Positions 1 through 64,000 of a DNA stretch of 64,000 nucleotides are shown here, piece by piece. Position numbers and translations under genes: made by a program. The stretch's first letter is position 1; every line of letters begins with the position of its first letter. This DNA is from Chondrosia reniformis (Eukaryota > Porifera > Demospongiae > Chondrillida > Chondrillidae), in contig OX359200.1 of NCBI GenBank assembly GCA_947172415.1, forward strand, positions 622,501-686,500, given 5' to 3'. The notes below the pieces were generated by a model, which searched no databases, had not been told where the DNA came from, and worked only from the letters and a program-made list of their open reading frames with translations.

Positions 1-1926
1 ATTGTCCATACAGGACCTACCGGGTCGAAAACCACTTTGTACTTCATTTAATGAATTAGTTAATTGAAGCCACTCAGTTAGCCTATGATTAAGAATTGAA
101 CAGTATACTTTATACACTACCGATACTAGGGAAATGCCTCTAAGATTATTAGTTTCTATACAATTGTTACTTTTAGGAATAGGAATAATTATACTCTTTC
201 TCCATTCTAATGGACTAAGTGATTTTTCCAGACATAGATCGAAAAAAGCCGCCAAAAATCGAATCGTTAAATTATTTTTTAAAGCTTCTCCAGGTACCCT
301 ATCATGTCCGAAGGATTTATATGATTTAAGGGAATATACTGCTTGCTGTACCTCTAGGAGACTTATTTTCCTATCCAAAATGTCTGGTGCTATCTCTTGG
401 TGTTCAGGGAGGATATTATTTTTTAACAGACCCATTTCCTGACTACCACTATCATAAGAATTAAGTGTATCCTTAAAATGGCTAACTAGACATTTTATTA
501 CTTCATTCTTACTTGTAACTACTTTCTGTCTATACTTAAGTCTATTAATCACAACCTTATGCTTCTTACTCTTATTTATTCTCTTCCAAAACAATCTAGG
601 ATCACTATTTAGCAACTTTTCTGACTCAATATTTTTCTTATATACAAATACTGATTTCTGTTTCCTTATTGCTTTCTTATATTTATTCCTAGCCGAAATG
701 TATGATTTTCTAAGCTCTTTTTTTAAATCTTTATGATGGCATCTTAGCCACTCTTTTTCATTTTTCATCATCTCTTTTTTCATATTATATAGCTCCTTAC
801 TCCACCATTTTCTACTAGGACTCCTTCTAAAATTGCAATTATTTTTTATTCCACACTTTATTTTAGGAATTTTTAGGTTAATTTCCTCTGTTAGTATTTC
901 AATGAAGGTGGCATACACCTCATCTAAGACCTTTTGAGAGATTTCCTCACAATACATCAAATTAGTTATCTTTTCCATGCACTTATGTATTTTTTCTTTT
1001 ATGTCGTCACTATTCATGAAATCATTAGGTATCTTTTCCCAATTAAATTTTGGCTCGTTATTTGACAATGAATCAAAGTTGCTAGTGTGTCTTTGGTTAA
1101 TAGAACATAGTTGGGATATGTCTATATCAACTGAAAGAATACTATGATCAGAGGGGTGCGTAACATACAAGTTAAATTTTTTAATTAAATCAACCATTGT
1201 TGTTACACTAAATTTGTTTATACACTTCATAGCAATTTGGTTACCTATAAAATAATCTACTACTGAGCACCCCCTGCTAGATATGCAAGTGTAATTATTG
1301 AGACCACAAGTAATTCTTCCATTAACTATTCCTAACTTGTTTACTTTAAGAAAGTCAATTAGTGCCATCCCCCATGAATTTTTCTCTGCATCTACATTAT
1401 GTCTACAAGGATAATCTTCAAGTCCCATACCATCCTCTAAGCTTGCCGTCCTAGCGTTGAAATCCCCAACTAGTAGTACTGGAACTTGTTCATTAATATT
1501 ATCTAAACAACACCCAATTTTATCAAGCACATTTTCAACATTTACATTATGAGATGATCTTTCAGGTGATATATAACAACTGCCTATCACAAGTCTAGGT
1601 GGATCAAATTTATCTCTCTTTCTTTGAATAGAAATCACCATAATGTCCTCCATATTTACATCCATTGTATTTATCTTATAGGTATCAAAGATCCTATCTG
1701 AAATTAGAAAACCAACTCCACCCGATCCCCGTTTCGCTCTTTTGTTTAAATTAAGTCTATTTTTACCTATCCAAGTGTACCCGTCAATTAAGATCACATC
1801 CTGGTTCATCAACCAGGTTTCACAGATTATAGCTATATCAGGTTGTATATTCTTTAATATCTTAGCTTTCAAGTCTTTGTTTCTACCCCATCCTGCTATA
1901 TTCCACTGAATTATTTTAAGATTCAT
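1..1926 (-). CDS. Non-LTR retrotransposon ORF2 (endonuclease + reverse transcriptase), cut by window edge
   Basis: An uninterrupted frame of 642 codons runs from an ATG at 1926 to base 1 and continues outside the window. The N-terminal ~230 residues are an APE-type exonuclease-endonuclease-phosphatase domain: I see QWNIAGWG, CETWL, VGDFNAR and, near residue 255, SDHSIL, which carry the usual Asn, Glu, Asp and Asp-His residues. A basic linker follows, and the reverse transcriptase begins around residue 500; its early motif GFRPGRSCMDN lies at the window edge. The catalytic YXDD block would be outside. No stop or frameshift was found, so this copy is young and may be active. It belongs to an endonuclease-bearing LINE clade (Jockey/CR1/L1-like), which I cannot name more exactly. 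Confidence 0.93.
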   Translation of the reverse strand, partial: MNLKIIQWNIAGWGRNKDLKAKILKNIQPDIAIICETWLMNQDVILIDGYTWIGKNRLNLNKRAKRGSGGVGFLISDRIFDTYKINTMDVNMEDIMVISIQRKRDKFDPPRLVIGSCYISPERSSHNVNVENVLDKIGCCLDNINEQVPVLLVGDFNARTASLEDGMGLEDYPCRHNVDAEKNSWGMALIDFLKVNKLGIVNGRITCGLNNYTCISSRGCSVVDYFIGNQIAMKCINKFSVTTMVDLIKKFNLYVTHPSDHSILSVDIDISQLCSINQRHTSNFDSLSNNEPKFNWEKIPNDFMNSDDIKEKIHKCMEKITNLMYCEEISQKVLDEVYATFIEILTEEINLKIPKIKCGIKNNCNFRRSPSRKWWSKELYNMKKEMMKNEKEWLRCHHKDLKKELRKSYISARNKYKKAIRKQKSVFVYKKNIESEKLLNSDPRLFWKRINKSKKHKVVINRLKYRQKVVTSKNEVIKCLVSHFKDTLNSYDSGSQEMGLLKNNILPEHQEIAPDILDRKISLLEVQQAVYSLKSYKSFGHDRVPGEALKNNLTIRFLAAFFDLCLEKSLSPLEWRKSIIIPIPKSNNCIETNNLRGISLVSVVYKVYCSILNHRLTEWLQLTNSLNEVQSGFRPGRSCMDN

Positions 1927-1974
1927 GTTATACATATTTCTAAACCTTAAGTTCTGCCCAGCCTGGCCTAACCC

Positions 1975-2239
1975 CTAATCAGTAGAGGTTGAGGTCATTC
2001 TCGGTCTAAAATCTCCTGAGATCAACTGCATTTCATCTCTTCTCCATATAATTTTAGCAAACTTGCCCTCCTCTCTTATTTTCTTCACTTCTATTAATAA
2101 GTCTTTTTTCTTAAGTCTTTCTTCTTTTGTGAGATCTTCTGTCACGAAAATCGACCCTCCCTTAAGAGCTTTACCCTGTTTCAAAATATTCAGTTTATCC
2201 CTCAGAGAGTTCAATCTGACACACAGTAACCTATGCCTA
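1975..2239 (-). CDS. C-terminal fragment of the retrotransposon's first ORF
   Basis: Directly upstream (minus strand) of the endonuclease ORF is a frame of about 80 residues ending at 1975. It contains FVTEDLTKEERLKKKDLL followed by a charged stretch with KIREEGKFAKI. This is the typical C-terminal end of a LINE ORF1 RNA-binding protein or of a short linker ORF. The frame has no good ATG (only a TTG at 2214) and hits a stop near 2257, so the element is 5' truncated or rearranged here. The gap to ORF2 is about 50 bp, as expected for a two-ORF LINE. Confidence 0.6.
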
Positions 2240-2241
2240 TC

Positions 2242-2320
2242 CTCATATATATAGCTTTACAAACTATTGTTTGATACACACATGGTTTAAGCATTGTCTT
2301 GTAATTAATCATATATTAAA
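2242..2320 (-). pseudogene. Degenerate copy of the terminal exon of the kinase at 14.8 kb
   Basis: About 75 bp match the end of the kinase gene at 14,825-14,890 (same strand). Translated, it ends QCLNHVCIKQ-stop where the kinase ends QCLNHVWIKQ-stop, and the 3' flank stays similar past the stop codon. The 5' part is much more diverged. It abuts the 5' end of the retrotransposon, so it may be a transduced or duplicated piece. It cannot encode a protein. Confidence 0.6.
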
Positions 2321-2362
2321 CAAGGGTTCAAGATGACAAATATTACCAGGATCAAGAAGATT

Positions 2363-2569
2363 CCCGTATCGCCCACTTGAGCCTAAATAATTGGTCCGGC
2401 CCGTATCGCCCACTTGGTTCCGTACCGCCCACTTGAACCTAAATAATTGGTCCCGTATCGCCCTACTTAAAAATGATTGGTCCTAATTGCATTCTTGAAT
2501 AATCCGTCCAGCTAGTATATAAACCGCCTGAGGACTGTGCGCTTTGTGCGAGGTGATCGAACGTTTAAG
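2363..2569 (+). promoter_or_regulatory. Promoter and non-coding exon 1 of four-TM gene A
   Basis: Between 2363 and 2490 a unit containing CCGTATCGCCCACTTG and ATTGGTCC (an inverted CCAAT box) is repeated about four times. A TATA box, TATATAAA, lies at 2516-2523. A short leader then ends in a good splice donor at 2569/2570 (AAG|GTGAGT). The same TATA-plus-leader arrangement, with clear base similarity (CCTGAGG, GCTTTG, GAGGTG, TCGAA), stands upstream of paralogous gene B on the other strand at 10,940-10,998. That supports this as a real core promoter with a conserved non-coding first exon. Confidence 0.7.
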
Positions 2570-2824
2570 GTGAGTGAAGACTGCAGATATTATGGATCGA
2601 TATAACTTATTAATCGCGTACCATTCATGATCGCAGTTGTTTCTTTCTACGGACACTTTTGAACTTCCCCATCGGCAGACATATATCTAGCAGGCAGTGT
2701 ATTTGTGTACATTATTTCGAATGGCAAAACAAATGGCATGGTGCCCTTTAAAACTGAATTGAATTGAATATACATGTATGGATCTTTTTATATATAGTAC
2801 AAGTTACAATATACTAAGGTAATC

Positions 2825-2864
<40 letters not shown>

Positions 2865-4253
2865 CCGCAGCAAGTATATACACAAGGTTCAGGTCCTGAT
2901 TATAGATTAGAAAGGAACCCAATGGATGCAGTAAAGAAAGTCTTTCCAATTGTAAGTATATCATAATCAATTGAGGTCATTAACTTAATCACAAATTTGC
3001 ATATATATTATGTAGATTACTACATGTTATTATTCTGTTCATATAATATTATGTATGTACAGTGTAACCCGGATAATCCGCCACAATTCGTTCAAGCACT
3101 TTTTTCGCGGAATATTGAGTTTGGCACGATGAACGATATTTGCTCCTGCGTTGCCGTCGAATTCTTCTTCTTATAGTCACATATCGGGCGATTTCAAGTC
3201 AGTTTTGGAACGCTTAGAGGCCATCTCCAAGATTTACTTCGTACGATTAAAATCTTGACGAAAGCGGCGGATTACGAAGGTGGAAAACACCTTTAAATGT
3301 GCAATTGAGGCGAGAAAATAATGGCGGATGGCGGATTTGGCGATTGGCGGATTACATAGATACTTCTAGTATGCAAATGAATTCGTTCTATATGAACTCA
3401 GGCGGATTAGGCGGTTTGGCGTATTAAGCGTGGGCGGATTACCCGGTATATTATTCACTATCATTGTAAGATTCGTACAGTTTTGTTATTAATGAATTAT
3501 TGTTTATTGTACAACATATAGGTATAATAATGATAATAATTAATATACGTATATACATACACACATTGTATTGAATTTGTAGGTTAACGTTGTTATGTTT
3601 AGATTGTAAGATTAATTGATTTATGCTATATTTAGGTTGCTATAGTATGCAGTGCCCTAGCTGTAATAGGATGGATAGTATTTGTTGGAGGATATGGGTA
3701 CACTACCACGCAAATCAACCCAACGTATGTAAACGCAAATTCCATTACGTGTTATTTACACACATGCAAATCAACTCAAAGCTTGGGTAGGTGCAAATTT
3801 TCATGCATATATCTATGACTACCAGGCCTACAGCTGCATGCAGAATTTGGGGCTGGGGGATTGGAATTTTTTAGGGGGGGAGTGGTATATATACAGCTGT
3901 ATAATATGTATATGTATATATATATATATATATATACGTATATAATATATTTATCAGTTATTTTTTGCAGATTATCTGTAGAAATAAGACAAAGGATAGT
4001 GTATGATGGTGTTGTAAGTACTCCAATCATTGATAATGAAGCAAGAATATACAATGCCAACTTAACAGGCTATGTGCCAGAGATTGGCATTGGATCTGCT
4101 CCATTTTACCTGACAGCAGTCCTTTCTCCCATTCTCATTATCATTATGATAGTAGCTGCCATACTACTATTGGTCATAGGACAAAAGACTATAATAGTAC
4201 ATCTGGTATTTGGAGTAATTGTATCCTTTGAACCCTCAGACATGTTAGCATAA
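2545..4253 (+). CDS. Four-TM family gene A, shortened copy
   Basis: Spliced model: non-coding exon ~2545-2569; coding 2922-2951, 3636-3724 and 3971-4253 (133 residues). The start is the ATG in AACCCAATGG; all phases agree with paralogue B. The first membrane helix (about residues 9-32) contains VAIVCSALAVIGWIVFVGGY. A loop of about 60 residues with an N-glycosylation site (NLT) follows, then a second helix (about 88-113) ending LLLVIGQKT. In gene B the transcript is spliced after GQKTI to two further exons. No such exons follow gene A on this strand before an orphan terminal exon at 14,097, so A either ends by read-through at 4253 as a two-helix protein or is a truncated gene. I recognise no known family. 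Confidence 0.65.
3059..3455. mobile_element. Small DNA transposon-like element in intron of gene A
   Basis: A GC-richer block of about 390 bp starts with GTAACCCGGATAATCCGCC and ends with the near-inverse GGGCGGATTACCCGG. Several internal copies of GGCGGAT occur toward the right end. It carries no protein-coding frame. The inverted ends, size and lack of coding capacity fit a MITE of a cut-and-paste transposon, with pogo/Tc1-like ends most likely. The exact ends and target duplication are uncertain. Confidence 0.6.
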
Positions 4254-4673
4254 TGTGAATTTTAATTATCATCTTCAGGTGGTTCATCATAGGATACCAT
4301 GCAAATGAGAGAAGCAAAATACTTGAAAAATATTGGGTCAAAAAGTCAAAAGTCAAAACACTCACAGCTCTTAAATTAAAATGAGATTACTATGGAATTG
4401 GGAGATTCCTTTAATCTTTTTACAAAGGTTTAAAATGGAAGGACAACTTTTTTGCTACCTCAGAAACATTTGAGGGAATAGGCACGGAGGCAGATTGAGG
4501 GGAAGGCACTTAGGAGCTGCTGTTCTTCTGCCTGCTACTGGGAGTACCAAATGGAGTAGTGTAGGGAGTGGAGCCAGGATATCCGTCATCATCATCATCA
4601 TTCAAGTCCTTTATACAGAAAATAGGACAACTTATTGTACACTAGAAACTGATAAAGTTAACATTATGTAATA

Positions 4674-4740
4674 TTATGAATAATCTAACACACCACTTTT
4701 CCTACATATTACATCTACTGGCCTACAGGGGACTAAACCG
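4674..4740 (-). repeat. 3' fragment of the hammerhead-bearing short repeat family
   Basis: The sequence from AATAATCTAACACACC to GGGGACTAAACC matches the end of the ~175-bp family described at 15,065-15,242, in the same orientation as the copy at 16,530. The ribozyme half is missing here because the 33-bp minisatellite begins at this point. Confidence 0.6.
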
Positions 4741-4748
4741 ATGTAGTA

Positions 4749-4915
4749 TCACATCTGTAATGTTTGTTGCCATGGCTACATACACATCTGTAATGTTTGT
4801 TGCCATGGCTACATACACATCTGTAATGTTTGTTGCCATGGCTACATACACATCTGTAATGTTTGTTGTCATGGCTACATACACATCTGTAATGTTTGTT
4901 GTCATGGCTACATAG
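4749..4915. repeat. 33-bp minisatellite, five units
   Basis: Five near-identical tandem units of 33 bp, each holding ATGTTTGTTGCCATGGCTAC; the last two differ by one base (GTC for GCC). Because 33 is a multiple of three, several frames stay open through it, but these peptides are simple repeats and not genes. Confidence 0.95.
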
Positions 4916-4984
4916 GCAGAAAATGAGGAGACATTCTTTACTCACCACATTAAAGAGTCTGCTTATGTAAGGATGTAACAGACG

Positions 4985-5395
4985 TTAAGGTATGTGTACA
5001 TAGTTGATGATTATGGAGCTACACACTAATAATTTCTTCTCAATAATCATCAACTACGGTGTCGACTGTTCGTCATGCCAACAAGACGGTGATATATTTC
5101 CACTCTTTTCCTATTATTACTACTTGCCGGCAATATTGAATCCAACCCAGGACCCTTTATCAACAACAGTAGTCGTGACTCCAAGCATCATTACTGAACT
5201 AACATTGTTATTCAAAATACTTGTTTCATCATTTATCAATATGACTTTTTATTATTATTTAGATATGCTTGACTCATCCTTAGATTCCTATATATATTTC
5301 TTTTGCTGTGGAGCATTTGCCTTTAATGAAACCCATTCCTTTTTGGGATTAAATTATTTCAATTCAATTCAATTTAATTCGACTAATGAATAGTT
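4985..5395 (+). mobile_element. Short non-LTR retroelement relic with a 2A-like peptide motif
   Basis: At 5115-5157 one frame reads LLLLAGNIESNPGP, the class of sequence at which 2A peptides make ribosomes skip a bond; such motifs stand at the N-terminus of some CR1/L2-like LINE proteins and of sponge and sea-urchin NLR proteins. The frame is closed by a stop about 25 codons after the motif and by another upstream near 5090. The block ends with a conserved-looking tail, a GGGATTAAATTATTTCAATT stretch followed by short CAATT repeats to about 5375, typical of a LINE 3' end. I read it as an internally deleted LINE keeping both ends. Confidence 0.5.
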
Positions 5396-5779
5396 GTCAC
5401 ATGAAAAGGATGAATGAAAGTATTAATAAAGAAGAGGCAAAGTAGTAGCTACTAAATTGAACAGGATTTATAGCAAGATTGGAGTGACACCTGTAATATT
5501 ACATTCAAATCCTGCATGCACTATACTAACTTCTACTCCGTAGTCTTTACTTTGACACCAGTTCTGGAAGCACCTTGTAGAGAGGTAAGGAAGAGTATCT
5601 GTTGTCAGTGTGTATATCAGTGAGGTATGGGTAGTATGTATGTCGAAATGGAGGTGTTGGTCAAGATGATCTCAAGGTAAAAATACACAAGTTTTAGCCT
5701 ATGGCTTCATTAGGTGACATGTGACATGCATAATCAAATTGACCCTAAGAAATCAACCTCATGAAAAGAAATAAAGCAA

Positions 5780-5862
5780 GAAAGAAGCAACTGCTGGAAG
5801 TCAACCCAGGATGGCAGCTTTGACTACCAGTACTTTGCCACTGAACTACAATTGTCACAGTA
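5780..5862 (-). repeat. tRNA-derived SINE
   Basis: On the minus strand an A-box-like block (TAGTTCAGTGGCAAAG) is followed about 30 bp later by a B-box-like block (GGGTTGACTTCC). It does not fold as a proper tRNA. Related copies stand at 13,862 (+) and 8,950 (-), which marks a dispersed family. Confidence 0.6.
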
Positions 5863-5943
5863 ATGCTCAATCTATATAGTCTCCATTTTAATAAGTACTC
5901 TTAATGGGAGGGGTTAGCCAAGCCAATATATTCACATATATAC

Positions 5944-6160
5944 ATATATACCAGTAATAGGAGTTCCAACACACCACCTGCTGTTATTGCATTGAAATAG
6001 CTCGGTGGGTTGACTATAAATTGTATAACCCGAAAAATGTGTCATACGTAATTGACTCCATGTTTTGTACTAAGTAGTCATTGTATGTAGTGGAAATGGT
6101 GTGAAGAGCAGTTCCAATGTTTGGAATGATAACCATTAAAAGTATGACCCTAACCCTAAT
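5944..6160 (-). pseudogene. Broken copy of four-TM exon 5
   Basis: Minus-strand translation resembles exon 5 of gene B (9396-9596): MVIIPNIGTALHTISTTY, then after a one-base frame disruption NPPSYFNAITAGGVLELLLL. Gene B has MIVIPSIGGALHLISAAY and SPPSYFNAVLGGGVLE at the same places. The frame break and an in-frame TAG make this copy non-functional. Confidence 0.75.
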
Positions 6161-6189
6161 CTAGTTACGGTATTATTTTTGTTTCAATT

Positions 6190-6318
6190 AGTGAACATCC
6201 TGATAATTAAATTTAGTGCTAATTGAGGACTCAAAGAATACAACTACTGCAAATGGCATACATACTATAGTCTTTTGTCCTATGACCAATAGTAGTATGG
6301 CAGCTACTATCATAATGA
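6190..6318 (-). pseudogene. Partial copy of four-TM exon 4
   Basis: The 3' half of exon 4 of the four-TM family (AAILLLVIGQKT and its downstream flank) is present on the minus strand. It stops abruptly at about 6314, where the large dispersed repeat begins. There is no matching upstream exon next to it. Confidence 0.75.
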
Positions 6319-7640
6319 ACAACTTAATGAAATGTAATTCACAAAATAGCCTGAGCTCTCCATATCCTAGAGAATGTAAATACTGTACATGAAATACAAT
6401 GATGAAATTAGATGTTTTATAAATGACTAAACTTGAACAAATGAAACTGGTCATGTACTTCTCTCAGCACAACTCAAGTAGAGTTGCCCCAGGGCACACC
6501 ACGAGGAGGTGAAAGTACATCGTGCCCCACCCCACAGCGTTGACACTAACTATTGTGTAACAGAAGCTGTAACTGCGCAGTAATCTGCACTCATGGAGTT
6601 ACTAGCCATGACATAGGAATCGATCGGCGTTAGCCTCACTTTCAGCCTATGCCAAGTCCGACCCTCCCGAACCGCAAACTGCCCCGATGAGAATCAGTGT
6701 GTTGCCACACCTTTAACTCCTCAGGATCGGATGACGTCCTTGAAGTGGGGACTGGCGAAACAACTGCCCAAATCAGGTGTCGACAACCGACTTCAACTTA
6801 CATAGTTACGTGATTACCTCAATCTCCGTGCCGTCAGACCCCAGCCGAAGCCAGAGCTAGTGAGGACCAATCCCAAGCACCAACCCTCCCACTGAGTTCC
6901 TGATCAGATTGCATATCCAACGTGACACCAGGCCGCATTCTCAGCTCGCTGGCGGAGCCGAGGGGAATCCTGGGTCTACTTGTCTAGCGCTCCGAACAGG
7001 ACTACTCGGGATAAGGAAAGACCACCGTCAGGCACAGAAACTTTAGCAATCTCACGCGTCAAGTAAGCCACTGGGGGTAAACTGAGATTTTTCACACCTC
7101 GCCATCTTTTATATGGCTGCATTTAAATTTCCCGCGCAAAATCCTTATTAGGAGATGACGGTCACGTGTCAAGATGACGTCAGCCTAAATTATAGTTTCT
7201 TAGCTACCACTTTCGCAATAGATAGAAAATGGCTGACAAAATGATGCATCATTTGTCGAATATTTCCGAAACTTTTCTTAATCGCGCGCTAACTAGCAGT
7301 TAAACGTTATAAATCTTAAAAGCTTTAAAGCGAAGAAGCAAAGGTTTGTGAATTGTAAATTCAAAATTAAAATTAGTTTACTGGAGTTAGGCAAAAGAGA
7401 CATTTCTGATGGTTCTGATGGATATGTAGCAGTGCTAATCTCTTATAATGGTTTCGGGGAGTTCTATTAGAATGCCAAGTACGATTTTCTGTAGTCACAA
7501 ATCGTTTGTTAACATTTTCCAAAGACAGCTTAAGTTCTTAGATCGAGCGAAGTACACCTTTTTCAACTTGGTTTAGTAAGATAGTGTATTGTATACGTAG
7601 TTCTAAGTGCATGTCTAGTTGATTTAATACTCTATGGCCC
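6313..7640. repeat. Large dispersed repeat, copy 1
   Basis: At least 1.3 kb are nearly identical to 62,587-64,000. The left edge is ATGAACAACTTAATGA in both copies; the right edge is beyond the window for copy 2. The middle (about 6480-7080) is clearly richer in GC than the surroundings. Both copies hold a short ATG frame starting ATGGCTGACA (7229 here) and a further frame with KLGKR-, SDG- and VAVLISYNG-like segments (about 7360-7480). Copy 1 lacks about 75 bp present in copy 2 near 62,650-62,740. I recognise no transposase, integrase or terminal repeat, so the class is open. Confidence 0.8.
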
Positions 7641-7904
7641 TAGCATGCATGAGCGAATGTTCTAATACACTAAGCTATTGTCTTTGTAATAATTGAATCT
7701 TAATTGACTTTCATATCTACAGCTCTCTGTTTAGCTCTTCAATTTCCTTGGTCGCCTTTAGGTACCAGCTATTACATCTCAACATCTTTGTATAGTTTCT
7801 GAATTATAATATTGTTTCAGCTTACTGGATGCACATGTATATTTATGATTCAGGAAAGAAATTAAGCATACTAATTATACTTTCGGCGATTTGATTTACA
7901 TGCC

Positions 7905-8120
7905 TCCTGATAATTAAATTTAGTGCTAATTGAGGACTCAAAGGATACAACTATTGCAAATGGCAGATGTACCATAGTCTTTTGTCCTATGACCAATAGT
8001 AGTATGGCAGCTACTATCATAATGATGCTGAGAATTGGAGATAAGACTGCCATCAGGTAAAATGGAGCAGATCCAATGCCAACCTCTGGTACATAGCCTG
8101 TTAGGTTAGCGTCGATTACT
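7905..8120 (-). pseudogene. Orphan copy of four-TM exon 4
   Basis: The minus strand reads NLTGYVPEVGIGSAPFYL and then the second membrane helix to LLLVIGQKT, close to gene A exon 4. The 5' end of the exon is replaced by unrelated sequence at about 8118, and no exon 2 or 3 precedes it. The downstream flank continues in frame with the same intron-derived tail seen in genes A and B. Confidence 0.75.
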
Positions 8121-8773
8121 TTTCCTTCTCAATCAAAAATATATTATTTTTATTTTGATGCGAGCACATGAATAGTCGAAATGATAATCAAAAACATGCA
8201 AGTAACAATTTTCAAACATCATACATCATCATAAAGAGGCGAAATAACATCTGGGAATGCTCCATTCATGTTTCTCTTTTATAGAGACAGAGTATAGCTG
8301 ATTAATAAAGTAATGTGTGGAAATAACACGTTAACTTATGACGCCTGAAACTTCAGAGAAATTGTCCAAAACTTCTCTCTAGTAAAGCTTGAATCTTCGT
8401 TCGGAATTCGGGACAAAATTTTGAGAAATTCTAACTTCAAATGGAAAGATAATTTCCGTGCCTACCGTATATATTAAGTTCGTACATGTATGTATTGGAA
8501 TTCTATATGTATTTATATATGTATGTAATATATCTCTTATGTAGCATACATATCGATCTAGTCTTCAAACTACTTTACATATATGTCTGTGAATGTTGTC
8601 ACCATTGGCAAGTTGTACATAGCTTGATTATAGCTCATTTGGTAGAGTTACAGGGAGACTTATAAGTAAAGTTTAGCAATTTCTACATCCTATACTATAC
8701 TATATCCTATAATAAGGTTCGCAACAATTTTGCATTCACTACTGTATTCCTTGTTGAGAAATGGTTGAAAGCT
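8121..8773. other. Non-coding AT-rich gap
   Basis: I see no gene here. It holds scattered poly-AT and a weak tRNA-like A-box near 8630 (ATAGCTCATTTGGTAGAG) without a convincing B box. Confidence 0.5.
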
Positions 8774-10564
8774 TCACACTTTAGAATCAGAATCTGATTC
8801 CCTCAATATGTATGCTAGCATCAGAAAAATGGTAGCTAGACCCTGCAGTAGTAGAATCAACACGTATACATTATTAGCTTCATATATGAATAATTTAAGT
8901 GATAATTAAACCACAAGTGTAATCATATACAAAAACAGGAGAATGTCGTGGAAGAAGTAATTGTTAGGAATTGAACCCAGGATTTATATATAGTCATTAG
9001 AGCTCTATATGCATAATATATACATGTGCTCCATTAATTTATATTATGCTTTGCATGGTCTTATAACAGAATTCATTTCCTTTTACATGTACATATTACT
9101 GGCCATGGTAATTCAATTGATCAGAATAAGCACCAACTATAATTGTGTAAAAGTCCTAGTGATTCCTTTTATTCTCAGTAGAAAGCATTAAATGCATTTT
9201 CTGAAATTTTTATTTCAATACGTAGCTAACAGCTTTCTACCTTATATCCAAATATCAATCTGAAGTTTTATAACAGAATGGTTTAAGTGTGCCTACTACA
9301 ACAAGCACAGGGATTTTAATTATATTATGCCATACACTTGAAACATTGAAATATCATCATAGCTTCTTACTATGATATGCTGTTTATATACTTACCAGAA
9401 AAATGATTTCCAATACTCCACCTCCTAATACAGCATTGAAATAACTTGGCGGGCTGATTATAAAGATGTAACCCTGGAGTGCACTGATCTCTGTAACACT
9501 CTCCCAAGTATTAATTAAGAATGATTGGTATGCAGCAGAAATGAGGTGAAGGGCGCCTCCAATGCTTGGAATAACAATCATTAGAAATATGACTATCTAG
9601 GATATCTCTTGTTAAGGTATACTTATACCCACTGTTCATGATCAATTTTAGTAAAGTGCAAGTTATGTAAATAAAAGGCAGTCGAGACCTATACAATACC
9701 AAAGGATATAATGATAAAAGAGAAATTATTCCAAAAATTGTTTTTTGATAGTGTAGACAATTAACCTGGTGTATGGATTTCACATTATGCTAGCATGTCT
9801 GAGGGTTCAAAGGATACAACTATTGCAAATGGCAGATGTACTATAGTCTTTTGTCCTATGACCAATAGTAGTATGGCAGCTACTATCATAATGATAATGA
9901 GAATTGGAGATAAGACTGCCGTCAAGTAAAATGGAGCAGCTGCTGTGCCAAACTCTGGCAGAACGCCTGTAAGGTTGGCAGTGACTGTTTTTGAGTCAGT
10001 ATCAATGATAAGGTCACTCCCCAATATGGGGTATACTATGCTTGCTCTTGTTTCTGCATTCAGGAACCTGCAACAAATATTAGTATATACAAATCATATT
10101 TTAGCATAAGATAGATTGCATGTATTGTGCATTCACATGTAGTTTTGCACCTACTCTGGGTTGATTTGTGTGGTAGTGTACCCATAGCCTCCAACAAATA
10201 CTATCCATCCTATTAAAGCTAGGGCGCTGCATACTATAGCAATCTATAAATATAGCATAAATGATATATACTATAGAGAGACATATATATTTCAGAAGCA
10301 TGCATGTAGTGAATAGATATACATGCACATGACAGTCTATACAACATGTTGCTAATTATAATGTATGGAAAATATCACAAGAAGGCAAAATAATGAAAGT
10401 TGGTATGGTAACCTGGTTCAAATACAAATAAAGGAACCCTAGTTATAACCTACAATATAAACACTACATGCAATTAATATTCTTACAATTGGAAAGATTT
10501 TCTTTGCTGCATCCATTGGGTTCCTTTCTAATCTAAAATCAGGACCTGAACCTTGTACTACTTG
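8774..10564 (-). CDS. Four-TM family gene B, complete
   Basis: Coding exons (minus): 10487-10516, 10155-10243, 9842-10067, 9396-9596, 8774-8842, giving 204 residues; exon 2 begins upstream at 10564 and a non-coding exon 1 ends at 10940. Every junction has GT/AG and matching phase. Residues 1-8 are MDAAKKIF; helix 1 is about 9-32. A ~65-residue loop with NLT follows, and helix 2 (APFYL...LLLVIG) is followed at once by helix 3 (IVIFLMIVIPSIGGALHLI). A second loop leads into helix 4 (NAVLGGGVLEIIFL joined to GLATIFLMLAYI), and the tail is RESDSDSKV. This is a tetraspan membrane protein. It lacks the CCG of tetraspanins and the W-GLW-C-C of claudins, so I assign no family. Paralogous exons are scattered around it. 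Confidence 0.8.
8945..9005 (-). repeat. tRNA-derived SINE remnant upstream of gene B last exon
   Basis: The minus strand has a B-box-like GGGTTCAATTCC and an AGAGCTCTA block like the SINE at 13,862. In both places the SINE lies just upstream of a copy of the same terminal four-TM exon, so they were duplicated together. Confidence 0.5.
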
Positions 10565-10598
10565 CTGCGGATTGCAATTCCCTTATATATACTGTATA

Positions 10599-10939
10599 TG
10601 CAACATTGTAGTTATAAATGACTGTAATTGTATATTGTATCGTATATTTATATAGATGCATGCGCCGTCCCGAAATAAATAAATTATATCGTTTCAAATT
10701 AAATAAAAGCACCCCTTAATTCTCCTTCAGGGGGCACTAGCTGGATTCATATTCTGGCAAAACGCGTTTATCAAAATGACGGTATCCATGGTACTGCACG
10801 TTAAATATAACAAGTATAGGAGTTTAAGGAATTTCTGAACTCGCGAAATAGCCTAAAAAAAGTCAGGCCATTAATTTGCTATCCCGCGCTGTACCTATAT
10901 ATTCTTTTATATACTACCAATTCTGCAACTTTCTCTTAC
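10599..10939. other. Intron 1 of four-TM gene B
   Basis: Non-coding sequence between the leader exon (donor at 10940) and the exon holding the start codon. I see no gene or repeat with clear boundaries. Confidence 0.5.
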
Positions 10940-10998
10940 CTTAGCTTTCGACCACCTCTCTATTAGCAAAGCACACTTGCCCTCAGGTGCTTTATATA
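10940..10998 (-). promoter_or_regulatory. Promoter and leader exon of four-TM gene B
   Basis: On the minus strand TATATAAA lies at 10991-10998, followed by a leader with CACCTGAGGGCAAGTG, GCTTTGC and GGTGGTCGAAAGCTAAG. It ends in a donor (AAG|GTAAGA) at 10940. It matches the promoter of gene A base by base in several blocks. Confidence 0.65.
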
Positions 10999-11306
10999 TA
11001 CGTCGACGCGGTTCATCCGCGATTAAAAACCAAGCCCCCTATAGTGGTCGCGGTTCTATATGATATATAGACTATATACACTATATATAAATTTCATAAA
11101 TGATTTGTGTATAGGTAGGTATATATGTACCCGTATATGCATGGTCTCATCGGCACATATATGTACTGTACTACATATATACAGAAGATAGAAAAGATAT
11201 AGATATTAAAGAGATATAATATAGCACTTTATACATGCAGACAAAGAAGAGAATGAAATTACAATTGTCATCCAGCCTTGGAATCTCCTATCCCTACATC
11301 TCTATA
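10999..11306. other. Non-coding, TA-rich
   Basis: Simple TATA-rich sequence with no recognisable gene or repeat boundary. Confidence 0.5.
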
Positions 11307-11486
11307 TTATGAAGTTAATTCATCCCAACTATCTCCTCCACTTCCGGAATTGTAGCCAACTTTTCCATTTTCTTCCTTCCAGTTCTTCACCCATTCACGT
11401 TTTCCATTTGTGTTAGACTGAAGGTCTTCCTTCCTTTTGCAACACATTTTAGTAGAAAGTGCCATATAGACCTTATAATCAAACCT
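11307..11486 (-). CDS. Possible terminal exon of an unidentified gene
   Basis: After a good acceptor (TTTTAG) a frame of 60 codons runs to TAA at 11,307. It starts RFDYKVYMALSTKMCCKRK and ends GSGGDSWDELTS. The composition (WVKNWKEENGK, then a Gly-Ser and acidic tail) looks like a real C-terminus, but I found no upstream exon with certainty on this strand between 11.5 and 13.6 kb. It may belong to a gene whose other exons I could not find, or be an orphan exon. Confidence 0.35.
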   Translation of the reverse strand, partial: RFDYKVYMALSTKMCCKRKEDLQSNTNGKREWVKNWKEENGKVGYNSGSGGDSWDELTS

Positions 11487-12440
11487 CTAAAACCAGAGTG
11501 CATGATGCAAGTTCTTGCATTGGCTGTCTCCCCCATCATATATAGGTTCTTGTATATAATTATTTTTCTTATTAGAGAGACCATACATGGACTACAATAA
11601 ATGTAAAATGCAATCCAAAAGTGGTTAAGGGGCACAGGCTATACCTGGACACGTATAAATATAGCCTCTACTTAAAGGTATATAAGCATACACTGAACAT
11701 CCACTAGCTCTTGAGAGTATATACGTGAACATTAGACATATATATGAAATATTGTTGTGAGAAAAAATGCTGCACTTGAAGGCAACTTTATAGTCTACGT
11801 ACATACCTTATAAAGTTGGGGGCTTAATTTTAAGATCAAAAATTCATCATCAGTGTATGGACTCTGGACTTTACCCTATAAATGTCATAGTTTCTATTAA
11901 GGTGCTTATAAATCATCCTTTAGGTTAACCTCGGAGGTCATGTGTATACACCAGTTGTGTAATATGTACATCATTCCTTTGGACTTTAGACTATGCCAAG
12001 TTATGTGTATCTTTATTCCCACATCCTGCATATCATTAAAAATATTTTGACAGGCATGCACAGTTGATATATGTTATAACCCTGAGACATTTGTACACAA
12101 TATAAGTAGGGATATATGTTTTTACCATAATGTAACAGCATATCTGTATAACAAACCATATTATATATGCAATTTAAAGTAAACATGCAAAAGACACTAC
12201 AATATATCTGGTTATTTGATCATTAACATCTATATATGTACATCACAAAAATGAAGAAACTGGTTCTCAATAATTAATATAGAATTTTGATTTATATACA
12301 CAACTTTTTCTAAGTGGAGGAGAGGGGCTGTTAATGAAAGCTGGGGAGAGTATACGTATATAAAAATATTATACGTATATTTCCCCATACAGTAGCACTT
12401 TATGTTTCAACTTCATCTCCATTCATGGAGACATTGTATA
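11487..12440. other. Non-coding AT-rich stretch
   Basis: Long TA-rich sequence without a supported gene. If the exon at 11,307-11,486 is real, part of this is its upstream intron. Confidence 0.4.
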
Positions 12441-12442
12441 AT

Positions 12443-12655
12443 ACATGTTTTCAACATCTTATTAATATTAAACAATGTTGCCATATATGGGGTAAAGTTG
12501 ATAATATATAGTGTTTCCAACATCTTATTAATATTAAACAATGTTGCCATATATGGGGTAAAGTTGATATTAATTATATATAGTGTTTTCAACATCTTAT
12601 TAATGATATTATAGTGTTTTCAACATTATATTAATGTTGCCATCGGGTAAACTTG
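12443..12655. repeat. About 66-bp tandem repeat, three units
   Basis: The unit, containing CAACATCTTATTAATATTAA and GTTGCCATATATGGGGTAAA, is repeated nearly perfectly twice. A third, shorter and diverged unit follows to about 12,655. Confidence 0.9.
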
Positions 12656-13061
12656 ATATATTCAAACAATGTATATAAAAATGTATACATCTCAAAAGAA
12701 TGCTTTTATTACAAAATTTTAGTATCTAGATTATCAGAATTCTCTATTATATTAAAATAATTATTGTATATAGGATTCTATATTGCCTCTGTTGGGCCTA
12801 ATGAGAATTACAAAATAGATACCAAAACATTTTAATTAGTGTTTATGGTTAGCCATTAACTGTCTCACATTACCTCAAGGATCTTTTTTCTTGCTCAATC
12901 AGACAACTTGTAAGTCCTGGATCTTGTACATATTCAAACAGGGTTGACGTATGTACAACTCCACTAACATGAGATAGCTTCCAATACAGAAATCTATGTG
13001 CAGGGGTGGAGCAATGGTGGTGAAAATTATTACTTGATTTTGCAGCAACTACGTACTTTGG

Positions 13062-13095
13062 TTAATCAAAGATGTTTCGACCTGTAAGGTCTATG
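13062..13095 (-). ncRNA. Remnant of a hammerhead-type motif
   Basis: The minus strand reads AGACC-TTACA-GGTC followed by GAAACATC. That is the stem II hairpin and GAAA half of the second hammerhead family (see 57,729-57,815). The CUGANGA half is not conserved, so it is a decayed copy. Confidence 0.35.
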
Positions 13096-13861
13096 CATAT
13101 TTTGTACTGCAACTCAATGCAATACACATGCAGACATAATATAGTAACTTCATCACTTCATTGAAATTTATTATGTATACGTATATAAATACATATATAA
13201 TAATGATCTTAGAGATATTTGCTGCGTGGTGGTTTGATTATCACATCGATTTTTCATGCATGAGAAACATAATACTGTATGATATTTTGTATTCAAAGTA
13301 TACATATGCATATGATAATTATATGCATTTATAAAATGATTGCTATATCAGAGAGTACGGTAGTACTGTCTAAGTAGGGATGGCCCGAAAAAAAGATGGC
13401 GGCCGTATTCAATGTATTACGAATTAACACCTTATAAATCGGCAGTGAATGCGTCTCTAGCTCTTTTAAACCTCTAGTATTTATTTTTGTACGATGTCAA
13501 TTGAGGGAAAGCTGTTTTGAAGACCGCATAATGGCTCGAAGTTGGTAAAACAGTTGCAGGTCTACTTCCGGTTTTCCTCATTTTCTTCTTCCTTTTATTT
13601 CACGCTAGTGCATAAACGCGCAAATAGATAACTACATCTTAAGGTTATTTCGTCTAAAATTTTTAGGAACTAGGGAATAGGCACGCTTCTGTTTTAAAAC
13701 GATTTGAGCAGAGACGGTTATTTATGATACGTCAGATGAGAGGAAGCATTTTGTCGCCATTTTTTTAATTAAGAACTCGAAGTAATATAAAAAAATAAGT
13801 AAATATATATATATTTAGTTGTGGTTGTCTTAATGTAAGAGGAGACATGAATGGAGTATTA

Positions 13862-13945
13862 CTATAGCAATTGTAGCTCAGTGGCAGAGCACTCTAGTGG
13901 TCAAAACCAACTATCTTGGGCGGGTTGACTCCTATCAATTACTTG
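13862..13945 (+). repeat. tRNA-derived SINE
   Basis: A-box-like TAGCTCAGTGGCAGAGC at about 13,873 and B-box-like GGGTTGACTCC at about 13,922. The intervening arm sequences do not fold into a tRNA cloverleaf. It is in the same family as the copies at 5,780 and 8,945. Confidence 0.65.
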
Positions 13946-14096
13946 TTTTTCATTTTCATGATGTTTCAGTGTGATTGGTTGTAGAATTTGATTATGAGGA
14001 ATATAGGCCCACATTAACTATGCATAATAGATGCATACATACAGTAATGTATGTGGAAAAGTGTTAATTGTATGGCTTTCTATATATATACTGCAG

Positions 14097-14177
14097 GGTG
14101 TAGCTACCATTTTTCTGATGCTAGCTTACATATTGAGGGAAACAGGTTCTAATTCGGAAGCATCATATACGAAGTGA
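14097..14177 (+). pseudogene. Orphan terminal exon of the four-TM family
   Basis: After CTGCAG a frame reads GVATIFLMLAYILRE, then TGSNSEASYTK and stop. It is clearly homologous to the last exon of gene B (8774-8842). No other exon of the family precedes it on the plus strand. The 3' flank (AGTAGTGAATGC and on) and the upstream SINE also match gene B, so this is part of a segmental duplication. Confidence 0.75.
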
Positions 14178-14842
14178 ACCTTTCAAACAATGTCAGGATA
14201 AACATGCATAAAGTAGTGAATGCTGAACAGCTGTGTAACTATAGTATAGGATGTAGTGAACATTATTAGGATGTAGTAACTGCCACATTTAAATATAGCC
14301 TTAACTGATTTTGTACTCTTTATGTGCATACCTTATTGTAGCTGTACTAATTGATGATATTGACAGATTTGTGATACATTTACAAAAGATGATAATGTCA
14401 ATAAACACTTCCTTGCACATGTACACACCCAAACATCTTTCTAGTCAGTCTAGTCTAGTATGTATAAATATACTGTATCACATAGGCGTCAGAAGCACTT
14501 ACAAAGTGGAGAGGCCTTATTATTAGCATTCATAAAAATAAGTTGTACTATCGTTGGCTATATATCTTTGCCACATTGACAAGCTATAAGCTTTTGCTAA
14601 AATGAAGAGGGGTGAAGCAAAAGTGGGGGGACCAAAACCGCCCCAGACGCCCAGCTCTGATGCCTATGTATCAATACCAGTAGCTATATCATAACAGACT
14701 ACAAGAATTTCAAGGCTGGATTTGGATGCACGGTTGAGTGGTTTCATCACTTGTTATGACTGTTACAGTAGAGATTAGGGTACCGTATTATTATATTCAT
14801 GTACATCAATATGAACTTTTACTACATATATAGCTATACAAA

Positions 14843-16062
14843 TTATTGTTTTATCCACACGTGGTTTAAACATTGTCCTGTAGTTAACCTCTTGCTTGAA
14901 TTGACACACAAAGTAGATGAGATAAAGTGCTTACATTCCACAGATAAGGCCATCCAGACCTGAAGAACATAACAGTAAAATATTACAGTGTACCTGTTGC
15001 TAGAGAAACATGGATTCAAAACCATAGTTATAGAGACACTATATACATGCATAGGAGGATTCATATTAGATCAAGAAGAAAATAGAGATTCCCAGGGACA
15101 CTGATGAAGGATGGAATACCCAGATACAGCTGTCTGTCCCAGTGGATAAGAAGAGAAGTAGGAGAAAAAATTGTATCCTCATCCAAAGCTCTCACTAGGT
15201 TTATTTCCCTATAGGCCTTAACATGATGTGTTAGATTATCCAATGTCTATTACATCAGTACCTGTGTTGTGGTATTATATGTCCCTGATAGAATGAGGCT
15301 GCTCAATCTGGTCTTATCATCAGGATCAAACGGTAGCCTTCCTGTAAGTAAGGTATACACAATCACCCCTACCGCCCACACATCCACTGGGTAGCTGTAG
15401 AGGTGCCCTGATATGGCCTCAGGAGACTGGTACTCCAGTGTCCCGCAAGGCCCCCGGAGGACAGGCTCAACTTCAACTGGAAACTGATATGCGAGACCAA
15501 AGTCTCCTAACATAAGAGTGCTATCATAGCTTCTTCTGCAGAGCAGAATGTTTTCGAGTTTGACATCACGATGTACGACCCTATTATAATGCAGATACTG
15601 TAGTGCATGGACAATTTTTGACATCATCTGTACAGCTTGTCGCTCGGAGAAACGCCCGTGCTTCAACAACCAATCAAATAAGTCGCCTCCCTGAGCTAAA
15701 TTCATTATCATATATACGTGACTCCTTGACTCGTGGAGATAATGCAGTTGTATTATGCTTGGGTGGGATAATTGTCGTAAAATATCAATCTCCGTTTTGA
15801 CGCAAGTTTCCGTATAACTTTCCTTATTGATAATTTTCAGGGCGTATACTTTTTCAGTTTCTTTCTTCACTACATGAAGCACCTTGGAAAACGCCCCCTT
15901 TCCAATAATAGTTACAACATCGTACTCTTTACAGATTTCTTTGGAAATAGTAACACGTGTGACCTGTTTATCGCCTCTTGCCTTCAGACCTTCCAGAGAT
16001 TGTTGGCTCTCATTGATGCTGTTCGCTACTGGCACAACTCTATTCGAGACGCAGCTCCCCAT
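14843..16062 (-). CDS. PSKH1-like serine/threonine kinase (CAMK group)
   Basis: Two coding exons, 15262-16062 and 14843-14959, joined in phase 0, encode 305 residues. I take MGSCVSN as the start (16062) because it gives an N-myristoylation signal like that of PSKH1; the frame continues 29 codons further up. Kinase motifs in order: GKGAFSKV (Gly loop), YALKII (Lys), HRDVKLEN (catalytic loop), DFGLAY (Mg binding), CGTLEYQSPEAI (activation segment) and DVWAVGVIVYTLLTG. All catalytic residues are present. The C-terminal lobe ends QCLNHVWIKQ, with no calmodulin-binding tail. Best match by eye is the PSKH1 branch, which acts at the Golgi and in nuclear speckles in mammals; another CAMK relative remains possible. 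Confidence 0.85.
15065..15242 (+). repeat. Hammerhead-bearing short repeat, copy a (in kinase intron)
   Basis: A ~175-bp dispersed repeat. On the plus strand it carries GGGACA, CTGATGA (15101-15107), a short hairpin, GATA (for GAAA), CAGCTGTC (15127-15134) and TGTCCC. This is the order of a type I hammerhead ribozyme with a tiny stem III; GGGACA pairs perfectly with TGTCCC as stem I. The second half ends with TGTTAGATTATC. The one core defect is GATA for GAAA. Confidence 0.75.
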
Positions 16063-16141
16063 ATAGCGACGGTATATAGGCCACCCATCCAGGGGGCTCG
16101 GCTCTGCAGGTGGGACTTCCCCCAACCACACATCAGTAAAC

Positions 16142-16510
16142 AATAACAAGCTAAGGTTATCCTTAGCTTGAAATTGATGATTGACTATAGCTTGAAACTG
16201 ATGATAGACTATAGCTTGAAATTGATGATTGACTATAGCTTGAAACTGATGATAGACTATAGCTTGAAATTAATGGTTGCCTAGCTTGAAACTGATGATA
16301 GACTATAGCTTGAAATTAATGGTTGCCTAGCTTGAAACTGATGATAGACTATAGCTTGAAATTAATGGTTGCCTAGCTTGAAATTGATTGACTAGCTTGA
16401 AATTGATAGTTGACTAGCTTGAAATTGATGGTTGACTAGCTTGAAATTAATGATTGACTAGCTTGAAATTGATGATTGACTAGCTTGAAATTGATGATTG
16501 ACTAGCTTGC
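16142..16510. repeat. About 24-bp minisatellite upstream of the kinase
   Basis: Some 15 tandem units of TAGCTTGAAATTGATGATTGAC and variants (some shorter units and some with AATGGTTGCC) begin right upstream of the kinase start region. They probably replace part of its promoter or leader. Confidence 0.95.
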
Positions 16511-16529
16511 AGTTGAAACTGCATGAATC

Positions 16530-16766
16530 ATTAATTATCCTTGAAACCAAAAATAATCTAACACACCATTTTCCTACATGTTATGCCTATATACTCTGCA
16601 ATAAATTAAAAAGCCTATTAGGGGAACTAAACCTGGTGAGAGCTTTGGATGAGGATACAGGGGTCTTCTCTTTCTTCTATTGCTCCACTGAGCCAGACAG
16701 CTGTTTCTGGGAATTCCATCCTTCATTAGTGATCCTGGGAATCTTTAATTTGTCTTTTTCTTGATC
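16530..16766 (-). repeat. Hammerhead-bearing short repeat, copy d
   Basis: Minus-strand copy of the family at 15,065. GAAA and CAGCTGTC are intact (about 16,695-16,712), but CTGATGA has become CTAATGA and stem I is partly mismatched, so it is probably inactive. Confidence 0.75.
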
Positions 16767-16904
16767 CATTGTGAATCCTGTACATGCCAGTGCAGGTCAC
16801 TTTAATAATAACAATATTCACAATTAGAAAAATGACTAATTTACAACTGGAAATCTGATAAATTTATTAATATATTAGAGTCAACCTGTGTCATCTTCAA
16901 ATAA

Positions 16905-19900
16905 TTATAAATGAGTAGTCATGACTATATCTGTGGATCCTTCATCAAAACTGTTAGCAAGACTGTCCTCTAGGGATGAGAGCAGGTTAGGAAGACTGGG
17001 AGAAGATCCCAAATCATCCAAGGAATTGTCCAAAGGAGACACTAAGATATCATCACAACTCCTTGAAAGGTCTTTCCCGATCTTTGGAGTATCCATCGAG
17101 AAGACTTCGCCCTCCAAAGTAGATTCTTCTCTTAGACTATTGCCTTCCTCCATGCCTGGAGGTGTGGAGGGGTTGTTATCTGATTTGGGAGTAGAGAAGG
17201 TGAAATAAGTGTTTGGAGAGGCAGAACTGGGTGAGAGGGGATCATCAATACAGGTCCACTTGATGCCTTCCGGTGATTGGAGAGTAGGACTACCCATCAC
17301 ATCAGCATCAGAGAAGAGATTCTCTGTGCTACCCTCCTCTTTCTGTGTCTCTGGAAGGAGAGGTGATTCGATTTCCAAACGATAATGGTGAGTATTGTCA
17401 GGAATTCTTAAACTGAGCCTCTTGACAGTACTCTTTGGTCTCTTCTCAGGTATGCTGCCCAGTAGCACCTCCATCTTCTTCTTCCTAAATTTGAGCACTA
17501 CAATGGCCAAATTAGCCTTACACCCAAAGGAGAGTGCCGTGTCTCGCAACATTTTGGCAGCACACATTGCAGAGGAGGCAACTATCAATGTATCCCTTAC
17601 ATTGTTCTCCGTGATTACCTTCCAGAAGTGCTCATTGGCAAGCACAATGTAGTGATCCGTAGATTTCAGTGACACTTCGGCTATATCAGGCAGTGGGAAT
17701 AGAAATGGCCACATGTGGTAAGAGCCAATGCCCCTTGATATAGGGTATACCCCATTCAAACGAAAATCCTACAGTTGATATATAGATGTAATTCACTCTG
17801 TTAATCTCTAAAGCATGTTAATATACAACTTTGCAACATATGCAAATAGAATATCATATATCGTAACAGTACTGCAGTTAGGAAGACTGTAATTGAAAAT
17901 AAATGAATATTTTAACAAAACATAGCTAGGTATACGTAAGTGTTACAGCCAAGGGACACAAAAAATTAGCCATTAGAAAATATTTAACTCAATTTAAAAA
18001 TACACAGTGGCTAGAGTACCAGTACCGGTAACAAAACGTATTGCGCTAAAGTGCCGGTACACCGGTACACAAAAAGTGAGCTATTAAAGTGTACACAAAA
18101 GTGGTCAAGCACCGTCAAGAATTATATTATACTTATATAAATATAATATAAATATAACAGTACATCGATAAGCACCAGCTTACAAATTCCGTACAAATAG
18201 CTGTGTTAAAGTAGCCGTAATAAAACAATACATTATAGAACACTTTAGTTATTCCTTTCACTCAGTGAATGGCAAAAGGGAAAGGAAAGAGACTGACAGT
18301 TAGGGGGGTCCAGGTGTCTGCCAACTGTCATCTTATAAGCTTGCCGGTGCTTAAGTCACTTTTTGCTCTAAGCACCGGCAAGCCCCAAACTGACAGCTAG
18401 GAGGGTCCAGGTGTCTGTCAACTGTCCTACGCCCATCTTATAAGCTTGCCGATGCTTAAGTCAATCTTTGCTCTAAGCACTGGCAAGCACTAACATAACA
18501 GTTAAGTGTATTCAGGTGTCTACCAATCGCCCCCAAAGCACCATCCTATGCTATGTGCATACACGATTAATTTGTACCTTATCTACTTTATAATCAGTCA
18601 TCTTGCTACTATTCGTTTTCATTAATGATCATTATTATGATAGACACTGAAGATTAGCAGGCTTACCCACAAATTCGACACTTCTGTCCTAAAGGGATTA
18701 AAACAAAACTGTCTACATCGTCGTTCAAGGTTTTGTTCCCCTATAGGCTTTTTTACAGAATAGGCATAGGATATAGGAAAAGGGTATCTAGATTTTTCAT
18801 CTGTAGCCAGCAAATGTCACATGTATTATACTTCCTACAACCACAAGTGTTGTCTTACTTCAGAGACGGAGCCTCCAAGCTCTGCTACCCTTTCTCTTTC
18901 AATGATATTGGTCTTCAGACAGTGAGGAGGAATAAGAGGTACAGGGTCAGTTTCCCTCTGAAGGAGACCTTCGCAGGCTCCCGTACTAGCAGCGTGCAAC
19001 TCAATGGTACCAGGATCTCGCTTATGTACAATGTGACAGAGAAATACTGATAGGCCACTTCTTGGTGAAACAGCTCCTAATTTTCTGTATTTGAAGAGAG
19101 TGCCTATTCAAGCAATTACGTATTTACAATTATATACATATATACATACAATCTACTCTAAAAAGTAGGTAGATCATGTCTTAGCACAAGATTTACAAAA
19201 ACATCAAGAGGATAAAGACTCCCAGGGTCACTGATGAAGGGTGAATTGCCAGAAACAGCTGTCTGGCCCAATAGAGAAGTGGAGAAAAGGAGGAAAGGAA
19301 GTCCAACTGTATCCTCATCCAAAGCTCTATAGGCTTGAGTCTCATAATTCTCATGAGTTTTCGTCTAATATATTCTCTATGTTTCCTTAGATTCATATAC
19401 TTGATAAACATGTAGAAAGATGGTGATTGAGATTGGTCATAGAGCGTCACATGCCTGTGAAAGGAAAGCATGGATTGCCTGAGGTACTGTAGTCTTTCTA
19501 ATACATCTTCCTGGGATAAAGATCCTCCCTCCTCCAGACCCTCTTGTTGCAGAATGTACTCTTCATCCACAATATCAGCTAGGACAGCTCTGATTGCATC
19601 AGCTGATTCCAGGGACTTCCCCCCATCAATGATAGCAAATGTGCTATCATTGGTGTTGTTTACATTTGGAACAACAACAAATGATGCACTGTTGTGAGGA
19701 GGTTCATTTCCTTGACCTGCGGAAACAAATAAACAAAACAACACCATAAACTAGCTCCTCATCAAATCATATAATGTAATTTGAGGCTAATTAAAGAATA
19801 CACCTCAAGAATTTCCCTATATATGATATTTATTCTAAGGAATTAATAATTTACAGTAGTAATGATATTTGAAAATACTAGTCTAAAATTAACCATATAT

Positions 19901-22900
19901 GGTCACTACATATAATTAATCATACATGGTCACTGCAAATAATTAATCATATATGGTCACTGCATATAATTAATCATACATGGTCACTGCATACAATTAA
20001 CCATATATGGTAGTTGACATTCTGAGTGCAACTCACCAGACAGGTTGCAATAGCCAAAGGTCCAAGCCTCGTGGGAAGGCTGGACCACCTGTTCTGCGTT
20101 AGCAAGCTCCTCCGTTTGATCAAATGATACTATCTCATCCAAAACCAGGTGGTCAATTTGACTATGTATATATAATACATAGGTCTATTAATACACTAAC
20201 CATAGTAACTGTTACCATACAATTATCTGTGTGTGGGTTATGGCTACTATAATATTGTAGCCATAGTAATAGGTACTAAATACTGCTGATCTATGCACAA
20301 TCTAACTTACCATTTTTCAATATGCTACATCTAATTTAGAATAAAAGGCCTATGCATATACCTATGTATAGTAAGACTATTTATTGAAGATTCAATTAAA
20401 AATCAAGTGGTCCCACGTATAACAGTATTTCCATACCCAAGTTCATTGAGCACATTCTTCGGGAGATTGGACACTTCCATGCGGACATTTTCTGATACAT
20501 CCAAGTAATTTAGCTGACTGAGCTAAAGGGATAAACATAAATATTGATTATTTTTGCAATACTGTCACAGTGAAAACATAACTGGTGAACTTACTGGTGA
20601 AGCTAGGATTTCAATTTCATTAAGGGAAAGGTCTAGTTCCTTTAATAACAAAAACAATAAATACATAAACAACAACAACGACATACAATAATAACAGAGA
20701 AGTTGTGAAGTAATATCGTGCTTCTTTGACTGGAATGTCTTCTTCAAAAGCTTACAGTTTTCATATATTAAAGATTAATTAATTTAAATATGACTGCTAA
20801 TTTGAGTCTACTGCTGTTCTAAATGGTTCTGAATTGGCAATATTCACAGTACAGTAAAACCCCTGTAGGCAGTCCAGTGGCATATCTAGGAGATAAGGAA
20901 GGAGAGGGAGTCCTATATGGACAGTGCAGAGCACGTGGATGCCCTATTTTTGGTCTCCCTTATATGGTGGTAGGTTAATCTTAGACAGGGTAGGTCCTAG
21001 ATTGCCACCGCCTATATATCACTCCTTATGAGATTACATACAACCATATATGTATCACAACGTTACAACCTTTTGAAAGGATCATCTTTCGACTTTTAGA
21101 GCATCTAAAGACGCAGTTTTGTTGTCTCTTTTTGGTTGTTAGACACCTGCAGACTAACATCAGTCACTGAAGAAGACCCTCGGGGTCAAAATGTCTGACA
21201 ACCAAGAGAGACAACAAAACTGCATCTTAAGACACTTTAAAAGTCGAAAGAAGACCCTTTTCAAAAGATAAATTTTAATCACGTACATGTCTGATTATAG
21301 ACCACAACTACTTAAAAGAGAAGGCAAAATAAGGATTGCTTTGCGTGTGGCTGAACTAACAGTGAGTTCTGAAAGGTTGGCAATGATTGGTGTTTCCGTT
21401 AGCTCATTATCTGAAAGCAGTAGTTTCTGCAGATTGACACAGCCTCGCAAGGACCCAATTGATGATATCTGGTTGCCAGAGAGACTAAGTGTCTCCAAGT
21501 GAACGAGTCCTTGGAAACAACTATAGGATAGAAGACATTTCTCTTAGACTTGTGTCTCTTGATAAGTCAACAAGTCTTACTTTCCGGGAGATGACAGCAG
21601 GTTGTGACACAAAATTAGAATTTTAAGCTTCTTGAACCTGAAGGAGGAGTAAACAAACAATACAGTGTACATAAGAGTGAAGAGAGAAAGTAGTTTCATT
21701 GAGTGTATAAGGAGGCATTAGTAGTTTGTTCTCTGCACAATGTCCTGTATACCTGACCATATTGACCACAATCTGGTTGCTCCGGACAACAAAAGTAAGT
21801 TTAATCAACCAATCAGTTTTATCAGGTACATAATTACTAATGACAGTCAGATCAGGTAGCCAATCAAAATGTCAGTGGAGAGCACAGGCTTACTCTTCCG
21901 GGCCAATGAATCTACTTACTGATGTACAACTTCAAGCGAATCATTTTTGAGCTTGTTAAATCCGGCATACAATTCCATTATTGTGTTCTCCTCGGCTTGG
22001 GCTACTGGAGGAGGAAGGGCTGACAATTTGTTGTCAGACACATTCAAGACTTCCAGTCTGAAGAGAAAGTAACATTCCATGACTGCAGGACATTTTTATA
22101 GAACATACTCTGATATAGCACATATACTAGACGAAGTCTGTAGTCTCAACCAAACAAGCAGCCATTTTTATCAATGATTGCATAGTGATTTTATTTTACT
22201 GAAGTGAAGCTCATGTTGTTATGTTAAATGTATACGTATACAAGTATGTACATATATATACGTATAGCCCAGGTGCTATTGCAAACAAATGAACCTTAAT
22301 GTTAAACTACTAGTTCACTATCTTTTTTTGTGAACAGATAAACAAACTTTGTTAGTTTGATTATTAAATCTTCTGGCAAGGCTTCTAACTGGTTGCTATG
22401 GAGATCAAGGTCTTCCAGGTTGACATTTCCAATTTCATTGGGAAGTGCTCTTAGTTTATTGTTAGAGACTTTTAAAAGTCTCAACTTCTTCAAATTGCTA
22501 AATAATCTACAAAACCCATTAAGAATACAGCAATTAAATATTATTGAGTAACTACATTAAATTTATCTTTTGAAAGGATCATCTTTCGACTTTTAAAGTG
22601 TCTAAAGTTGAAAGATGATCATTTCAAAAGCTAAGTTTGATGTGGTTAGAAGAAATCCTTATTCTATTAAGTTATGAATCACATATAACACCACCATTCA
22701 CCAATGAATGCAGAACAGACATATAAGTGACAAAGGTCTGATAAGAATACAATTTTCCCAATTCCTTTTCTCCACTAAGCCAAAAAACTGTTTCTGAGAA
22801 TTCCAATCTTCACCAGCAACCATAGACATCTCTGTTTGGCTTTTCCTTTGGATTCTTTGGAATTACATTCTATTTATCATTTACCTCATTGGTTACTTAG

Positions 22901-25900
22901 TTACTGCACAAAATACTTAACTAAAACTACTCAGCTTACAAACACAGAACTTTGGTCATAGGCAGACAGATAATGTCCCCTTTTATAGTACCTTTGTGGG
23001 AGATAGGTCAAGCTGTTATTTGAAATGTCAAATCTCTCAAGGTTCACCAAAGCATCTACAGCCTCTGGCAGTCTTGAGAGAGAACACCTGAAGGAGTAGT
23101 AGTGAGTGAAGAGACTACCTGACACATGTAAGTTAACTTGCTACATTACTTGGCAAGGTCCAATGTAGTGAGACTGGCAGGTACTGAAATTATCTTGACC
23201 TCTGTAAGACCTGAAGAGATTAGACATTACTTGTGATATTCTTTAACCCTCTTCCAGGAGACCCCCCTACCCAGGAGACCCCCTACCCAGATGACCCCCC
23301 TACCCAGGAGACCCCTACCCAGGCGACCCCCCTATCCAGGCGACCCCCCTACCCAGGAGAACCCTACCCAGGCGACCCCCCTATCCAGGCGACCCCCCTA
23401 CCCAGGAGACCCCCCTACCCAGGCGACCCCCCTACCCAGGCAACCCCCCTACCCAGACGACCCCCCTACCCAGGAGACCCCCTACCAGGCGACCCGCCTA
23501 CCCAGGCGACTTCCCTATACCCAACTATACACAAGAGGACATTCTACAGTTGAGCTTACAGTTCTCCCTTGCAAAGAGAGTCTTTAGTGGTCCATTGTAC
23601 AAGTCCAACTCCTCAACTTGACAGCAGGAAATATTCAAAGTGGTTACCATGGGAACCTGCTTGAGGTCAGCAGTGGTCAAATGAGTATGGCTGAGGTTGC
23701 ATTTGGAAAGGTTTCTGATGCCAGAGAGAGGAGGAAGTGAGCCCATCTCAATTGGGTTCAGTCGCAAATCTAAATGCTCCAAGTTCTTCAAAAGACTCAT
23801 GTCTTGTGCATTCAGTTCACTACAAAAAGAGTCTTTACACAGTTAACTGTCATAACATTGCCACCAACTCCAAATAATATAATACATTAGGCCAGTCATA
23901 CATAACACAATCTGGTATAAACCCTTGAATAACAGCTATTCAGAATTTGTAGCTGTTTCTTGTACAAGTGTGTATACAGTTTTATATTGAAAGGGTACAA
24001 ATTTGTACACTTTGTACAAGAAATAGCTGAAAATGACCCAAATTCTGAATAGCTTTTACAGTATGTAAGATTTTAAGGGTTTATACCAGATTGTGTTACA
24101 TAAGGGTTTCAATTCCTTAGAATGTGACGACCTGTGTCTCTAGATGCTCAAAAGATTTAAGATGAACTATCTCAAATAAAGATTAGGCAGATTGTACTGA
24201 CTAATTAGAAGTGTTGCCACTGACCTAATCATATTTCCTGCCATCAGTAGTGCCTTGAGCAGTGGCAGCCTCAGGATGGATGGTGGTACCTCATCAAATT
24301 CATTGAAATTCAACACTAGCACTGAGAGGAATCGCAGTTTAGAGAGCTCTACTGGCAAGGCAGAGAGTTGATTGGAACCCAAATGGAGGGACCTCAGACT
24401 ACAGGGCAACACAAACAAATATTCTAAGCTCTCAACTGTATACCTAAAGCATAGCACATTTATTATTTTCATGGATAAATTACATGATTTTTATAATTAA
24501 TAATTAATAATTTACTAAAATTTGATTTTTTTTCTTTTTTACTCTTAAAGAAATTGTCATGTGGTGGAAGAGTAGACTAACTATTCCCAGATAAAAATGA
24601 GTATTAGAAATTATGACATCTATTATAAATCTCTTCTTTGGGTTATTGGGTTAAGTAAGTATCCATGGAGATATCCAGCCTTACCTGACCAATAGACTAA
24701 TTTCTCCGGGGATATTCTGTAGCTGATTGCTAGAGAGGTCTAGCTCAACCAGACTGGACACCTTACATAGGGAAATAGGAAATGAGCGTAGATTATTAAA
24801 AGACAACGAGAGAATATTAAGCCTCGGAAATTGACAGAGGTCGTTGATGCAGCAACTAGATTGTTTTTCCTTGAAATCAGCCCTCAAAGTTGCCTGAGGA
24901 TGTTGGCTAAGAAAATTCTGAGCCAAATTAAGAGATGAGAGGTCCTTGTTATAAAAGAGGAACTTTGGTATGCTGGTGAGACTGCAGTTGGTCAGAATAG
25001 CTTCATTTGGGTGCTTGTTGATGACCTACAATAGATAAGAAAACCATAACAAGACCAACAGTATAGTTTGTAAGCCTCTAGGGGTCAACAGTTTGGTACT
25101 GGAGCAAATATTGCATAAGTTTAGGGCCTGATTTCATCAGACTAGTTTGGTACTGAAAGGTTATAATTTCTACAGATGAATATTTGCCATTAGATGCTCT
25201 GATAGTCAATCTTATGTGGAGTAAGGATATAAGTCTTACAGTGTGTATTATCTGATCGATAAATAAGGTTTATATCTACACCACATTATGCATGCAGTTC
25301 AACTGATACACTAAACAAAAGCCATAAGAGTGGTATTTAATACCACAACCTTGTAGAGCAGAAATAGTGGGAGAATGGAATGATATTATTGGGGTTTTAT
25401 TAGAACTGCACACAAAACATGAATTTGGTAATTCTAGACGTTTTGACCAGGGAGTCTTCATCAGCAATATATATAATGAGGGGCATATATACAAGCCAGA
25501 TTTAATAGAAAAATTGTATGGGAGCAGCATTGAGGAGTACAATCTTAATCTCTCATTATGAACACAGCAAATCCTATCGCACACAGCATGGTATATTAAG
25601 GGGGATAAGCTAACCTTTTGTAGGCCTTTGGTCCATCTTGTTCGCTCTGAAATGGTGGAGAACCCCAAGGAGACAACTTTACTTTTATGGGGTTGAGTGA
25701 TTCTGATTCCAAATCCATGTTTCTTGGTTTTGTACTCCTCAATGCTGCTCCCATACAAGATGACTGTCAAGTTGGGCTTTCTTTTAGGTTGGATAGAAGG
25801 GAAGATAAAGAGCTTGGATCCAACCAGAATACAAAACCTCTTCCCCCAAGTGCTTACAAGGCCACTCTCCTTCACCTTCAAAACACCATTCAACTGAACT

Positions 25901-26956
25901 CTGTCACCAACTGTGTCTCCAGCATCCACACCTAAGCAACCATTATGAACAAGAGTATACTGACAGTATACTGAAATGCAATTATAGTATACTTACATTA
26001 TACTGAAATGCAATTATAGTATATATACACCGAAATATAATAGTCTTACAGTATGAAAATAAAACACTATAGCAGTAGAATTCGAAGAGTGTAAGATCTT
26101 TAACATATGTTTAGATACAGTATATGACAAGTGTATATATTAGGGAAATCCCTCTGCATACATATGTAGCATCGATTTTAGTTGCAGTGATACATATCTA
26201 CCTATAATGCAGTCACTTTATGCAGACATGATCATCAGAAGTGGTCTTTTAACAACTCGTCAAAAATTACCATTGAGTACCAAGGTGCTTGCCAAGCTGT
26301 TTTAGATGTTCATGTAGACATAAATGTTTAAACAATCAATAAATAAGTAATGATCCTGTTTTCAGTCTCTTGTCGCATTCAGCTAGCTACAACCGACCTG
26401 CCACAAACTTGAAGAGAGGACCAAGCTCCGGTGATATTCCTTCCAGCTGCAACCTCTTGTGATCATCGTATCCGACGAGACGAAGAAACTCGTTTTGAAT
26501 GTATAGGGGTCTGTCCTCTGGATCTAATTTCCGCATGCGTCCGCCGTAATGGACATACAGCTCCTTTGAGAAGCATTTTGCCATGATTGTTTCTGCAGTC
26601 GTACAAATCGTACATTTCACCAAATCGCAATAGGTAGATCCGGGAGTGTAGACTTGAACAACACCGTTCTCAATGCTGCCGGATAGCCACTCCAATAAAT
26701 CTTCGTCTGCATCCTCCGGCTCATATTGCTCGACAAGCTGATAGAAGCTGTCTGAAGTCAGTTCACGCCCTCTTACGGATAATGATCTTGGTTCGCCGGC
26801 TTCTAAAACAGACTGCAGATGAGATCTTGCACTTTCTAGAGTTAGGTTGCTACCAGATGTCCATCCCCTGGATAGATTGCTTGCAGATTCGGAACTACCG
26901 GTAGAACTTCTACCAAGGTCGCTGGCCATTGAAGGCGTATCCCTTTGAGCGGCCAT
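16905..26956 (-). CDS. PHLPP: PHLPP: PH-domain leucine-rich-repeat protein phosphatase
   Basis: Seventeen coding exons: 26398-26956, 25615-25931, 24685-25025, 24225-24443, 23560-23819, 23150-23210, 22992-23087, 22348-22506, 21920-22057, 21581-21637, 21361-21520, 20595-20639, 20437-20522, 20037-20161, 19455-19716, 18859-19084 and 16905-17768. Phases all agree and give 1324 residues, like human PHLPP2. Order: Ser-rich N-terminus, Ras-association-like fold (about 95-185), PH domain (about 190-290), some 20 leucine-rich repeats (about 310-780), PP2C-type phosphatase (about 835-1135), Ser/Pro-rich tail, and C-terminal THL, a class I PDZ ligand as in vertebrate PHLPP. The family dephosphorylates AKT and PKC hydrophobic motifs. 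One donor (19455) is GC rather than GT. The gene starts 210 bp from OSGIN, divergently. Confidence 0.95.
18325..18500. repeat. Hairpin repeat, two units, in a PHLPP intron
   Basis: Two copies of CTTGCCGGTGCTTA...TAAGCACCGGCAAG (18,340-18,385 and, diverged, 18,445-18,490), each a near-perfect hairpin with a loop of about 15 bases. The same hairpin recurs five times at 47.6-48.1 kb. Confidence 0.85.
18722..18790 (+). repeat. 3' fragment of the hammerhead-bearing short repeat
   Basis: The sequence from TTCCCCTATAGGC to CATAGGATATAGGA matches the second half of the family at 15,065 in the plus orientation. The ribozyme half is absent. Confidence 0.5.
19198..19350 (+). ncRNA. Hammerhead ribozyme, best-preserved copy b, in its repeat
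   Basis: The plus strand has all core elements: GGGTCA (19225-19230), CTGATGA (19231-19237), GG/CC stem II with about 8-base loop, GAAA (19252-19255), a minimal stem III in CAGCTG, the cleavage triplet GTC (19261-19263), and TGGCCC (19264-19269) closing stem I with one U-G pair. By the usual rule cleavage would fall after 19,263. It lies in a PHLPP intron but antisense to PHLPP, so a PHLPP pre-mRNA would not contain the ribozyme. Activity is inference; stem II is weak. Confidence 0.65.
19865..20012. repeat. About 30-bp tandem repeat in a PHLPP intron
   Basis: Five or so units of AATTAATCATATATGGTCAC with variants. Confidence 0.85.
21060..21275 (+). mobile_element. Foldback element with hammerhead core (PHLPP intron)
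   Basis: The left arm, from CTTTTGAAAGGATCATCTTT through GCAGTTTTGTTGTCTC, is repeated in inverse orientation on the right (GAGACAACAAAACTGC to CTTTTCAAAAG). Between the arms lies CTGAAGA (21167-21173), the hairpin AGACCC-TCG-GGGTC, AAAA and TGTC. That is a hammerhead order in which the arms supply stem I (GGTTGTTAGACA with TGTCTGACAACC). G12 is A, so catalysis is probably lost. Confidence 0.7.
22562..22640. mobile_element. Short foldback relic related to 21,060
   Basis: CTTTTGAAAGGATCATCTTT and its inverse (AAAGATGATCATTTCAAAAG) flank a short loop. It looks like an internally deleted relative of the element at 21,060-21,275. Confidence 0.7.
22690..22862 (-). repeat. Hammerhead-bearing short repeat, copy e (decayed)
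   Basis: Minus-strand copy of the family at 15,065, with CTGGTGA for CTGATGA, intact GAAA and a lost cleavage triplet. It lies in a PHLPP intron. Confidence 0.6.
23255..23520. repeat. C-rich minisatellite in a PHLPP intron
   Basis: About 16 tandem units of roughly 16 bp, CCCTACCCAGGCGACC with AGGAGA variants. Proline-rich open frames across it are by-products of the repeat. Confidence 0.95.
23903..24098. mobile_element. 196-bp MITE with perfect terminal inverted repeats
   Basis: The ends TAACACAATCTGGTATAAAC and its exact inverse continue for 24 bp. If TA is counted as the target duplication it fits a Tc1/mariner-derived MITE. A second inner inverted pair (GCTATTCAGAATTTG) makes the whole element a hairpin. 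It sits in a PHLPP intron. Confidence 0.85.
25437..25464 (-). ncRNA. Hammerhead core remnant in a PHLPP intron
   Basis: On the minus strand: CTGATGA, hairpin GAC...GTC, AAAAC, GTC. The core matches the second hammerhead family, with G12 changed to A, consistent with loss of a CpG. I see no long stem I here. Confidence 0.4.
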
Positions 26957-27166
26957 TTTTTAAGGGGAATGTCCCAACTGAATGCTGCGCCTGCTCGGTG
27001 ACGTCACCAAAAGTCATCCAGAATCATCGGTCATGATCAGCTCATGAGGTTTATATAAGATAGAAAGGTCAGGCAAGAGGTGTTCCTTTTAAAAAGCAGG
27101 TTATGCTGGGAATGCAGCTATCGTAACAGATCTCAGCCGCAGTACTCCTGAATCGAGTGATCAAGG
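26957..27166. promoter_or_regulatory. Bidirectional promoter, PHLPP / OSGIN
   Basis: The 210 bp between the divergent start codons hold a palindromic cAMP-response element TGACGTCA (26,999-27,006) nearer PHLPP. A TATA box TTATATAAG (about 27,051-27,059) faces OSGIN. AGCGGCCATTTTT next to the PHLPP start is an inverse ATGGC element like those at other promoters in this window. Confidence 0.65.
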
Positions 27167-29272
27167 ATGCAAAATGAGAGAGTAACGTCCTCTAACGTCT
27201 CATGTTGTACAGAAGTAGTTGTGATAGGTGAGTTATTATGAGTTATCATAGCCTTTGTACCTATGGCGGGAACCTGCGAGGTGTACGTGGACTAGATATG
27301 TGCTCGTGTTTCTTATTCTGCAGGCAATGGCCCGTCCGGTATCAGTCTGTCGCTACTTCTATCTGGTCACTTGCCCTACTTCACTGGACAACATTCAAAC
27401 GAAATCCTCGCAAAACGACTATTAGAAAACTCGGATACCAGTCTACTGCACCAGGTAATGTGTAGTTAGTATTGCTTTAAAGTCTTTGAGATTGAAGTGG
27501 GCTTGCACGACTGTAAACACGTTCTGCTTGTACACGGTGCAATATCCACCCTGTGTCATTGTGCATGACATCACATTAGCACCCCCTTGTACAAAGGAGA
27601 TGTGACAAATATTTAGCTAGCTTAAGTATGTTTCCTGTATTAGTGGATGTAAAAAGTGGTCAATTATTTTAAGAAGACTTGTGGAAGGTGGAGTTTGTTA
27701 GTACTTCACTTGTATCCACAGTCTGCTACATTTAATACAAATGATTACAACTACAACTACATAAGGAGAATGCCATATACTTAAGACACCTGCCACACAA
27801 GTAGGATTTACACTAGTGTCTGTTCTCTGTAGGATTTGGAATACCTCAGCAATGGACTGGAAGGAAGGTCACACAATCCTCTATCCGTACTCTTTGACAC
27901 TTTAAACCATCCAGATGCTGACTTTGGAAAGCCCTCCCCCTCAGCTCTTATTTGGAAGAAGGATGACCTCAAGGGAATTCCACACTTGGTGCTGGGTTCC
28001 ACTGAAATAGGTGGATCCTGGGCTGGTCTGCAGGGCTCAAAGGTGCTGACACTGAGTCACCAGGAGTGGTTAGAGTTGCCCATATATGGATATAAGCAAT
28101 GGGAAGATGGCCGACCTGATGGAAACCTTGATGAATTGGAGAGGGGAAAATCAATCAGGTCATTCAAGCGCACAAAGACATCAAGGATTGGTGACTATTA
28201 TAAGGATTATGTAAAAGAGCTACAATTGGAAGATAACTTTCTTTCAAACGCCACAGTGACCAGTGTCAAACTGGTCCAACCGCAAGTCACACCAGATATG
28301 CCATCTTTGGCAGACTGTTGTGGTGAGTGGTGTGATACCCCCATCGCTGGATCCTTATTTGATCTGGAAGAGGAATACTTCATGGCACTAGAGAAGACAA
28401 AGACTGACGATTGCTGTGATTCGGGAGTTTGTTCGCCCGATATACTGTCAAGAAACGCAAGCTCTGGCGTATTGAGTTCCTCCCCAGATGAATCTAGTCT
28501 AAAGTGGCAGGTCGATGGAGAATTCAAGAGGGAAGATGGGACGGTGATGGAGTTCTCTGTTAAGTCTAGATACCTGGTATTGGCCAGTGGAGTAACGGGT
28601 AATCCCAACCGTTTGGGAGTGCCCGGAGAAGAATTAGAATTTGTTAAGCACACGTTTGACGATGTGGATAAATTTCTAGCAGGATTAAGTGATCCATCTC
28701 TACCAGTACTGGTAGTCGGAGCTGGACTCTCTGCCGCAGACATGATTACATTTGCGTTGTCAAGGGGTCTCAATGTACTGCATGCTTTTTATCAAGACCC
28801 TAGGGACCCTGGTTTGGTATTTTCAAAAATGACTCCTACCTTGTACCCTGAATATCACCGCATCTATTCCTTGATGAAAGAAGAAATAGTTTCCTCAAAC
28901 TACAGACCCTTTTCCAGATGCACTGTGCAGGAATTCACAGAAGAAGGACTGTGTCTGTTGAAGAACCAATTGAGTGGTGAAACTTCTTCTGTGAGGATCT
29001 CTGGTGCCGTTGTTATGATTGGTAGCGTGGCCAATCTCTCATTCCTCTCAGAGGGGATTCCCCATTTGGGGTATGAGCCGGATAAGCCTGTGAGTTCCAA
29101 AGAAAATCCAATTGAAGTTGATCCGTTCACCTTTGAGTCCTCGAAGATGGAAGGCTTGTTTGCAATGGGACCATTGGTAGGAGATAACTTTGTCCGGTTT
29201 GTTCTGGGTGGGGCTGTGGGTATTGTCAAGGAGATTCATCGACAGCAGGAAAAGTTTGGCCTCAATGATTGA
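27167..29272 (+). CDS. OSGIN: OSGIN: oxidative-stress-induced growth inhibitor family
   Basis: Three exons, 27167-27227, 27324-27454 and 27833-29272, encode 543 residues (human OSGIN2 is of similar size). The junction of exons 1 and 2 forms EVVVIGNGPSGISLS, the FAD-binding GxGxxG at the N-terminus. Exon 3 has the family blocks LEYLSNGLEGRSHNPL, IPHLVLG, GGSWAGL, LTLSHQEWLELP and a second nucleotide-binding GAGLSAAD around residue 355. The C-terminus has GDNFVRFVLGGAVGI. OSGIN proteins are flavin-monooxygenase-like and act in oxidative stress and p53-linked growth control in vertebrates. Residues about 225-280 form a Ser/Cys-rich insert before the second Rossmann part. Start ATG is the first in the TATA-driven leader. 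Confidence 0.93.
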
Positions 29273-29480
29273 TTTTCAATTTTTTTCTTCACTTGTACAT
29301 ATTCCCTGTTACATACTCCATCCTATATCATATATACATATTTATATAACGGTAGTGATTTGTACAGATGTTTTTAAACATTTAATTTAAGGATAGTAAG
29401 CAATTTGCAAAATATATATATAATTCAGATTTTTGGTAAATTAGTTTGATAAATGAAATATAAAAGTTTTCAAAAAAGAA

Positions 29481-32125
29481 TTATTTCTTTCTCTTTCCTC
29501 TTCTTCTGACTTCATTTGGATTTTTAGTTCTCTGACTTCCTCCCTTTCCAAAGGCGATATTAGCTCCTCTACTGGTTGTGTCATGCATGGAGAATGGAGA
29601 CTTGTGTGCTACAAAGTCAGGACTGAATAGGTCCACCATTTGCCCTCTCTTCCTTGGCTGGCAGTAGGTGACCTTTTGATCTGGGACAGTGACGGGATTG
29701 TTGGCATGGCGACCACCTCTGGGCTTGGGTAAAGGATACTACAAAAGCAAATTATATTTTCGGTACATTAATTGGCTGTGTATTGAAAATACACTTAGTT
29801 GAGATAAAGCTTAAGAATTGGAATATACAGAAAGAAACTTTCTTCAGTGATATTCATGCATTAGGTGTTAGCTACATGAACATTTATATTCTATAAGGTG
29901 CTCACCCTTATGCCCCTTTTGGAAAACTGCCTTTGGCCAATTGGCTTCAGAAATCGCTTTCCATCTTTATCAATCGAGCAGACCACCCTTATGAGTGTCT
30001 TGTAACCACAAGTAGGGCAAAACATCTTAGTCGTGTCTGAAGTGGTCCTGTGGGGGGGGAGGGGGAGGGGAGGGGGGGAGATCCAGGTCACAGTCAGTTT
30101 TCAAAGTCCCATGGAATGCAAGTATATGTTAGTGGTATCATAGCCAATCAGTCAATCAAATGTATTTTGAAATAGGTTTAGCTGTATAATGTTGCATAGC
30201 AACAGCAGCTAAACCCATTTAACTAAATAACTGTATATACCTATATAACTATTTCACTAGAAGTGAATACCTTAATACCTTATCGCATGAAAGTGAATGT
30301 CATATATACCATTCCTTTGGTTTTCATATATCTATTGACTTTCAAACTAACTTGAAACAGCCTTTGCATTGTAAAATGTATGTCCTAACTTCTTGTATCA
30401 ACAGGCCCTCGGGAGAGACTACATGAAGACCCATCTGCAGCAGAACGTTCTACAAGGAAATTATACACTCTTTATAAGTTTAAATTTGTAATATCTTTTG
30501 CAGACAATCAAATTGTGAGAGTTAAATGATTGGTTGTTCATAATATTTCCAGGGGAGGATGTAGAAATTGTTTTGAGGGTGCTAAGTTTTATAGGAGTGT
30601 GACAGAGAAAGGGTAGCTATAAGCCAGTTTGGCGGGTATTTTACCAAAGAGGTTTGAGATATGGCTGACACAAACTCAAACTGAGAGGGAGTGATTCAGC
30701 CCCCAGAACACCCCCTTAATATGATTTATAATTGTGTGCTCTCTATTTCCAAGTACATGAATGTGACATATTTTATAATGTTAACATAGTCTCACATAGC
30801 CAGACTACTATATTTGTATTCAGCCCCCAAGGCATGACCTAAATCTGCCACTATCTCAGGTCTACAGTCAAATCTCTTAACTTTTTGGTTAGTTGGTGCA
30901 TGTATAAAGCAGTCACAATTCTTACCTGCATGGCAAAATCTGTTGTTATGCAACCGACAGCTACAGTATCCAATGAGGCATCTCCTAGAGTGCCTCCCAT
31001 AGCCTGCTTAGCTAGCTCAATATTGTCAGCTGTAATCCATCCCTCATCATCACCACTATCACCATCATCATCACCATCATCATCACCGTCATCGTCTTCA
31101 TCATCATATACATCATCATTATTGTCATTGCTATCATCAAGGTCAGCATTGTCCTTATTGTGACTATTATCAATATTTTTGTCACTATTATTGTCAATTC
31201 CAGTATCATTTGAACTGTCTATGTCACTATTGAGGGAGTGACTTTGTCCTTCCAGCAGCTCTGAGGATTGGTACTGAGATATGTGTTGTGAATCAGTTGA
31301 AATATTCAAAGAATCAGTTGCTAGGTTTTCAACCTGTCTGTCCTCTATGGATGTTTCCATGGCAACATGCTCCTCCTTGGCCAATGCTCCTGATAGTATC
31401 TGTGGCTTTCCCAGGACACCTGGGAGGTTTGTGGGAACTCCAAATCTAGTACTCTGGACCTGATAACAGAAAAACAGATGGTTAAACAAGAATGATAGCT
31501 ACCTGCTTAGCAACCAGTGTGGAGAGGCTAATATATTATGTATATAACCTCTGTATAATGCAATATGTACATATGTATATAATTATTCCATATTACCACT
31601 GCTATTGAAGAAAGGGAGTGTAAATTGCACATAGCCAGTGCAAAGATTAACACATTAAGTTTGTTCACTGTCTGTACATGTAATACAGACCTGCTGAAGT
31701 GGGCGTGTTCTCAGGGACACACCCTTTTCAGGGTCCAGTTCGCACTCCAACTCGTAAGTTAATGCTATAAGTTTCAAATCGACTGCTGATAGCACTCCAT
31801 AATCACCCGTCTGCTTTGAAAATGCTGTTACTAATGAAAAATTGAGTTAAATACTTTCATTAACACGGTAAACTTGCAATATGTACTTCACTCTCGCTTG
31901 TATTCGGACTTAGAGTGCGCACCTACCATGAGCAATAGAAATTGGAGTAGGTTCTTTAAACTCCAATTTATACGGTAACACTTGAAGGCTTTGCCTAGTC
32001 TGGGCATTTCTAATTTCTGATACAACTTCCTTAACAGTGACCGCCTTTTCGCAGTAATTCTGCAGCTGATAACCTTTGAGGAAAGCTGCAGAGTCTACTA
32101 CCAGCAACGAGGCCTTTTTAGTCAT
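29481..32125 (-). CDS. NOB1: NOB1: endonuclease for 18S rRNA 3'-end maturation
   Basis: Six exons, 31927-32125, 31691-31824, 30926-31459, 30352-30449, 29906-30047 and 29481-29738, encode 454 residues. Domain order is as in animal NOB1. The PIN nuclease (residues 1-110) has VVDSAAFLKG, VVSEIRN and SAVDLKLIALTYE with its acidic residues. A long, Asp/Asn-rich acidic linker follows, then DEGWITADNI and ITTDFAMQNVLLQMGLHV. The zinc ribbon is CKGC...CPTC, split over two exons. A basic C-terminus contains DLFSPDFVAHKSPF and NPNEVRRRGKRKK. NOB1 cuts 20S pre-rRNA in the cytoplasm. The Asp-run linker is encoded by a near-microsatellite, so its length probably varies. Confidence 0.95.
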
Positions 32126-32410
32126 TTTACACACCAAATTCAACTTGAAGAAATTGAATCAGGAATAGGAAGTATGCCTTCCTCTTAAATAATCAAGTCT
32201 TCCCCCCTCCCCGTTCGTTACTTATTGGGTCCTTCAGGAATTAGAATCGAGCTTCCTAGAGTCTGAAGTTCTGCACTGCTGCACTGCCGTACGCTAACTG
32301 TATTTGTTTTTATGATATGACGCATATTCTTGTTAAAATGTGCGACTTGCACAATGTCACATTCTACTGCATATCGCTGCTGCCTGTATTACAATTAGGC
32401 ACAATTGTGA
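32126..32410. promoter_or_regulatory. Bidirectional promoter, NOB1 / flavin monooxygenase
   Basis: 285 bp between divergent start codons. I see no clear TATA in the central part; ATGACGCATA near 32,316 is AP-1/CRE-like. Confidence 0.45.
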
Positions 32411-34648
32411 ATGGCCGAAGTGTGTATACAGAAAGTATGTGTAGTGGGTGCCGGCGCCTCGGGGCTGTGCGCGGCGCGACTGCTCTCTGCATTGAGCCCC
32501 CAGCCTGAGATAAAAGTGTTTGAGCGGACGGAGCAGATTGGAGGAGTGTGGGTTTATAGTGATGAACCAGATATCAATCAGGATGGAGTTGTAGTGCATG
32601 GACGAATGTACAAGGGAATGAGGTTCATAGTTCATGTTCATTTACTACTAATATGTTAGCACTAGTAATTGGGTACAGTCGCAGTTTATGTAACAGATGC
32701 CATTATGTCCAAGCAAGCAAAAACTTCAACTGACAGTCTGCCCCAACTCCATATACAAGATTTATAGGTTTAATGACTTAAGTGCCCACTCTAAAGAGCT
32801 GGGGCTTAACCCCATCATTCTGAAGCCTATAGCCCACCCCCTCTAATGAGACTTTTCAACAAATTCAGTAGTAGTGTAGTGTAGTATAAAACTGTCATGA
32901 AAGATGGAGCCCCCCGCCCCCAACTTTTTAGGAGCTACCGCTGAAAGAAGTCTTCAGATACCTTTGCTCATTATCTATAGTATCTGTAATAAGTACAGTA
33001 AGTAGACTTTATTGAGCATGAAGAAGTACTACTTTTTGTGCTTCTCTTTCTTTCTGAATGGTGAAAGTTTCTTTTAGTTTGATATTCTTTATGACCCTAG
33101 TAGTACTTTACTCTTTTCATTGACTCTTAGGACCAATCTTCCAAAGGAAATTATGGGATTCTCTAACTTTCCTTTTAAACCCTCCTATGAGTCCTTTATT
33201 GAGCATGAAGAAGTACTCAAATACCTTCAAGACTTTACTAGCCATTTCAACATCCATCAGTTTATACAACTCCTAACCACTGTAGTTGAAGTGACTCCTG
33301 TAAAGGAGGGAGATCCCTGGACTGGTTGGAGGGTGAAAACTGAGGAAAGAGAAGGTACAAGAAAAAGGAAGACAGAAGTCTTTGATGCCATTGTCATAGC
33401 TAATGGGTAGGTTGCCTTGCTTCAGAGACTCTTATTCAAATGTATGACTTACTTAAGGATGTGGTAACACAGTTAAATAAGTTTTACCTTATACAGCCCA
33501 CACACTCCCACACTCAACACCTTTCACTCATGCCCACTCTCGTCACAAATCATGTCCCTGAATCACCTGTTTACATGTCACATTCAGTGATATCATTGGA
33601 ATTGTACAAATGTATCTATAGGTTTTCTTCATTGCCTGCCAATCATTATACTGTTGTATCACTTGTGTACACATTTACCCATTTGGAAACAGATTAGAAC
33701 GTATCAGTTACAACTTTCTCAGTATGCCTTGATTGTAGTCCAACTGTTGTTTGTTAAAATTAATAGAAACTTGAAACTTAACAATACCTTTAGCAGTGAA
33801 AACTGAAAATATTAATAATAATAATAATAATATACGTACCTTATTTTCAACTGTATAGACATTACTACACTCCAAAAATGACTGTTAAAGGAATAGAGAG
33901 GTTTAAAGGAAAGGTTTCTCACTGCTATGGCTATAGGGACCCTGTAGCTTACAAAGGGGATATGGTACTTATTGTAGGAGCTGGACCATCTGGAAAAGAT
34001 ATAGTCACACTATTGGCCCAGGAGGCCAAGCATATATACCTGTCACACAGGCAGGCTCATGTAACAGCCATTATACCTGAAAATGTTACCCAGGTTCCAT
34101 GTGTCCAGACAATTACTGAAACGGGGGCCATATTGGACAGTGGGGAGGCCATCTCTGTGGATAGCATTCTGTTATGTACTGGCTACGAGTTTGAGTTCCC
34201 CTTCCTTGCTCCTGAGTGTGGAATAGCCGTGGACAAGGAGAGAGTAACCACACTGTACAAGCATCTCTTCAATGTGAAGTATCCTACTATGGTGCTGCCT
34301 GGAATCCCCTGCACAATCCTTCCATGGCCTTTCATTGAGATGCAAATGAAATTGGTTCTTTCAGTTTGGTTTGGTTCGAAATCCCTCCCATCCCATGAGG
34401 ATATGATTCAGGATTGTGAACATGACTGTCAAGAGAGACACTCACAAGGAATTAAAGCACACGTAATGGGCCCTTTACAGTGGCCATATACAGATGAACT
34501 AGCCAAAATGGCTGGTGTGCCTAAATATCCCCCAAGGTTGGAAGACCTGTACAGGACAGTACATGAAGCAAGAGCTAGAGACTTGGTGAGGTACAAAGAT
34601 AAGAGATACACACTGAATAACCGCGGTTTGTGGGAGGAAGTATCTTGA
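32411..34648 (+). CDS. Flavin-containing monooxygenase
   Basis: Three exons, 32411-32622, 33131-33406 and 33859-34648, give 425 residues. Exon 1 has the FAD motif VVGAGASGLCAARLL and a following GGVWVY. Exon 3 begins NGHYYTPKM and has FKGKVSHCYGYRDP, the FMO identifying motif, then the NADPH-binding VGAGPSGKDI and CTGYEFEFPF. The C-terminus lacks the membrane anchor of vertebrate FMO1-5, so it resembles fungal/plant-type soluble FMOs that oxidise thiols and S- or N-containing compounds. Substrate cannot be told from sequence. It shares a promoter region with NOB1. Confidence 0.92.
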
Positions 34649-34734
34649 CTCGGAACCTTTATAATTAGATTATCTTATATTATTGACCATATAACACCAT
34701 ACATTTGTAACTATTAATAAAGATGACGTAGTCC

Positions 34735-35836
<1,102 letters not shown>

Positions 35837-36492
35837 TAAGAAGAAACGGAACTACTTCATAGGCCTAACTTGAGTTTGTGCTTTAAAAGTAATTGTAATG
35901 TTACTGAAGTTCATTTGTGATTAAAGTGATTAGTTTACTTTTTTTTGATTGTTACGTCTCCGACCTGATGATATCATTAATGATATTATTGGAATGTATG
36001 GACATGTCTACTCGACCACAATATTCCTCATGCGTAAGTGATTCGATGAGCTCTACTTTAACCTTGATGTTTACAAGATGCAATTAACTGTTCCAGTCAT
36101 ACGATCATGACTTTGGAAAATAGTTTATTATAGCGCTAAGGTAATTATAGTTTGTCCTCTGTTGTTGTGTACTGGTATTGTAAGTATTGTAGGAATGTAG
36201 GAGGGTCACCCGAGTATTGCAAAACAAGAGAATGAAGAATTCACATTTCGAAGGTTACACATATGGACTAAGCACAAAAGTGATGCACTGTCATCTTCTC
36301 TTGAACCTAGGAAGATAAGCAATTGAGGAATTAGATATACAGACAAAGATGTGAAAATCTATCAATTTTTCCGACCTCTTTTTTGACTTAAATTTTCCTG
36401 CTGTGATGTGCTTCCTAACTTGTTGTGGAGGTCTGAAGTAATATAAAACAAGTCATGTGATGGCATGATAAGCTCCAGTGCTACATTCCTCA
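35837..36492. other. Intergenic, between convergent polyubiquitin and DDX27
   Basis: Holds the polyubiquitin 3' UTR (ATTAAAG near 35,920, followed by T-rich sequence). No gene is visible in the remainder. Confidence 0.6.
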
Positions 36493-39400
36493 TCAAACAA
36501 ACATTTTAGTAGCCTTTCTGCAGCTCCTCAACTCCTGATCAAAGGAGCCAATTACTGAGGTTTTGGTGATTTTACCTGTGTACAGTAAACAATGTTCCTC
36601 AACAGCTAGGGCCTGCTTCATAGGACACTCACCACTTTTCTTGGGAGGTCCCTCCTCTGGAAAGGCTCCCATTCTCTTTGCTCTGTTTGTCTTTTTAGCA
36701 TCTCTACCAGCACGATACACTGACCCAATATCATCCTATGAGAGAACAATAATTGACTACTGTTTCACTAGTTACAAAATAACATACTTGGCTCCTGCTT
36801 TGAGATTTCACCTTTGCTTTCTTTCCCTTACCACCTGCTGACATTAGTAAAGGTGAAAATTAAATCACATTTACATAATTAAACACCAACCATACGTGTC
36901 AACTCTGAATAACACTCACCCTTATTAGCTTCATTGGGAATCCAGCTCCTGGCTGGTCTGTTGAATATTTCTCTCTCGTGATCGATCATGTTCTTGGCCT
37001 TGTTTAGTTCCATTTCAGATACACGTATCTAAAATATATAAAACAAGAAGACCTAAGAAAGAGCACCTAAAACACAAGCTTTTGTCCTGTATATTCATTC
37101 ATAAGTTGATTTGTTAATTTAGCTATTTATCAGCAATAATAAGGACAGATTGTTCACATAACAAATCAACTAGATCAATTAATGCAAAGAGAACTACTGC
37201 TAACCTATTCCCTTTATAATACATACATGTACTGTACTGTACTCTAAGTATTAGTATTAGAAGCATCAGATTAACAGTCATTTGTGGACATTAAAGAACT
37301 AGCACTCATTTGTGAAAAAGTACTTCTTTTTCCTCTTCTTCTTCTTTTAGAATTAGTTTCACTTCTTCCTCTAGGTTTTCCAGTTTCTGTTTGTACTTTT
37401 GAATGACATCTTCCAAGCATCAGTGAATGATTGCAAATAAATTAGATTTACCCAACCATCACTAGACAAATATAAGTGTAGGTACCTGGTGGTACAACAC
37501 GACTCTTCACTGGAAACTTTGTTTCCTTCACAACTGCCTTTAAGTTCTTTCTCTCCTTCTCTCCAACCAGAGTGACAGATCGGCCTCCCCTTCCAGCTCG
37601 AGCGGTCCGACCCACCCGGTGAATGTACTGTTTTACAACAGATGGCATGTTGAAATTGATCACCTAGGTAACCAAACAAAACAGTTTCACTTCAGTCTTG
37701 TACCAAATGGAGCATTTCTTACAGTTTTCACTCCAACAATGTCCAGTCCTCTGGCAGCCAGATCAGTGGCGAGGAGAAAGTTTACTGTGCCATCTTTAAA
37801 CTCTCTCAGTGCCTCCAGCCTCTAAAAGATAAATATAACAAATAAAATAAAATATTCAGTAAATCAGTGTGTTACAATGTACTTGTAATTGTGTTAAACT
37901 CCCATGAAGCTCTTGAGCTTTAAGACCCAGTAAACCAAAGATTATTCGCATTCTGTGACAGAATCTCTTAGTTTGGAAGAAAAGGAGACACTGTTCCTTG
38001 AAGGATCTACAACAAAGAGCTTCCAGAAGAAGGACACGCTGAAGGATTAGGAAGCATGAACCCAATGGCAAGATCTCACCAACTACTATAGCAACTCTAT
38101 CTTCTTCCATTTTTGGTCTAATTCTTATAAACTCTTGTTGCAAGTTTTCAGCAAGATCAGTATTCTTATCCACAAAGACCTTAACAGGCTTGTTAAGGCT
38201 AAGTCCTGCCAACTCTTCAACCTACAGTTATAATTATCATATTAAAATAGTCACTTGCTCATACAAGATAGTTTGGTAGAACTGAGTATTAAAATGAAAG
38301 TTTTAGAGTGTATCAATCTCACGTCATCCGTCATGGTAGCTGAAAATAACAGTGTTTGCCTGCTTCTGGGACACAACTTAATAATCTCATTCATTTGCTC
38401 TTTAAAGTGTTCATCTAACATCCTGAAAAAGGCAAGTGTATTTACATATTTACCTAATGAAATTGTGAGATTTATTGATGTGTAAGTCTCTTCACCTGTC
38501 AGCTTCATCAAGAATTAGAATCTCAATTGTGTCCAAACTGAAGGATGGTGCATTGAGCAGGTGATCCACCAGACGACCCGGTGTAGCAATGATGACATCT
38601 GGACTTAACCTCAGAGCTGCCTCCTGTCCTCTGCTGTCCAGACCACCTGAAGGGCAAGTGAATACTCGCCTCACTCACATGAATACAATACCATTTCCTA
38701 ACACTTGAATACAGGTTACTGAATTAGGATACTATGGGATATAACTGCCTTCTATTGTATCTCTTGTAGCACCTTGCCTCTACACAAACTGTAGCGCTTA
38801 TGATTGAATAACTTGTCGTCTTATTAGAGGTGCATATATGTACCTGCTGTCAGACAGAAATCCACTTTGACAAACTTAGCCAGACTCTTTGCTACTGAGT
38901 GAACCTATAAGAGGAAGAAAAGAAGAAAAAGGTTGCTGGAATCAATAAAGTGTATGTTAAGAGAAACAAGCTTTACTGAAAAATGCAAACTAACCCAATT
39001 CAGTCACACGGCACCAGTGACTCAATAAAGTGTATGTGTAATGCATCTAACTAACTTGAATAGCCAGTTCCCTGGTGGGTACGAGCACCAATACTCTGGA
39101 CAATCTGCCGCCGGCTGGCCGGTAGAGGAGACGCTCCAATACTGGTAACATATAGGCAGCAGTCTTACCTACATACCATGAGAGACTGAACAGTGCTGTA
39201 TTTATCACTAACTTTCTTAATTCCCCAAATCTACAATGTACCATATTGCAAACTGAGAGCATCATAAAGTGAAGACCACACACAGCTCAGTTGAACCTAT
39301 CACAATCAGACTATCAATTTACAAGGAACACACAACCAGGAATGCAAGGAAGGGAACACTTAATGGAATAACACTCAAATAAAAATCACAACTCATAACC

Positions 39401-40980
39401 ACAATTCCCTGTTCCTTCATGTGATTCCCCTACTGTTATATGTGTGTCTACACTCATCCCACAAGGTCACAGCACTGACCTGTTCCCGTGGCAGCACACG
39501 CACAGATGTCTCTCCCCATGAGTGCCAAAGGAATGGTCTTGGCTTGGATGGGGGTGGGAGAAACAAACCCCACCTCTGTCACGCCCTACAACAGGTATGA
39601 AGAGCTAGCTTACCTGGGGAGGCACAAATCAACTACACTTGTGGTCTCTATTATCTACCTTAAGTACAGGTCTTGATAAGTTCATATCTGTGAATGCCAC
39701 ACCAAACTCTACTTCAGGAACGTTATCAAAGAAGCTGGCAGCCTGTGTTATAAAAGCATTGAAATGATCAGTGTTCAGAACATAATATTTATTAAAGTAA
39801 CACACATGGAAGAATTCACAAAAGATTAAGAAAAAGATTCCCAGGGTCACTGATGAAGGGTGGAATTTCCTGAAACAGCTGACTGACCCAATGGAGCAAA
39901 GGAAGAAAGAGAAAACTCCTGTATCTTCATCCCAAGTGCTCACCAGGTTTAGTTTCCTATAGGCTTTTAATTTATTACAGAGTATGCATAGCATATAGTA
40001 GTTTATTCATGTAAACAAGCACAAGCTAAACTGGACCCACAAGTCATTATAGTAATGTGTCTTTTAAGTATACTATATATTGAAATTGGTCAGTGCAGCC
40101 TATATACATATTATAATTAAAATTGATAGTATAAACATAACAGTTATCGACTATCCCAGTGAATGAATGGGTCATACCTCTGAGGTACCCTCCTCTTCTT
40201 CTTCCTCCTCCTCTTCAGTAGAAGAGTCCAAATCTTCTTCCTTCTCACCACCTTCATCACCAATGTCATCTGCTTGATCTGAACAATCTGCCCCCTGCTT
40301 ATTCTCTGTTGCGTTAGCACTCTTCCTGAGCTAGTAATTCAGCAGACATCTCAATCACAACTAAATTAACTCACATCTATGTCTGCAAAGTACCTTTCTC
40401 TTTCGATTTTCCCTCATTTTTGCTATTTTGTACTCCAAAGACAGTTTATTCACTTGCCCCTGTAAGGTACATGCAAACATTGGTAGAGCACACACCTCAA
40501 TAGAGCAATAGTAGAGTTACTTCGCCTCTCGTTGCTCTGAGCACTTCATCAAAGTGCTGGCTGGTCGAGGATTCCATATCCATGGCCACACCATCAAATG
40601 AGAAGGAGAATGATTTGTTTAAGGATGTCTTTCTTTGACTTCCTTTGACTTTTGACTTCTAGATGTGAGCAATGGAATAGAGAGACAAATTGATGTGATC
40701 CATTTACCCAAAGTAGTGCAGTAAAATACAAAACTTTGTACTAAAACAAAATGTACAAAATTGATAATTGAAGCTACAATATAGCAATATCCATTCCAGA
40801 TCACAGACATTGATGAGTCAAATTACTGCGCTTGCAGGTGTGAGCCGGTGTTCAGTTACACGTGACAACGATAAATGAACACACCTTTTTGCTTGATAGT
40901 ATCTCGTCTTCCGAATCCTCTGATTCCTCAACATATTGGAAAGATTCATCATCATCTATCGTTCCCAAGAGGTCGGCCAT
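36493..40980 (-). CDS. DDX27: DDX27: DEAD-box RNA helicase of ribosome biogenesis
   Basis: Eighteen exons from ATG 40980 to TGA 36493 encode 696 residues; junction phases all agree. The N-terminus is acidic (Glu-run near residue 160). Then come the Q motif region [24 protein letters not shown] (Walker A), [25 protein letters not shown] (DEAD box variant DEAD), [29 protein letters not shown] and [14 protein letters not shown] Lys/Glu-rich tail has [14 protein letters not shown]27 works in the nucleolus with the PeBoW complex in 47S rRNA processing. The C-terminus is somewhat shorter than in vertebrates. A possible 48-nt in-frame intron lies at 38039-38086. It starts 100 bp from the divergent gene at 41,081. 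Confidence 0.95.
39828..39990 (+). repeat. Hammerhead-bearing short repeat, copy c (DDX27 intron)
   Basis: The plus strand has GGGTCA (39844-39849), CTGATGA (39850-39856), a 3-bp stem II (AGG/CCT), GAAA (39872-39875), CAGCTG and TGACCC (39884-39889). Stem I pairs perfectly, and compared with copy a (GGGACA/TGTCCC) both strands changed together. The cleavage triplet is GAC for GTC, so this copy is probably inactive. Confidence 0.75.
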
Positions 40981-41080
40981 TTTCTCATTTACAAGGCGTG
41001 GGGAACGTGACTGCTAATTAATGGGTAGGCCTACATTGGTTCCGCGTACCGCTAGATAGTCGTCACCTCTACATTCCGAC
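40981..41080. promoter_or_regulatory. Bidirectional promoter, DDX27 / 41.1-kb gene
   Basis: Only 100 bp separate the two start codons. It has no TATA box, GGTTCCGCGTACCGC at about 41,039 and AGAGGTCGGCCATTTTC at the DDX27 start. Confidence 0.5.
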
Positions 41081-41797
41081 ATGGCTAAAGCAACAAGCGA
41101 GGTCGTTGACGAGCCAATTCCTCACGCTACAGCAGAGGTTTATTGGCATTGTTTGAAGAAAGGAGCGCAACTCGGATCCGTTGTTACCCTCTTGACTGCT
41201 CCAGTTGTCGTATATTTTCGAGGAGGAAGAGGCAAAGACCTCGTTTTGAGGACTGGACGAGCATGTGCCATTGGAACAGTACGTGTATGAGTAGTTAAAA
41301 CGAACCTTGGGTTTTAAAATGTATAAAAATAAGGTAAAAAGTAAAATTTTGACTTAATTGATTCTAAAGTGGACAATTTGTGAAAGTGATAATTTTTAGA
41401 GGTCCACTATATACAGTATATATGCTGTATATATATATAATATAGTATATGGTAGCAGTTTATGCCTCAATGTATCAATATATAAAAGTCATGAAAATCT
41501 ACTTTTATTCCTCAGGTGGTCGTGGGACCACTCTTTGCTGAAGGGATGGCCTTAATGAGGCTCAAGGGGGCGGAGCCCATTGCTGTGTATGACCGAGCCT
41601 ATCGCATTCGTCATAACAAGGGGCAGGTAAGGACAGATTTGTTCAGTGGAGCGACGGCTGCTGCTTCAGGTTTGGTTGGAATGGGCCTGCTCCGTCCTCG
41701 GCTGCAGGGGGCAGTGTTTGGAGCTGCCTTTGGGGTGGGCCTTGGTGTTCTCCTTCACGTGCTGACAGCTCCCAAGGAATACAAACCTGACAACTAG
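41081..41797 (+). CDS. Small glycine-rich membrane protein, possibly DUF1757
   Basis: Two exons, 41081-41278 and 41516-41797, encode 159 residues. A first hydrophobic segment (about 29-47: GSVVTLLTAPVVVYF) and two glycine/alanine-rich hydrophobic segments near the C-terminus (SGATAAASGLVGMGLL, then FGAAFGVGLGVLLHVL) suggest three membrane passes. The YRIRHNKGQVRTD segment reminds me of the uncharacterised DUF1757 family, but I cannot confirm it. Glycine-rich helices are also seen in Tim17-like mitochondrial proteins. Function unknown. Confidence 0.7.
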
Positions 41798-42122
41798 ACA
41801 GACTGATGTACACTTGCATATATTTTTCAACTAATTTGTGGTAATTTTGTATTGGAAAGTATTACAGTTTGATTTTCATATAAAACACTAGTGTTGTCAT
41901 TATTGTACTGTTATACAGTATACATTATGTAATAAATATAGTGTGAACCTTCAATAGTCTATAAGTGAGATTGCAACAATCATGCATCATGCATTTTAAG
42001 ACAACAATCAATTCTGCTATAAGCAAATACAATTAAACTTTCAAAAAGATTGTTTGGTTGTTAAATAGCAATTAGATATACACATATATATGCTATGCAA
42101 ATATTTCTTTACAAGATACAAA

Positions 42123-43582
42123 TTAATTTGATGTGACTGATTTGTCATTAAGGGCACTCTTTTGAAGGCTCATCAACTCCTTTCTATCTGCCTCAAAATC
42201 ATAGTTGCTATACTTCAGAACCAGTTGCTCACGAACCTGCACGGAGGGGGGGGGATACTAGCCACTCATGAGAAACAAGCTAGGAGAATATATATATAAA
42301 TAGTATAATACTGTTTGGTATCTCCCATAAAGTTCCAATAGCACATTTTGAATTAGATGTACATGATGTATACATAAGTACTGGATATAGGGAGGTTGTA
42401 CACATTCTAAGATGGGTTTTAGTATGTATATAAAGTTACAATTCTATAGAATGTCTGAAATTTGTAAGTTTTATTTTAAATTTCTGAAAATATTCTCACT
42501 TTAACAACCTTCTCTTTCTCATATTTCTCTAATTGTGCAATGAATCCTCCATTTGGACCAGCCACTGATCTACAGTGCTTGACGATGATCAGGGAGTCAT
42601 TGTAGCCAAGGGAAGAAATGGACATTAGATACATCACTGTCATGGTAACAGCTCTAGACACACCCGCCATGCTAGATGGAGACAAACAAATTTATAGAAT
42701 TCATATGTCTACATAAATAGTAGAAATATCTGACAGAAGATTTAACTAAAAAAAACTATCTTTACACTCAAAATTATTGCTTAAAGACAGTTAGCAACAT
42801 GGCAATATGGCAGAGAAAATATACAAGATTTATACATAAATAACTACATACATATAATACATAAGGTCAATAACCAAAGTGTCTTGCTAACCAATGTATG
42901 AGAACGCTTCCTCCTCCAGCTCTGAAACAAGGAATGGAGGGAAAGGAGATCACTGACACCATCAAAATATAACCATTGAGGAAATCAACCCTCACCTGCC
43001 GTTATGGATAAATTCAGCACATTCCTCAAAATAATCGCTTCTACATAAAATAAGTGATATTTCATTAGTTGAGAGTAATAAAATAGCATTTGATCCAATT
43101 CTACCTCAACCCAGCCCCTCAAAATGAGTCAGCACCACGCCCCCAGAACACAACTTACATGTTAACACTAGGAGAATCTGCAATATCAATACATTTGTAT
43201 ACATAACCCTACACAAAATGACAATGAATGTATCAGAATAAACAAGAGTCATCTACGCCCATACTCTATTACGTAACAAGAAGTGCAAGACACTTATGGC
43301 AACTGAAAATAGAGACTTACTTCAAAAGCAGGTTTAGCTCCATCGTGAACTGAGAGGATATGCGTGATATTGTTCTCAGCGAGGCATGTCGTATTTCCTG
43401 AACACAATAATAATAAGATTGGTAAGAAGATATTACCGACTAACGCAACGCTTCTCCTTACTTGGACACCGTCCCACATAGAGACCAGGTAGCACCTGCA
43501 TGCCAGTAGCGGATATGGGTAAGGACTCGAGACATACATACAGAACCCCAAAACAGCTTACTTTATCCATTTGGTTCCCCAT
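42123..43582 (-). CDS. DUSP22: DUSP22/DUSP15-type dual-specificity phosphatase
   Basis: Eight small exons: 43562-43582, 43462-43495, 43321-43397, 43159-43208, 42996-43040, 42892-42921, 42500-42671 and 42123-42236; 180 residues, phases consistent. MGNQMDKVLPGLYVG is the N-myristoylation signal and start shared by DUSP15 and DUSP22. ITHILSVHDGAKP follows, then IADSPSVNM with the general-acid Asp. The active site is HCMAGVSRA (HCxxGxxR complete), then GPNGGFIAQLEKYE. The human proteins regulate JNK and other kinases at membranes. I cannot decide between the DUSP15 and DUSP22 branches. It is divergent from TPPP with 105 bp between starts. Confidence 0.92.
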
Positions 43583-43687
43583 CTCAAATCAAAGGAGTTA
43601 AGGAGTTCCCGATAATATCGAGAAGGCGTGTCCGCCGGAAGGGGAAGGCCCTTTTGGGTTAACAACAACTACGCAAACACTTTAAAA
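43583..43687. promoter_or_regulatory. Bidirectional promoter, DUSP22 / TPPP
   Basis: 105 bp between divergent start codons, without a TATA box; no factor site can be named with confidence. Confidence 0.45.
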
Positions 43688-44779
43688 ATGAGTAATTTGG
43701 AAACTATTTTCAAGAGTTTCTGTTCCTTTGGGGCCAAAGATGCGGCACCTCTTATGGATGGAGCGAAGTTTGCAAAATTTTGCCGCGATACAAAATTGTT
43801 GGACAAAAAATTAACTTCCACTGACGTCGACATTTTCTACTCCCGAGCAAAGGCGTAAGTTCACACCAAATCACTAACCCATTATTAATTCAATAATGTA
43901 ATACGATCAGTGATTAGCATAATTACTGTTGTGTGTCTGCTTCACGCGTCTCCGCTGCAGGAAGAACGAGCGAAAGATTACCTTTGCCCAGTTTCAGGAA
44001 GCGTTAAAGCTTGTTGCTGAAAAGAAATATCCCGGAGATCCGTCCGCATTTGACAAACTGGTTAGGAAAATTCAATCGGGATCAGGTCCAGTAGCAGCTG
44101 GCGTTACAGTAAGCCTTATTGGATAACCTCAGAGTGATACAATAGCACTGTATAGGAAAGAGTAAAGGACTTTCATTAACCTTTGACCCTAATTAATCCT
44201 GCCAAGACTAGAGTGTACTGGAGTGTTTGGAGTGCATGTAAGGTCACCTTTCTAATCAAATTTACATCTTAAAGGATAAGTTATTGGAGTGATAATCATA
44301 GTCTAAGTGTATTCCATTATTACAAGCTTCCTAATGAGTTATCACTCATAACCAAAGGAGACTTTGGGAGATGTCAGTGGGTGGCCCCACATGGCCAGAC
44401 CCTTCCAGTTAGGAAGCCATTAGTGAAGGGTCTGGCTAAGCAAGACTATTAGTGGGTGGAGTGAATCCAGAATCACATAATGATATAAAGTTGCTGTCCA
44501 TAACTAGTTCCTCAGTCAGATGAGATGTTATTACTTTGTTCTGTGCTTTAGAAAACGGAGACAGATGGTGTGATTGACAGGCTGACGGACACTTCTAAAT
44601 ACACTGGGTCACACAAGGAACGTTTTGACGAATCAGGAAAGGGTCGTGGCTTGGCTGGACGTGACACTGTTGCTAAGGGACAAGGAATGTCACCAGGCTG
44701 TGTTGCTAAACAACCAGGTTATGTAAGCGGTTACAAGCATGAAGGAACATACGAGAAGAAAGTAAAGGGCTCTACTTAG
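43688..44779 (+). CDS. TPPP: TPPP / p25-alpha tubulin polymerisation-promoting protein
   Basis: Three exons, 43688-43854, 43961-44108 and 44552-44779, encode 180 residues. The N-terminal EF-hand-like fold has [11 protein letters not shown] and [19 protein letters not shown]. Exon 2 has [16 protein letters not shown]. The C-terminal p25 core has [28 protein letters not shown] and [12 protein letters not shown], the family signature. TPPP bundles microtubules and is linked to ciliated organisms. It lacks the long disordered N-terminus of vertebrate TPPP1 and is like TPPP3. Confidence 0.95.
44385..44450. mobile_element. Small foldback element in a TPPP intron
   Basis: GCCAGACCCTTC and its exact inverse GAAGGGTCTGGC are separated by about 20 bp. 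A related foldback is at 49,345-49,420. Confidence 0.6.
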
Positions 44780-45357
44780 AATAACTCAATCATTTACGTA
44801 CTTTTGAACTACTTTCACAAAACAATATTGCATGCAATCTGACTTTTCTTGTTTCTTTTGAAGGATTAAGCAGTTTATAACCTCTTTTGGTTCACAGAGC
44901 TCATATATATAATACAGCTACACTCTTGCAACATTATTGCTTTTCCAATATTATTTACTTAATTCAAGAACTTTGTCACATTAGCCTTCAAAGCATATTA
45001 TATGATCACTCTCTTTAGATTTTATGAGAATACAAAGTGTGTACTTTAGTGACTTAAAATTTTCATCAAACTTTTAAAATTCAAAGGATTAATGCATGGT
45101 GGGTTAGGGTAAATTTGGGTAGACATCACAATTTACAAAACACATTGGAAACCTTTCTTACATGTCTGTGAATACTTACACTTCGAATTCATATCTTCCA
45201 ATTTGACAGAGTTACAGCACCAACTGTACATTAAAATACTGATATATGAAATTAATGTACATACATAGACGAGTACGGATGAAATATCGATCATAGACAT
45301 TAATATCGTACAGACGATAAATATCGGAACTCGCACTATCTCTAATTTTCTGCATCA
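44780..45357. other. Intergenic, convergent TPPP and 45.4-kb gene
   Basis: AT-rich 3' flanks; nothing recognisable beyond short A/T runs. Confidence 0.5.
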
Positions 45358-46138
45358 TTAAAAGTCGTTCTCCTCCCCCCACCAAGACACATACACGCTT
45401 TTATCCCTTTTACGCAGTTTTGAGATGTATTGGAAATACTGCGTATGTGTGTAAAATTGCTTGAAACGATTCACTGGTCTGGAATTAAAGTGTAATAAAT
45501 TGACGATTTCTCGAAAATAATTGGGATCAGAAAAGTCGTTCTCCTCGGCCCATCAAGACACTCACAGGATTTTTCCGCTTTCCCCAGTTTTCAGGTGATC
45601 CACAAATACTGCCTATGTCTTTAACGTTGCTTGGAATAATTCACTGATCTGGAAATAACGAGAAATATATAAAAAAAGTCCCAACCACAACCGTTTTCTT
45701 TGGACAAAACTTCATATAAATAGAAGCGAAAAACCTTATAAAGTAGGCCTACCTGGACACATCTCTATGGTGGTAGCTGTTCCCATAGAGGTTGGTAGCG
45801 CTTAGACTCTGAAGCTGTCTCCTAATCGGTTGGTGCCATAGAGACGTGCTCACCAATAATCCGGATTTCGGGGGGGTTCCACGTAATGTGGGATTGGCAT
45901 CTGATATCTTAGGATTCATATGAGTCGGCCATATCGAGAAGAACTGGTTCTTGTCACGAAAGTGACACCCAAAGCTCAACTCGGCAGTAATTTGCTTCGG
46001 CAGATTCGATAAGCTGAACGTTACCACCGATCCCGGCCTCTGAGCGTCGTGGATGGTAGCGTTCGGTATGGTCCAACTTTTTTTCTTTGGAGTTTCGTTG
46101 GCTGTCGATTGGCGATTTTTCACTTTAACGGCATCCAT
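45358..46138 (-). CDS. Unidentified two-exon protein, 168 residues
   Basis: Exon 1 (45753-46138) and exon 2 (45358-45478) join in phase 2/1 with good splice sites. The product is basic and Ser/Thr/Pro-rich, without signal peptide or membrane helix. It contains RQSTANETPKKKSW, RGTPPKSGLLVSTSLWHQP and, in exon 2, NRFKQFYTHTQYFQYISK and SVYVSWWGEENDF. The repeated aromatic/Pro style is reminiscent of small axonemal microtubule-binding proteins, but this is only an impression. A decayed second copy of exon 2 lies in the intron, which supports exon 2 as a real exon. Confidence 0.6.
45525..45652 (-). pseudogene. Decayed tandem copy of exon 2 of the 45.4-kb gene
   Basis: About 125 bp align with 45358-45480, including the acceptor (TTTCCAG), the SVNYSKQ start and the GAGGAGAACGACTTTT end. 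Two in-frame stops (after CGT and ACC) prevent use. A tandem exon duplication followed by loss. Confidence 0.75.
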
Positions 46139-46329
46139 ATATTATATATGGATAAATACGACTTCAACAACGATCAAGTACTACAAATTACATGTCAAAG
46201 TGTATAAGAAATCTTGTAATTTTTCAGATATACAATACTATAGCAAATTTGCCTTTTGTTATTACTCACGGTCGGCCATTTACTAGTATTGCGTAATTAT
46301 GCGTCTCTGAGGGCTAGCAGCTCTATCGA

Positions 46330-46760
46330 ATAGACTATGAAGCTAATACTTAGTGTTACTATACACAGACATCTGTACACCATTTTCAATTGGTTTATAA
46401 AATTTTGAGGATTAATTGTAATTTGCCCTATCTCTCACCATACATTAACTCTGTATACCAGAATTTAATGCACTTTGAGTGCTATAACTCTTTCAAATGG
46501 AAAGATATGAAGCTACTACTTTGTGTCAGCAATCACAGACATTGGTACAACATATTAATTGAGTTTTTGGAATTTCGATGAAACTTATAATTTGCCTTAT
46601 CTCTCACCATACATTAACTCTGTATACCAGAATTTAATGCACTTTGAGGGCTGTAACTCTTTCAAATGGAAAGATATGAAGCTACTACTTTGTGTCAGCA
46701 TTCACAGACATCTGTACAGTTTATTCAATGAGTTCTTGAAATTTTGATGGAACTTAACAT
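46330..46760. repeat. About 171-bp tandem repeat, 2.5 units
   Basis: The unit contains ATCTCTCACCATACATTAAC and GGAAAGATATGAAGCTACTA; two full copies and a partial first one. Satellite-like; small frames within it are not genes. Confidence 0.9.
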
Positions 46761-47565
46761 TTTCCCTACATAATCTTTTTATTCTGCCTCTCAGGAGAAA
46801 ACTTATTCAAGAAAAAATGAAGTTGCCGAATTGGAGAAGCTGAAGAACTGAACCACTTTTAGAGAAAGCTGCTTAAACTATAAACACATATGTACATCAG
46901 CCTATGTAATTTATATGCAAAGGAACTGTATACCTATACAGTACATGTACAGAATATATGTAGCATGTGTTGAAGTATATGTATACATATAAATAAGTGA
47001 ATCACTTCAAAATAATAATAATATTATTATTATGCTGGCCAGCGACCAAGTCTTACATTGGTTAGGAGAGTATTTAAATGGAAATCAGTGGATTGCCTTC
47101 CAGTCATACAAAGAGGGAAAAAGAATCACAGACACGTACAGCTGTTTCACCCTCCTAGGCTGGTGTTGTGAAGTGTGCTGCCCCCTACTTCCTGCATGCC
47201 CTAATTCCATGTTTGTGTTGGGGTGAGAAAGTATATATATATATATACAAACCTACCTGCCATCTATGTTTGCACAAGGGTAAGCCAGTAGTAGTATGTA
47301 TAAACATAGATGGATGGCGGGCAAGTGAGGGATAGGTTTGGTAGCTAGGTGTGAAAATGTAGTAGATTGTTAATCCATGTGGTCTTTGTTGTAAATATTG
47401 CTTTGGGTCATTCCATCTAGCCATAAATGAACTAGCAGACACTGCTTAAACAAGTCTATAGGATCACTATGTAGCTGTCATCTAAACTATACTGAAAATA
47501 ATGTAACAATGTAGTAATCTGCTAGCTATTTATGAGCAGTCAGTCATTCGAATCATTGAAAATGC
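46761..47565. other. Intergenic, one imperfect inverted repeat
   Basis: No supported gene. At 47,247-47,342 AAACCTACCTGCCATCTATG faces an imperfect inverse copy, a likely MITE relic. An ATT/AAT run is near 47,015. Confidence 0.5.
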
Positions 47566-48078
47566 AAATCAATGTGACTTGTAATGACACCTTGCAGCTA
47601 CTATAGACCTCCTGGTGCTTAATCCACTTTTTGGCTTAAGAACCGGCAAGCCTTGTCCTATTGGAAAATGCAATCAAGGTGACTTGAAATGACACCTTGT
47701 AGCTCTCAAAAGCCTCCTGGTGCTTAACCCACTTTTTGGCTTTAGCACCGACAAGCCTTGTACTGTTGGAAAATGCAATCGAGGTGATTCAAAATGACAC
47801 CCTGTAGCTCCTATATGCCTCCTGGTGCTTAACCCACATTTTGGCTTAAGCACCGGCAAGCCTTGTACTATTAGAAAATGCAATCGAGGTGACTTGATAT
47901 GAAACCCTGCAGCTCCTATATGCTTCCTGGTGCATAATCTACTTTTTGGCTTTAGCACCAGCAAGCCTTATACTATTGGAAAATGCAATCAAGGTGACTT
48001 GAAATGACACCCTGTAGTTCCTATATGCCTCCTGGTGCTTAACCCACTTTTTGGCTTAAGCACCGGCAAGCCTTGTAC
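47566..48078. repeat. About 105-bp tandem repeat with hairpin, five units
   Basis: Each unit has GGTGCTTAACCCACTTTTTG, then GGCTTAAGCACCGGCAAGCC, so a GGTGCTTA/TAAGCACC hairpin is present in every unit. Units are separated by AAAATGCAATCAAGGTGACT and related sequence. The hairpin matches the one at 18.3 kb. Confidence 0.9.
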
Positions 48079-48327
48079 TTATACATATCTGTGAGTGCCT
48101 ACACCAAGTTTAAGCTTCATTCCATTTGATGGAGTTACATTATGATATACAAAATTTAAGCTTTCATATCTCTCCATTTGTAGAGTTTCAATACATAAAT
48201 TTTGCACAGAAAGTTAATATAATGAGGTTTGAAATGTTGATGCATAGAAATTAAATTCATAAGCTTTAGTGTAAGCTACTACAGAAATGTTAAGTCATTC
48301 TCACAATGTGAAAAGGTGTGTGTATTG

Positions 48328-51300
48328 CTATGTAGCAGTCATTAAAGATTTACTAATGTTCCCATTCATACTAAATGGGCCGGGCTGATTTGGGGAGAAC
48401 AGAGGTTTAAATTGGTAGGTAGCACTCTATAAAATGAAAAGAGAGAGAGAGACTGGTAACATTAGAAAGAATATAAGTTTTGATTGAAGTTGAAAAACAC
48501 ACAATCAGACATCTTTTACTTCATTAAAATAGTTAGCATCCCATTATTATTATTTTCTGTGAATACCTAATACCATATGCATACAAATTTTCACAGGACG
48601 TAAATTTAACGATTTTCATGAATCAGCATGGGTTCGTGAAAATAAAAACACGAAAATTTCCCCATACCTAGGCCTTTCACATGTGATGCAGAATGCCCGT
48701 GAAGACGATCAAGGATTTATACTTTAAGACTGTAGACGTTTTTGTTAAGGACTTATCACCATCGTCTGAGTTCTCCAGCTGCAGATGTTGATACCACGTA
48801 CACAAAAGGAGTCACTCTTCAGGCACACTCGGGCTTCAGGAAAAAATCACTAAAATCCTCACTTGAGGGGCATTCGTGAAATATACGTCCCGCGAAAATT
48901 TGTATGCATGTGGTATCTTATAAAGAGATATTAAGATACTAACTTTGGTCTGTAAGACACCAAGGACATCGGTGATACGAACCATCCTGCCATGTTTTGC
49001 AGTACATGAGAAGTATCTTTTCCCTTTATAGAGACCATCAGAATTGCCAACTTAATAAAAAAATAAAAAAAATAAAAAAAGTAATTACCAATTGAATTCT
49101 CTTATGGTATATTAGCTAGCATGTGTATGTATATACACATAGAAACATATATAAAATTAATATTAATGCAGGAACACACTGTTGACTCACCTGGTTCATC
49201 TAATTTCACTCCTACATATATCCTGTTGTCAACATACTCACTGTCTACTTTTCCGATGTACTTTGCCGTACCAGTGACCTTCTTAGGCTCAAGATCATAG
49301 ACTGTACAAATATAGGAGTGACACACATGATCACTCTTCCTTAGGGTAGTCTGGCCTGCTAGACCTTCCGTTAACAGGCGCTTGTTTATTGGGATGGTCT
49401 AGCAAGCCAGACTATTCTTAGGGTGGATTGGTACAGAGGAGCCAGATGACATTCTCACTTGTCTGCTTAATCTGGACAATTACCCTGTCACCTTGATGAA
49501 TCTTTTTGCTCATTTCAATCTCCTTTAAATCATCATGTTCTCTTGCCAGCCTCCCAAAGCCAGCCAACTCTGGGAAGCCATTACAGAAGACATCAATTTA
49601 ATAATAAGCTAGACAGTCATGTGACAGTCATGTGATCAAGTTACTCACTGGAAGCAGGAAGACTGGAGGACAGCACTGTGTCTCCTTGCAGCTTACACAT
49701 GGTGCACGGGCATTCAGGATTGGAGTGGGAGTGGTCCACAAACTGAACGTCCTGGGACTTATTCATTTCCCTAATTTCAGTGGTAGTTGGCAGGATAAAG
49801 GCTTTCTTTTCCTTTGGTGTGGTTAGAGGAGGCAGTCGAGGTAGTGTCTTAGCCTAAAGCAATCCAGGGTAACCTTGAATAGATAGTTAAATCAAAAATA
49901 ACAAAAAAAACCTTTTTAAGCTTCTTTCTTGATTTATTTCTGTGTTTATCAGGTGGTGGTCCAGTTGTCCAGGGCTTCCTGGCCCCTGTAGTGCAGGCTT
50001 TTCTCTTATTATATGCTACTGGAGTAGCCAGCTCTTCAGCAATGTCAGGCATAATGTGGGGAGCACTGTAAGACCTACCAGTTCAAGTTATATAGCAAGA
50101 AAGGTATGTATGTATGTACCCATGGATGCTGCATGGATTTACCTTTGTAATGCTTTCTGAGGAGAATGGATTGAAGTAGTAGACATTTTGGCTTGTTGAA
50201 GTTTAGCGGTCTTCTCTAAAACTGAAGCCAAAATGATAGCTCTCTTTTGATCTTTCAATTCCAGTGCTTCCATTTTTGTATTCATTTCTACACAAGGATG
50301 GGAAATCAGACAATCAGCTAAATATCTTAGATAGAGAAGAAGTATAATATACCCCTTATCTCTTGTCTCTTTTTCTCCATCAAAGATGTTTTGCTTGCTA
50401 GAAATCCTTTTAAAGTTCTGTTTTCAGCTTCTGACTGTTGCAGGCGTTCTCTTGTGACTTGCAACTTCTCAACTTCTTTTTCAAGATCCTAAAATAGTCA
50501 AATTTTTAAGAAAATATGGTAATTCACTGAAGAAGAGTCAAAATAAACACAAAGTACTGTACCAAATTTCTATCCCGTGCATTTTTCAGTTGCTTTCTCG
50601 CTAGTTGAAGAGACTTTACTTTCTCCTCTAATGTTAGTTTACTCTGGTTCAATTCTTCTGCAGTGCTCTTAAATTTTCCATCTACTTGAGCCATCTCTTT
50701 TTCACATTTCTTAACCTTTGTCCTCTCAAGGTCCAAGTCCTTTGTGAGATGTGAGATGTCCACAGAGAAGTCTTGAAGTTTGCTGTTTGCAGACTAAGAA
50801 GTGACACAGAATGAGATATTACAAATTTATATGGATTACAATAGATATGTACTTAATACAATATTACATACTACAAAATATTTATGTATGATACCTATAC
50901 AGGTGGTATACTGTAATACTTATATTATGTACATTCTCCTGAACATATATGTATAGCCTATATATTATGTGGTTTACCTCCAGCTGTCCTGTGATGTCAT
51001 CATATTGATGCTGAACTTCTGTTAACCTTGTATCCTTCTCAGTTAGAGTATGTTCTTGTTTGACTATTTTTGTCCTGCATATGGGAAAAAATGGATGGGT
51101 GGAAGGTGGGTGGAAGGCTGGTTGAAGGATAGAGATGGATGGGTGGAAGGCTGGCTGGTTGAATGATTAGAGAGATGGACTGAAAACTCACATATATTTT
51201 AGTTACAACATGTGCAGCCATATTGTTTGTATCAACTAACTTTGCTGTAGTCAGCTGATCTTTTGTTGCATTCAATTCTTTAGCTAACTCCTCAAGGTTT

Positions 51301-54256
51301 AGTACTAAGTTCCCAAGTATATAACAAAAGTAATCTTTGCACAACTAGTGTGCACATATAGGTGACATATTTCTACTTACTTTGTTGTTTCATTGCTTCA
51401 ATTTCTTGATCTTTCACACTCACCTCTTCTTTTATTTGAGTTAGCTCAGTTTCTTTAGAATGAAGCTAAAAACAGTAATGTGTAAACAAGGTGACATGTA
51501 AAATGGCAATTCAACTCCATTCACCTCTCCTCCTCTCTTTTCCCTAATTCTCTCTTGCCCCTCCCCCTCCTTCCCCCTCCCCTCTCCTCTCCTCTGCCCC
51601 CCCCTCTCCTCTCCCTCGCCCTCTTGTTCCCTCTCCTTCTCCCTCGCCCTCTTGTTCCCTCTCCTTCTCCCTCTTCCTCTTGTTCCCTCTCCTCTCCCTC
51701 GCCCTCTCCTGTTATCTCTCCTCTCCCTCTCCCTCTTGTTCCCTCTCCCCCTCCTCATCATTCCCATCTCTTCTTCCTTACTTCAGCTGTAGTATCATCC
51801 AGAGTCTGTCCAGTAGTATACAGAGCCTCGTGTGCCTTTTCCAATTCCTCTTGAAGAGTATAGCTGTGGTTCTCCAGTTCTTTGCTTTTAGCTCTCTCTT
51901 CTTCTAACTCCATTCTATAAACATCCAGCTGTTCGGAGACCTTATTCACAAAGTCAATTTCTTCTTGTCTATGGCAAGAGAAAAAAGGCAAACTTGTTCT
52001 ATCCAGTTAAATAAACAATCAACCAATCATGTCTAAGATAAATGAGGAATCTATTGGCCACTTTCCAAATGGGCCACATAACATAAAAATAGCTTGAAAT
52101 TTAAAAAATCTATATTAACAAATTGCAAAGCACAGGAAATTGGTGTTGTAGATTAATCATACATTTGTCTATTTAGGAGTGTACTTTGCTTACCTTCCCT
52201 CTTCCGGTTGTTCTAGGCTTGTTTCACCAGTTTGTTTATTCAACCAAAATACTTCTCCTGACGACATGCTTAGCTGTATCCATTCAGACTATGTGTCATA
52301 GACAAACAACACCATTACACACTACATGAATTAGCTAGACTTCTTAATAGTCAAAACTTTGATAAACACAGCTATTTCATTTGGTATATTTCTAAATGAT
52401 TTATTTCATGGCTGATGGGTGAAAATATATTTAGAAATTATTAGCAACAGCTAATTAGGAGGAACTGACGTAGATGATAACAAACAACAAGGGAGATCCC
52501 CAGGGAAACAATTAACCAGATTTTATAATTTTTCAATGTTACTGAAATTGTATAGTTTTTTGACTAGCAAGATTATGAATATATACGACCTATATGACTA
52601 TACTAGGAGGTACGTACATGCTATATGACTATACTAGGAGGTACGTACATGCTATATCATACAATTTTTATTACCCAATGGTTACGTACTGTAGAGGTAT
52701 CTCTTATCTGGTACACTCTTAGAATTAGCTGCTTGGCTATCGGTGAAAACTGCTCATATATAAGAGCGCCATCGGGGGCTATCTGTTCAAAATATTCCAG
52801 ATATTGAAGTTTTTCAGTTTCTGACAGGAGATCCTGCATGTGATCTGATGCTAAAAACTATATATATGAGACAAAATCAAAATAGATGTATATATGGATA
52901 ATCAAACCACAAGTAATCATTTTCAAACATTGCATGCACTGCAGCACTTGATTCTATCCATATCTATACGTATATTCTGAGCTATTTAGGTAATAATTGG
53001 TTTTAAAATTATTCTCTGAATGAAAAGTGTTGTTAGTATAAATCTTTATACACTAGTAATAAAATATATACATAGTTTCTTTATAGAATACATACAGAGA
53101 CTTATAACAATAAATTAGTGCATTAAAGATATGGTGAACCTACATTTATGAAATCCTCTCTATTGAGGTAGCCTTTGCTCTTTGTATCAGCCAATTGAAA
53201 CATATCTTTGATGGTGTTATCAAACAAGTCGGTATCAGCAATGCTCATTGAGCGAGACATTCTATACAAAAGGTAATATATGGCACATGGTAAATATGAT
53301 CAAGTGGAGAAAGAATAATAGTATCCACACCCAAAGCTTTATAGGTTAATTAATCTTGGAATAGAAATTAAAGCTGTTTTACATGTAATTAATTAATTTG
53401 TTTCCTAAACCTCCTATTTATGTTAGTCATAGGCCTAAGAAAATGGTGCTTTAGATTGAGTACATATATCATTAACTGATGACATTGAAAATACTGGAGT
53501 CCTTTGCCTCACTTTTTATCTTTTGTGATATACGTACTTCCAAAAAAATATTTTTATTTACTCACTGTCGACTGGAGGTCTTTCTCTTCAATTTCGGTAT
53601 CGCCTTTGAGCCGTCTTCTCTGGAGGATGAGCTTTTCGGTTTTAAAGATCGTTTTCTTTTCCCTCTTTTTCCACTATCTGCAGTACCTGGTGGATTCTCC
53701 TCAGAAACTGCATCATTCTCCGGATCCTTAACTGGTTTCTCTTTAGCAGGAACAGGGTCAACCTCTTCTTCCTTAGGCTCATTCGCATTATTCTCCAGAC
53801 CCTTCGACTCGCTCTCCTTGGGATTTTCTTCTTTTATGGTCTCTCCTGCCAACTTCTCCTGAACGAATTCTTCTTTTTCTTCTTCGGGCGCCTGTTTTGT
53901 ATTATCTGGTTCGTCGGCAGCTGTATCAGAAGGCTTCTGCGCTTCCACTGGTTCAGCTTTCTTCTTTTCTTGGTCTGTTTGCTCTTTGGTAGTCCCTTCA
54001 GTCGGTTTATCGGCTGGTTGTTCAGTATCCTGTGCTCCCGACACGCCCCCTACTCCGCCCTTAGTGCCTCCATCCTAGTCAAGTATATGAGTGCACATTA
54101 TATGAATTAAATGTATCCTTATTCTCTGCAGATGTTAGCTACTGATCATACAGCAAAATAAATACAATGTCGAAGTAGATCGTAATAAAACAAAACCTGA
54201 GCAGTCGGTTCGGCAATATTTTCCGAATTTTCTTGTTCTTCGGCGATCTCTGACAT
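48328..54256 (-). CDS. EF-hand / WW / coiled-coil / CAP-Gly protein, unidentified
   Basis: Eighteen exons with consistent phases: 54197-54256, 53566-54074, 53140-53261, 52690-52850, 52194-52288, 51782-51968, 51381-51465, 51241-51304, 50978-51074, 50563-50793, 50353-50488, 50143-50287, 49912-50074, 49649-49853, 49459-49569, 49191-49301, 48944-49050 and 48328-48426; 895 residues. Order: Lys/Glu-rich disordered region (20-190), EF-hand-like loop DTKSKGYLNRED (~215), WW-like segment (~287-315: EWIQL...FWLNKQTGETSLEQP, second Trp replaced by Leu), about 300 residues of heptad coiled coil (320-630), basic Pro-rich linker, and a C-terminal CAP-Gly domain (VTGTAKYIGKVD, YVGVKLDEP, GNSDG, YKGKRYFSC, KHGRMVRITDV). 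CAP-Gly binds tubulin or EB C-termini, so a microtubule or centrosome role is likely. I know no named protein with this order. Confidence 0.82.
48571..48915. mobile_element. 345-bp MITE in the last intron of the CAP-Gly gene
   Basis: TACCATATGCATACAAATTT at the left end meets its inverse AAATTTGTATGCATGTGGTA at the right end; the terminal inverted repeats extend to about 32 bp with one or two mismatches. TA at both ends fits a Tc1/mariner-type target. No coding capacity. Confidence 0.85.
49345..49422. mobile_element. Small foldback element
   Basis: AGTCTGGCCTGCTAGACC and GGTCTAGCAAGCCAGACT face each other across about 35 bp. It lies in an intron of the CAP-Gly gene and resembles 44,385. Confidence 0.65.
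51540..51775. repeat. Pyrimidine-rich microsatellite in a CAP-Gly gene intron
   Basis: Over 200 bp of CCCTCT/CTTGTTCC motifs on the plus strand. Long Arg/Glu- and Ser/Pro-coding frames across it are low complexity. Confidence 0.95.
53285..53350 (+). repeat. Fragment of the hammerhead-bearing short repeat
   Basis: GTGGAGAAAGAATAATAGTA followed by TCCACACCCAAAGCTTTATA resembles the middle of the family at 15,065; the ribozyme part is absent. Confidence 0.4.
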
Positions 54257-54487
54257 TCCTCTCTATAGTTGATTCTCTCCTCTTACAAAGGGTTTTGCTT
54301 CCCACAGGTCGTCATGACAATATCCTACCTACCCCCTTATGAATATTCAAGACGTATATTACGTATATACGCGGAGGCGAGGGGAAAATGGTCTGGTTAC
54401 GCGAGTCTACCGAAAACATGGCGGCATCGTCACTTTGGAATAATAGGCATAAACATTTCTAAACAAGACTCGTCAAAGAACATAAAG

Positions 54488-55578
54488 TCAAGATGCTGCT
54501 TCCATTGAGAGTTCTTCTTCTTTCAAACTTTCAGCCAACTTTTTTATTTCTTCCGGTTGAATGACATTGCGATCAGAAAAGCCATCCTTGTCAATGAAGT
54601 AATATGTGAAGGAAGGAAAATTGACAAGAAATCTCTTCTGCAGTTCAGCAAAACAGCGAACTAATAATTTGACACCTTCTTCCTTATTCATATCTTCTTT
54701 GTAAAATCTACAAAAATATTGTTAAATGAATTCATTGAGTTCATATCAAGTAGTTAAGCTAGTTATGTGCATATTATAATTTAAAGAAAAACAGAAACTG
54801 CAAGTTACATTGTATCAATCAATCAATCTGTGTCTAATTTAGGTGTCAGGAGCCTCTTAGCTAAATGGCTCAAAATTAGCCCTTAAAAGTCATCCCTAGT
54901 GTATTCTCTGCTAAGGGTTGCCATCCTGTCTCCAAATCCATCATCTACCATCCATGTACAGCTAACATTGTCCACTGTCAGCCTCTTAGCTAAATAGATC
55001 ATTTTTACAAGGAGTCCACTATATTATAATTTGAGCATAAAGTTAAAAGAAAGAAACAGAAATAATTGTGTTCATTGATAGGAGAATGAAAGCTGTACAT
55101 CTTCGCAGTGAGTAGCTACAGCCACTTTATTTAGATAAACTCACCGGTCAAAGATACTAAGCACAAAGTATGCACTGTATCCGTGAGCCGCAAAGGGTAC
55201 GTCAGCCATAGATCCAAGATAGTCCAAAAAATACAATTTCGCACTCTTGCTCGCATCGTCATATCCTCCTATGATTGTGTTGACGTGAAAGGGGGATCTC
55301 CGAAGGTAGTAAGCTAATTTATTTCTGGTCCATGTTGCGGCTGAGCTCGGAGAGAGAGGATAATCGTGTCTTATGTTGTAAAGATGGACGTTTTTCTGAA
55401 TAAATTCTCCAAAATACGAACAATCTCCAGGGTCGCCAGAGATTAACATTCCTATCTTGTCCTCCAGTTTCATTAGTCTGTCGTGGTCTTGTTTCATTAC
55501 CATGATACTGCGACCGGCTGCTGTATCGCCAGCTAGCAGAACAAAATCCTTGAACCGTACTCCAATAATGCACTCCAT
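54488..55578 (-). CDS. PSMB2: PSMB2: 20S proteasome beta-4 subunit
   Basis: Two exons, 55145-55578 and 54488-54707, encode 217 residues, a little longer than human PSMB2 (201). It starts MECIIGVRFKDFVLLAGDT without a propeptide, as expected for this non-catalytic beta subunit, which lacks the N-terminal catalytic Thr. RLMKLEDKIGMLISGDPGD, NTIIGGYDD and LYFLDYLGSMADVPFAAHGY are typical. Exon 2 has VKLLVRCFAELQKRFLVN and a C-terminal tail. The start lies 66 bp from the divergent NUP93 start. Confidence 0.97.
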
Positions 55579-55644
55579 TTTGTTGGCTTTGTAGCTGACT
55601 GTAAAGATGAAAGTCGCCTGGGGCGTTTAGCCTAACTAGCCAAA
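55579..55644. promoter_or_regulatory. Bidirectional promoter, PSMB2 / NUP93
   Basis: Only 66 bp separate the start codons. CCAAAATGGCGG overlaps the NUP93 start and resembles a YY1-type element; no TATA box. Confidence 0.55.
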
Positions 55645-58600
55645 ATGGCGGATAGCGGGTTTTCAGATCTCTTACAGCAGGCTGAACAGATTACTGCGAA
55701 CTTGCACGGAGAAACTGAATTACCTTTTCTCTCCAGAAATCTTTATCAAATAGCGGAAGCTGGAAAACGCCTTTTAAAGAGAACAGGAACCTCGGCTGAA
55801 CAGCAAGATGTAAAAGCGTGAGTGTCGTTACCAAATGCTGCTTAATGGAAAAATGGTGGTGATCCACAGTATATATCACGCAGGTCTATTTTACTGGGTT
55901 CACAAGGCTTTGATGTTCCAAAGCTGCAGCATAAAATTAGCCAACTCAACGCGGCCAAGACTTACGAACCTTTAGAACCAGCTCTGGAAACGGACATTGA
56001 AGGATTCTTGGCCAACGAGAGACAAAATACAATCTTGTCTATAATCGAAGAGTCAAAAAAGAAGACAAGAGAGGAGATGAAAGCTAGATGCGAGGAGGCC
56101 ATGTTGAATGAATGGGAAAAGGAGAAGGAAAAGACTTTGAAGTCACTTTTAGGGGGAGGACAAGAATTGGCAAGTCTACCCACAGAGATGGAAGTGAGTA
56201 ATTTTCTGTTTGATTTGACGCATTTCCTTTCATTTTAATGTGCTTGCATGGCTTAGGGGATCACTCCTCGCAAATTGGGTGGACCCACACGTGGTACAAT
56301 GGATCCAGTAGAACTGGCCTACGCCAGAGAGGTGTACATCCGCAACGAATCCATCCACACTTCTAGACAAGATTTGGTAGTGACGTTTGGTCAAGCAATG
56401 AAGCAATTTCAGGACAAAGTTAGTTCCCAACCAATTACCATATAGCTTTGGTCAGAAATGTTTCTCATGATTTATGTGAAGTAAAATTAATGCTCTTCTC
56501 TACCAGGCTCAATAAAGATAATTGTAGGTTCCCAGACCAATTAACAGCTGTCTCTGTGACTGTACGAGAGATTTTAACTTTGTCTTTGCTTCTGCAGAAT
56601 ATAACTGATTGTTGGTTGTTGCTGAAGACTCTTCTAGATGTCCCCAACCTCCCCAAGAAAGCGTACGAGAGCAGGTACAGTAACCTCCTGGAGATATGCC
56701 TGATAAGGCACAATATTTGGCAATATATTTGTAATACATGCAATATAGCTCTAATACATACAATATAGCTCTAATACATACAATATAGCTCTAATACATA
56801 TAATATAGCTCTAATACATACAATATAGCTCTAATACATACAATATAGCTCTAATACATACAATATAGCTCTAATAGATACAATATAGCTCTAATACATA
56901 CAATATAGCTCTAATACATACAATATGACTATAGTATAGTATATAATACCACTAACTGCTCGCATCTATCTTGATTGTTTTATTTGCAAACATTACCTGT
57001 ATCTCTACAATTTTAGAAACAGTGCTTTCCTACAAAAGGCTTTTGTCAACAAAGCAAGGAGCTTCCTGGAACAGCGTTACCATGACTACATTAGTAATAG
57101 TGTCTCCAGCAATTTGGCTCAAGCGCAGTTAGGGGGAGTCCCTGGGACTTTCCAACTTGTCAGAAGCTTCCTAAACCTCCGGCACATTGCTGGTCAGCCT
57201 GGATTTGAAGATGGTCTTGTAAATGGACAACCAGTATGGCCAATGTTGTACTACTGTCTTCGATGTGGGGATCTCCCTGCTGCTATTCAAGTAGCAGAAA
57301 GTGCAAAGTTTGTGTACTCTGTACTGACCCTCTTTAGGCTATTTTAGCTGCAAGCCTCTTCATTATCCTATGAGCAAAGAGAAGTAGGGTCTAGCAACCA
57401 TTGTTGATCTAACACCTCTCAATCACTGCCCCCTAGGCAGCTATTCAAGAGGACACATGGATGGTTTAGGTGATGGTGTGATTCAGTTGTTGATACAGGC
57501 TCATTGTAGCGGACGAGACAAATATTGAAGGGCTCTGTGAACTGAATCAGGGACTGTAGAGAACATGCAAGGGTCCTTTCTGTCCTCTGTGACTAACCCC
57601 CATAAGCAGCTGGTTGAGATTACCTGTGTGAAATGGGTGGTAGCCATTTTATTGATCAGTTTGGGGTGTTAAATTGACAATGCTTGCTAGACCATACCAC
57701 TCTTATGCTCACACACATAATAACAAGTGAATTGGTTACAATTTGAACACTTATTATTAGTCAAATTATTAGGACGTTTTGACCCGTAGGTCTTCTTCAG
57801 CAATGTAACCAATTCATGATGAACGCAACAACTACCCTTTATTGCTTCATAATAACGAGTATGGGCTAGCAGCTGTGCCAACCTCACATCGTGTGAGCAA
57901 GTATCTCTTTCATCTTATTTAGACTGAGTGATGCCCAGTTTGTGGGATATCTTAAGAAGTGTGCAAATGATGATCGCATGCTTGACCCGCCCACACAAGC
58001 TAATATACAAATGGTGTACCGAAGATCAGTACGGTCAAGTAACGATCCTTTCAAGAAGGCCGTATACTGCTTACTAGCTAGGTGCGACTTCAATGATAAC
58101 CACCCTGATGTCATTCAAAAGACGGATGATTATATATGGTTTAAGGTATTTTTCAATCTTACCTTTCACTGTGTCAGTGTGTGTCTGCCATTAGATGGAG
58201 TCCTCTGTATTGCTTGCTTGCAGCTCTGCCAGGTTGAAGTAGACAGCGCTGATCCAAGGAAAGCGCAGCACATAAAATCGGATAAGATGACCTTCTCAAG
58301 ACTGCAAAGTCTATTGATTGATGAGTATGGTGAGCCTATCTTGTACGTGGCACTACAGCCAATAGGTGTTATTCCATTCATCATCATCATTGTCATCGTC
58401 ATCGTCATCGTCATCGTCATCATCATTTTCATCTTAATTTATCATCATCAACTGAAACTTCAGGTGAAGACCATTTCAATGCTGGCCAATCACCTTACCT
58501 TTACTTTCAAGTTCTTTTGCTCACAGCACAATTTGAGGCTGTAAGTAGTCCATTCAGTCTCTCTTGCCCTCTATTAATGGAGCTTCTTCCTTCCTTTAGG

Positions 58601-60714
58601 CTATTGAGTTTCTCTACAGAACTGAGCGACTGAGGTCTCACGCTGTACACTTTGCTATAGCTTTGAAGGAGCATAATATACTGCATTGCGCCACATCGCT
58701 ACATGCACCTCTTTGTAAGCCCACAATTTATTCAACATGTTTTTTATCATTTCAAAATAATCTTCTTTAACGTCTAGTGGTCAGAGAACCGACAGGGAGA
58801 ATGATCATCAACTTTACGAGGATGATTTGTAGTTACATAAGGAAATTCAGCCTTTCTGATCCCAGAGAAGCATTGGAGTATCTATATCTGTTAAAGTAGG
58901 CTTTTGTGTCCCTTTTCATTTCTCACCTTTAACCTTTAACCTTTCACCTTCTCTTGGTGCCCATAGAGGCTCCAATGATGAAGATGGAAATGACCTTTTT
59001 GTTATAACTGTGACAGACTTGGCCTTAGAAAACAAATCAGAGGTTTGGCAATATTGTTTTCAGTTCTTTGCAGTCAACATGTACTTTTGTAGATGCCTTC
59101 ACTTTGTAATATTATATGTAGAACAGTTGTGGTTTGGTTATCATCTTATGCTTATGTACATACATATTATGCAGCATGAAGCACTCTTAGGAAAGCTAGA
59201 GGTAGATGGAACTGTTAAGGTATATTCTATATTAGAAATGTCGTAAATAAAACTAAATTTATTTCATTATCTCTTTCTCCCTCTCCTCTTTCTCTTTCCT
59301 CCCTATTTTTTCCCTTTTCCTCTCTTTCTCTCTCCTCCCCATCTCTTCCCTCTCCCTCTCTTTCTCTCTCCTCCCTATCTCTTCCCTCTCCCTCTCTTTC
59401 TCTCTCCTCCCCATCTCTTCCCTCTCCCTCTCTTTCTCTCTCCTCCCCATCTCTTCCCTCTCCCTCTCTTAATCTCTCCTCCCCATCTCTTCCCTCTCCC
59501 TCTCTTTCTCTCTCCTCCCCATCTCTTCCCTCTCCCTCTCTTTCTCTCTCCTCCCTATCTCTTCCCTCTCCCTCTAATTGCAGTCTGGTTGTATATCCAA
59601 ATTTGTGGATGACACAACTGAGATTATTTCATCAGTTGCCAGTGCAACAGAGAAACAGGGAATGTATTTGGAAGCTGCCAAATTGTACGATTTAGCTGAT
59701 GTAAGTCCTTCTAATCATGGCCATACCAGATGCAACATTTGAAGCCCCGTATCTCATCTGGTACAGCATCAGAACAAAGTGCTCGAAATACTCAGTCAGG
59801 AACTCAGTCAAGTGATTGCCCTCCCAATAGCTCCGCACTCACAAAAGGACCGAGTCAGCAAAGTAGCTTTTGAAGTAGCTGAGAGGCAAGTGTGGTCATG
59901 CCATCTAATTAGAATAGGTCTTTGTGTGTCACCTGCGAGCATCTCTGTTCAGATATAAGACCAACCCATTGCCCGCAAGAAAGCAACATTCTCAGACATT
60001 CTTTTTGTTGATGGACTTGATGCAATTCTTTGATTTGTATCATGAAGGAAAGATGGACGATGCTTTTGAGGTACGTAGGTTTTATTACTTGATGATCCGT
60101 TATATGTTTTCTTGTTGTTGTGTAAATATATTTCTTTAGATTATTTGTGCATTAAAACTTCTCCCCCTGGGTTACGACACCATTGATAAAGTAATGCAGA
60201 AATTTCAAGATCTCGGAGACGAGGTAAGCACGGAAAAGCATTTAATTAACACATTCATATGAATAGTGTTAATTTTGCTGCAGATTCGAAGATGCTTTGC
60301 CGATATTCTCTTAGCTACAATGACTATCCTACATTCCCAATACAGGTCTATAAGGTACGAGAGAAGGATATATAGTAGTATTCATTAAATCAGTTTCTAT
60401 GTTAACTTTTTTCTACAGTTCTCGTGCACAATCTGCTAGAGTAACTAATGTATTCCTGGGTGATGATGGAGGAATAGAAAAGGTAATTCTCTCTCTCTCT
60501 CTCCCTCCCTCTCTCTTAGATTTTTATAAAGCCATTGCTAAGGAAAATAAGATTTTAAGATTTATGTTAATATCATTTATTTCTATTGTTTTAGCACAAA
60601 GCAAGATTGAGGGAGCTTGCAAAGTCGCTAATTACTTTTGCAGGAATGTTGCCAATTCATCTCCCAGGAAACACTTACGCCAGACTTGTTCAACTGGAAG
60701 TACTGATGCATTGA
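55645..60714 (+). CDS. NUP93: NUP93: scaffold nucleoporin
   Basis: Nineteen exons: 55645-55817, 55884-56193, 56257-56418, 56598-56674, 57017-57307, 57923-58145, 58224-58329, 58464-58540, 58600-58714, 58778-58895, 58967-59042, 59175-59219, 59584-59700, 59767-59885, 59953-60070, 60140-60223, 60284-60354, 60419-60482 and 60595-60714. The 821 residues match the length of human NUP93 (819). Residues 1-100 are the helical N-terminus (LLQQAEQI) that binds inner-ring partners. The rest is the ACE1-type helical solenoid, with NLAQAQLGGVPGTFQLVRSF, PFKKAVYCLLARCD, PYLYFQVLLLTAQFEA, KQGMYLEAAKLYDLA and the C-terminus LITFAGMLPI...ARLVQLEVLMH. One intron (59886-59952) begins with GC. Confidence 0.97.
56745..56930. 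repeat. 20-bp minisatellite in a NUP93 intron
   Basis: About nine units of ACAATATAGCTCTAATACAT. Confidence 0.97.
57729..57815 (-). ncRNA. Hammerhead-type foldback in a NUP93 intron
   Basis: GAATTGGTTAC at one end and its inverse GTAACCAATTC at the other form an 11-bp or longer stem. Within it, read on the minus strand, are CTGAAGA (57794-57800 inverse), the hairpin AGACC-TAC-GGGTC, AAAAC and GTC. The order is that of a type I hammerhead whose stem I is the terminal inverted repeat. CUGANGA allows any base at N, so CTGAAGA is valid; the GAAA box is AAAA, which removes the catalytic G12. Confidence 0.6.
58380..58435. repeat. ATC/GTC trinucleotide repeat in a NUP93 intron
   Basis: A run of CATCATCATTGTCATCGTC-type triplets lies between the donor at 58,329 and the exon at 58,464. 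Confidence 0.9.
59260..59577. repeat. Pyrimidine minisatellite in a NUP93 intron
   Basis: Tandem units of about 37 bp built from CTCTCCTCCCCATCTCTTCC, directly before the acceptor at 59,583. It may act as an extended polypyrimidine tract. Confidence 0.95.
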
Positions 60715-61082
60715 AGACTTGAAGACGATTGTTCTATACATGTGATAATTGTATCGATAATTTTGAAATTGATAAATTGTCATTCACCATATCTCTATAT
60801 TCGTAAAAGACTTAAAGATGTCGAAAAGCAATTGAAAACTGAAAGAGTATCTAAGCATTTGGCCGATATTGAAAGCAATTAAATTATAATATCCAATTAG
60901 ATTCGTTTATTCCAAATATGGTATGAGGAGTTAATTAAATTCAAACTCAAAGGGTATTTATTCAGCCACTCAGCTTACAGCAGTATTCGTCCAATTGCCA
61001 GCTTTGTGGGTAACACTAGCTAAGATTGCTCTCTCTATCCTTGTGTGATAATCAGTCGATTTGGTTCTATAATACTTTTAAA
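60715..61082. other. Intergenic, NUP93 3' flank and promoter of the next gene
   Basis: AT-rich with no gene. A TATA-poor stretch (AGCCACTCAGCTTACAGCAG and on) precedes the start at 61,083. Confidence 0.45.
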
Positions 61083-62384
61083 ATGAACAGTAGATTAGCA
61101 GCAGCTAAATGGGAAGCCTCCATGGTAAGTTCTAATTGCTGTCATGGTAATTTTCCAAGATTTGATTTCATGCTTAATTATCCTTCTCGCAGAGCTCGCC
61201 CGTAATCCCTGCATTGGGAAGTAAGGTGCGAGCCGCCACTAAGGAGAAGATGCGCAAGTATTCACTTCCAGCCATTGCCAACAAGCCTGTTCAGGTGACT
61301 GCGCCGAGGAGAAAGACCATTGCCGCACCTTTCAAGGCTCCCAGCCCGCCTACTTCTCCTAAACCTGCCAAGGAGTGGTCTAAACTGTCTTTGAGGAGGC
61401 GCAGTGCTACCTCCTCCAAAGGATCCCTTTCTCCAGTCGACCAGTCGAACCTAAAGTGTCCTCCTCAACAGCTGCTCTGTGAGGAGTGTTGCTCATCCAG
61501 ACAGAAAGTGCAAATGAATTTGTCGAGGAGGTCAAGCAATGCAACACAAGTGTCAGATCTAGTAGAATCTCCACAATCAAAGGTATGCTCCTATTGTAGT
61601 GATAATGCATGCATGTAACTTATTAATTATCCCTTGTTTTATATATAGTCTTTTGGAGTTAAGCCCAACACAGCTCCTTCCGCTCTTCCAATTGAACCTT
61701 CTCTGATTTGCCCATCCACCACTCCGGGAATATCCACAGCTGAGATACCTCCCACACAGTCCTTTACTGGTCGTCTGCTGTCAGGCATGCCTCCAGAAGA
61801 ACCCGTCAGTGCAGACACCCAACTGAAGGACTTGGAGCAGTTCACTGATTGGCTGAAGGCCTGGGGAGGTGGTCCTCGTGCTTGGACAATGGCCAACACA
61901 CTCCAAAAACTAAAAGATGCTCAGAGAAAGGGCTCTGCTGAAGTGCAGTGGCAAAAGTGAGTTTTAAAACTTGAGTTTTCTATATAAAAACGGAATTTTA
62001 CAAGAATGTTTTTTATCAATGTAGAACAATAGATGAACTTGAAATGTATCCTGAATATCAACCACAAATACAGTAAGTTGAAATATACATGTCTTGCATT
62101 ATTGTAACTGACTAATGTAAATGTATATTAATAATATTCTGTATATGATTTGCAGGAGAATCCGAGCATTGAGAAATGAACTTGCTACAACTAAAGCTAT
62201 TAGGGAAAAACTTGAGAAGGAAGTGATGATAAAGTCAAAGGAGACCAACAAGAATTCAAAGCTGTCCGCTGAAATAAAGTCCATTCAGAAGAAGACTGAG
62301 ATGGAAAGATCTTTGTGCAAGAACTTAGAAGAGTACATTCAAGGCCACGAACTTGCACAATCTCTTTTGACAAGATTTTACTAA
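61083..62384 (+). CDS. Unidentified coiled-coil protein
   Basis: Five exons, 61083-61124, 61193-61582, 61649-61956, 62025-62072 and 62156-62384, encode 338 residues with consistent phases. The N-terminal 180 residues are basic and Ser/Pro-rich (SPPTSPKPAKEWSKLSLRRR) with a CxxC pair (LLCEECCSS). A conserved-looking helical block follows (LEQFTDWLKAWGGGPRAWTM), then YPEYQPQIQ and a C-terminal Lys/Glu coiled coil. No signal peptide or membrane helix. It may be a cytoskeletal or cell-cycle adaptor, but I do not recognise the family. Confidence 0.7.
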
Positions 62385-62586
62385 CTAACCTTATAACATT
62401 TTTAAATTCTTTTTGCATTTTCTAAAATTTGATTGATCAATTGTGAATGAGTGAATTACCTTATATATCGCATATAAGAGCCTTGATGATTACCGGTATA
62501 TATAAATAAAAATAATATATAGCTGTTCTGCAGCTGATCATCACAGCAAGTTATCTTAAAGAGCAGTTATTTCATTGGCACTGTCA

Positions 62587-64000
62587 AATGAACAACTTAA
62601 TGAAAGCAATCTGTAATTCACAAAATAGCCTGAGCTCTCCATATATCCTACAGAATAATAATAATAATAATGATTATTAGAGTGACAATCAGAAAACTGA
62701 CCAGCCAAAATTGGCTTATTTAGCTAAAATGTAAATACTGTACATGAAATATAATGATGAAATTCATCATCAGTTTTATAAGTGACTTAACTTGAACAAA
62801 TAGATCTTGAAACTGGTCATGTACTTCTCTCAGCACAACTCAAGTAGAGTTGCCCCAGGGCACACCACGAGGAGGTGAAAGTACATCGTGCCCCACCCCA
62901 CAGCGTTGACACTAACTATTGTGTAACAGAAGCTGTAACTGCGCAGTAATCTGCACTCATGGAGTTACTAGCCATGACATAGGAATCGATCAGCGTTAGC
63001 CTCACTTTCAGCCTATGCCAAGTCCGACCCTCCCGAACCGCAAACTGCCCCGATGAGAATCAGTGTGTTGCCACACCTTTAACTCCTCAGGATCGGATGA
63101 CGTCCTTGAAGTGGGGACTGGCGAAACAACTGCCCAAATCAGGTGTCGACAACCGACTTCAACTTACATAGTTACGCGATTACCTCAATCTCCGTGCCGT
63201 CAGACCCCAGCCGAAGCCAGAGCTAGTGAGGACCAATCCCAAGCACCAACCCTCCCACTGAGTTCCTGATCAAATTGCATATCCAACATGACAACAGGCC
63301 GCATTCTCAGCTCGCTGGCGGAGCCGAGGGGAATCCTGGGTCTACTTGTCTAGCGCTCCGAACAAGACTACTCGGGATAAGGAAAGACCACCGTCAGGCA
63401 CAGAAACTTTAGCAATCTCACGCGTCAAATAAGCCACTGGGGGTAAACTGAGATTTTTCACACCTCGCCATCTTTTATATGGCCGCATTCCATTTTTCCC
63501 GCGCAAAATCCTTATTAGGAAATGATGGTCACGTGTTAAGATGACGTCAGCCTAAATTATAGTTTCTTCGCTCCGACTTTCGCAATAGATACAAAATGGC
63601 TGACATAGCGATGCATCATCTGTCGAATATCTCCGCAGCTTTTCTTAATTGCGCGCTAGCCAGCAGTTAAACGTTATAAATCTAAAAAGCTTTAAAGCGA
63701 AGAAGCAAAGGTTTGTGATTTGTAAATTCAAAATTAGAATTAGTTTACCGAAGTTAGGCAAAAGAGGCATTTCTGATGGGTATGATGGATATGTAGCAGT
63801 GCTAATCTCTTATAATGGTATCGGGGAGTTCTATAAGATTGCCAAGCACGATTTTCTGTAGTCACAAATCGTTTGTTTACATTTTACAAAGAGCTTAAGT
63901 TTTTAGATCGAGCGAAGTAACACCTTTTTCAACTTGTTTTTTTTTTAAGATAGTGTATTGTATGCGTAGTTCTAAGTACATGTCTAGTTGATTTAATACT
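62587..64000. repeat. Large dispersed repeat, copy 2 (cut by window edge)
   Basis: Nearly identical to 6313-7640, with an additional ~75 bp near 62,650-62,740 that includes an AAT run. In this copy the second frame (63,649-63,861) stays open for 70 codons, ending VAVLISYNGIGEFYKIAK and six further residues, whereas copy 1 has a stop after EFY. The right end lies outside the window. Confidence 0.8.

Follow-up and report, generated by a model that had tools for sequence, protein, structure and literature searches.

What is the short repeat that recurs in this part of the Chondrosia reniformis genome, and has the hammerhead-like motif that it carries cut RNA in the animal? The window, the whole stretch of 64,000 nucleotides analysed here, corresponds to C12:622,501-686,500 in a searched genome of 117,379,552 bases on 15 contigs. 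A first-pass annotation of the window had described five copies of a repeat of about 175 bp, with the parts of a hammerhead core in a shared order. All five copies are present, at the positions and on the strands described (Table 1). The part they share is longer than had been thought, about 226 nt instead of 175 bp (element positions C1–C226), and a few genomic copies reach about 55 nt further 5′. The core order holds whole in the 19.2-kb copy (copy 3) and is broken in the other four, leaving one intact core among the five copies, the only one in the window. From 19,225 to 19,269 copy 3 reads GGGTCA / CTGATGA / AGGGTGAATTGCCA / GAAA / CAGCTGTC / TGGCCC, with every core base in place as described, and the cut predicted after 19,263 agrees with the sequence; TGGCCC is then the start of the predicted 3′ cleavage product, at element position C86. 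Stem II is better paired in copy 5 (AGGG/TCCT).

Table 1 Copies of the SINE-like repeat in the window, parts of its intact hammerhead, and tandem hammerheads elsewhere in the genome
Feature	Position	Strand	Basis
Copy 3, SINE-like repeat, element C6-224	19187..19439	+	nhmmer with family consensus, E 1.4e-23
Copy 3 stem I, 5′ strand GGGTCA	19225..19230	+	sequence; partner 19264-19269
Copy 3 core: CTGATGA, stem-loop II AGGGTGAATTGCCA, GAAA, stem III CAGCTG, TC	19231..19263	+	sequence
Copy 3 stem I, 3′ strand TGGCCC	19264..19269	+	sequence; insertion ends concentrate at C86
Copy 1; core 15101-15134 broken, GATA replacing GAAA	15056..15223	+	nhmmer and sequence
Copy 2; core 16696-16729 broken, CTAATGA	16551..16779	-	nhmmer and sequence
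Copy 4, diverged; core 22784-22816 broken, CTGGTGA, without GTC	22739..22844	-	nhmmer and sequence
Copy 5; core 39850-39883 broken, GAC replacing GTC	39810..40007	+	nhmmer and sequence
5′-truncated 3′ piece, C149-225	4676..4743	-	nhmmer, E 3.6e-5
5′-truncated 3′ piece, C145-224, weak	20294..20376	-	nhmmer, E 3.7e-4
Retrozyme-like canonical type I hammerheads, tandem 350-359 bp	C3:1599837-1600235, C6:3921765-3922163, C6:4724360-4724997, C4:3837454-3838563		

Matches to CTGATGA...GAAA at 16,198-16,361 were rejected as ribozymes; they are part of a 22/46-bp tandem array (window 16164-16516) whose units, with CTGATGA...GAAA, imitate the hammerhead pattern four times. A 184-aa frame on the minus strand (window 19193-19747) runs antisense through the 19.2-kb copy, and the repeat may provide the C-terminal coding end or the 3′ UTR of a host gene there. 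Elsewhere in the window, a 105-bp tandem repeat with a hairpin-like inverted repeat in its unit forms two arrays (18329-18521 and 47558-48079), 29 kb apart; a repeat pair (6442-7427 and 62808-63794), 56 kb apart, shows 100% and 92% identity over two 300-base samples; and a polyubiquitin frame of four units spans 34919-35836, with 98% inter-unit matches according to Tandem Repeats Finder.

As a genome query, the 19.2-kb copy returned 2,020 first-look candidates, of which 40 were scored, all of them matching; a query made of the 3′ half from another copy returned 2,371, of which 40 were again scored. Alignments reveal a common layout: first a ribozyme block, next a purine-rich spacer whose length varies, and last a 3′ half that is conserved and terminates in TTAGATTATTCATG. 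Among 60 copies fetched to the 3′ side, 51 end at C221–226, and many copies are 5′-truncated. Short, non-coding and dispersed, with a common 3′ end and variable 5′ truncation, the repeat has the features by which SINEs are recognised. Target-site duplications are in modest excess, with 11 of the 60 copies scoring at least 7 (3.2 in mispaired flanks) and 6 of the 60 at least 8 (1.5 in mispaired flanks); one copy that starts at C87, L092, has a 16-bp duplication on both sides. The first-pass annotation had read the family as retrozyme-like or as a ribozyme-tailed SINE, and what stands of this is a SINE with a ribozyme. The retrozyme-like reading does not fit this family, whose copies stand alone, mostly finish at a single 3′ point and lack ribozymes at their borders. 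The ribozyme spans C46–C91, in the 5′ part of the element and not in its tail.

By eye, C86–C96 (TGGCCCAGTGG) looks like the A box of a tRNA promoter and C153–163 (GGTTTAGTTCC) like its B box, making an internal promoter conceivable. Two longer copies have a TATA-like TATATAAG 28 nt upstream of C1, a placement that suggests a transcription start at C1–C6. A Penelope-like open reading frame (RT plus GIY-YIG) is absent from the repeat, which at 226 nt is too short for one. At least 150 GIY-YIG domain matches lie above the cut-off genome-wide (150 of 150 scored), many in frames of 400-1000 aa, and this abundance hints at Penelope-like elements in the genome; the domain is also present in 12 of 14 control genomes. 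LINE-type RT-like frames, recognised by reading alone, adjoin some ribozyme loci. Five copies on C2 (L151–L155) have near-identical flanks and one 5′ junction, and thus appear to derive from an insertion later amplified together with its surroundings.

The family consensus contains the whole invariant core (CUGANGA...GAAA...NUH), a 6-bp stem I and a 3-bp stem II (GGG/CCC) above an A.A mismatch, confirming that stem II is weak, as had been noted. This A.A occupies the base of the stem in 39 of 41 scorable copies; a few copies (L062, L086) have A-U instead. Stem III, of 2-3 bp, is formed by the palindrome ACAGCUGU, which is identical in the hammerheads of this genome that reach the Rfam gathering score. 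The invariant core is also complete in 18 of 46 unselected copies. Genome-wide, the pattern CTGANGA-N5-25-GAAACAGCTGTC occurs 1,081 times and its reversed counterpart 0 times, so that the hammerhead pattern exceeds chance; 242 of these occurrences are exact canonical cores.

Pairing of the stems points the same way as the core. For stem I, examined in 95 copies, 493 of 549 cells are paired, compared with 86-264 of 548 when the partner is slid. For stems I and II together, 143 of 160 cells pair in 16 sequences from three families, hand-picked for intact cores and counted after a MAFFT gap had been moved into loop II, against 28/112 to 73/160 with the partner slid by 1-3; this family alone contributes 66 of 80 cells to that set, against 3/56 to 45/80. 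Both-sided changes occur at 9 of the 10 stem I and II pairs across the three families, representing few independent events. In folding, the consensus core shows the same topology as two genuine hammerheads, but for the 19.2-kb copy and L062 the structure of minimum energy is a different one.

Other observations count against a hammerhead. Core conservation above the repeat background, which the first-pass annotation had expected of a real ribozyme, is not seen: the values are 0.895 and 0.877 in 46 copies not chosen by their core, a comparison with no power to discriminate among dead copies. Within the family (46 unselected, 95 copies in all), covariation at stem I does not rise above chance except at pair 49-88, where the sole two-sided change (P about 0.05) is that of window copy 1, whose stem I, GGGACA/TGTCCC, is changed on both sides with pairing kept. 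A core without extra conservation and missing covariation are both expected of dead copies of a repeat. The Rfam hammerhead is found neither in the window, at the gathering score or at E 10, nor in nine family loci including the 19.2-kb copy (E to 5), nor in ten short copies (E to 10). For the A.A mismatch there is a precedent in the axolotl HHR_Amex2, described with U.U at the foot of its stem II (PMC7229834). Weak stems III acting as dimers are likewise described for this hammerhead class (PMC7761336, PMC7229834), and the 8-nt palindrome ACAGCUGU would make such dimer action through stem III possible. As a reading, the hammerhead identity proposed in the first-pass annotation holds up, on the consensus core, the pairing stems, the core and stem III in common with Rfam-grade hammerheads and the insertion ends at the cut site described below. 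Judged by sequence, the present copies are mostly decayed and the hammerhead of the element is degenerate.

In a whole-genome search with RF00163, 73 matches were scored and 51 of them reached the gathering score, the best with 43.1 bits, all at other places; none of the 19 family copies tested gave a match. In 14 control genomes, the same model found matches below the cut-off in 11 and above it in 0. The 30 Rfam-grade matches that were examined all have CTGANGA, a 4-bp stem II and an identical GAAACAGCTGTC. They have the CTGATGA core and GAAACAGCTGTC in common with the window family; stems I and II differ yet pair. Part of these hammerheads stand in tandem, 350-359 bp apart, as type I hammerheads in retrozyme-like units; C4 has a run of four, and some others form head-to-head pairs. 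Outside the ribozyme, a blastn comparison of one such unit with the repeat consensus found only words of 7-8 bases in common. The retrozyme-like family is an element separate from the SINE-like family of the window.

If the hammerhead of the SINE-like element was ever active, its cut between C85 and C86 could have left a mark on where insertions begin. We collected copies solely by sequence downstream of the ribozyme. Set 1 comprises all 40 scored matches to a 3′ half of 112 bases, among them the copy from which that query was taken; sets 2 and 3 comprise the first 68 of 394 exact matches to a 26-mer (C125–150), in list order, minus 8 already collected, giving 60 copies, 40 of which were read as 93-base junctions only. 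Removal of flank duplicates (L152–L155, L160 and L185) left 94 of 100 copies as independent. Ends were called by ungapped extension, because gap-friendly alignment over-extended the 5′ ends, and then by a posterior model; the two methods disagree on L172 (C86 versus C71).

Several unrelated flanks pass directly into TG(G/A/T)... at C86, the first base of the predicted 3′ cleavage product. By the posterior model, 48 starts fall within C50–112, with 12 at C86, 3 at C87, 12 at C88–C93 and 9 in all of C60–85. Uniform truncation simulated 600 times from 15 donor copies was called at C86 in 15 cases (2.5%), and the binomial probability of at least 12 of 48 is 1.8e-9. Without three doubtful copies, namely L103 (a poor match), L121 (with bases deleted inside the element) and L147 (next to a 25-bp array and stopping at C199), the excess is 9 of 45 (P 1.5e-6). 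There is also a shoulder, with starts raised at C87–C93 (15 of 48). In the 60 copies of sets 1 and 2, 15 start at C1–6, 20 at C7–85, 10 at C86–87 and 15 beyond C87, C1–C6 thus forming a second cluster of 5′ ends. The six set 1 copies that start at C86–87, L103 and L121 aside, all extend to C221–226; set 2 has two such starters, L131 with its 3′ end at C226 and L147 with its at C199. The 25-bp array adjoining the short copy L147 (C2:756964-757402) has a unit that contains TTGGCCCAGTGGAGAAG, the bases just past the ribozyme cut.

Independently, we counted starts genome-wide with patterns that demand an exact beginning of the element immediately preceded by four mismatched bases; they matched 29 times for C86, 3 times for C82, 2 for C78 and 9 for C90. 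Among the 29, 7 lie in one 25-bp array and 1 reflects a single-base deletion, leaving 21 after cleaning. The C90 pattern has the same length as that for C86; those for C82 and C78 are 4 and 8 bases longer, for which we estimate a loss of perhaps a third to a half of the matches at about 90% identity, not a sevenfold one.

The copies that start at C86 differ from one another immediately downstream of the boundary. The 12 begin with TGACCC (3), TGACCT, TGTCCC, TGGACC (2), TGGTCC, TGGCTC, TGGCAT and TGGCCC (2). With at least five types at C88–91, they do not descend from one master. TGGCCC itself begins 2 of the 12, compared with 20 of 46 long copies; the 21 cleaned pattern matches are all TGGCCC by construction of the pattern. 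C88 is A in 4 of the 12 and in 4 of the 46 long copies, and TGGACC is found in 2 of the 12 and in 0 of the 46. TGACCC would form a fully Watson–Crick stem I with GGGTCA, and its enrichment can be read in two ways, as easier cutting of such RNAs or as the trace of a few short source copies.

The second of these readings leads to an account in which one or a few short SINE sources starting at C86 made their own progeny, the peak being the 5′ ends of these masters. Cutting by the ribozyme would then have been limited to one or a few events, or the hammerhead would simply have joined the long form at its upstream side. Short copies are frequent, 10 of 60 starting at C86–87, the biases at C88 and towards TGGACC would follow from shared ancestry, and the A-box-like TGGCCCAGTGG at C86–C96 together with the B-box-like GGTTTAGTTCC at C153 makes an internal promoter conceivable for such sources. 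Pol III initiates upstream of the A box, however, and a start would then be expected at about C68-78, where starts are few. The diversity at C88–91, the 21 genomic C86 starts with unaltered TGGCCC and a boundary that coincides exactly with the scissile bond of the ribozyme also weigh against short masters, an account that we consider unlikely.

The C86 peak could also be the work of reverse-transcriptase arrest at a structured site, in a repeat that descends from a hammerhead element but whose ribozyme was already inactive when the copies spread. Much about the copies would suit a fossil, including the A.A mismatch in stem II, the silence of Rfam on the window and on 19 copies, the lack of clear covariation, an intact core in 18 of 46 unselected copies and the shoulder of starts at C87–93. 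A hairpin, however, should stop the enzyme at the 3′ foot of stem I (C91-92) or give scattered ends, whereas the observed starts peak most sharply at the scissile bond; we give this account little credence. That the repeat is itself a retrozyme, producing circular RNAs by ribozyme cleavage of tandem transcripts, seems very improbable indeed. The genome does have a retrozyme-like family, built of 350-355-bp tandem units, whose core and stem III are those of the repeat, and at one locus two copies of the repeat lie 191 bp apart, but this pair looks nested, the first copy stopping at C181. Among the 60 copies fully fetched, moreover, 51 end at C221–226 and no permuted or ribozyme-bounded unit was seen.

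The most economical reading of the repeat is a SINE-like element with a degenerate type I hammerhead whose cut RNAs were probably retrotransposed; a few short source copies may have contributed. Transcription of the element would start near C1, and the ribozyme would cut between C85 and C86, alone or as a dimer through its palindromic stem III. Both the uncut RNAs and the 5′-OH 3′ products would undergo reverse transcription starting at the 3′ end they share, and the enzyme of a partner element would insert them; copies of the cut RNAs would lack the ribozyme. RNAs with 5′-OH ends would be expected to leave the pattern observed, an abrupt edge at the scissile bond and a scarcity of ends immediately before it. 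We lean, if with less assurance, towards the fuller proposal that a hammerhead in a SINE-like element cuts RNA in the animal and that the cut RNAs are themselves retrotransposed, with insertions that begin at the scissile bond and lack the ribozyme.

In R2 and L1Tc elements, self-cleavage by an HDV-like ribozyme defines where the RNA that is retrotransposed begins. There the ribozyme frees the element from an upstream transcript, whereas the sponge repeat has a different ribozyme and a predicted internal cut that would remove the ribozyme itself. Close by description are the schistosome elements SMalpha and Sjalpha, short SINE-like repeats with a type I hammerhead (PMC8490949, which cites a 1998 paper by Ferbeyre, whose title reports that active hammerheads are encoded, and a 2000 paper by Laha); they come from a different phylum, and their relative, the W element, is described as 335 bp long and satellite-like; insertion ends at the cut, as in the sponge repeat, are not part of the description of SMalpha and Sjalpha consulted in that source. 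Metazoan non-LTR retrozymes also carry a type I hammerhead with a short stem III, given as two pairs and a tetraloop in invertebrates, and the axolotl motifs are reported to cleave weakly as monomers and better as dimers (PMC7229834). The sponge repeat resembles them in ribozyme type and short stem III, but it is solitary, whereas retrozymes are ribozyme-bearing units, about 150-450 bp long, that lie in tandem and give rise to circRNAs. Penelope-like elements are described as retroelements with a minimal type I hammerhead of unknown role (PMC7761336) and encode RT and GIY-YIG, which the 226-nt sponge repeat does not. For the lizard Penelope-like element PAc, cleavage is reported as dispensable for insertion in vitro, and no RNA-seq reads are reported to begin or end at the cut (PMC11167929), whereas insertions of the sponge repeat do begin at the predicted cut.

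A search of the open-licence PMC literature found neither a sponge hammerhead nor an insertion footprint at a hammerhead cut, and the sponge repeat may be the first sponge case. SINE-like hammerhead elements are already known in schistosomes; the new result is the cut-site insertion footprint. Insertion 5′ ends at the scissile bond would directly evidence cut RNA entering retrotransposition, and mapping insertion ends against predicted ribozyme cuts would be a cheap test for any genome. If the proposal is true, the ribozyme is a switch that sets whether progeny are full-length or ribozyme-free, and the genome of this sponge is a record of past ribozyme activity, readable as a map of insertion ends.
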